This document shows positions 1 through 32,244 of a stretch of DNA of 32,244 nt, piece by piece. The notes beneath the pieces were generated by a model, which was not told where the DNA came from, made no database searches, and worked only from the letters and a program-made list of their open reading frames with translations. Each line of letters opens with the position of its first letter. Position 1 is the first letter of the stretch. This DNA comes from a virus, in the IMG/VR virus record IMGVR_UViG_3300043568_000667, positions 1 to 32,244 of that record. One strand, 5' to 3'. The position numbers and the translations under genes are program-made.

Positions 1-204
1 GTCTTTTAGTTGTTTCATTGTGTAAAGTTCTGATGGATCATCTTCACCAGTATAATACAATGTTGCTCTTGCTTTTCCAATACCAAGTACTTGTCCCGAC
101 ATATAATAATTCTCTGAATTGTAAATGATTGGTTGTTTTAACTCTTCTTTGGTTAGTTTGTCTAGTGCCTTTTTCAGGTCTTTCAATTTTAATTCTTTTG
201 CCAT
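1..204 (-). CDS. Hypothetical protein, C-terminus cut by window edge
   Basis: An open frame starts at the ATG at 204-202 and stays open for 68 codons to the window edge. The visible protein begins MAKELKLKDLKKALDKLTKE and continues with a helical, lysine-rich N-terminus, then a stretch containing GQVLGIGKARATLYY. I do not recognise the family. It is the last gene visible in the leftward series of small accessory genes and starts 13 bases after the end of the broken zinc-ribbon gene. That spacing is typical of this phage and supports the start. Only its existence as a gene is supported. Confidence 0.6.
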   Translation of the reverse strand, partial: MAKELKLKDLKKALDKLTKEELKQPIIYNSENYYMSGQVLGIGKARATLYYTGEDDPSELYTMKQLKD

Positions 205-216
205 TTTATTATTTAT

Positions 217-474
217 TTAAATACTGTTAAGACTTCTACTTTCACATACTAAACAAGGAGCTTCTTTAAAATCTAATCTGTGCTTACAATTACCACAGAA
301 ATTTACTTCAATACCTATAAAGATTTTAAATGCATCATCTTCACAATACTTTTTAGCTTCTACTTTTGCGTTGTATTTTTACATTTCTTTGGCTTGTTCA
401 ATATGATAATATTGTTCTGCGGTTAATACCTTTGGCATTAGTTTATCAACCAACCATTCTACCGCTGTTTTCAT
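217..474 (-). pseudogene. Small zinc-ribbon protein gene interrupted by in-frame TAA
   Basis: The frame starts at the ATG at 474-472, which overlaps the TGA of the upstream gene (ATGA). The first 31 codons read MKTAVEWLVDKLMPKVLTAE and on to EQAKEM. Codon 32 is TAA (379-381). The same frame then stays open for 53 more codons and ends in a normal TAA at 217-219. The downstream half carries two CxxC pairs (CGNC and CLVC, about 13 residues apart), as in a small zinc ribbon, and has no Met for re-initiation. MKTAVEWLV-type small proteins are common in Bacteroidota phages. One substitution from CAA, GAA or AAA would explain the stop, so I call a nonsense-mutated gene of about 85 codons. A sequencing error is the main alternative. 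Confidence 0.65.
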
Positions 475-878
475 TCTTCACCTCCTTTTAAATCCTTTAC
501 TAACTTTTCAAATTGCTTGTTTCCTTGCATTTTAGTCTGAAAGTACGTTAATATATTGTTTAACTTAGTTACTTCTTTAGATGCGCTTGAGTGCGTTACA
601 ATTAAGTCGTTTAATTCTCGTTCCAAATCTAAAATCATTAACGATTGGTTGTAAATTTGTTCTTCTTTTTTCTTAACCTTTTCCGACTTTCTGTTATTAT
701 CCGATAAAACGTCCTTTAATATCTTTTGCGTTTCCGAATAATGTTGGTTTAAATTATCGTAACGTTCGCATTTTAGGTCGTAATATTGTTTTAACGTTTT
801 ATACTTGAATCGAAACAACGTTCCGAATCCAACTGTAATAAGCGATAACGCTCCTATTGTAATTGTGTAAGTGTTCAT
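471..878 (-). CDS. N-terminally anchored coiled-coil membrane protein
   Basis: This 135-residue protein has one hydrophobic segment near the N-terminus (about residues 5-22, ITIGALSLITVGFGTLF). A charged region follows, then a long heptad-like stretch rich in Lys, Glu, Leu and Asn (about residues 28-125). The expected topology is one transmembrane anchor with a cytoplasmic or periplasmic coiled coil. It sits just downstream of the pentapeptide-repeat gene, with a two-base gap, and overlaps the next gene by ATGA. An i-spanin (Rz-like) role is conceivable from topology, but it lies far from the holin and endolysin, and a better spanin candidate exists at 31251-31697. Function unknown. Confidence 0.7.
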   Translation of the reverse strand: MNTYTITIGALSLITVGFGTLFRFKYKTLKQYYDLKCERYDNLNQHYSETQKILKDVLSDNNRKSEKVKKKEEQIYNQSLMILDLERELNDLIVTHSSASKEVTKLNNILTYFQTKMQGNKQFEKLVKDLKGGEE

Positions 879-880
879 AT

Positions 881-1585
881 TTATTTGTTTAAAAAGTTTA
901 AATATGCTTTATACGCCTCGAATACTGCTTGAATTTGTTTAAATTCTTGCGTTCCTCTTTCAGTTGATATTTTTTCATCTGAATTAAAAAATAAATCCCA
1001 TTCTGCAATCGTTCTTTTTTCGCAACCAATATGAATTAAATTGCCGTTTGTTATACCGTGTGACCATTTACAATAAATTTGGAATTTAATCGTTTTATCT
1101 AAGTTTTTAGCGTTCCGTAGGTCAGCGTTCCGTAGGTCAGCGCTCCATAGGTCAGCGTTCCGTAGGTCAGCGTTCCGTAGGTCAGCGTTCCGTAGGTCAG
1201 CGCTCCATAGGTTAGCGTTCCGTAGGTCAGCGCTCCATAGGTTAGCGTTCTCTAGGTCAGCGTTCCGTAGGTCAGCGCTCCATAGGTTAGCGTTCTCTAG
1301 GTCAGCGTTCCGTAGGTCAGCGCTCCATAGGTTAGCGTTCCGTAGGTCAGCGCTCCATAGGTCAGCGCTCCATAGGTTAGCGTTCTCTAGGTCAGCGTTC
1401 CGTAGGTCAGCGCTCCGTAGGTTAGCGTTCTCTAGGTCAGCGTTCCGTAGGTCAGCGCTCCGTAGGTCAGCGTTCCGTAGGTCAGCGTTCTCTTTAACTG
1501 CTTTTTGAACAGCTTCTTTAATCGTTTCAGCTTCACGACAGTAAATTACTTCATTTGTGTAGCGGTGTTTAATTTCAATTTTCAT
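881..1585 (-). CDS. Pentapeptide-repeat protein
   Basis: A 234-residue protein in three parts. Residues 1-33 are a short beta-type lead beginning MKIEIKHRYTNEVIYCREAE. Residues 34-158 are 25 uninterrupted pentapeptides of the form A(D/N)L(R/W/E)(N/S). A C-terminal part of 76 residues contains HGITNGNLIHIGCEKRTIAEW and ends in an amphipathic helix. Pentapeptide repeats fold into a right-handed square beta-helix; family members include DNA mimics such as MfpA/Qnr, but most phage versions have no known role. Here the N- and C-terminal flanks match a version common in Bacteroidota phages. The coding repeats are nearly identical 15-mers, which suggests recent expansion. The copy number may vary between isolates. 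Confidence 0.9.
   Translation of the reverse strand: MKIEIKHRYTNEVIYCREAETIKEAVQKAVKENADLRNADLRSADLRNADLENANLRSADLRNADLENANLWSADLWSADLRNANLWSADLRNADLENANLWSADLRNADLENANLWSADLRNANLWSADLRNADLRNADLRNADLWSADLRNADLRNAKNLDKTIKFQIYCKWSHGITNGNLIHIGCEKRTIAEWDLFFNSDEKISTERGTQEFKQIQAVFEAYKAYLNFLNK
1110..1494. repeat. Tandem 15-bp repeat array coding pentapeptides
   Basis: About 25 tandem 15-bp units with plus-strand consensus gcgttccgtaggtca occur here. The main variants are gcgctccataggtta and gcgttctctaggtca. Units exist in a few discrete types (RN, WS/RS, EN) that recur in blocks, as expected from unequal exchange or slippage. The whole tract is coding on the minus strand. Confidence 0.95.
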
Positions 1586-1610
1586 ATTGTGTTTTTATTG
1601 GTTATGTTTT

Positions 1611-1671
1611 AAAAAACCCCTCCAACTGTATTTTTAATTTAATTGCCAGACTTCGAGTAACTGGAGGGGTT
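1611..1671 (-). terminator. Terminator with large loop
   Basis: On the minus strand a perfect 10-bp stem (plus-strand 1615-1624 pairing with 1662-1671, core aacccctcca) closes a 37-base loop and is followed by a run of T (plus-strand A at 1611-1616). It lies between the small-gene series ending at 1784 and the pentapeptide gene. The long loop resembles the hairpins at 24732-24778 and 29452-29504. Confidence 0.7.
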
Positions 1672-1747
1672 GTTTTGGTCTTCTCAGGTACCTTGTTTAA
1701 TTTCATATTCAAATCTACTCACTATCTTCATTCGCTTGTCCGCTATT

Positions 1748-1780
1748 GTGATGAGTGGTTAATGTTGGTGATGAGTGGTT
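1748..1780. repeat. Two 13-bp direct repeats, 20-bp period
   Basis: The sequence gtgatgagtggtt occurs at 1748-1760 and again at 1768-1780, separated by 7 bases. The pair lies just downstream of the 75-residue gene and upstream of a TAnnTTTG-like box (1710-1717, TAGATTTG on the minus strand). It may be a regulatory site; nothing further can be said. Confidence 0.55.
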
Positions 1781-1783
1781 TAT

Positions 1784-2011
1784 TTACCAAACTGAAAATT
1801 TAATTTTACCTTTATCAATAGCACGAATAGTAGCGGTGTTTCCTACTTTTCCAACAACTCGATTTAATTTATCCAAGTTAATTGTATCTTCAATTTCAAT
1901 GTAAATAGCGTCGCATCCATATTGATTTTCATTGACAACAGTAGGTTGAATTTGTAATTCTTCAAGAAAACTTTCTTTAAGGAATTCTGTGTTTGTTTTG
2001 TTAATTGCCAT
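1784..2011 (-). CDS. Hypothetical 75-residue protein
   Basis: This small protein begins MAINKTNTEFLKESFLEELQ and ends in a beta-rich part with VGNTATIRAIDKGKIKFSVW. No family is recognised. It belongs to the leftward run of small accessory genes that starts at the promoter near 3.37 kb. It begins directly beside the end of the preceding gene (stop at 2013), which supports its start codon. No membrane segment or cysteine motif is visible. The last gene before the terminator at 1611-1671. Confidence 0.65.
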   Translation of the reverse strand: MAINKTNTEFLKESFLEELQIQPTVVNENQYGCDAIYIEIEDTINLDKLNRVVGKVGNTATIRAIDKGKIKFSVW

Positions 2012-2012
2012 T

Positions 2013-2297
2013 TTATTTGTTATAAATTTTTACTACTCCATTATCAATTGTTACACTATCACATTTTTTAATTTTACAGATAGTTTCTTTTAATAATTCA
2101 ATATTATTTTCGAGTATTTTTATACGTGTGTACTCTTTACTTTCTGTTGAAATATTAGTTTTTTTATTTGATTCACTTGAACAATATTCAAATTCCATAT
2201 TTGAAATACTAATAATTTTTTCGATTTCCTTATCCTTAAAAGTTATATTTGGTAAAGCTTCATCTAAGCTAATTTTCCAATATTCTAAATTTTCCAT
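2013..2297 (-). CDS. Hypothetical small helical protein
   Basis: The start chosen is the ATG at 2297, giving 94 residues beginning MENLEYWKISLDEALPNITF. It is preceded by an A-rich stretch and lies 31 bases after the stop of the upstream gene. The frame stays open upstream to 2417, with other ATGs at 2354 and 2417, but those would overlap the 65-residue gene by 26 to 89 bases. The C-terminal half (IKILENNIELLKETICKIKK) is helical, followed by a short strand. Family unknown. The start is uncertain; the end is firm. Confidence 0.55.
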   Translation of the reverse strand: MENLEYWKISLDEALPNITFKDKEIEKIISISNMEFEYCSSESNKKTNISTESKEYTRIKILENNIELLKETICKIKKCDSVTIDNGVVKIYNK

Positions 2298-2328
2298 TTT
2301 CTTACTTATTTGATTTCTATTTGTGTTT

Positions 2329-2526
2329 TCATGTGTAACGTTCTGAAATTTCATTCCAATACTTAACACCTTGTTTTGTTTTTTTCCAAGGAAAACAACA
2401 CAGTACAAATAACTCAAAGCTTATATACTTATCATTTATTCTCATTTCAAAATCACCACAATTTTCTTTAAATTCTTGTTGTTCTTTCTCGCTTAGGAGT
2501 TTGAACCATTTGCTACCTTTTTTCAT
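2329..2526 (-). CDS. Hypothetical 65-residue protein
   Basis: The protein begins MKKGSKWFKLLSEKEQQEFK and contains a CC-F-PW segment in its second half. Its ATG overlaps the TGA of the preceding gene as ATGA (2523-2526), which strongly supports both genes and suggests translational coupling. No known domain is recognised. It is one of five to six short genes between 1.8 and 3.35 kb that probably share one transcript. Confidence 0.65.
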   Translation of the reverse strand: MKKGSKWFKLLSEKEQQEFKENCGDFEMRINDKYISFELFVLCCFPWKKTKQGVKYWNEISERYT

Positions 2527-2753
2527 ATCTTACTTTTTACTATTTCGTGAATAACTCCGTTTATTAATTCGCGCCTTATTTCTCGTTCGGGTTTTGCGAC
2601 ATTGATTTCTTCAATCGTGTAATTGACCGCAATACCTTGCGAAGTAAAACTACCTTTGTCGCCACCTTGTTTGATTTGTTGTGATGCTTTTTCTAAAACT
2701 AAAGTAAGGTAATGAGAATCTTCGCAAGTTAAGGTTATATTTATTGTTTTCAT
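2523..2753 (-). CDS. Hypothetical 76-residue protein
   Basis: The protein begins MKTINITLTCEDSHYLTLVL. It looks like a short alpha/beta fold: strand, helix (LVLEKASQQIKQGG), strand (GIAVNYTIEEI), helix. It is joined by ATGA overlaps both to the gene upstream (2750-2753) and to the gene downstream (2523-2526), so its limits are secure. No family is recognised. Confidence 0.7.
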   Translation of the reverse strand: MKTINITLTCEDSHYLTLVLEKASQQIKQGGDKGSFTSQGIAVNYTIEEINVAKPEREIRRELINGVIHEIVKSKI

Positions 2754-3100
2754 TCGATTGTTTCTAATTCAGATAAATAATTTTCTAATCTTAATAATTC
2801 AGTTTCAAAAGCAATATATTTTTCCATCGCTGAATATACAAGTCCTTTGTTTTTTTCAATCGTGTAATTTTTCGCTAGTTCTAAATATGTATTTATTCCG
2901 TCTTCGCATAACTTAATTAAACCTTTAATATCTTTAATTTCGGAATCTATTTTTTGCCAGTCTAATTCTTTGCCGTTTTCGCAACCGCAAACAACGTCTT
3001 TATAAACGATTTCACCCATTATCATTAAAGGCTCTTCAATCATTAATGTCCCGTCGCATCCTTGACAAACGGTTGTAAATTTTTCTTTAAGTGTTTCCAT
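2750..3100 (-). CDS. Hypothetical protein with Cys-rich N-terminal motif
   Basis: This 116-residue protein has CQGC at residues 12-15 and CGC at about 38-40, consistent with a small metal-binding knuckle of the DnaJ-like or zinc-ribbon kind. Residues 45-116 are mainly helical and probably form a coiled coil (IKDIKGLIKLCEDGI through LENYLSELETIE). It ends in an ATGA overlap with the next gene. The role is unknown. A metal-binding adaptor is only an inference from the cysteines. Confidence 0.7.
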   Translation of the reverse strand: METLKEKFTTVCQGCDGTLMIEEPLMIMGEIVYKDVVCGCENGKELDWQKIDSEIKDIKGLIKLCEDGINTYLELAKNYTIEKNKGLVYSAMEKYIAFETELLRLENYLSELETIE

Positions 3101-3174
3101 ACTGTAATTTTAAGGTTTAAAATTATTGTGTTTTTTGTTATTGTGTTAAGCGGTGTTATTCAATTATAAGCGGT

Positions 3175-3195
3175 AAAAGGGGTTTTTACGCCCCT
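3175..3195 (-). terminator. Weak terminator-like hairpin overlapping a stop codon
   Basis: On the minus strand AGGGG pairs with CCCCT (plus-strand 3178-3182 with 3191-3195) around an 8-base loop, followed by TTT. The stem is only 5 bp, so it may act as a partial terminator or pause between the 54-residue gene and the genes below it. Confidence 0.5.
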
Positions 3196-3350
3196 ATTTG
3201 TTTCGATAATTGTTTTCCAAAATTTGCAAGTTCTGTATAGTTCCAACCATTTGATTCAATTTCTTTTTTTTCTGTTTCAAAATCAAACATTAAATTAAAA
3301 TCTTCGCTGTTTAAAATTAAGTCTAGTTGTGTATTTTCAATTGTTTTCAT
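3186..3350 (-). CDS. Hypothetical 54-residue protein, first gene of accessory unit
   Basis: The frame runs from the ATG at 3350 to a TAA at 3186-3188. It encodes MKTIENTQLDLILNSEDFNL followed by a short acidic helix and NGWNYTELANFGKQLSKQIGA. It lies 23 bases after the -7 box at 3373-3380, the expected place for the first gene of this transcript. Its stop codon is inside the loop of a small terminator-like hairpin (3178-3195). No family is recognised. Codon use matches neighbouring genes. Confidence 0.65.
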   Translation of the reverse strand: MKTIENTQLDLILNSEDFNLMFDFETEKKEIESNGWNYTELANFGKQLSKQIGA

Positions 3351-3370
3351 ATCGTTTCCGTTTTAGTGTC

Positions 3371-3384
3371 TACAAATATAAGTA
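3371..3384 (-). promoter_or_regulatory. Promoter P1 with dyad tac-aa-atat-aa-gta
   Basis: The minus-strand -7 box is TATATTTG (plus-strand caaatata, 3373-3380), the Bacteroidota TAnnTTTG consensus. It sits within a 14-bp imperfect dyad, tacaaatataagta, also found at 29374-29387 and 29666-29679. The -33 region is degenerate here. The block 3365-3415 closely matches 29368-29418. It starts the transcript for the 3.35 to 1.8 kb small genes. Confidence 0.7.
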
Positions 3385-3510
3385 CTATTTATTAATTAAA
3401 TACACTTTTATTAAATTATTTTTAATTTATTTTTGATTTAAATAAAATAACCTTTGATTTTCAATAAGTTAGCTTAAATTTATTTTTAATTTATTTTCTT
3501 TTAACCACAT

Positions 3511-3540
3511 AAAAAAAGCCGTCTGAATAAACAAACGACT
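3511..3540 (-). terminator. Rho-independent terminator after holin
   Basis: On the minus strand AGTCGTTTG pairs with CAGACGGCT (9 bp including two G-U pairs; plus-strand 3517-3525 with 3532-3540). The loop is 6 bases, followed by seven T. It lies 45 bases past the holin stop and marks the end of the long virion/lysis transcript. Confidence 0.85.
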
Positions 3541-3584
3541 TTAATTAACCTAAAAAAAAACGAATATGGAATTCAAATATACGA

Positions 3585-4007
3585 TTATTCTTTTAAATCT
3601 TCAATTTGTTCTTTACTTCTTTTCGCAAAACTTATAAATGCTTTCCAAACATCTTTTCCCGTTACACTTTCGTAACTTTCATTTATCGACTTTAATTCAG
3701 TTACTACGCAAAAGAAAGTAAACATTTTCGTTAATACCAAATCAATAGCTATAAAATGCCCTAAAATATCGCTTATAACAAACTTTTCTAATAAGAATAT
3801 AAATACTATTGCGCCACTATATAAAAGACTCTTAGAAATCGTGTGTGAAAGTCTACGTGAACGTATCTTTTGACCTTTCTTATAACTTCTCCAAATTCCA
3901 AAGCAAGTATCTAAAATTATTGAAACAACCGCTATTAATACAAGTGGTTTTATTGGTGTTAATATCGAGAAAAAAGATAATAGCAAAAGAGTTGTTTTAG
4001 TTTTCAT
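3585..4007 (-). CDS. Holin (phage_holin_4-like)
   Basis: This 140-residue membrane protein has two to three hydrophobic segments: about residues 5-20 (TLLLLSFFSILTPI), 22-37 and 60-78 (LLYSGAIVFIFLLEKF). Between them is the basic loop DTCFGIWRSYKKGQKIRSRR, typical of the bacteriophage holin family 4 (TcdE/phi29-related). The C-terminus is charged. Holins form lesions in the inner membrane that release endolysin. I chose the ATG at 4007, which overlaps the stop of the 53-residue gene; an in-frame ATG at 4043 would add 12 residues but overlap that gene by 47 bases. Last gene before the terminator at 3511-3540. The putative endolysin is far away at 30.0-30.6 kb. Confidence 0.8.
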   Translation of the reverse strand: MKTKTTLLLLSFFSILTPIKPLVLIAVVSIILDTCFGIWRSYKKGQKIRSRRLSHTISKSLLYSGAIVFIFLLEKFVISDILGHFIAIDLVLTKMFTFFCVVTELKSINESYESVTGKDVWKAFISFAKRSKEQIEDLKE

Positions 4008-4158
4008 TGTTAAGCCATTTAGTATATTCAACAGGTGCGACATCGTGCCACTCCCAACCGTCGTAGTTTTCTTTATTTTCTGAATTTAAAACTTTGCCGT
4101 CAGGGTAAAAAACTTCGTTACCCGTTAGCCACTCTTCATATAAAAATTTGTAATACAT
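3997..4158 (-). CDS. Hypothetical 53-residue protein
   Basis: The ATG at 4158 starts a frame reading MYYKFLYEEWLTGNEVFYPD and ending VAPVEYTKWLNNEN before a TAA at 3997-3999. It starts 5 bases after the adhesin stop (4163) and overlaps the holin start by 11 bases, a tightly coupled arrangement that supports it. It is unusually rich in Trp and Tyr. Function unknown; position suggests a late gene. Confidence 0.65.
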   Translation of the reverse strand: MYYKFLYEEWLTGNEVFYPDGKVLNSENKENYDGWEWHDVAPVEYTKWLNNEN

Positions 4159-4162
4159 ATCT

Positions 4163-5407
4163 TTAAATTGTTACTGTAAAACCTTTGACTGTTGCTATTA
4201 ATATATTACAAGTTGCAGCGCCAGGGTTACCAGTTACAACTATTGTCTGTGCTCCAGATGCCGTTCCTAAACTTGTAAAAAAATTATTTATTTCAGTTGC
4301 TGACATTAGGTTGTTTGCTACTGAAATTCCCCTTGTTAATCCAGTTGCTGTAAATTTTTGTAGTGTAACTACGGTGCTAAACATAAATGATAAAGATGTA
4401 ACATTTGCCATATTTAAGTTTAAAATAGCAAGTGAATTAGCTTGCTGAAACATTGTAGTCATAGTAGTAACATTCGCTGTATTAAACAATGGTACATTTT
4501 GAAGAGATTGACAAACACGAAACATATCTTGCATATTAGTAACACTTGCGGTATTAAACAAGGGTACTGACTGAAGAGATGTACAACTTTGAAACATACT
4601 AAGCATAGTGTTAACACTTGATGTTTCAAACAAAGGAACTGAATTTAAAGATGTACAACCCGAAAACATTGAACTCATATTATTAACACTTACTGTGTTA
4701 AATAAAGGAACAGTTTGTAAATATTGACAGTTTAAAAACATACTACTCATGTTGTTAACATTTGCTGTATTGAATAAAGGAACAGTTCTTAAGGAAGTAC
4801 AACCAGTAAACATTCTATCCATATTTGTTACACTTGCGGTATTAAACAAAGGAACTGACTGCAATGAAGCACAATTTTGAAACATTGTAGTCATATTATT
4901 TATAGCTCCAATTTCTTTAATCCATATTCTTTCAACTACTCTATGAAAAACTGTTGTTCCAGTTCCTATCACTAAATTTGTAGATGCACCAGTAACATTT
5001 GGAACGCTCATTACAATGTCCATAAATTGAGAAGTTTTACCTACTGCAATTCCCGTTGGTGTTTGTTGCAAGTCTACCCTTGTAATGTTAGCAACTCCCG
5101 TAGGAATAACCTTAATTAGAGCTTGCCTCCAACCTTCGCTTGTTGGGTTTGAAACACTTGCATAAGTGTAACTATGTTCTGCTTTAACTCCACTAAGTAC
5201 ATTTTCAAGTGCTGAGCCGTCACCCCAATCAACTGTGTAATTTCCAGCAAAAGTAAAAGCTACTCGATTACCACCAGTTACATTGTAAACTGCAACAAGT
5301 CCGTAGAATACTTGCTCACCTGGTGCAATACTTGGAATAGCTATCCAATCACTTGGACGTTGCCAATCTGTTGATGTTGTGCCTCTTGCCTTTATATAAG
5401 TACTCAT
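4163..5407 (-). CDS. BspA/DUF285-type leucine-rich-repeat tail adhesin
   Basis: A 414-residue protein. The N-terminal 170 residues are beta-rich and contain NYTVDWGDGS (about 57-66), a PKD-like turn often seen ahead of DUF285 repeats. From about residue 171 to 365 there are eight repeats of 24 residues with consensus NMxxMFxxCxSLxxVPLFNTANV, the BspA-like/DUF285 surface repeat. The C-terminal 50 residues are again beta-rich. BspA proteins bind host surface components. Here the gene follows the tail-fibre gene by an ATGA overlap and precedes the holin, so a receptor-binding role at the tail tip is likely. The last two repeats are degenerate. Variation by exchange between the 72-bp coding repeats is plausible. 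Confidence 0.8.
   Translation of the reverse strand: MSTYIKARGTTSTDWQRPSDWIAIPSIAPGEQVFYGLVAVYNVTGGNRVAFTFAGNYTVDWGDGSALENVLSGVKAEHSYTYASVSNPTSEGWRQALIKVIPTGVANITRVDLQQTPTGIAVGKTSQFMDIVMSVPNVTGASTNLVIGTGTTVFHRVVERIWIKEIGAINNMTTMFQNCASLQSVPLFNTASVTNMDRMFTGCTSLRTVPLFNTANVNNMSSMFLNCQYLQTVPLFNTVSVNNMSSMFSGCTSLNSVPLFETSSVNTMLSMFQSCTSLQSVPLFNTASVTNMQDMFRVCQSLQNVPLFNTANVTTMTTMFQQANSLAILNLNMANVTSLSFMFSTVVTLQKFTATGLTRGISVANNLMSATEINNFFTSLGTASGAQTIVVTGNPGAATCNILIATVKGFTVTI
4380..4895. repeat. 72-bp coding repeats of the LRR adhesin
   Basis: Coding repeats of 72 bp (24 codons) run through this tract. Each contains a plus-strand core such as gtattaaacaa(a/g)g(g/a)ac followed by a conserved aaacat. Repeats are diverged at wobble positions, unlike the nearly identical 15-bp units at 1110-1494, so they are older. 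Confidence 0.75.
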
Positions 5408-7134
5408 AAACGTGTTGTGTTTAAATTCACTACCCCTGCTGTGTTCAAAGTTACTGTAATTTTTGCACCCGTTGCTATTGACACTCCAAATGTATAAGCT
5501 GAATCATTCACTAAAATAGTTGTTGTAGGTGAATTTGTTATCGCTGTAACTGAGTCAATTTGAAAAGTGTACATTGCGTAAAAGTCAACTGTTAAAGCAT
5601 CAATGCACTCAACTGTAATTTTTGGATTTGTAAAATCTGTTTTTTGTGCATCTGTTTGGTATCTTTTATCCGAACTATCCGCAACTTCTGCCGTCGTTAA
5701 CGCTTTATTTTTCCAAAGTGTTGTTGCTGTTTCGTAAACCAAAGTTTGATTATTTGCAACGCTTGAAATAGCAACGTCGTGAATTTCGTTAAGTTCATAA
5801 CCGTTTTGAATTTGTACTTCAATTTGACCTTGCGTCGGGTGTGAACGTGTTACTTTTCCAACGTAAACTAAATGCGTAGGTGCTAAAGTTTTTGTTTCCG
5901 TGTAAGTTCCAGCAACGGTTCCACTCAAATATAATTGTGCGCCCTCGGTAAAAGCTGACGTATCTAAACCGCTCAAATCACCAATTAAAACACAAAATCC
6001 AACGCCGTTATTAAGTATATTTGATTGTAATAATCCGAACGTTCTTGAACTAAGCGCATCACTTACCGCCAACGCTTTACTAACAATTGGTTTATTTCCA
6101 TTTGCGCCCGAAATAAATACAACCGTTCCCTTTGTTAAAGTTGCGCCAGTCATATTTTTAACCTCACGAACCAAAGTACCTGCTTGACCTGCCGTTGGAA
6201 TATCTAACGCCGTAATGAATGGATTTAAACCATCTTCACCGTCGTTAATTAAATCGCTTGTGTTTGTAACAGCGCTCGGAATCGTAGGTTTATTTAAAAT
6301 TTCAGCGTCACCACTTATCGCGTTCCAATCCGCGTTAACATTTACTTGTGCGCCGTCTTCAATTCCATCTAGTTTAGTTTTAAGCGTATTTGTAAAATCG
6401 TTTTCGCTTAATCCTTTTCCTGCAACAGCGTCAACTTTTAAATCCAAAGCCGTTTTAACCGCCTTTTGTGTTGGGTAAAACGTGTCGGAATTATCTGTTA
6501 AATCTATTTTTTTATTTGCAATATCTTCAGGCGTGAAACCTAAAGCTGGTTCTTTTGTGTCGGCGTAATCCTTAGTAATTAAACTCGTTCCATAAGTTGG
6601 TGTTGTTGGAACTAATTCAGTATAAACAATTTCTGAATCTGTATTCAAAAGCAAAGGTGTTCCATCGCCACCTGGTGCCAAAACTCTTAAATAACCAGCT
6701 TGCCAATTCAATTCAAATTCAACAGCGCATTGAAGCGAAACACCTTTATCGCCACCTCTTCCAGTATTAAATGTTCCTTTTGAAAGTCCAGCGCGATTTG
6801 CACCAACAACAATGCGATCTAATTCAGTTAAAATTATATCGTTTGAAAAAGTTTCGTTTCCACGTTCTAAAGTTTGCGCTAACGTTTGGTCTATTTGTAC
6901 GTTTAAAAATGCACCGTCGTAGTAAATTCTAAAAACAAATGAACCTTCAGTAAATGAATCGCCACCAATTATCGCCGTTCCATTTCTAACAAAAACTTTA
7001 AAACCTTTACCTTCTTCGGGTGTTGGGTCTGTAAACATTGCGTTTTCAATTACCGTATAATTACGATTGTTTTCTGCTACCAAATCAACGGAAACAACTA
7101 TTGGTGTTTGAGAATTTGTTAAATTTAAATCCAT
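5404..7134 (-). CDS. Tail-fibre-like structural protein
   Basis: A 576-residue protein. Residues 1-185 form a beta-rich part. A classical fibre linker follows at about 190-300, with modules such as YADTKEPALGFTPEDIANKK, FYPTQKAVKTALDLK and AISGDAEILNKPTIP. These are typical of trimeric phage tail-fibre shafts. A C-terminal beta-rich head with repeated VYVGKVTRSHPTQGQIEVQIQNG-like strands ends in DSVTAITNSPTTTILVNDS. The gene lies after the neck genes and overlaps the adhesin gene by ATGA. The pair could act as shaft and receptor-binding tip, an inference from order and content. No catalytic domain is seen. Confidence 0.75.
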   Translation of the reverse strand: MDLNLTNSQTPIVVSVDLVAENNRNYTVIENAMFTDPTPEEGKGFKVFVRNGTAIIGGDSFTEGSFVFRIYYDGAFLNVQIDQTLAQTLERGNETFSNDIILTELDRIVVGANRAGLSKGTFNTGRGGDKGVSLQCAVEFELNWQAGYLRVLAPGGDGTPLLLNTDSEIVYTELVPTTPTYGTSLITKDYADTKEPALGFTPEDIANKKIDLTDNSDTFYPTQKAVKTALDLKVDAVAGKGLSENDFTNTLKTKLDGIEDGAQVNVNADWNAISGDAEILNKPTIPSAVTNTSDLINDGEDGLNPFITALDIPTAGQAGTLVREVKNMTGATLTKGTVVFISGANGNKPIVSKALAVSDALSSRTFGLLQSNILNNGVGFCVLIGDLSGLDTSAFTEGAQLYLSGTVAGTYTETKTLAPTHLVYVGKVTRSHPTQGQIEVQIQNGYELNEIHDVAISSVANNQTLVYETATTLWKNKALTTAEVADSSDKRYQTDAQKTDFTNPKITVECIDALTVDFYAMYTFQIDSVTAITNSPTTTILVNDSAYTFGVSIATGAKITVTLNTAGVVNLNTTRL

Positions 7135-7137
7135 TTT

Positions 7138-7914
7138 TTATAAAATAATATTTATTTCTGTTGAATTGTCCAAAGTTACGAAAGTAGTTGATTCTTGCAA
7201 AATTCCATCCACGTAAATATCTAAATTTGTATCTGGTAAAGTGAAATTTATACTGCTTGTTTCAATGTAAGTATCGTTTGAATTATTAACCGTAATTGAA
7301 CCTCCAACCGTTACCACTATTTGACCGCCCGAAACACTTGGAATGTTTACCGTTTCAATTACCGTTCCTTCACTATCTACTAATTCAACTGGTGTATTTG
7401 GAACGATGTAACTAGATCCATTCGGAACTGTTCTTTGCCATTCATCGTTTGTGTTTGATAATTGAACAAAATCGCTCTGAGGAATTGCGTTTACACAAAT
7501 AGAACTATTTTCACGAAAAGTAATTTTTCCAGTTAAAAAAACTCCACTTACATTTGAATCAAAAAGGTTGTGAAATTGCAAACAATTTGGTGAAATAAAA
7601 TCTTTTACCGAATCTGAATTATTAATTAAAATAATCAATTTTCTTGCTTCAATTTCTGCTAGTTCAACAACTTCATCGTGTTGTTCAGGCGTCCAATCTA
7701 ATTGCGATTTATGAAATATTACCAGCTTTAAATCATAAGTACGAGTAATTGCACCTGTAGTCGAGCTGACAAAATTAAAACTAATTGGATCGTCCAAATA
7801 AACGGCAGGATTTATTTGATTGTCTGAAATAAAATTCTGCCAGTCACGTTCACCACGTCCAAAATCATAAGAGGTTTGCTCAACTAACGATTTTATAAAA
7901 TTTGAAAAAGTCAT
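7138..7914 (-). CDS. Putative neck/tail-completion protein
   Basis: A 258-residue protein. The N-terminal 150 residues begin MTFSNFIKSLVEQTSYDFGR and form an alpha/beta domain with the helical segment TPEQHDEVVELAEIEARKLI, reminiscent of tail-terminator or neck folds. Residues 160-258 are a beta-rich part with repeated Val/Thr/Ser strands. It overlaps the connector gene by ATGA and precedes the fibre gene. Role inferred from position between portal/connector and fibres; family not firmly recognised. Confidence 0.5.
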   Translation of the reverse strand: MTFSNFIKSLVEQTSYDFGRGERDWQNFISDNQINPAVYLDDPISFNFVSSTTGAITRTYDLKLVIFHKSQLDWTPEQHDEVVELAEIEARKLIILINNSDSVKDFISPNCLQFHNLFDSNVSGVFLTGKITFRENSSICVNAIPQSDFVQLSNTNDEWQRTVPNGSSYIVPNTPVELVDSEGTVIETVNIPSVSGGQIVVTVGGSITVNNSNDTYIETSSINFTLPDTNLDIYVDGILQESTTFVTLDNSTEINIIL

Positions 7915-8444
7915 CCTATTTGTCTAATTTTTACTCCAGCAACGTATCTTTTATTTTCCTTACAATTTACTTTCCATAGTGGGTAAAGTTCCCTATTTCG
8001 GTCTAAATAAAGCATAAACCTATCCGCATAAACTTGTGAGCCGCTACGAGCTTGCTCAACTAATCGAGAAACCGTTTTTTCGCTTACGTGTTCAGAATAT
8101 TGATTTGCTTTGTGAACGAATCCAGTTGCCGTTGCAATAACAGAACTATTTGCCGTATACCTAGCGTAAGCTGAATAAACCAAAAATGCTTTTATTCCTT
8201 CTTGCGTGTATTCTTTTCCGCCAAAACTGTAAGTTGATCCATTAAATAGATCTCCGTAAACTTGCAAACTTGGTGATGCTTCAAAATCTTGAACCAAAGC
8301 GAAATAAAATTCATCACCTAAAATTGGTCGTAAATCAAAATCCTGAGCTTCTAAAATTTGTGGCGTTAATTGTGCGATTTCATTTGTATTTAATGAAATA
8401 GTTTTACGCGCTCTGATATCGTTTATTGTAATTAGTGCTGTCAT
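7911..8444 (-). CDS. Head-tail connector-like protein (DUF6712-like)
   Basis: A 177-residue helical protein beginning MTALITINDIRARKTISLNT. It has a central KAFLVYSAYARYTANSSVIA segment and a C-terminal EQARSGSQVYADRFMLYLDR. This pattern matches a connector-type family frequent in Bacteroidota phages, located just downstream of the portal. Its start overlaps the portal stop (ATGA, 8441-8444) and its end overlaps the next gene likewise. It probably forms the ring between portal and tail. Confidence 0.6.
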   Translation of the reverse strand: MTALITINDIRARKTISLNTNEIAQLTPQILEAQDFDLRPILGDEFYFALVQDFEASPSLQVYGDLFNGSTYSFGGKEYTQEGIKAFLVYSAYARYTANSSVIATATGFVHKANQYSEHVSEKTVSRLVEQARSGSQVYADRFMLYLDRNRELYPLWKVNCKENKRYVAGVKIRQIG

Positions 8445-9808
8445 ATTCCTAACATTGTGTTTGCTTGTTGTTCAGTAAGTCCAAATAATACAATCATCGA
8501 ACCTTTCTTTTGTTCAATAGTCAAAACAGGATCTGCAATAATTGAAGTTAATGCTTGTGTGCCTCCAACTCCTAAAGTTACCGCTAAAACGCTGTTGTCT
8601 GACTTGGCATCCTCCAATGCTTCGTATCCTAAAGACTGTCTAAATTCGTTCTTTGTGAAGTATTGAGCGTACGTTACATCAAGTTCCTTTTCTACTTTTA
8701 AAGGTATAATTGAATAATCTTTTGTTGGGCAAATATCAAAGTAAAAATTTGTAAAAACCATTTTTAAAATTTCTTCAATAATTAAACGATCATCTGCCGT
8801 AATTGTATTATAAAAATCAGTAGCGTCTGAAATTTCTTTTGACGTTCCCAAACTACCGCTTGTGCGAACTAATAATGCAGGCGGAATTAAAAACGATTTT
8901 ATAATATTATCACGACTTGAATTTTCTGTATATTCATAAAGACCGTCATAATCTTGAATTTCGACCTTTTTTAAATCAATACTTTCTTCGTCTGATTCTC
9001 GTTGCATCCAAAGAATTGTTCCAGAACCATCACCGCCTTGAAATCGCTCTAAATTTTCCGCAAGTCCGTTTTCTTCTAAAATTTCATTTCCATTTTCATC
9101 TAATGAAACTTCTTCTTTTCCAGTAACTAAAATATGACTTGCAAGAAAGTTTTTAGCGCTTGTATTTGCTTTGAACCTTTTTGTTTGAGCTTCAGTTATC
9201 ATATCCTCCAAAACAGCGTCAAAATCTGCTAATGGATATTCTAATCCGTTTGAAGTCCAATATAAAACTTGACCGTTGTAATTTTCCCAACCTCCTGCTA
9301 TTTCAACTTCGCGAAGAACATTCGTTGGATTGTAAATGTTTATAAATTCAACATCCGTTTTTTTAAAGTTTTTTCTTTTTGTTTTTCCCCAGTCGTCGTA
9401 AACTGCAATTTTAAATTCATTTTCGTTTATTCCGAGTCTGCAGTATTCAAAATTAATTGGCGTTACATCAACTTTTTGCCCTAATCCGTTGTAATTTACA
9501 TGAAGTGCGATACCGTTAAAGCTACCTTTTGAAAAAGCCATTTTTCGAATCAACTTATCAACGGTTAATCCTTTTTCATTAACTACAGCTTTGTAAAAAT
9601 CAACGTCCTTTGCACCTCGTCCCATTACAAAACGTGTAAACATTCGTAAACAAGTTTTTGCAGTTCCTGAATCGTTAATAATATCAATAACTCTTTGAGG
9701 GTAAAGGTTGTCTAAATCATACGCAAGAATGTTAAGGTCGCGAATATCAATCCTATCAATCCTTGCTTTGATTTTATTCCTATCCGCTGTTATTTTGACT
9801 CTTGCCAT
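8441..9808 (-). CDS. Portal protein
   Basis: A 455-residue protein. The N-terminal part has an arginine-rich lead, and LDNLYPQRVIDIINDSGTAK begins the portal core. The central part has NIYNPTNVLREVEIAGGWEN, and the C-terminal half has SFLIPPALLVRTSGSLGTSK followed by a long helix through EILKMVF, the wing/stem/crown layout usual in portals. The ring at the capsid vertex is the DNA gate and docks terminase and connector. Unusually it is encoded downstream of the major capsid gene. It overlaps the preceding gene by 19 bases. Confidence 0.8.
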   Translation of the reverse strand: MARVKITADRNKIKARIDRIDIRDLNILAYDLDNLYPQRVIDIINDSGTAKTCLRMFTRFVMGRGAKDVDFYKAVVNEKGLTVDKLIRKMAFSKGSFNGIALHVNYNGLGQKVDVTPINFEYCRLGINENEFKIAVYDDWGKTKRKNFKKTDVEFINIYNPTNVLREVEIAGGWENYNGQVLYWTSNGLEYPLADFDAVLEDMITEAQTKRFKANTSAKNFLASHILVTGKEEVSLDENGNEILEENGLAENLERFQGGDGSGTILWMQRESDEESIDLKKVEIQDYDGLYEYTENSSRDNIIKSFLIPPALLVRTSGSLGTSKEISDATDFYNTITADDRLIIEEILKMVFTNFYFDICPTKDYSIIPLKVEKELDVTYAQYFTKNEFRQSLGYEALEDAKSDNSVLAVTLGVGGTQALTSIIADPVLTIEQKKGSMIVLFGLTEQQANTMLGI

Positions 9809-10275
9809 AATTTTATTAATTCAGGTTGTTTTGTTCCTTTTGGTACTTCAATAAGTCTTTCTTTTAATTGCGCTCTCATTTCTTTTGCGCTTGGTAAAAT
9901 TTCTTTACCGTTTACAATATCTTTCCAATCTTTTGGAAATTCTATAAAAAATTTAATTGTAGCGGGACTTGCTTTTAAAGCATTTATAAATTCAGCATCC
10001 GTTGAATGTTCAGTAATTGTAGCGTGTAAAAATGAAGTTACAACCGTTCCTTTTCTTAACTTAAATTTATTCATAATAGTTATTTTTATTTGTTGACGTT
10101 TTGCATAAAAAAATAAATCTTCAACGCATTTGCACCCTCTGGATTGATTTAAAGAAATTCCAAAAAAATGTTTATTCAGCTTATTAGCGTTTCGCCATTC
10201 ATTTGAATTATAATCGTTTCGCCATTTTGCTATTGAAATTTCAGAGGCTAAAACTTGTTCAAGTAATTCTTTCAT
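9790..10275 (-). CDS. Hypothetical protein preceding portal; possible two-part fusion
   Basis: From the ATG at 10275 the protein has 161 residues and starts MKELLEQVLASEISIAKWRN. The frame is open to 10305, but that extension would lie inside the terminator hairpin, so 10275 is preferred. The first 67 residues are helical and contain CKCVEDLFFYAKR. The rest starts at an internal Met (10074; MNKFKLRKGTVVTSFLHATI) and looks like a separate small domain, so it may be a fusion or have an internal start. Function unknown. Confidence 0.6.
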   Translation of the reverse strand: MKELLEQVLASEISIAKWRNDYNSNEWRNANKLNKHFFGISLNQSRGCKCVEDLFFYAKRQQIKITIMNKFKLRKGTVVTSFLHATITEHSTDAEFINALKASPATIKFFIEFPKDWKDIVNGKEILPSAKEMRAQLKERLIEVPKGTKQPELIKLWQESK

Positions 10276-10278
10276 AGT

Positions 10279-10309
10279 AAAAAAAATAGGGTACAAAAAT
10301 TGCACCCTA
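10279..10309 (-). terminator. Strong terminator between capsid-side genes and portal-side genes
   Basis: On the minus strand TAGGGTGCA pairs with TGTACCCTA (9 bp with one G-U; plus-strand 10287-10295 with 10301-10309) around a 5-base loop, followed by eight T. It lies directly before the ATG at 10275, so genes below it depend on read-through or antitermination. Confidence 0.85.
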
Positions 10310-10337
10310 TAAAATTACATATTTTTCAATGATATTT

Positions 10338-10907
10338 TTACAAAGCGTCAAAAATAGCTTTTGTTGTCGCATAATCTGTATCGAAAAATGCGTTAGGTAA
10401 TTTAGGTTCTTTGTTGTTTTTTGTCAAGAAAGTAACAGCAAATGCACCTTGTGTTTCAGCATCGTTTACGTTTCTGTTTAATACCGTGAATTCTAATCCA
10501 GTTGTTAAACCGTATACTTCAAATGCACTTTCACCGCTTGCGCCTTGAAAATAATTTTCAGTAATTACAACGTAACGACCTTCAACTCCAGCATTAAAGT
10601 TTTCTTTCATTTCAGGTGAAATGTCGAATCCTAAAATTTCAACTTGATGATCAAATTTCTTGAAATAAGTACCATCGACAAGCATTGCTTGTGGTCTAAT
10701 TGAATTACTTACTCCGTCAACTTCAAAAGCGCTTGCTCCAGAATTTAAAATAATATCTAAAACTTGTGCTTTGTTTGTAGCATCATAAACAACAGATTGA
10801 ATATCTGAAAAGTTAATGATTTTTGCAAGATCACGCGTTCCCATTGTAAGTGGATTTTCGCAATCTTTTTTTATGTTTTGATTAATTTTTCCGCAAATAG
10901 TTGCCAT
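10338..10907 (-). CDS. Putative structural protein (major tail- or decoration-like)
   Basis: A 189-residue protein starting MATICGKINQNIKKDCENPL, with a mixed beta pattern (VVYDATNKAQVLDIILNSGA, QVEILGFDISPEMKENF) and an extended C-terminus ending YATTKAIFDAL. It follows the major capsid gene and is flanked by terminators on both sides, which suggests high, separately adjusted expression, as for a tail-tube or decoration protein. The family assignment is tentative. Confidence 0.55.
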   Translation of the reverse strand: MATICGKINQNIKKDCENPLTMGTRDLAKIINFSDIQSVVYDATNKAQVLDIILNSGASAFEVDGVSNSIRPQAMLVDGTYFKKFDHQVEILGFDISPEMKENFNAGVEGRYVVITENYFQGASGESAFEVYGLTTGLEFTVLNRNVNDAETQGAFAVTFLTKNNKEPKLPNAFFDTDYATTKAIFDAL

Positions 10908-10930
10908 TTTTTTTCTTTTTATTAAAGTGA

Positions 10931-10956
10931 AAAATAAGGGGTGTATTTCAACCCCT
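10931..10956 (-). terminator. Terminator after major capsid gene
   Basis: On the minus strand AGGGGT pairs with ACCCCT (plus-strand 10937-10942 with 10951-10956) with an 8-base loop, followed by TATTTTT. It is moderately strong and sits in the 56-base gap between capsid and the 189-residue gene, so partial termination is likely. Confidence 0.7.
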
Positions 10957-10963
10957 AGTTAAT

Positions 10964-12049
10964 TTAGTATGCAACTTGAACTTCGTGATCAATAATAACT
11001 TTTGCGTCAATGTTGAATTGGAAATCAACGTTTGTCGTTTTTGTCATTTTGTCATAGAACATATCAAAAGCGCTTAAATTTGCTTCTTCTTCAGTACCTA
11101 CTTGAATGTTTGTTGGAACTGTTAAAATTACTCTGTGTGGTAAAAAGTATTTTGTTCCGTTGTTATAGTAAGATTTGATTGTTCTGTCCCAAAACTCAAC
11201 ACAAACTACAGGAATTCCACCTGCATTAACTTGCATCATTCCGTTTTCTAAACGTTCAGTTGTGAAAGAAATGTTTGCAAACGTTAACTCACGTCTATAT
11301 TGATCGAATACCGATTTTGTAACTTGGAAAACCAAACCTTCTTTTGCAGTCAAACGAGAATCTGCTCCAACCTCCATGTCAAACAATAAATTCATCACTA
11401 CTTTGTTAGTAGTATCTGTTGAATTAAATGCTTGTAAAGCGTAAGATGCAGCCGCATTTTTTGTAGCTAATCCTGCCGTTTTACGTGTTGCGTCTGCTCC
11501 TACGATTGCATAGATTTGTTTCCAAATTCCATCAATTTTATTAAAGAAAGCAAGGTTTGTTCCGTTGGTAATAACTCCAGCAGGTGAACTGTTGTAGTTT
11601 GCCGCATCAACATCGTTGAAATAAGCAATACGCATCCAAGTTTCGATTAATTCAGTAGAAAGCAAGTCTTCAACATAAAGAGCAAAATCTGTTGCTGTTA
11701 AATCCGATTTCTCTAAACCGTTTTTTGTAGCCCAAATAAAGAAAGTTTCTTCGATATCAGTCCAACAATAAGAAAGACGATCGCTAACTGTTGCAGGTAA
11801 CCACTCTTTGCCAGTTAATGGACTCGTTACGGTGCGTCCTTCAGGATTGCACTCGCCACTTCCTAAACCTAAAAGACTGTTAAAACGTCCTAAAATAGCA
11901 ATTTGTTTCTTTGTTTTGATTCCTTGAACAATTGAAACCAATTGATTTACTTCAGGAGTTGCGAAAGCTGATACGAAAACAGCTTCTGCGCTTGACTTTA
12001 CGATATCTCCAGTAAAGTCTAAGGTGTTTGGATTAAATGGAGTTGGCAT
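10964..12049 (-). CDS. Major capsid protein
   Basis: A 361-residue protein beginning MPTPFNPNTLDFTGDIVKSS. It lies directly after the ClpP-like protease/scaffold gene (2-base gap) and before a small structural gene, the usual capsid position. Features include an N-terminal arm, IAILGRFNSLLGLGSGECNP, a central helix-rich part (LLSTELIETWMRIAYF) and a C-terminal beta-rich P-domain-like part (ANISFTTERLENGMMQVNAG, FFLPHRVILTVP-like strand). An HK97 fold is expected but not demonstrated from sequence alone. Confidence 0.8.
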   Translation of the reverse strand: MPTPFNPNTLDFTGDIVKSSAEAVFVSAFATPEVNQLVSIVQGIKTKKQIAILGRFNSLLGLGSGECNPEGRTVTSPLTGKEWLPATVSDRLSYCWTDIEETFFIWATKNGLEKSDLTATDFALYVEDLLSTELIETWMRIAYFNDVDAANYNSSPAGVITNGTNLAFFNKIDGIWKQIYAIVGADATRKTAGLATKNAAASYALQAFNSTDTTNKVVMNLLFDMEVGADSRLTAKEGLVFQVTKSVFDQYRRELTFANISFTTERLENGMMQVNAGGIPVVCVEFWDRTIKSYYNNGTKYFLPHRVILTVPTNIQVGTEEEANLSAFDMFYDKMTKTTNVDFQFNIDAKVIIDHEVQVAY

Positions 12050-12051
12050 TG

Positions 12052-13140
12052 TTATTTTTTGTTTTTAATTTGATTTCTTTTTTCCGCCATAATCTCAGCT
12101 TGGCTTTTAGCTGGTGTTGTTGGTGTTTTAAAATGCGCACTTGGTGCAGGTGGTGTGAAAGTAGATTTTTGAGCTTTCAAAGTTTCCATTACTGCTAAAA
12201 CTTCATTGTGTTCAGTTTCCATTTGAGCAAAAACTCCTTTGTTAGTTTCAAGTTCACTTTGTAAAGCTAAAATTTCAGCATTTTTTGCTTCGATTTGTGC
12301 TTTCAAATCAACGATTTCACCTAAGTAATCAGTGCTTTCACCTGAAGCAAGAATAATTTCGCCTACAATTCCAGCTTCCGTTACAATTACTTGTGTTCCG
12401 TCAGGTAAAACGTAAGTGTCAATTGGTGCAGCTTCTCCGTTTAATGTCATTGGATCACCTACCATTAAATCGCTGAATGGTGTTTCAACTGTACCTTGTT
12501 CAATATCAGCCATTATTGCCTGAATTGTACGACCTTGAATTTTAGCCATTGCTTTCGCAAATAAGCCTAATTTGATTGTTTCTTTTTTCATTTTATCATT
12601 TTTGTTTATAAATGCAATTGGTTTTAATTTTGGAATTATTTGAGAAACAAAACCTAATGTTACAAGTTGCTCGTTTGTTAAATTTGCTTCAACATCCATT
12701 AAACTTGCAATTGCTTCTTTACTCGTTCCAGTCGCTGTCGAATACATAGAAACCATTTCTTTTGAAAGCGGTTCTAAAACATCGACCATTTCTTTTAAAT
12801 CGTTTACGTTCGCTTGTCCTATTCCATCAAATAAAGGATTATGAATCATATACTCAGTCCCTTCAACGATTTTTCTTTTTTCTAAAGAAACAGCCAAATG
12901 TATTTCCGTTGCTATTGAAGCGCATAAACCACTTGCAATTGTATGAACGTTTTTTAACGATTTTAAATATTCAGCGATTTGTTTTCCAACCTCAACAGAT
13001 CCGCCCGGTGAATTAATGTAACAATTTATTTGCTCACATTCTTTTAACGGCTCAACTTGTAATGCAACATCAATAAGCTCAACGCCCTTCGTGTTTTCAT
13101 CACTACCAATTTGTCCCGTTATGTAAATATTTCCAATCAT
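12052..13140 (-). CDS. ClpP-like head maturation protease fused to scaffold
   Basis: A 362-residue protein. Residues 1-180 form a ClpP/S14-type serine protease: oxyanion loop NSPGGS (43-48), nucleophile S75 in GLCASIA, H100 in YMIHNP and D149 in LMDVEANLT complete the triad. Residues 184-362 form a scaffold-like part with a coiled coil (about 275-325) and a Pro-rich tail. Such proteases cleave scaffold and capsid arms during prohead maturation. An internal ATG at 12591 (M184, MKKETIKLGLFAKAMAK), preceded by an A-rich stretch, may yield a separate scaffold, as lambda Nu3 does from gene C. The start abuts the divergent plus-strand gene. Confidence 0.88.
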   Translation of the reverse strand: MIGNIYITGQIGSDENTKGVELIDVALQVEPLKECEQINCYINSPGGSVEVGKQIAEYLKSLKNVHTIASGLCASIATEIHLAVSLEKRKIVEGTEYMIHNPLFDGIGQANVNDLKEMVDVLEPLSKEMVSMYSTATGTSKEAIASLMDVEANLTNEQLVTLGFVSQIIPKLKPIAFINKNDKMKKETIKLGLFAKAMAKIQGRTIQAIMADIEQGTVETPFSDLMVGDPMTLNGEAAPIDTYVLPDGTQVIVTEAGIVGEIILASGESTDYLGEIVDLKAQIEAKNAEILALQSELETNKGVFAQMETEHNEVLAVMETLKAQKSTFTPPAPSAHFKTPTTPAKSQAEIMAEKRNQIKNKK

Positions 13141-13153
13141 TAAAACAAAATTA

Positions 13154-13161
13154 TATCTTTG
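13154..13161 (+). promoter_or_regulatory. Plus-strand promoter -7 box
   Basis: TATCTTTG matches TAnnTTTG about 25 bases before the ATG at 13186. A weak TTTC lies about 20 bp upstream as a possible -33. It is the only clear plus-strand promoter candidate and suits the single plus-strand gene, whose transcript would start near 13168. Confidence 0.6.
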
Positions 13162-13185
13162 TCACTCACGATGTTTGACACAATT

Positions 13186-13683
13186 ATGACAATAGAAATT
13201 TTAGGTTTAGGTGAATCGCTTTCAGAATACCAACCAAATGAGAATTTAACAATAGGAGTAAATGATATTCATTCGCGTATTAAAACAGATTACGTTGTTT
13301 GCGTTGATAACTTTGAAGCGTTTACAAAGGAACGATTAAACACTATTTTAAAAACTGAATGCGACGGTTTTTATTCTCAGTTAGAATGTTGGCGAAATAT
13401 TCCAAATTTTAAAAGAATTGAATTTTATAGACTAGCAAAATTAACAGATCAAAAATTCAGATATTCAAACAATAGTACTTTTGTCGCTTGTGTTTTAGCT
13501 TACAAATTAGGTGCAAAAAAAATAATTCTTTGGGGTGTTGATTTTAGAACGCATCAAAACTTTAAAGGAAATTCATATACGAAAGCAATTGAAGACTTTA
13601 AACAGCTAAAAAAAGACTTAATTAAATTAGATTGCAAATTAATTGTAGGTTCTGAATATTCCGCTTTGCACGGTTTAATTTAA
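13186..13683 (+). CDS. DUF115/MptE-like Rossmann protein, only plus-strand gene
   Basis: From the ATG at 13186 it has 165 residues. It opens MTIEILGLGESLSEYQPNEN (a glycine-rich first strand-loop), then LTIGVNDIHSRIKTDYVVCVD, and later NSTFVACVLAYKLGAKKIIL followed by WGVDF. This order (GLGxSL, GVND, D-x-CVD, N-S-T-F, GVDF) resembles small DUF115/MptE-like proteins linked to glycan or motility factors, also found in phages. An ATG at 13171 and a TTG at 13159 are alternative starts, but the promoter box favours 13186. It lies on the opposite strand to all virion genes, between the tape-measure region and the protease, and overlaps the next gene tail to tail by 9 bases. Possibly a late-acquired moron. 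Confidence 0.7.
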   Translation: MTIEILGLGESLSEYQPNENLTIGVNDIHSRIKTDYVVCVDNFEAFTKERLNTILKTECDGFYSQLECWRNIPNFKRIEFYRLAKLTDQKFRYSNNSTFVACVLAYKLGAKKIILWGVDFRTHQNFKGNSYTKAIEDFKQLKKDLIKLDCKLIVGSEYSALHGLI

Positions 13684-14034
13684 CCATCCTTTTTCAATAC
13701 AAATTTCTAAAATGCCGTTTTGTTTCACTTTATCAAAGTCAGCTACTCCGATAATTTCAGCAAAACAAACGTGTTCGTTTTTGTACTTCATATTTAAACG
13801 CTTCATTACTTCAATCGTAGGATTTTTAGCCCAATTTGGACGTGAAGAAATATAATCGTTATTTAGTTCAAAATGTTTAAACGGTATTAATTTCAATTGT
13901 TTATCTTCAAAAATTACTGCTACTGAATAATCTTCTATTTCCAAAAGTAAAGCCGTTCGCATTTTATTAAATCCAGCAAATAAGCGTTTTAATCCCTTTG
14001 CTTTAAAATGTAGTATATCTCCGTGTTTTAACAT
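13675..14034 (-). CDS. Hypothetical 119-residue protein
   Basis: The protein begins MLKHGDILHFKAKGLKRLFA. It contains a beta-rich N-terminal part reminiscent of short lipid- or peptide-processing folds (GDILHFKAKG, then SVAVIFEDKQLKLIPF) and a helical C-terminus with EVMKRLNMKYKNEHVC. The opening GDILHF resembles the start of NlpC/P60-like or permuted papain proteins, but no Cys/His pair in the right place was confirmed, so no enzyme is called. It overlaps the upstream gene by 7 bases and the plus-strand gene by 9 bases at its end. Confidence 0.6.
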   Translation of the reverse strand: MLKHGDILHFKAKGLKRLFAGFNKMRTALLLEIEDYSVAVIFEDKQLKLIPFKHFELNNDYISSRPNWAKNPTIEVMKRLNMKYKNEHVCFAEIIGVADFDKVKQNGILEICIEKGWLN

Positions 14035-14255
14035 TTCATTCTTTTTAAAATTCTGTAAACTGTTCTTGTATCAACTCCAAAAACTATCGAAACATTTTCA
14101 ACAGCTTGTGTTTTTACGTGTCCTTTCATTATTTCCAATTGATAGCTATGATAAATTTTCCTCCATAAAATAACATTTGGCGAAATTAATCCAGAGTGAA
14201 CTAAATTTCTAAGTTCACCACTTTCGTGTAATTTATCTAAAATATTAATTGTCAT
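14028..14255 (-). CDS. Small helix-turn-helix-like protein
   Basis: From the ATG at 14255 it encodes 75 residues, MTINILDKLHESGELRNLVH to RILKRMKC. The C-terminal part (KTQAVENVSIVFGVDTRTVY, then RILKRM) fits a helix-turn-helix of the homeodomain-like type. An ATG at 14294 would overlap the tape-measure gene and lies on the wrong side of the TATATTTG box, so it is rejected. It could be a late regulator or simply a small phage DNA-binding protein. Confidence 0.65.
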   Translation of the reverse strand: MTINILDKLHESGELRNLVHSGLISPNVILWRKIYHSYQLEIMKGHVKTQAVENVSIVFGVDTRTVYRILKRMKC

Positions 14256-14263
14256 ATTCTTGT

Positions 14264-14294
14264 CAAATATACTAAAAATTCGCACGCTCGACAA
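14264..14294 (-). promoter_or_regulatory. Promoter: TTG-N20-TATATTTG
   Basis: On the minus strand a TATATTTG box (plus-strand 14264-14271) has a TTG at plus-strand 14292-14294, 20 bp upstream. It overlaps the end of the tape-measure gene and lies 8 bases before the ATG at 14255, so the transcript would be almost leaderless. It could drive the HTH-like gene, the 119-residue gene and the capsid block. Confidence 0.6.
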
Positions 14295-17013
14295 CTGCCG
14301 TTCTTCTTCCTACTGCATTAACGATTTCCTCAACAGCTACAATTGGCGAAGGCATTGATTGCATAGCTTGTAAAATTGTATTTTGCATTGAAAATTGATT
14401 GTCGACTGCGTTTGTCATAGGTTGTAAAATTCCACCGTTTGCAAATTTAACGCCACCTCCAGCTTCGTTAATAGCCGAAAGTAAAGGACTAAATAAACGA
14501 GTCGAATTTTTGTTTATAACCGCTTCTCCTCCTTCAAGTTCTCCAAATGGTGTTGCAATACCACCTTGCGAATGCGAAGCGCCGTTTAAGATACCACCTT
14601 TTGCGAATTTTGGTGTAGGTTGTGAAGCGATAATTGCAATTTGTGCCGCACCCAAAGCTCCTGCAATTCCTGCTAAAATAATTCCCAAAGGTGGTGCTGT
14701 TCCTAATGCACTTGCAACTCCAACCGCTGTTGCAATTGTAGCGTTTATTAACTGACTTGCTTTGTTACTTTTAAATTGTTTTTCCTTTAGTTCCTTTTCT
14801 TTTGCATTGTATTCAGATGCTAAAACTGACATTTGAGAATCAAAATTTGCTTGTGAAATTACTCCAGCATCCAATTGATCCTGAAGCGCTTTTTGTTTAG
14901 AATCAAATTTTTCTTTTTCTTCATTCATTTCAGTTTGAATTTGATTTCTTGAAATCTGCATCAATGAATCTGCAAGTTGACCAGCTGAATTAACAGCCAT
15001 AATTGCCAGATCTTTCTTTTGCTCTTTCGTTAATTCAGTTTCTTTTGTTGCGTTTGTTTGCGAATTTGTAAAAGTTTCATCTTGCAACTGTTGAATTTTT
15101 AACGCGTATTCTTTCTCAATTTTTTCTTTATCTTTTCCAGTAGCTTTTGAAAGTGCGATTTCTCTGTCTCGTTCAGCTTCCAAAATTCTAATTCTCGCAA
15201 ATCTATATCGTGACCATTCGACAAATTCATCTTTTGTTCCTTTTGCTTTTGCAAGTGCTAATTGTGCATCAATTAATTCAATTTGTTCAGCTGTTTTAAC
15301 TTCATTTTCAGCTCTTAATTTTTGGTTTTCTGATACTTGCTTTGTGTATTCATTATCACGCTCTGTTTTACGTGTTGTAAATTCTTGAGAAACGGCATCA
15401 AGTTCTAATTGCGTTCTAGTTTCAATTTCTTTTATTATAGACTTATTGCCTTCTGCGTCTTGTATTTCACGTTTAGAGCGTTCTTTTATAGCTTTTATAC
15501 TATCTTCTTCTTCTTGCTTGTCTAAGTCGTTTAAAGCCTTGTTTTTGTCCTCTTGAATTTTTAATAATTCATCAACATTTCCTGCCGCACTTTCTTCCAG
15601 AAATTTATATTGCGCTTCGACTGCTTTGCGTTCGTTTTCGTGTGAAAGTTGTAAATTACCTAACTGTAGATCACTAAGTTTTCTTGCAAGCGCTAAGCGT
15701 TCAGCGTATGCCCTTTCATTATCTGATTTAATTTTTTCGTTATTAGCTTTGTTTTCATCTGCTATTTGATTATTAATTTCTAATTTAAGATTAGTAAGTC
15801 TCGTTCCGAAAGTTAGATCTTTTTGAAAAAGTTCTTCGTTTGCATCTTGCGTTGCTTTAATTTTTTCACGTATAGCATCTCCGCTTTCTTTTGAATCAGA
15901 TAATCTTAATTCTTTACCTAATGATTTTAATAGTTTATAATTTTCTTCTCTTATTTGTAATTCTCGTTTATGTTCATCTTTCAATGCTTTTATACGCATG
16001 TCTCCAACTTCTTTTGTGCTTTTACCTTGAAGTTCAGCTTGACGAATATATAATTCATCAATTTCCTTTAAATTGTCATCTAATTTTTTTAAAGATGCAA
16101 TTGTATCTTCAATAGATTTTGTATGATTTTGCTGTGCTCTTACTGCATTTTGATTTACTGAATCATTCCACATTTTTAAAGCTGCTCCAATAGCGACAAT
16201 TGCACCAACCATTAAAAACAAAGGATTTGTTAAAATTGCTTTACCTAAATTAAATAAAGCCGAACCCATATTTTTAAGACCGCCTAAAACTTCTTTAAAA
16301 GTCATTCCCTTAGAAATAACCGCCATTTGTTGCATTTTTTCTGAAACTCCAGCGAAATCTAAATTCATCAAATCATCTTTGACTAATCCTAAATTGTTCG
16401 ACATTTTTTCAAATCCAGTTCCCCCTGTATTTGCTTTTGTGTTTTCGTTTACTTCTTTTAGTTTGTCGTTTAATTCCCCAGCACGTGAAGCCGCTTTTTG
16501 ATACTCTTCCGAACCAGCATCCATAGTTGCCATTTGACCTTTCAAAGACTTAATTTCGGCTTTTAAATCCGTCAATGCACCTGCGTAATTTCCAACGTTA
16601 CGTGTGTGCGTTCCGTACATTTTTTCAGCTTGTAAAAGTTCCTCGTTCAAGGCATCCATTTCTTTCACTAACTTACCTCCAACTTCAGCATTTTCACGTT
16701 CTTCTTTGTTTAATTCTGCATAAGCAACTTTGGAAGCGCTTAAAAGTGAACGCATTTCTTTTAAAGATCCATTATTTGACTTTTGCAAAGCCTCGTATTT
16801 TTGAAGTGCCGTTGCGTTATCCGTTAAAGTCTTTTGATTTGCTTTTACTTCAGCGTTTAATTTCTTATATTCAAGTGTATTCTTGCCAGTTTCTTTTGCG
16901 ATTTTTTCTAATTCAGGCGTTAATTTCTTTAAATTTTCTTCCGCTTTTTTTGCTCCCTCAGTAAGTGAAGTTGTATCTAATTCAATTTTGAGTAATATCG
17001 TTTTGTCTTCCAT
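14272..17013 (-). CDS. Tail tape-measure protein
   Basis: This is the longest gene (913 residues), as expected for a tape measure. It has an N-terminal long coiled coil (1-245), a hydrophobic stretch at about 252-281 (LFNLGKAILTNPLFLMVGAI), a second long Glu/Lys coiled coil (300-740) and a C-terminal hydrophobic segment at about 756-797 rich in Gly and Ala. A Gly-rich tail follows with FAKGGILNGASHSQGGIATP, a motif typical of tape-measure C-termini. The length suggests a tail of roughly 135 nm by the usual 1.5 A per residue rule (inference). It determines tail length and is ejected with DNA. Confidence 0.9.
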   Translation of the reverse strand: MEDKTILLKIELDTTSLTEGAKKAEENLKKLTPELEKIAKETGKNTLEYKKLNAEVKANQKTLTDNATALQKYEALQKSNNGSLKEMRSLLSASKVAYAELNKEERENAEVGGKLVKEMDALNEELLQAEKMYGTHTRNVGNYAGALTDLKAEIKSLKGQMATMDAGSEEYQKAASRAGELNDKLKEVNENTKANTGGTGFEKMSNNLGLVKDDLMNLDFAGVSEKMQQMAVISKGMTFKEVLGGLKNMGSALFNLGKAILTNPLFLMVGAIVAIGAALKMWNDSVNQNAVRAQQNHTKSIEDTIASLKKLDDNLKEIDELYIRQAELQGKSTKEVGDMRIKALKDEHKRELQIREENYKLLKSLGKELRLSDSKESGDAIREKIKATQDANEELFQKDLTFGTRLTNLKLEINNQIADENKANNEKIKSDNERAYAERLALARKLSDLQLGNLQLSHENERKAVEAQYKFLEESAAGNVDELLKIQEDKNKALNDLDKQEEEDSIKAIKERSKREIQDAEGNKSIIKEIETRTQLELDAVSQEFTTRKTERDNEYTKQVSENQKLRAENEVKTAEQIELIDAQLALAKAKGTKDEFVEWSRYRFARIRILEAERDREIALSKATGKDKEKIEKEYALKIQQLQDETFTNSQTNATKETELTKEQKKDLAIMAVNSAGQLADSLMQISRNQIQTEMNEEKEKFDSKQKALQDQLDAGVISQANFDSQMSVLASEYNAKEKELKEKQFKSNKASQLINATIATAVGVASALGTAPPLGIILAGIAGALGAAQIAIIASQPTPKFAKGGILNGASHSQGGIATPFGELEGGEAVINKNSTRLFSPLLSAINEAGGGVKFANGGILQPMTNAVDNQFSMQNTILQAMQSMPSPIVAVEEIVNAVGRRTAVVERANF

Positions 17014-17018
17014 TTTTT

Positions 17019-18923
17019 TTATAATCTTACAAGTTCACAAATAGTAATTTCGTCTTTAAAATTTTCAATCTTATTTAAGTAAAACGTTCCGAAATATTCT
17101 ACTTTAATTGGTCTTAAATGGTCTACGTTTTCCACGTCTAACGGCGTTAATCTAAAAGGTAATTGAATTACCTTAGATTTATCCAATAATGCCTGTATTG
17201 TATCGTAATAGTCATTTATTAATAAATCAGCGCCAACAAAGTTTGCAAATGGTATTCCAGAACTTACAGCCGTTGTTGTTGTTCCATCTGTATAATTTAC
17301 ATCAAAATCCGTATCTTGTTTTACCACTTGCAAAATTCTATAATCTGGCTTTTGCCATTCAATACTTAAATTTATAGCTTTTATTTTTGGAATATTAAAA
17401 CCATTAAATTTAGAACGCTGTTCTGTTGCCGGGTGCAATATTTTAATTACGTCTTTTTGAGCTTCTAAATTCATATTTTGAACATCAAAGTAACTATCCG
17501 CTAGTTGATCAGGAACGTTTGTATTTGTTTTAAAACGCATCCAATTTCTACGTGCATATTTCCCAAATAAAAAGGATAATTCAGGAACATTATTTGCTAA
17601 TTTATCCGTCCAATCTAACGGCTCGTTTTCTTTGACTTTATTCAGATAATCTAATTCAGTAATGTTTGAATATTCATCTGTTTGAACCATTAAACATCTA
17701 AGGTTTAAAACATCTTTAAATACGTCCAGAACCTTCATTCTAAACAAGTCACGAAAGGATATATCTGAGTTAAATAAGATACCTTGTGTTTGATTAAATG
17801 AAAAAGTAGTTCCTTGTAATGAAACTCGCAAAGTACTTGGATCATTATCGACTTGAACTACAGCATCAAAATTTACAACGTAAATATCTGTATCTAAAAA
17901 AGTCATTTCTTCAGTCTCAAAATTTAGTAAAAAATTACCAAAAATCCCAACGTTCATTTGTGTAGTGAATGTTTCAGTTTGAAAACTAGTTAAAATTGTA
18001 TTTGTTGTTAAATTAGTTATGTAACCTCTTAAAAAAATTGTTTTATTTTCATTTGATTCTCCAAACCTAAAAGTTGTAATTACGGAACTAAATTTTAAAG
18101 TTCCAACTTTATTTGAATTTGGTGTAAATCTAGGTAGTATTAATTGCGTAAACTCTGGGCTTGTAAAAGTATCTGTTAAAGGCTGAATTATGAAAGATTG
18201 AACGCCAGTTCCTCCGGATGCAGGAATTGAAACATAATTAATTTGGTTAAATCCATCGTTTACAAATGTTGCTTTGTTCTGCTCTAAAGTTTGCGATCTT
18301 ATAAAATCACTAGGTGTTAATACCATTGAATTATGATCAACTGAATCAATATAAGCACCGCCAATTTTAAAACCAATTCTTTCTTCCAATTTTTCAAATA
18401 GTTTTGGAATCGGTAAAACTGGCAACATTTTACGAACGTCAATAGTATCTGAATCAAAAAACGTGTCAATGTCAATGCTCCAATCTATTAATGGAAAAGT
18501 CCAATAAGAACCGCCATTTATAACGTTGGTTAAATTCCACGTAAAAGGCGTTTCATCTGTAAATAAATCACCGACAATTAAATCGCCAATTGCATCTGAA
18601 AGCGAAGTGTTTCCACTTGTTACTGAAATATCAATTGTGTTCGTAATTCTTTCGATTACTCCACGTCCATTGACAACCGTTGCAATTCCATCTTGAATAT
18701 AAGTTACATTTAAAGTTTCGTAAGGTATTGAACTGTTTGATTGAACATCGTTTGAAACTCCTATAATTTTTATATTATTTTGAGTCAATGGTAATTTAAA
18801 AGTATTCGTAAAATTACCTTGCCGATCTTGTAATTCACCAATATTATTTGCCTGCTTTGTTAATCCAATTCTTGTAAAATTAGACAAGTCGCACAACTGA
18901 CCATTTATATAAAGTTCATTCAT
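17019..18923 (-). CDS. Tail/baseplate protein
   Basis: A 634-residue beta-rich protein beginning MNELYINGQLCDLSNFTRIG. The early part (GELQDRQGNFTNTFKLPLTQ) and the C-terminal part (DHLRPIKVEYFGTFYLNKIE) follow the pattern of distal-tail or baseplate-hub proteins in Bacteroidota phages, placed beside the tape measure. It starts 4 bases into the preceding gene (ATGA, 18920-18923). Role inferred from order and size; no enzymatic motif found. Confidence 0.65.
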   Translation of the reverse strand: MNELYINGQLCDLSNFTRIGLTKQANNIGELQDRQGNFTNTFKLPLTQNNIKIIGVSNDVQSNSSIPYETLNVTYIQDGIATVVNGRGVIERITNTIDISVTSGNTSLSDAIGDLIVGDLFTDETPFTWNLTNVINGGSYWTFPLIDWSIDIDTFFDSDTIDVRKMLPVLPIPKLFEKLEERIGFKIGGAYIDSVDHNSMVLTPSDFIRSQTLEQNKATFVNDGFNQINYVSIPASGGTGVQSFIIQPLTDTFTSPEFTQLILPRFTPNSNKVGTLKFSSVITTFRFGESNENKTIFLRGYITNLTTNTILTSFQTETFTTQMNVGIFGNFLLNFETEEMTFLDTDIYVVNFDAVVQVDNDPSTLRVSLQGTTFSFNQTQGILFNSDISFRDLFRMKVLDVFKDVLNLRCLMVQTDEYSNITELDYLNKVKENEPLDWTDKLANNVPELSFLFGKYARRNWMRFKTNTNVPDQLADSYFDVQNMNLEAQKDVIKILHPATEQRSKFNGFNIPKIKAINLSIEWQKPDYRILQVVKQDTDFDVNYTDGTTTTAVSSGIPFANFVGADLLINDYYDTIQALLDKSKVIQLPFRLTPLDVENVDHLRPIKVEYFGTFYLNKIENFKDEITICELVRL

Positions 18924-20533
18924 TTTGATTGAATGTTTGTGTATGGTAACTGTATTGTAAATTCAATATCTGAAGTTGTTCCGTTACTTTCATAAACTTT
19001 AAAAGATCCAGTTTCGGGACGTACACCAATCCAGCCTTGTGCCGTTTCTATTTCTACGCATATTGAAGAAAGAATTGTTTTAAGCCCTTTAATATCTTCA
19101 ATATCTACAGACGCACCCAAAGTAATTTTTTGCTGTTCAAATCTTTCTAAGTCAAAAATGTTGCTTCTTGAATTTTGCAAGTCATTAATATAAGGCTCAA
19201 AAGTAGCACCTGTTGACGTGTCAATTGAATAAATTTGATTGTATCTAAAAACCCAATGCTCACGACCACCTAAAGTGTTTAACCAGCTTAAAGCAACTGC
19301 GTTTAATAAGCATTCATTATTAATTTTAATTTCTTTAGTTTCTGTTAAATCGCCTTGTTTTAAAAAGCCTAAAAATAAATCAGGAATGCCGTATTCGATT
19401 GAAACGCTGTTTGCTGTATCGCTAATTAATAAACGATTTACTGCTCCAGTATCAACTGTTGTTGTTGTTAAAAATGTGTAAGTTCCGCTGTTTTCGTTTT
19501 TACGAATTTGTTTTGCAAAGTCACCGCTTGTAATATAAGATAAACTAAACGGATAGCCAATAAAATTTGTAGGTCTTTCAAAAACACTTAAAAACTTGCA
19601 AGGTATTTCTAAATTTCCAACGTATTCTGCCATATTTGAACCGTACAAATCACGAATTTGTTTTGCCGAATTACTCCAATATCTGAAATCAGTTAGATCA
19701 CCGTATGATTGTTGTGTAAAATTGTAATTTTCTCTAAATTTTAATTTATATTTTCCACTCATTCCAGCATCAATTGCAGTTAATGAAGTGTAATTGTAAT
19801 CATTCTCAAATAACGCTTTTGTTTTTAAAACTCTATGAACGTCAACAAAAGCCAAACCAATACTATTTGGAATCGTTCTAAGCGTTCCTATTTCAGTTGT
19901 GCCGTTTTCAAGTACAGAAGTTTCAATGTAGTAGTTTGAGTAAAGGTTTGGAAAAATTACAAAACCACCTAAAATAGTACCGCTTTCAATTACGTTTAAA
20001 ATCAGGTTGTTAACTGCTATAAATGTGATAATTCCACTAATTGTGCCACCGTCAGGCTTGTAATAAACAACACTTGTTCCAACAACTACTCCAGCTGGTG
20101 GTGTATCGCTCAATTGAAGTCTTACAAATCCACCACTTACCGTATCTTTTTCATCAACTAAAGCGTCTTTTCTTTGCAAATGCCATTTAATAGGGTGTGT
20201 TACTGCTTGCCATTTTGAAATAAAACAAACGCTTTCAATAATAAAACTTTCAAACATACTTTCTTCAGGAATCGTAAAAGTTCCAAAGGGACAACCGACA
20301 ATTATTAAACTTGCTTGTATTTGAAAAGAATAAACCGCAACCCACTGCGTGTCAACGTAGCTAATAATTAAATCAGTTTCAAATAGAAAATCGTTAATTC
20401 GGTATTCGCCGTCATTATTTATTTCAATTTCTACCGTTTCAGGTTCTTCGCCATTTAATTGATACGTTAATTTTATAGTTTCGCAACCCGTTGAACATAC
20501 TTCTTGCTCTGGTGCTTGTATAACTTCAATCAT
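18920..20533 (-). CDS. Tail/baseplate-associated protein
   Basis: A 537-residue beta-rich protein starting MIEVIQAPEQEVCSTGCETI. Other marks are SKWQAVTHPIKWHLQRKDAL and a central WSNSAKQIRDLYGSNMAEYV. It overlaps its downstream neighbour by ATGA and its upstream neighbour by 4 bases. Together with the 634-residue protein it probably builds the tail tip or baseplate. No family is firmly recognised. Confidence 0.6.
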   Translation of the reverse strand: MIEVIQAPEQEVCSTGCETIKLTYQLNGEEPETVEIEINNDGEYRINDFLFETDLIISYVDTQWVAVYSFQIQASLIIVGCPFGTFTIPEESMFESFIIESVCFISKWQAVTHPIKWHLQRKDALVDEKDTVSGGFVRLQLSDTPPAGVVVGTSVVYYKPDGGTISGIITFIAVNNLILNVIESGTILGGFVIFPNLYSNYYIETSVLENGTTEIGTLRTIPNSIGLAFVDVHRVLKTKALFENDYNYTSLTAIDAGMSGKYKLKFRENYNFTQQSYGDLTDFRYWSNSAKQIRDLYGSNMAEYVGNLEIPCKFLSVFERPTNFIGYPFSLSYITSGDFAKQIRKNENSGTYTFLTTTTVDTGAVNRLLISDTANSVSIEYGIPDLFLGFLKQGDLTETKEIKINNECLLNAVALSWLNTLGGREHWVFRYNQIYSIDTSTGATFEPYINDLQNSRSNIFDLERFEQQKITLGASVDIEDIKGLKTILSSICVEIETAQGWIGVRPETGSFKVYESNGTTSDIEFTIQLPYTNIQSK

Positions 20534-20982
20534 AGATTTATCGCTTTAATTTCAACACGAAACTTGTTAGTTAACAAATTTAGTAAATTTTCTATTCTTG
20601 CGTTGGTTATGATGTTGTCATAAATATTATTTCCACCGCCTTGTTGATATAATTTAGTTCCTCTTAAATGAATTGATTTTGAAATCGCCCAACTTAACTG
20701 CTCAGGGGTTGGAATTTTTCCTTGCTTATTTGCTCTTGCTGTTATTGAATGTCGATTAATCCAGCTTAAAATTGTTTGTTGCAAAGTTGGATTTCCTCTT
20801 TTTGCTCCCGCTCTTGTTGGTGCTCTTCCATCAATTAAAACTCGTATGTATGGACTTGCTGTAATTTCTAAAACGTTATCTGAAACGGTGTAAGATATTG
20901 AAGGCGCAAAGCCTTTAGAAACTTTCATTAATTCAGGTACTATTTCTTTTGCAAACTGATCAAGTATTTCTTCGTTGCTCAT
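20530..20982 (-). CDS. Putative tail-completion / minor tail protein
   Basis: From the ATG at 20982 it has 150 residues starting MSNEEILDQFAKEIVPELMK. It has a central YIRVLIDGRAPTRAGAKRGN, and ends with the helix NARIENLLNLLTNKFRV. An upstream TTG at 20997 in the same frame would add 5 residues. It overlaps the preceding gene by 23 bases through an A8 run. The alpha-beta-alpha pattern and the PTRAGAKRGNPTLQQ loop fit neck or HK97 gp10-like proteins, but this is inference. Confidence 0.55.
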   Translation of the reverse strand: MSNEEILDQFAKEIVPELMKVSKGFAPSISYTVSDNVLEITASPYIRVLIDGRAPTRAGAKRGNPTLQQTILSWINRHSITARANKQGKIPTPEQLSWAISKSIHLRGTKLYQQGGGNNIYDNIITNARIENLLNLLTNKFRVEIKAINL

Positions 20983-21619
20983 GAAGTTTTTTTTCAAAGT
21001 TACTTTGAATTTTTGAACGGTACAAAATCAATATTACAACATTGTATTCCAGTTCTTCAACTTGCTTGTGTGTGTAATTGTAATTACGTGCTATAAAATC
21101 AATTGTGTTGAATTCACCTAGTTTATCGAAGTTGTCAATTCCTGCCATTTTTTCTTCTATTGAAGGTACATAGTGCAACATTGAATTTCTTTCTTTATCA
21201 ATTTTAGATAACTTTTCAGCAACGTAATTTATCGCTCCAAATACTTCAGCAATAGAAAGATTTTCAAGATCCATTTCGCCAGCGTAAACTTTCAGCATTT
21301 CAAAAGGTTCGTTATCTTTCAAATGTTGCGTTGCTTTTATTTTTTCACCAAAAGACCGTTCGCCAAAATCAAAAGATAAATCGGAATTTCCGATAAATTC
21401 AACGTGTTCTAGTTCTGTTAAAGGTTGTTTTAAAAAATCTAAATAGTTGCCAATTTCTGACAAATCAATCATTGACAATTTAACAATATCAAAGCCAGTA
21501 ATATATTCGAGAATTTCAACGTCTGAATGAGTTTCGATAAACTTTAAATCCTTAACCTTTAAATCTGAATAACTTGAAGGTAAAGTAAAATTTCCAATTT
21601 CTGTTTTAAAATTATACAT
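20960..21619 (-). CDS. Putative tail assembly chaperone-like protein
   Basis: A 219-residue mostly helical acidic protein beginning MYNFKTEIGNFTLPSSYSDL, with repeated Leu/Ile helices (LDFLKQPLTELEHVEF, VFGAINYVAEKLSKIDKERN). It lies between terminase and tail genes. Its 3-prime end carries an A8 run (plus-strand 20987-20994) in the overlap with the next frame, which is shifted by +1. Tail chaperones are often encoded with frameshifts, and this may be one, but neither function nor frameshift is proven. Confidence 0.5.
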   Translation of the reverse strand: MYNFKTEIGNFTLPSSYSDLKVKDLKFIETHSDVEILEYITGFDIVKLSMIDLSEIGNYLDFLKQPLTELEHVEFIGNSDLSFDFGERSFGEKIKATQHLKDNEPFEMLKVYAGEMDLENLSIAEVFGAINYVAEKLSKIDKERNSMLHYVPSIEEKMAGIDNFDKLGEFNTIDFIARNYNYTHKQVEELEYNVVILILYRSKIQSNFEKKLHEQRRNT

Positions 21620-22838
21620 ATCGTGTTTTTGGCGCTTTTAATTTTGATTTTGGATTTTTATCAATTAAGTAAAAATATCTAATTCCATCAATGCAATGAT
21701 TAAAAGCGTCAATAGGTTCGTTTGTTGATATTCCGTTTTTGTCCTTTAACCAAATATAAGAACGTAATTCTTTAATTAAATTAATGCTTTTTGAAGTAAC
21801 TCTTATCTCTAATTCTTGCATTGTTTGAATTCCAAACTTTACGCTGTCTTTTCCTTTTTCTGCTTTTTTAACATTTAATCCATAATTTTTTAATTCTTGA
21901 ATTGTTTTAGGTTCTGCACTATCTGAAATAATTTGTACACTTGAATTAACTTTTAATTGTTTACAAATTCTAGCTATATCGCTATTCAATAAGCCTGTTT
22001 GATAAATAACTTCGTCCCAATATTCAACACCTTCAAATTCATAAATAGCCGTTAAAGTCGTAGGATCGTTTGTGTAACCAAAATCCATTCCATAACCTTT
22101 TAATTTTGCGTTTGGCGGTAAATTATCAATTTGCTTCCAATTGGTAAAAACAACTCCTTGTAAATTTCCAATCATTCCTAATCCGTAAACTTTCCACCAA
22201 TTGCACCAATATTCAGATTTAATGTTTTCAGTCTTTAAAAGTTCTTCAATAGGTAAATCAGTATTGAAAAAAGCCTTTGATCTTTTTATCATTAAATCTT
22301 CCATTGTTTCTTTTGAAAGACCTTCATTATCTTTATAAGTAATTAATAAAAATTCACTATTATGTTCAGGTAAAATTTCAGTATGCGCCCAAAATTCATT
22401 GTCAGGATTAAAATCAATATAAGTTTCTGTTGAACGAATAATTAAAGCGTCCGCAATTGGAAATGGTATGTGATTTGCTTCATTTAAAAATAAAATAGTA
22501 CGCTTACCACTTACTTTTGCTTTACCTTCGCTATCAAAAGATTTAAATTGTATTCTTGACTTATTGCCAAAAGTGTAAGTCAAATTTGAAGCGTTCCAAT
22601 TAGTTTCAATCCAACGCCCAGTTTCTTCCATTATTGTTTTGAAAATGTCCAAAGCGCCCTCTTTTACCGCAGGTAAAGTTTCTGCAACAACAGTTGCTTT
22701 ATGTTTTTGCTTTAAACATTTATCAATTATAATTGGAATAATCGCATACGTTTTCCCTGCTGATGTACCACCTTGAATAACTCTTTTACGAGCTTTCATT
22801 TGGAGTATTTTGTTAATTGCTGTCGTTCTCTGGAACAT
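21612..22838 (-). CDS. terL: Terminase large subunit
   Basis: A 408-residue packaging motor. The ATPase domain has Walker A GGTSAGKT (residues 23-30) and Walker B ILFLNE (115-120) with the catalytic Glu at 120. The RNase H-like nuclease domain shows D252 (GMDFGY), D306 (ISDSAE) and D384 (HCIDGIRYF), the acidic triad of headful or cos nucleases. Length and layout match phage TerL (Terminase_3/6 type). It overlaps the small subunit by 26 bases and ends just after the start of the 219-residue gene. Confidence 0.95.
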   Translation of the reverse strand: MFQRTTAINKILQMKARKRVIQGGTSAGKTYAIIPIIIDKCLKQKHKATVVAETLPAVKEGALDIFKTIMEETGRWIETNWNASNLTYTFGNKSRIQFKSFDSEGKAKVSGKRTILFLNEANHIPFPIADALIIRSTETYIDFNPDNEFWAHTEILPEHNSEFLLITYKDNEGLSKETMEDLMIKRSKAFFNTDLPIEELLKTENIKSEYWCNWWKVYGLGMIGNLQGVVFTNWKQIDNLPPNAKLKGYGMDFGYTNDPTTLTAIYEFEGVEYWDEVIYQTGLLNSDIARICKQLKVNSSVQIISDSAEPKTIQELKNYGLNVKKAEKGKDSVKFGIQTMQELEIRVTSKSINLIKELRSYIWLKDKNGISTNEPIDAFNHCIDGIRYFYLIDKNPKSKLKAPKTRYV

Positions 22839-23253
22839 CTGGGAATAATGGAACTTCTTTATTTACGTTTGTATTATCAACTTTTTCTGCTAAATTATTC
22901 AAACGTTGTGTAATGCTTGGATTGTAAAACCCTAATAAACCACCAGTAACTTGATCTTGTCTAATTTCAGTTTTTATACGTGAACAGATAGTAACAAACT
23001 CCTCGTAATAACCTTGTTTATTATCAAAATATTGATTAACACAGCCATAATTATCATAACAAAATATTTCAAATCCTTCCATTGTCAAAGGTACTTTTTG
23101 TGCATCTGTTTTTCTATCTCCTTCTTTGCCAACATATTGAACCTTTAGCCATTTTTCAGACTCAATTATTAATACGTAATTTTTATATTCTTGAAATGCT
23201 TTTAAAAGTTCTTCCGGTGTTTTAAAAATTCGTGTTGGATGTGGTTGTTTCAT
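22813..23253 (-). CDS. terS: Terminase small subunit
   Basis: A 146-residue protein beginning MKQPHPTRIFKTPEELLKAF. It has the EYKNYVLIIESEKW, LTMEGFEIFCYDN and helical EEFVTICSRIKTEI segments of the Bacteroidota DNA-packaging gp3-like small terminase family, and NPSITQRLNNLAEK near the C-terminus. It directly precedes TerL, overlapping by 26 bases. It should recognise the packaging site and activate TerL. The promoter-like box at 23271-23278 is just upstream, so this is probably the first gene of the virion transcript. Confidence 0.85.
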   Translation of the reverse strand: MKQPHPTRIFKTPEELLKAFQEYKNYVLIIESEKWLKVQYVGKEGDRKTDAQKVPLTMEGFEIFCYDNYGCVNQYFDNKQGYYEEFVTICSRIKTEIRQDQVTGGLLGFYNPSITQRLNNLAEKVDNTNVNKEVPLFPDVPENDSN

Positions 23254-23270
23254 ATTGTGTTTTTATTATT

Positions 23271-23278
23271 CAAAGTTA
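23271..23278 (-). promoter_or_regulatory. Promoter -7 box before terminase genes
   Basis: The minus-strand box TAACTTTG (plus-strand caaagtta) fits TAnnTTTG, in the 25-base gap between the upstream gene and terS. No clear -33 TTG is visible, so activation by a phage factor is possible. A same-type box occurs at 20995-21002 inside the 219-residue gene. Confidence 0.5.
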
Positions 23279-24058
23279 CTAAATTTCTACGAATTTATAC
23301 TTTCGTTGTACCATACGCTCAACATAGATACGCGCATAAATTCTTTGCCAGCTTGGAACGTTTATTAATTCACTTTCATTTCCATTTATTTCAGCTCTTT
23401 TAATTCTTTCTTTATGTTCCAGCTTTGCACTTGCGTTTATTTCTTCCATTTCTTCCAATGTCAAAACTCCAGAAAAATTTCTGCCTATTGCGTTTGCGTG
23501 GTGTTCAGTCCCTAACCATTTGCCTTGTTTAATTGATTCCAGATAAATGTTTTTTGCTGTTTTTTTAAATTCCAGATCCTTTTGAATTCGCATTTTTTCT
23601 TCTTCCAATTTTTTTAATTCCTTTTCAATTTCATTTTTAATAATATTTTTTTTACGGAAAAATTCTGTAATTGGTTTTAAAAAAATATCACGTGTTAAAA
23701 TATAAACCTTTTCTTCTTGTGTGTGCGTTCTAAATGCTAATTGAATATCATTTACAGTTAACTGAGGGAAACGCTCTGTAATGCACATGAAAATATCTTC
23801 TATCGTTAATATATCTAAACTTTCAGGTGCAATTCCAAAAATAGATTTTGAAACGAATAAAAAATATTGATCACAAAACCAGTTTTTTTCGATAGCTAAA
23901 ATATTAGAATCTTGAAAAAGTTTTGCGATTGCATTTTCATTGATTGTTATTCCTCTTGGAATTAAAGAGTTCTTCACGTTCTCGATTGAGGCGTTGTCGA
24001 GCTGCTTCAGTTCGATCTGTAATTGTTGGTTTTGAAAAATTGTTATTTGATTGTCCAT
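23279..24058 (-). CDS. Hypothetical helical protein downstream of replication gene
   Basis: From the ATG at 24058 the protein has 259 residues starting MDNQITIFQNQQLQIELKQL. The central part contains EDIFMCITERFPQLTVNDIQ and a lysine-rich coiled coil (about 140-175). The C-terminal part has VPSWQRIYARIYVERMVQRK. Codons before 24058 overlap the upstream gene even further and are less likely. Overlap with the replication gene is 122 bases, unusually long. A DnaC-loader-like or replication-accessory role is suggested only by position. Confidence 0.6.
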   Translation of the reverse strand: MDNQITIFQNQQLQIELKQLDNASIENVKNSLIPRGITINENAIAKLFQDSNILAIEKNWFCDQYFLFVSKSIFGIAPESLDILTIEDIFMCITERFPQLTVNDIQLAFRTHTQEEKVYILTRDIFLKPITEFFRKKNIIKNEIEKELKKLEEEKMRIQKDLEFKKTAKNIYLESIKQGKWLGTEHHANAIGRNFSGVLTLEEMEEINASAKLEHKERIKRAEINGNESELINVPSWQRIYARIYVERMVQRKYKFVEI

Positions 24059-24707
24059 TTTGTTGATTATTAAAGTTTTTATCATTTTTTTGCCACGTGC
24101 TTAATCTTCTTTCTAAACTCCATGTAGTTTGCATTTCCTTTCTAAATTTTGTATTTGATTGATTTGGCTCAGTCCAATATTCGTAAAATTCTTTTATAAA
24201 ATCTCTTGTGTATTGTTCAACAAAAGGTTTTAGTGTTTCAGCAAATTTTAATTTGCGTTCCTCTATATTGTTCTTTGTTATATTGTTACTTGTTATATTG
24301 TTTAATTGTTTATCTATACTAACAGTGCTTTGACTATGCTTTGTACTATGCTTTTGCAATGCTTTGTCTAGTGCTTTTGTAGTTGCTTTTGTAGTTGCTT
24401 TTGTAGGTGCTTTGGTATTTTTTACAATAGCAACTATATTTGAAGAGTATTGATTTTTGCTAATTTCAATCATTTCAATAAATCCAAAATCTACTAATTC
24501 ACTAAGTCCAGATGAATACGTTCTCCAGTTTTTAACTCCTATTGCTTCCATTACCATTTGAGAAGGTAAACCAAATTTATTTTTCCAACCTAAACGATTG
24601 CAGTGTTCAATTGCAAAGTAATAAATACCGTAATGAATTGGTTTTATTTTATCAGGATTTTCGAAAGCCCAATCAACAAAATTTCTTGATAATTCATAAC
24701 TATTCAT
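23937..24707 (-). CDS. Replication initiator-like winged-helix protein
   Basis: From the ATG at 24707 it has 256 residues. Residues 1-95 (MNSYELSRNFVDWAFENPDK on to LVDFGFIEMIEISKNQYSSN) form a winged-helix domain like those of phage replisome organisers and DnaD-type proteins. Residues 95-135 are a Thr/Lys/Ala-rich linker. Residues 140-200 are helical (ETLKPFVEQYTRDFIKEFYE). The tail is Asn/Gln-rich. The linker coding region carries an iteron-like array (24324-24414), an arrangement like the lambda O gene. A structured leader with a terminator-like hairpin lies directly upstream. An ATG at 24758 would fall on the far side of that hairpin and is rejected. Confidence 0.7.
   Translation of the reverse strand: MNSYELSRNFVDWAFENPDKIKPIHYGIYYFAIEHCNRLGWKNKFGLPSQMVMEAIGVKNWRTYSSGLSELVDFGFIEMIEISKNQYSSNIVAIVKNTKAPTKATTKATTKALDKALQKHSTKHSQSTVSIDKQLNNITSNNITKNNIEERKLKFAETLKPFVEQYTRDFIKEFYEYWTEPNQSNTKFRKEMQTTWSLERRLSTWQKNDKNFNNQQNGQSNNNFSKPTITDRTEAARQRLNREREELFNSKRNNNQ
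24324..24414. repeat. Iteron-like array inside replication gene
   Basis: The core tgcttt occurs at 24326, 24337, 24349, 24360, 24372, 24384, 24396 and 24408, eight copies with 11-12 bp spacing. Translated on the minus strand the core AAAGCA appears in all three reading frames (K-A, K-H, S-T), so the repetition is conserved at DNA level rather than as protein. This fits an origin with initiator-binding iterons, as in phages with the origin inside the initiator gene. Confidence 0.6.
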
Positions 24708-24727
24708 TTTTAATTTTTTTAGTAAAT

Positions 24728-24815
24728 AAAAAACCCCAATAAATCCAGTAGGTCTCACGTACTTTCATTATCGAGGTTCAATAATTTTTTTGTTACCTAT
24801 TTTTGAGACCGTAAC
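24728..24815 (-). ncRNA. Structured attenuator-like leader with kissing hairpins
   Basis: Minus-strand RNA of about 88 bases upstream of the replication gene. Hairpin 1: GTTAC/GTAAC stem (plus-strand 24792-24796, 24811-24815) with a 14-base loop holding GGTCTCA. Hairpin 2: 11-bp stem (plus-strand 24732-24742 with 24768-24778, two G-U pairs) followed by T6, with an inner AGTA/TACT stem and an apical loop holding TGAGACC. The two loops are exactly complementary over 7 bases (plus-strand 24751-24757 and 24804-24810). Hairpin 2 is a terminator 21 bases before the ATG. This suggests a regulated attenuator; the ligand or signal is unknown. Confidence 0.6.
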
Positions 24816-24822
24816 AGTTTTG

Positions 24823-24830
24823 CAAATATA
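24823..24830 (-). promoter_or_regulatory. Promoter -7 box before structured leader
   Basis: The minus-strand box TATATTTG (plus-strand caaatata) fits TAnnTTTG. A start about 7 bases downstream (near 24816) would place hairpin 1 at the 5-prime end of the transcript. No -33 TTG is seen. The gap between this box and the end of the upstream endonuclease gene (24846) is only 16 bases. Confidence 0.55.
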
Positions 24831-24845
24831 AAAAATAAATTAACA

Positions 24846-25304
24846 TTAAAGACATTTAACAGCTTTTAAATATTCTAAATGCGCTTTAAATTCACAATTA
24901 AAAGAACCTAGAAACTTTTGTTTGCCGTTAATATAAATTCTTGACCTCCATTTTTTACCAGCAACGCAAACTCCTTTAAATTTACTTAGATATCTTTCTT
25001 GTAAACGATGCGAATTGCTTCTTTGAGTAATTAGCTGTAAGTTACTAAAATCGTTATTTTGGCGGTTGTTATCTATATGATCAACTACAATGTTCATTTT
25101 GTTTGGTTTGTGTCCTAAAAACGCCATTGCTACCAAAACATGACCTCCATAAGTTCTGCCGTTAACTTGAAATTGCTTGTAACCTTTTACACTAATAGAA
25201 CCTTTCAAAATTACTTCTTTGCCCTTTCGATAGCTTTTAACTTTTCCGTAATTTGATATTAAATAATCTTCAAAGCCTTCAATTGTTTTCCATTGTTCTT
25301 GCAT
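24846..25304 (-). CDS. Homing endonuclease (NUMOD4-HNH-AP2)
   Basis: A 152-residue protein with three parts. Residues 5-45 (WKTIEGFEDYLISNYGKVKS) are a NUMOD4-type motif. Residues 50-95 form an HNH nuclease with HVLVAMAFL, V-V-D75-H76 and NNRQNNDFSNLQLIT. Residues 108-150 (KGVCVAGKKWRSRIYINGKQ, then FLGSF) form an AP2-like DNA-binding domain. This layout is typical of free-standing phage homing endonucleases. It lies between the resolvase and the replication genes, 3 bases after the resolvase stop, so it inserted at an operon junction. It spreads by cutting alleles without it. Confidence 0.88.
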   Translation of the reverse strand: MQEQWKTIEGFEDYLISNYGKVKSYRKGKEVILKGSISVKGYKQFQVNGRTYGGHVLVAMAFLGHKPNKMNIVVDHIDNNRQNNDFSNLQLITQRSNSHRLQERYLSKFKGVCVAGKKWRSRIYINGKQKFLGSFNCEFKAHLEYLKAVKCL

Positions 25305-25306
25305 CT

Positions 25307-25630
25307 TTATTCGATTTTAATTTTAATAAATTCCTCTGATTTTTTTACGATTGTTTTTTTTACATTCAGCTCAGTAATATCGCGATCATTAAAGCCGTAT
25401 TTCTTTTGTAAAATATCTAAAATTAACTTTACTGGGTTGTCAATATCTGCTAACTTAGAACTAAACCCAAACTCAATAAATACCGTGTGAACGTTTTTAA
25501 TTTCTCTTTTAGGTAACATTAACAACAACGCTTTTTCGTAGCTTAAATACTTCTTTGTTTTGAAGCGTGAACCTTGCCACGCTTCGTTAACAGATAATGG
25601 CTTGATGTTTAATTTTACTTCAAAAATCAT
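25307..25630 (-). CDS. rusA: RusA-like Holliday junction resolvase
   Basis: A 107-residue protein with the RusA pattern: SVNEAWQ early (13-19), then the catalytic acidic cluster D62-x-D64-N65-x-x-K68-x-x-x-D72 (LADIDNPVKLILDIL) and a further D82 in FNDRDITEL. RusA dimers resolve Holliday junctions and replication intermediates and are common in recombination modules of phages. The gene overlaps the exonuclease gene by ATGA (25627-25630) and ends right before the endonuclease. Length matches the family (about 110-120). Confidence 0.85.
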   Translation of the reverse strand: MIFEVKLNIKPLSVNEAWQGSRFKTKKYLSYEKALLLMLPKREIKNVHTVFIEFGFSSKLADIDNPVKLILDILQKKYGFNDRDITELNVKKTIVKKSEEFIKIKIE

Positions 25631-26457
25631 TTATTTTTAAAGTATTCAATTACATCGATATTTCTTAAACTAAACCTTTCAGTTAATTCATTGTAGTACT
25701 CATTTGCAAGTTCAACCGCTTTTTTGATAATCTTAATGTTATCTTCAGTTGTGTCAACTCGAAATAAATTTACGCGGTCTTCAATAGGTAAACGTTCAAA
25801 ATTAAACATTTGCTCAACTTCATTTCTGAAATCTTCGTCTGGTTGACCTTCATTTCCTGAATCTTTCCAGTAATTCCAAACCTCTTTTTCAATAATGTTT
25901 AGCGGTGGATTCATTAAAATACGAGCTACAAATCCAACTTCTTTATTGTCAAGGAAATTATAACCGTGAATTTGCCATTCGTAAAGTGATTTTTCTTCGC
26001 TGTCCTTAAAGAAATTCAATCCGCTAGGGTAATATACATTTTTAGTGTCAATCGTGCATTTAGGACGGTTTAAACGAACGTCTGGTGTTCCTTTAATCCA
26101 TTCATTTGATAAATATGCTTCGTTCTTTACAGTAATAAAACCTAAATACTTTGATAGTGCCTTTATGCTAGCGTCTTCAATTACTTTTCCTTTTTCAACG
26201 AATTTATTGTGAAAAGATTTATGAAAGTCGTAATAATCCGAATACCAGCATTCTTCGACGTAAGTTTTTGCACCTGTAGAAAGTTTCATTTCAGGAACTT
26301 TATCGCGTTTGTCAATTAATTCTTGAATCTTTTTTGACTTAGATCCTTTATCGACTAATTCAGCTAATTCTTTCGCTTGAATTTCAGTTAATCCAAGTGG
26401 GCACAAAGACATGCCCACTGTTAATTTTCCTAAACTTGAACATCTAAACTGTCGCAT
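25627..26457 (-). CDS. PD-(D/E)XK exonuclease partner of RecT (YqaJ-like)
   Basis: A 276-residue protein. Nuclease residues visible are E94 (GKVIED), D126 (KGTPDV), D137-x-K139 (TIDTKN) and Q162 (EWQIHGY), the order of YqaJ/lambda-exonuclease-like PD-(D/E)XK enzymes. It is directly downstream of and overlaps recT by 14 bases. Together they form a two-component recombination system: 5-prime resection, then annealing. N-terminal 50 residues are less typical (MRQFRCSSLGKLTVG). A final tail (FSLRNIDVIEYFKNK) is helical. Confidence 0.8.
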   Translation of the reverse strand: MRQFRCSSLGKLTVGMSLCPLGLTEIQAKELAELVDKGSKSKKIQELIDKRDKVPEMKLSTGAKTYVEECWYSDYYDFHKSFHNKFVEKGKVIEDASIKALSKYLGFITVKNEAYLSNEWIKGTPDVRLNRPKCTIDTKNVYYPSGLNFFKDSEEKSLYEWQIHGYNFLDNKEVGFVARILMNPPLNIIEKEVWNYWKDSGNEGQPDEDFRNEVEQMFNFERLPIEDRVNLFRVDTTEDNIKIIKKAVELANEYYNELTERFSLRNIDVIEYFKNK

Positions 26458-27340
26458 CTTGAATAGTTTTGATTTGTTCCTCAGTTAATTCATATTTCGA
26501 TTGTAGACCGTCTAACGTAATGTTGTCTGCTATTATTTCTGATATTACATCCAATAAATCTGCATCGCTTAAAAGCTCTTTTTCTTGAATTTTTACAGCG
26601 TTATCGTTTCCAGCATCTACGTAATCGACGTCCAAAGTTTCTGCGTCATTAATTACAGCTGAATCTACTATTGTCGCTTGTTGCATTTCAATCGATAAAA
26701 TTCCCCACTTAGAAAGCGTATTTTTTAAAACCGTCTTTTTTGCCATTGCATTAAAATTTTCTTTCCAAACTCCAGATGCTGAGCTAAAAGTTTTTGAGAA
26801 TTTTGCACCGTGTGCGTTCACTTCTTCAATGGACCAGTACGAAGTTTTCTCGAATCCGTTGATTAATTTAAAATAAGCAACATAACCAACGATTGAACCT
26901 TTTCCAACTAGTTTAAAATCTGCATCTAATTCCTCAGTTAAACGGTCGTAAGTTTTAAACTGATTTTCATAGACTTCAATTACGTTAATTGCTTTGTATT
27001 GTCCAGTACGTTGCGCTAATTGCACGTAGCCCTTCCAACCCATTTGAAACTGAGCGACAGACTTTGAAATCCAATTACCTTGCGCGTCCTTTTTATTTTC
27101 CTTATAAGGAACAATCCACGCAAAGCCTAAATTATTGTTGATTGGAAGGTCTAAAGTTGCAGCCATTGCCGCACTGTTATAAACGCTTTCAGGGGTTGCA
27201 ACCGAAAGTAAATTATTTGAATTTACTACCTGCATAACCGAAGTAATAAACCCGGTTGATTTTTTTCCAAGTAATTCTTGAAACTTTTTTTGTACTCCGT
27301 CCTTTGCGAAGTAACCTTTAATTGAAACTTGATTTTCCAT
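26444..27340 (-). CDS. recT: RecT-family single-strand annealing protein
   Basis: A 298-residue protein with the RecT core: ATLDLPINNNLGFAWIVPYK (about 60-80), QFQMGWKGYVQLAQRTGQYK (96-115) and WKENFNAMAKKTVLKNTLSK (about 195-214). These are typical of RecT/Redbeta. The C-terminal 60 residues are acidic and helical. It anneals complementary single strands after exonuclease processing. It starts 27 bases after the promoter box at 27367-27374 and is the first gene of the recombination block. Confidence 0.92.
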   Translation of the reverse strand: MENQVSIKGYFAKDGVQKKFQELLGKKSTGFITSVMQVVNSNNLLSVATPESVYNSAAMAATLDLPINNNLGFAWIVPYKENKKDAQGNWISKSVAQFQMGWKGYVQLAQRTGQYKAINVIEVYENQFKTYDRLTEELDADFKLVGKGSIVGYVAYFKLINGFEKTSYWSIEEVNAHGAKFSKTFSSASGVWKENFNAMAKKTVLKNTLSKWGILSIEMQQATIVDSAVINDAETLDVDYVDAGNDNAVKIQEKELLSDADLLDVISEIIADNITLDGLQSKYELTEEQIKTIQDATV

Positions 27341-27366
27341 TTTATATTGATTTAAATTAATACGTG

Positions 27367-27398
27367 CAAATATACAATTAAATAGTAAATAATTACAA
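27367..27398 (-). promoter_or_regulatory. Promoter: TTG-N21-TATATTTG before recT
   Basis: On the minus strand the -7 box TATATTTG (plus-strand 27367-27374) has a TTG at plus-strand 27396-27398, a spacing of 21 bp. It lies in the 71-base gap before recT and should drive recT, exonuclease, resolvase and perhaps the endonuclease. Confidence 0.7.
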
Positions 27399-27411
27399 CT
27401 TTATTGTAGAT

Positions 27412-27663
27412 TTATTTTAACTGTTTACGCTTCCAAACGATTGAATTTGTGGTTATTTCTAAACTTAAATTATTATCAATCAGTAAAATAAAATTATTTA
27501 ATTCATCTAATTCAACGTTTTTATTTCTAAATAGCTTTTGATAATTTTTTAAATAATCCATTCTTTTAGATTCACAAAACGCCTTTAAATTTGTTCCCTT
27601 ATCTGCCAAAATTGATTTGATCATTTGCTTAGATCTTTCTTGTCGTTTTCCTTCAATTTTCAT
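27412..27663 (-). CDS. Small HTH-like protein
   Basis: An 83-residue basic helical protein starting MKIEGKRQERSKQMIKSILA. The core NLKAFCESKRMDYLKNYQKL on to VELDELNNFILLIDNN has the length and helix spacing of a Cro/C1-type helix-turn-helix, though no confident match can be claimed. It overlaps the previous gene by ATGA (27660-27663). Adjacent to the recT promoter, so a role in controlling early expression is possible. Confidence 0.6.
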   Translation of the reverse strand: MKIEGKRQERSKQMIKSILADKGTNLKAFCESKRMDYLKNYQKLFRNKNVELDELNNFILLIDNNLSLEITTNSIVWKRKQLK

Positions 27664-27848
27664 TTTTCAATTATTTGCCAATCGTTAAAATCTATTGTTT
27701 CAGAATTTTTGTAAAAGCAATTTCGAATGTGTCCATTATTGTCTTTTGTAAAAAATCTCGAATTATTAAAATCTTCAGCTAAAACTTCATACTCTTTTCC
27801 CTTTGTGAAATCAAGTGTTGTTACTGGAGAAATTACATATTTTTTCAT
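27660..27848 (-). CDS. Hypothetical 62-residue beta-rich protein
   Basis: The protein begins MKKYVISPVTTLDFTKGKEY and includes EVLAEDFNNSRFFTKDNNG. The pattern of short strands and the KGKEYEVLAED turn suggests an SH3-like small domain common in phage accessory genes. It is linked to the next gene by ATGA. No more specific function can be given. Confidence 0.65.
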   Translation of the reverse strand: MKKYVISPVTTLDFTKGKEYEVLAEDFNNSRFFTKDNNGHIRNCFYKNSETIDFNDWQIIEK

Positions 27849-27866
27849 ATTGTTTTTTTTAGATTG

Positions 27867-27962
27867 CTACTTATTGTTTTTTGCTCTTAAATAATCCAGA
27901 TAAAGTTGGATGTTAAAATGACCGCGTTTAAGCCAGTAAGATTCGATGTCTGCTAGATTCAT
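27867..27962 (-). CDS. Micro-protein of 31 residues
   Basis: The ATG at 27962 opens MNLADIESYWLKRGHFNIQL, ending YLDYLRAKNNK before a TAG at 27867-27869. It is a single amphipathic helix-like peptide. It lies between the terminator at 27982-28013 and the 62-residue gene. The amino-acid pattern looks like a real small phage protein, but at this length the evidence is modest. Confidence 0.5.
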   Translation of the reverse strand: MNLADIESYWLKRGHFNIQLYLDYLRAKNNK

Positions 27963-27981
27963 ATATTTGTTTTATTTGGTT

Positions 27982-28013
27982 AAAAAAACCACCGCTTAAT
28001 TTTTAAACGGTGG
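27982..28013 (-). terminator. Strong terminator after coiled-coil gene
   Basis: On the minus strand CCACCG pairs with CGGTGG (plus-strand 27989-27994 with 28008-28013), helped by two further A-T pairs after a mismatch, followed by seven T. It ends the transcript of the coiled-coil gene 14 bases after its stop. Confidence 0.88.
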
Positions 28014-28026
28014 TAATTGATTTATT

Positions 28027-29058
28027 TTAAAATTTAATTATTTGTGATTCGCTCCATTTTTTAAACGCTTCAAACTTTTCTTTGATTTCAGTAACAACTT
28101 CATTTTCTAAATTTGTTGTAGATAATTCAAAACTACTAATCCAAACTTTCATTTGATTTTTAATAGGCGCTTTTGCTAATTTTTCAGCTTCTAATTTTGC
28201 TATTCTTTCGGCTTCAATTCTTTCTTGTTCAGCTTTTAGTTCAGCATCTTTTTTAGCTTTTAATTCTGCTTCAAGTTTAGCTTGTTTTTCACGTTCGATT
28301 CTTAAAATTTCAGCTTGTTCTGCATCTTTTTTAGCCTGAATATCTGCTAATCTTTTTAATTCAGCTTGTCTTTGAAGTTCTAACTTTTCAGCTTCAATGC
28401 GTGCTTTTTCTGCTTCGGCTTTCAAACGTTCGTTTTCGATTCTTTGTTTTTCGATTCTTTCAGCTTCAATGCGTTTTTCTTCAGCAATACGTTTTTCAGT
28501 TTCAATGCGTTCTTGTTTTAATCTTTCAGCTTCTAAACGTTCAGATTCTATTTTTGCTTTTAATTGAAGTTTAGCACCGTTTAAAATGTTATTGTAATCT
28601 GATTCACTTAACACCGCTAAGTTAATGCCAAATGGAACAAATTCGCTAAAAGGTTGAAGCTCTAAAATCCGAGACTCTTTTAAAATTTCTAATCTTTCAC
28701 GCTCTTTATTTATTGCGTGCATTTCAATTTCTTCTAACGCTGATTCCATTCTTTCATTAACAGCTTCTTCACGTCTTTTAATAGCATCTAAATATTGCCC
28801 GGCACGAAGAAAAACATCTTTTGTTGTTTTGTGCCAAACTTGTAAACCTTTTGTACGATTGTCACGAATTTTCAAACGAATTTCACGAGCTACTTTTACT
28901 GTTTCAGGATTTTCAATATCCATTTTTAAAATTTCGTTGTACTGATGTTCAAGTACATTTCTTTCACTTTGAATTTGTGGTAAATTACCAACTAATTCTG
29001 TTGCTTTTGATTCTTCAATCCCGAATTCTTGTGGATTTACTAATACTACATTTTCCAT
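28027..29058 (-). CDS. Long coiled-coil protein (recombination-module associated)
   Basis: A 343-residue protein. Residues 1-110 are helical with GLQVWHKTTKDVFLRAGQYL. A highly charged coiled coil (about 170-295, repeated EAERxxxERIExEK) follows. The final 45 residues form a distinct domain starting APIKNQMKVWISSFELS. Similar proteins lie beside RecT modules of Bacteroidota phages, but their function is not known to me. Repetition in the coiled coil is at protein level. Start by ATG at 29058, end followed by the strong terminator. Confidence 0.7.
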   Translation of the reverse strand: MENVVLVNPQEFGIEESKATELVGNLPQIQSERNVLEHQYNEILKMDIENPETVKVAREIRLKIRDNRTKGLQVWHKTTKDVFLRAGQYLDAIKRREEAVNERMESALEEIEMHAINKERERLEILKESRILELQPFSEFVPFGINLAVLSESDYNNILNGAKLQLKAKIESERLEAERLKQERIETEKRIAEEKRIEAERIEKQRIENERLKAEAEKARIEAEKLELQRQAELKRLADIQAKKDAEQAEILRIEREKQAKLEAELKAKKDAELKAEQERIEAERIAKLEAEKLAKAPIKNQMKVWISSFELSTTNLENEVVTEIKEKFEAFKKWSESQIIKF

Positions 29059-29079
29059 TTATATTTGTTTTTTGGGTTA

Positions 29080-29275
29080 CTAAAAATTAAATTTACTTAT
29101 TATTAATTCTAAACATTTTACGACGATGCTATTTCCTGGTTGTTTGTCATTTGTCGTAAACTATTAAGGGTTTTATTAACTCGATTATTTTTGCTTTGTT
29201 AAACTTTGGAACTGTAACAATTAGTTTCGTTCCGTCGGTTACTTTTTTGCGTCCTGCGTTTCTGATGTTTTTCAT
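29080..29275 (-). pseudogene. Small gene broken by 7-bp tandem duplication
   Basis: The ATG at 29275 opens 42 codons (MKNIRNAGRKKVTDGTKLIV, then PLIVYDK) to a TGA at 29147-29149. The sequence there is a period-7 repeat, tttgtca-tttgtcg on the plus strand (29144-29157). Removing one copy restores an uninterrupted 62-residue frame ending DKQPGNSIVVKCLELIISKF before the TAG at 29080-29082. The restored C-terminus is a good amphipathic helix, so the gene is probably frameshifted. The start overlaps the TGA of the 26-residue gene (ATGA). The basic start and GTKLIVTVP strand suggest a ribbon-helix-helix protein, tentatively. Confidence 0.6.
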
Positions 29276-29352
29276 TTTGTTTTAAGAATTAAAATTTTGA
29301 TAGTTGCTACTATTGAATATAGTATTAATAAATAAACGATTTTCCCTTCCAT
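29272..29352 (-). CDS. Single-pass membrane micro-protein, 26 residues
   Basis: The ATG at 29352 encodes MEGKIVYLLILYSIVATIKI followed by LILKTK and TGA. It is almost entirely one transmembrane helix, with lysines at both ends. It is the first coding frame after promoter P2 (box 29376-29383) and is coupled to the next gene by ATGA, which supports real translation. Phage micro-membrane proteins of this size may act on host membranes, but no function is assigned. Confidence 0.5.
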   Translation of the reverse strand: MEGKIVYLLILYSIVATIKILILKTK

Positions 29353-29373
29353 TGTGTTTAGTTTTAAAGTGTC

Positions 29374-29405
29374 TACAAATATAAGTATATTTTATTAATA
29401 AACAA
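29374..29405 (-). promoter_or_regulatory. Promoter P2: TTG-N19-TATATTTG
   Basis: On the minus strand the -7 box TATATTTG (plus-strand 29376-29383) has TTG at plus-strand 29403-29405, 19 bp upstream, a near-ideal Bacteroidota promoter. The same dyad tacaaatataagta (29374-29387) is found at P1 and P3, and the wider block 29368-29418 is nearly the same as 3365-3415. Confidence 0.8.
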
Positions 29406-29445
29406 TACTTTTATTAAAAATAATTAAAAATAAATTCTTGAGCAT

Positions 29446-29504
29446 AAAAAAACCCTCGAAAGTGTGCCCGACTAGTACTCCAGTCCGTTATAAGCATCGA
29501 GGGT
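29446..29504 (-). terminator. Terminator of small-RNA unit 2
   Basis: A perfect 8-bp stem accctcga (plus-strand 29452-29459 with 29497-29504) followed on the minus strand by seven T. It separates unit 2 from promoter P2. Confidence 0.8.
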
Positions 29505-29557
29505 GTATTGAAAGTAAGACCCGATAACTGTTCTTAAGGGAAGTAAATCGGGTACTG
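29446..29557 (-). ncRNA. Small-RNA-like unit 2 (two hairpins, own promoter and terminator)
   Basis: A minus-strand transcript of about 110 bases. Hairpin 1: ACCCGAT/ATCGGGT (plus-strand 29519-29525, 29547-29553), 21-base loop. Hairpin 2: ACCCTCGA/TCGAGGGT (plus-strand 29452-29459 with 29497-29504), 37-base loop with inner GACT/AGTC stem, followed by T7. Loop 1 TACTTCC can pair with loop 2 GGAGTA with one bulge. No ORF of note lies within it. Its layout repeats that of the leader at 24728-24815, including CCTCGAT at the base of hairpin 2. Confidence 0.55.
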
Positions 29558-29563
29558 TTAATG

Positions 29564-29571
29564 CAAAGATA
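29564..29571 (-). promoter_or_regulatory. Promoter -7 box of small-RNA unit 2
   Basis: The minus-strand box TATCTTTG (plus-strand caaagata) fits TAnnTTTG but has no -33 TTG. It begins right after the T-run of the terminator at 29573-29598. Confidence 0.55.
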
Positions 29572-29572
29572 C

Positions 29573-29598
29573 AAAAAAAGCCACCTTTTCAGATAGCT
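29573..29598 (-). terminator. Terminator with GAAA tetraloop
   Basis: On the minus strand AGCTATCT pairs with AGGTGGCT (8 bp, two G-U; plus-strand 29579-29586 with 29591-29598) around GAAA, followed by seven T. Confidence 0.88.
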
Positions 29599-29661
29599 TA
29601 ATTTTGTTTAATGTTTTAGTTTACCTTTCAGTAATTGAATAAAGATTTCCCAGCCTTAATT
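29573..29661 (-). ncRNA. Small-RNA-like unit 1 (own promoter and tetraloop terminator)
   Basis: From the predicted start near 29661 (after P3) to the terminator the RNA is about 89 bases and holds no credible ORF. It contains a short TTAC/GTAA hairpin and ends in the GAAA-tetraloop terminator. A promoter with ideal spacing plus a strong terminator with nothing coding between them is the signature of a small RNA; a transcript has not been shown. Confidence 0.55.
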
Positions 29662-29665
29662 CTTT

Positions 29666-29697
29666 TACAAATATAAGTAACTTTTTTTAATACGCAA
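29666..29697 (-). promoter_or_regulatory. Promoter P3: TTG-N19-TATATTTG
   Basis: The minus-strand -7 box TATATTTG (plus-strand 29668-29675) and TTG at plus-strand 29695-29697 are 19 bp apart. The third copy of the dyad tacaaatataagta covers 29666-29679. Directly follows the terminator at 29699-29724. Confidence 0.75.
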
Positions 29698-29698
29698 T

Positions 29699-29724
29699 AA
29701 AAAAACCGCCTATTTCTAAGCGGT
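29699..29724 (-). terminator. Terminator after Acb2-like gene
   Basis: On the minus strand ACCGCTT pairs with AGGCGGT (7 bp, one G-U; plus-strand 29705-29711 with 29718-29724) around a 6-base loop, followed by T7. It lies 42 bases past the stop of the 73-residue gene. Confidence 0.85.
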
Positions 29725-29765
29725 CAAAATTCAGGCGTTCAACTCCGAATTTATAGTAATTGAAT

Positions 29766-29987
29766 TTAGTTAGTAAAGCAAGATTTGACGGCATACATAC
29801 AAGCAGTTTCAATTTCTGTTTGTGCAATTGAAATCAACCTCATTTTTTCTGTTGAAACTTCATTAGTTCTCATTTCTTGTAATAAATCAATCAATTCTGC
29901 TGATTTGTTTTTGATTTGATCAACCGTTTCATTTTTTGCAGGGTTGAATTCTGCTTTCACTCGTTGTTGTCCTAGTGTTTGTGACAT
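29766..29987 (-). CDS. Acb2-like (DUF7681) small helical protein, putative CBASS antagonist
   Basis: A 73-residue helical protein. The features are NPAKNETVDQIKNKSAELID (15-34), a second helix and MRLISIAQTEIETACMYAVK (49-68). This two-helix hairpin with a conserved R-x-x-x-IA-x-T-x-x-E-x-A-x-M-x-AVK end resembles DUF7681, the family that includes phage Acb2 (T4 Vs.4). Acb2 binds and sequesters cyclic nucleotide messengers of CBASS and related defence systems. Known members are about 60-100 residues and lie among accessory genes, as here. The match is by recollection of the pattern, so binding activity is an inference. It is followed by a strong terminator, giving an almost monocistronic unit. 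Confidence 0.6.
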   Translation of the reverse strand: MSQTLGQQRVKAEFNPAKNETVDQIKNKSAELIDLLQEMRTNEVSTEKMRLISIAQTEIETACMYAVKSCFTN

Positions 29988-30009
29988 TTTATATTTATTT
30001 AATTGATTA

Positions 30010-30582
30010 CTAATTTAGTGTCGTTTCGTGTAATAGTGTATAAGAATAAACACGTCCTTTTTGCACCTCAACAAATTTAAACAAAGCATTCATATTTGTA
30101 ACGCTTGCACCTTGACAACCTGCTGACCAATTACCAACTTTATTCCCTTTTCCCATATAATGAAAGTTTGTAAATGCGATTTCTTCGTAAATTTTACCAC
30201 CGCTTTCAAGTTGTGAATCCTTGTCATTATCCCTCCAATAAAGCATCGGTTTAATTTGTCTAAATGCTTTTTTACCCATATGACCGTTATCGAGTAAATA
30301 ATAACAACCGCGATATTGTTTATCGTGTACTAAAATAGCCGTTCCTAATTTATTCATTGGTTTCAATCTGTAATAAACTCCAGCATCTGTTGTAATTGGA
30401 ATTATTAACTCGTGTCGTTTCCCTTGTTCGTCCCAATAGAAAGCACCGCCCCAATCGTTAAACGTGTCCGCTCGATTTTCATTTGTACGCACTCCGAAAA
30501 GGTTAATCGAAAACGGCTCTTTAAAAACAACCGCTTTAATTTTTTCCATTCCTTTAATTACTTGGTCAATTGTTGGTTTCAT
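30010..30582 (-). CDS. Putative endolysin, YkuD-like S-A-G-C family
   Basis: A 190-residue protein. The C-terminal half shows NFHYM (H141) and, 12 residues on, W-S-A-G-C-Q (152-157, nucleophile C156), the H...SxGC signature of L,D-transpeptidase/carboxypeptidase-like folds. Upstream are INLFGVRTNENRADTFNDWG and LVHDKQYRGCYYLLDNG, typical of a phage wall-active family with this layout. It is expected to act on peptidoglycan. There is no signal peptide, so it would need the holin (3585-4007). Its neighbours are the methylase and Acb2-like genes. Functional name is inferred; other roles in wall modification are possible. Confidence 0.6.
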   Translation of the reverse strand: MKPTIDQVIKGMEKIKAVVFKEPFSINLFGVRTNENRADTFNDWGGAFYWDEQGKRHELIIPITTDAGVYYRLKPMNKLGTAILVHDKQYRGCYYLLDNGHMGKKAFRQIKPMLYWRDNDKDSQLESGGKIYEEIAFTNFHYMGKGNKVGNWSAGCQGASVTNMNALFKFVEVQKGRVYSYTLLHETTLN

Positions 30583-30600
30583 ATTTTTTTTATTACAAAT

Positions 30601-31254
30601 TTAAATAAAATTGGTATAGTAGGGTTCGGAGGTTAATAATGCTTTCAGTACTTCAATACATAATTGTTCAGGAATCTTTGACCTATCATAACTTCCTTTT
30701 TTACCTTGTGTTCCCGTTTTAGACCCACGTGGCGCACGTTCGTGATGACAATTAGGATTTCCATTTTTGCACATAGGTCTCGGTTGCCAATTTTCGTTAT
30801 TAGTCCAAATATCGGTAGGTTTTGCGCGATCATCTCCATATTGACAATACCAAATTGTGTGACGTTTAAAACGTTGCATAAATGGCATTTTTCGCAACAT
30901 ACCACGAGGATTTTCAATATAAAATAAGAAGTTTGGATTTAAACTCAACCATTCGTCAATCATTGATATAAAATGTTGATTTACTCGATCGCATTTAATA
31001 GCGTATTCGCTTTTTGGTTCAATACTATTTGTTCTGTGAGTTGAACAAGATGCAATTGAATAAGTTGTGCAATCAGGAGAAAACCAAGCCCAATCAGGAA
31101 TAAATGGCACGTCTTTAATTGTCATAAATTCAACATCTCCAACATAATCAATATTTTCAAATGGTTGCCAATCAATACTGAATACTTGCATATCTAAACT
31201 TTCAGCAACTTTACCAATTGATCTACTGCCTGCAAAAAATTCTACTCCTTTCAT
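30601..31254 (-). CDS. C5-cytosine DNA methyltransferase-like protein
   Basis: Start at the ATG at 31254, overlapping the upstream stop as ATGA; an upstream ATG at 31332 is out of favour because it would overlap the neighbouring gene by 82 bases. The 217-residue protein has motif I FFAGSRSIGKVAES (6-19), D28 (SIDWQ), a motif IV region SPDCTTYS (59-66, C62 as likely nucleophile in place of PCQ), motif VI ENP (114-116) and a motif VIII-like QYGDDRAKPTDIWTN. No clear target-recognition domain is present. Probably methylates cytosine in phage DNA, perhaps against host restriction. Members of this short phage family may be inactive or modify other pyrimidines. Confidence 0.75.
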   Translation of the reverse strand: MKGVEFFAGSRSIGKVAESLDMQVFSIDWQPFENIDYVGDVEFMTIKDVPFIPDWAWFSPDCTTYSIASCSTHRTNSIEPKSEYAIKCDRVNQHFISMIDEWLSLNPNFLFYIENPRGMLRKMPFMQRFKRHTIWYCQYGDDRAKPTDIWTNNENWQPRPMCKNGNPNCHHERAPRGSKTGTQGKKGSYDRSKIPEQLCIEVLKALLTSEPYYTNFI

Positions 31255-31697
31255 AACCTTTTCATTAATACAATTCCTACTTGACGAACTAAAAACGAAG
31301 TTATAAAACCAACGATAAACCAAACCCACCAATTAGACTTATTTTCAGTTTTAGCAACCTTAATAACCTCTTTTTTTTTCCACTTAGTTACATATCTAAT
31401 TGTTTCGATTGAATCGCGCTGTATTCTGTATTTGTAGCGTATTTCTTGACGTGTCAAAGGTATTTGTACCTCTGGACAATTTAAAGGCATCTGAACGAAT
31501 ATTATTGAATCTTTGCCGTTTACCTTAATAGTCTTTTCGACCGTTACAACTCGTTCGGTAGTGTCGATTTTACCGCCTTTATTCAGGAATTTAGTAAAGT
31601 GGTAGTTAGCACTGCATCCGTAAAGGAAATAAAGCATTCCAACGATGTAAAGCGCACCCAGGAGGAGTACGCTTAAATGTTTGTAGTTTGGTTTCAT
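31251..31697 (-). CDS. Lipoprotein with C-terminal membrane anchor: putative unimolecular spanin
   Basis: A 148-residue protein. The N-terminal signal (residues 8-27) ends in LYFLYGC, giving a lipobox-like Cys at 28. The middle part is periplasmic with strand-rich segments (ERVVTVEKTIKVNG) and a charged helix. Residues 123-145 (WWVWFIVGFITSFLVRQVGI) form a C-terminal transmembrane helix followed by Lys-Arg. A lipid anchor in the outer membrane plus a helix in the inner membrane is the defining topology of u-spanins such as T1 gp11. It overlaps the methylase by ATGA and lies near the putative endolysin. Function is inferred from topology only. Confidence 0.65.
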   Translation of the reverse strand: MKPNYKHLSVLLLGALYIVGMLYFLYGCSANYHFTKFLNKGGKIDTTERVVTVEKTIKVNGKDSIIFVQMPLNCPEVQIPLTRQEIRYKYRIQRDSIETIRYVTKWKKKEVIKVAKTENKSNWWVWFIVGFITSFLVRQVGIVLMKRL

Positions 31698-31712
31698 TTT
31701 GTAAATGTTAGT

Positions 31713-32189
31713 TTATAATTGAATTACTTTATATCCTTTTATGGTTTTTCTGTTTCCACACAATACTCTCGAAACACTAACTTTATGAACTCCCAACCAA
31801 TTTGCACAATCAATAAGAGAATTAAATTCAATTGAACATTTATCATTAATTGATTTTACTAAATTTACTTTTTTCATATTTTGCTTATTAATACAATTTT
31901 TATTATGTTTTTCACCATTAACTCCTTTAATTAGATTTTCTCTCCAAGTTAATAATTGCATATTTGAAAACTCGTAAATTCCATAATCATTTATTCTATC
32001 AATACTTGGTTTTAAATTTTTATCATAACCACTTTCAATGTATAAAATCCATTTATTTTCTACTCCGTTTTTTAACAACCAATTTATAAGTTCTTTTTTA
32101 GAAAAATTAGGATAGTCTTCACCTCTTCTTTTTGATTTAAATCTAATGGAATAGTAACATTGTGTATAAAAATTGTTTAGTGTTTTCAT
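31713..32189 (-). CDS. HNH-type homing endonuclease with NUMOD1-like HTH
   Basis: A 158-residue protein. An N-terminal part (SKRRGEDYPNFSKKELINWL) leads to the catalytic core LKPSIDRINDYGIYEFSNMQ followed by LLTWRENLIKG (59-89), with D64, N67 and N76 in the H-N-H-like pattern. A C-terminal helix-turn-helix of NUMOD1 type spans about 112-156 (EFNSLIDCANWLGVHKVSVS, KGYKV). It is free-standing at the right edge, next to the spanin-like gene. It differs in type from the 24.8-25.3 kb endonuclease. Confidence 0.8.
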   Translation of the reverse strand: MKTLNNFYTQCYYSIRFKSKRRGEDYPNFSKKELINWLLKNGVENKWILYIESGYDKNLKPSIDRINDYGIYEFSNMQLLTWRENLIKGVNGEKHNKNCINKQNMKKVNLVKSINDKCSIEFNSLIDCANWLGVHKVSVSRVLCGNRKTIKGYKVIQL

Positions 32190-32192
32190 TTG

Positions 32193-32221
32193 TTAACCAT
32201 TTTAAAAACATAAAGTTAACC
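32193..32221. repeat. Two 9-bp direct repeats upstream of the right-edge endonuclease
   Basis: gttaaccat occurs at 32193-32201 and 32213-32221, a 20-bp period, just upstream of the endonuclease start. It may be a recognition or regulatory site, but the window ends here. Confidence 0.45.
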
Positions 32222-32244
32222 ATATTTACATAAATATCAATTCT

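Follow-up and report, generated by a model that had tools for sequence, protein, structure and literature searches.

A phage leader with conserved pairing between its 5′ hairpin loop and terminator loop, a candidate attenuator of replication-type and other operons in phages of Flavobacteriia

Upstream of a replication-type gene on the minus strand of the virus record IMGVR_UViG_3300043568_000667 (positions 1 to 32,244, the whole stretch analysed, hereafter the window) lies a leader whose 5′ hairpin loop is exactly complementary to the loop of its own terminator, and this complementarity is maintained by covariation among its relatives. The layout is that of an attenuator, with a promoter, a structured leader, and a hairpin and U-tract that closely precede a start codon in the same direction. 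Because promoter, leader, terminator and gene follow one another in this way, regulated read-through is the natural reading. We consider it fairly probable that the leader is a phage-encoded, cis-acting attenuator whose read-through is set by a kiss between the 5′ loop and the loop of the terminator.

Reading along the minus strand, a TAnnTTTG box (TATATTTG, 24823..24830; the −7 element of the promoter) precedes, with a gap of 7 nt, the hairpin P1 (24791..24816). Sequence and fold define P1 as a 6-bp stem, TGTTAC/GTAACA, with core arms GTTAC (24815-24811) and GTAAC (24796-24792) and a 14-nt loop. Boxes of this type occupy −12 to −5 relative to flavobacterial transcription start sites (PMC9723704); the predicted RNA start is therefore about 24818. 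The P1 loop contains the segment X (GGTCTCA, 24804..24810), which pairs with its exact complement X′ (TGAGACC, 24751..24757) in the terminator hairpin. The latter comprises the 11-bp stem P2a (AACCTCGATAA, 24778-24768, with TTATTGGGGTT, 24742-24732) and an inner stem P2b (AGTA, 24763-24760, with TACT, 24750-24747), supported by fold and covariation, which closes a 9-nt apical loop with X′ at its 3′ edge. The U-tract of the intrinsic terminator follows (24728..24733). P2a includes two G-U pairs and so is functional only as minus-strand RNA. The window RNA folds better than most of its shuffles (z −2.1). The original prediction had placed the box, the 5′ hairpin, the terminator and the exact 7-base match where we find them, and direct reading bears out its minus-strand-only 11-bp stem with two G-U pairs; its terminator hairpin was correctly recognised but omitted P2b.

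The ATG of the downstream gene (24707-24705) starts 20 nt past the U-tract. This gene (23937..24707, minus strand, 256 aa) is a putative replication initiator, judged from phrog_19415 and a replication-operon position that it shares with some of the relatives; no Pfam match was obtained for it. On the other side of the leader, a NUMOD4/HNH homing-type endonuclease gene (24846-25304) ends 29 nt ahead of it. Further copies of the leader stand directly ahead of HNH genes in Flavobacterium phage snusmum6-1 (13662) and in L032, L084 and L056 (L-numbers label contigs or loci in this analysis).

Tenacibaculum phage Gundel_1 (71% over 124 nt) came up as a relative in a sensitive DNA search, with snusmum6-1 as a weaker match. 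In both, the loop sequences differ from those of the window and the pairing is kept (GCTCTCAC/GTGAGAGC and GCTTCGAC/GTCGAAGC). Scans of IMG/VR with patterns for the 3′ half and the 5′ half of the element yielded about 100 contigs with relatives. A covariance model that comprised P1, P2a and P2b without the kissing helix, its training set having been filtered on pairing, gave 89 matches in loci fetched by the 5′ pattern alone. Among 43 distinct loop pairs, 41 are exactly complementary over 6 nt or more, 38 of them over 7 nt or more; the other two belong to elements cut by contig ends, and hence all 41 intact distinct elements are paired, with kisses of 6-10 bp. When loops are exchanged among elements, a 7-base match arises in 8% of cases; shuffled loops give one of at least 7 bases in 0.2%. 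Since the relatives keep the pairing at a frequency so far above that of shuffled loops, the X/X′ match is not due to chance.

Covariation was assessed in an unfiltered alignment (A3) assembled from a scan for the P1 sequence only, without promoter or 3′ part. All 39 elements recovered show loop-loop pairing and a T-run; the promoter box is found in 38. In the kissing helix 95% of cells pair, with both-sided changes at six of the eight pairs; such changes also occur at 9/9 pairs of P2a and 5/5 of P2b. The whole structure was matched by none of 500 shuffles, and slid controls were 30-50% paired (about 38% after a one-base slide). P1 is invariant in A3 because the search fixed its sequence; however, relatives found through the 3′ half, and so not selected on P1, possess the compensated stems GTTGC/GCAAC, GTACC/GGTAC and GGTCAC/GTGATC. 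In another alignment (A2) RNAalifold picked the kissing helix unprompted. This result and the covariation in A2 are supportive but biased, since A2 had been filtered on loop-loop pairing. The covariation that was proposed with the original prediction as a check upon it is seen in the loop pair and in the terminator stem, and P1 has compensated variants in these relatives.

The family extends beyond recognisable sequence similarity. We built a descriptor in which the box alone is fixed in sequence, the other elements being a 4-bp P1, a 6-nt loop-loop match and a terminator of at least 6 bp with a T-run. Phage loci totalling 1.16 Mb, mostly fetched for holding an element, yielded 109 elements and their shuffled copies none; 0.48 Mb of bacterial sequence gave one match, inside a coding sequence. 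Members with unrelated P1 and X are revealed in this way. Of three copies in snusmum6-1, one precedes a helicase, one an HNH gene and one gp043. A second copy in Gundel_1, unrelated in sequence, lies directly ahead of an annotated replication protein and has a 9-bp kiss (GTAGGATTC/GAATCCTAC). L015 (7427-7522) lacks P1; there the terminator loop is complementary over 10 bases to the predicted RNA 5′ end, an X:X′ helix of 10 bp. The element is spread over unrelated phages of Flavobacteriia, whose hosts are marine and freshwater flavobacteria. On one Flavobacteriales contig (L126, 19-81), a box and a GTTAC/GTAAC hairpin with a type-1-like loop are followed directly by an ATG, with no terminator hairpin; this is either a chance occurrence or a half element.

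No family in Rfam 15 matched the window leader at any threshold used. Among twelve homologous loci the element again had no match, the sole hit above gathering being a tRNA in L030, outside the element. The suggestion that the leader might belong to Flavo-1 or another known Flavobacteria motif is thus not upheld. Both Flavo-1 and the present element derive from Flavobacteria, but reports of Flavo-1 concern host genomes, where it occurs in either orientation (PMC9723704), whereas the present element is phage-restricted. A strict 5′ pattern gave 11 matches in GTDB species genomes, none of them genuine; of 397 Flavobacteriaceae genomes scanned with the covariance model, one gave a genuine match, on a small, possibly phage contig. 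The element is nearly confined to phages, and a host regulon is rejected on these counts. Full-text searches of the openly accessible literature returned no description of the element. We could match its fold and its sequence-free pairing rule to no described family in Rfam or in that literature; the leader family is apparently undescribed, its broad kind being the terminator leader.

The downstream gene is co-directional in all 45 elements scored (the case of the window being settled by reading); upstream genes are divergent in about nine of the 45. The first ATG lies mostly 7-25 nt past the U-tract, so close that a separate promoter for the downstream gene would not fit. These observations bear on whether the leader might simply be an independent small RNA, knotted for stability, to which the downstream gene is incidental. 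Possession of its own promoter and terminator, and of structure at both the 5′ and the 3′ end, would suit such an RNA; nevertheless, a gene that is always co-directional, usually within 25 nt and without space for a separate promoter makes this explanation highly improbable.

In 31 of 48 operons a replication-initiator or replisome-organiser-like gene is found close to the start, and the remaining elements precede helicase, HNH, methyltransferase or antirepressor genes. Thus, the claim of a phage-encoded leader before replication holds in that promoter, structured leader and terminator do precede a replication-type gene, but replication-initiator operons account for about two thirds of cases and the element is not specific to them. 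The genes immediately behind 45 leaders belong to at least 29 unrelated groups, and identical leaders occur before unrelated genes, making the product of the downstream gene an unlikely controller. In L018, L021, L031, L048, L077 and L093 the first gene encodes a member of a 60-90 aa protein family ending in an SLDKxTxIKLxxELRKQI-like motif; no Pfam match was found for the one member tested.

Contigs that share an identical element often share upstream DNA and none of the 600 bases downstream. In the pair L048/L074 the values are 0.93 upstream, 1.0 in the element and 0 downstream; between L012 and the window they are 0.79, 0.93 and 0. The opposite case, in which downstream DNA is shared and upstream DNA is not, is seen in L034/L111. 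Recombination-boundary cases comprise the window (24728-24817), L012, L031, L038, L040, L044, L048 and L074. The leader therefore appears to stay while the operon behind it is swapped, and its retention across exchanged operons speaks for a general device rather than for control by a product encoded downstream. In its fullest form, kissing of arbitrary sequence between 5′ end and terminator loop would control termination, the leader would be an insulated plug-in for any downstream module, and it might also act as a trans immunity RNA of private specificity. We offer this wider proposal tentatively, as a possibility.

Leader-peptide attenuation was considered and rejected, since no short ORF is conserved across the family (leader sequences judged by eye). 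Some type-1 elements encode MK..YWIY; in others (for example L003, L018, L019, L034 and L042) the ATG is missing or an immediate stop follows. A short ORF, which starts in P2 (MKVRETYWIYWG...; window 24769-24702, minus strand), is open in several type-1 leaders (L012, L063 and L078). In L012 it continues in frame into the next gene, and it is not family-wide.

The loops themselves are diverse, with 35 distinct X segments among 69 elements. Where copies reside in the same phage, each matches its own partner over 7-9 nt and other copies over at most 4 (28 ordered pairs, from a small and partly related sample). We read this, within so small and partly related a sample, as pairing in cis by copies that are insulated from one another. 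Because co-resident copies do not cross-pair, cis pairing is preferred over trans dimerisation, which is disfavoured as the main reason for the complementarity.

A trans-acting role of another sort has a precedent in satellite phage P4, in which the CI, seqA and seqC elements form a leader RNA and terminator that gate the replication genes and release a short terminated RNA (PMC4825925). The layout of the present element, with a leader and terminator placed to gate a phage operon, segments of RNA that are complementary to each other and a terminated RNA that is short, is common to P4 CI/seqA/seqC and Gifsy-1 IsrK (PMC4825925). By analogy with CI RNA acting on the P4 replication operon, the terminated leader might serve in immunity or dosage control by pairing with nascent leaders that share its specificity, so terminating them. 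The replication operon as target, the diversity of the loops and the insulation of copies within a phage would all accord with this, yet we judge it improbable. P4 employs a processed antisense RNA in trans, whereas here the partners are complementary hairpin loops of one RNA of about 90 nt, so that cis pairing should win, and the same X recurs in many different phages. Additionally, antisense promoters are not enriched (10/69 elements against a background of 21/169), on which ground countertranscript control through an antisense promoter was also rejected.

Family geometry is consistent with a kiss formed within a single molecule. The P1 loop is 14 nt with X at its 5′ edge, the terminator loop is 10 nt with X′ at its 3′ edge, and P2a measures 11±1 bp (10-12 bp). 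In type-1 elements X abuts the 5′ arm of P1 and is separated from the 3′ arm by 5-8 nt, X′ lies 1-2 nt past the 5′ arm of P2b and 0-1 nt ahead of the 3′ arm, and the linker is mostly 11-17 nt. The box, which the descriptor required, was located in 68 elements, in most of them 5-8 nt upstream of P1, and predicts an RNA start about 1-5 nt upstream of P1. A pseudoknot containing P1, X:X′ and P2b together needs one short crossing and one longer, A-rich crossing. The crossing lengths fit these needs, so X:X′ can coexist with P1 and P2, and the kiss is probably compatible with an intact terminator. Counted as a bare duplex, with loop costs excluded, the kiss contributes about −10 to −12 kcal/mol, against only −1.3 kcal/mol for P2b by itself; we therefore favour, with modest confidence, the kiss as a helper of the terminator. 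The P2 terminator stem (−15.5 kcal/mol) seems adequate without the kiss, however, and the kiss could serve another role such as RNA stability.

The original prediction had allowed for kissing or for alternative pairing. Kissing is conserved and covaries, but a classical antiterminator finds no support: pairing between the linker and the P2a arm came to 4.24 bp against 4.42 bp for shuffled linkers, with no excess. Our best reading of the sequences is that the kiss modulates termination rather than forming a classical antiterminator. Fluoride, ZTP and guanidine-II riboswitches likewise combine a structured leader, a pseudoknot or kissing loops, and a terminator ahead of a gene, and these features are shared by such riboswitches, attenuators and the present leader. 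Unlike them, this family has no conserved ligand-like core across its subtypes, its kissing sequence is variable, no mutually exclusive antiterminator was detected between linker and terminator arm, and its genes are not tied to one metabolite.

In the attenuator that we propose, RNA polymerase would start within a few bases of P1, which would make P1 the 5′-terminal hairpin. Once the terminator hairpin had been made, its apical loop X′ would kiss X, and P1, X:X′, P2b and P2a would stand together in one compact pseudoknot. Most transcripts would stop at the U-tract, yielding a knotted RNA some 90 nt long, and a fraction, set by the kiss, would read on into the operon just downstream. The kiss would most likely stabilise the weak P2b and thus the terminator, termination then depending on an undisturbed 5′ hairpin; were the P1 loop occupied, or were the polymerase to outrun the kiss, transcription would pass through. 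The anatomy, the covariation, the strict geometry, the co-directional gene with its nearby start codon and the private loop pairs are shown by computation; the transcription start, termination in vivo and simultaneous folding are what we infer, and the controller of the kiss is guessed. That the kiss promotes termination, as opposed to preventing it, is also a guess, and one that leans only slightly towards promotion.

The converse, that the kiss turns the operon on, would have the knot of P1, kiss and P2b at the U-tract either hinder closing of P2a or contact the polymerase in the manner of HK022 put. The latter is a cis-acting RNA of about 70 nt with two stem-loops, and putL directly follows an early promoter of the phage (PMC9378689). 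Like putL, the present leader is a cis RNA with two stem-loops right behind a phage promoter, predicted to be early, ahead of replication genes, and its spacing suggests that P2b and the kiss would emerge as the polymerase reaches the U-tract. Nonetheless, we regard antitermination of this kind as rather unlikely. P2b is continuous with P2a and should aid closing of the terminator. Furthermore, put has no built-in terminator and is not built of kissing loops; it binds polymerase and suppresses distant terminators, whereas the present RNA contains a terminator and its hairpins are joined by a variable loop pairing of 7-9 bp.

The leaders described here form a structured RNA family that covaries very strongly, has no match in Rfam and stands at the entrance to the phage replication operon. 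The leader probably decides whether the replication genes downstream of it are read. If the kiss does control termination, this would be RNA-only tuning of terminator strength by a freely chosen loop sequence, which would be useful for design, and it would provide, to our knowledge, the first handle on early gene control in these abundant phages.
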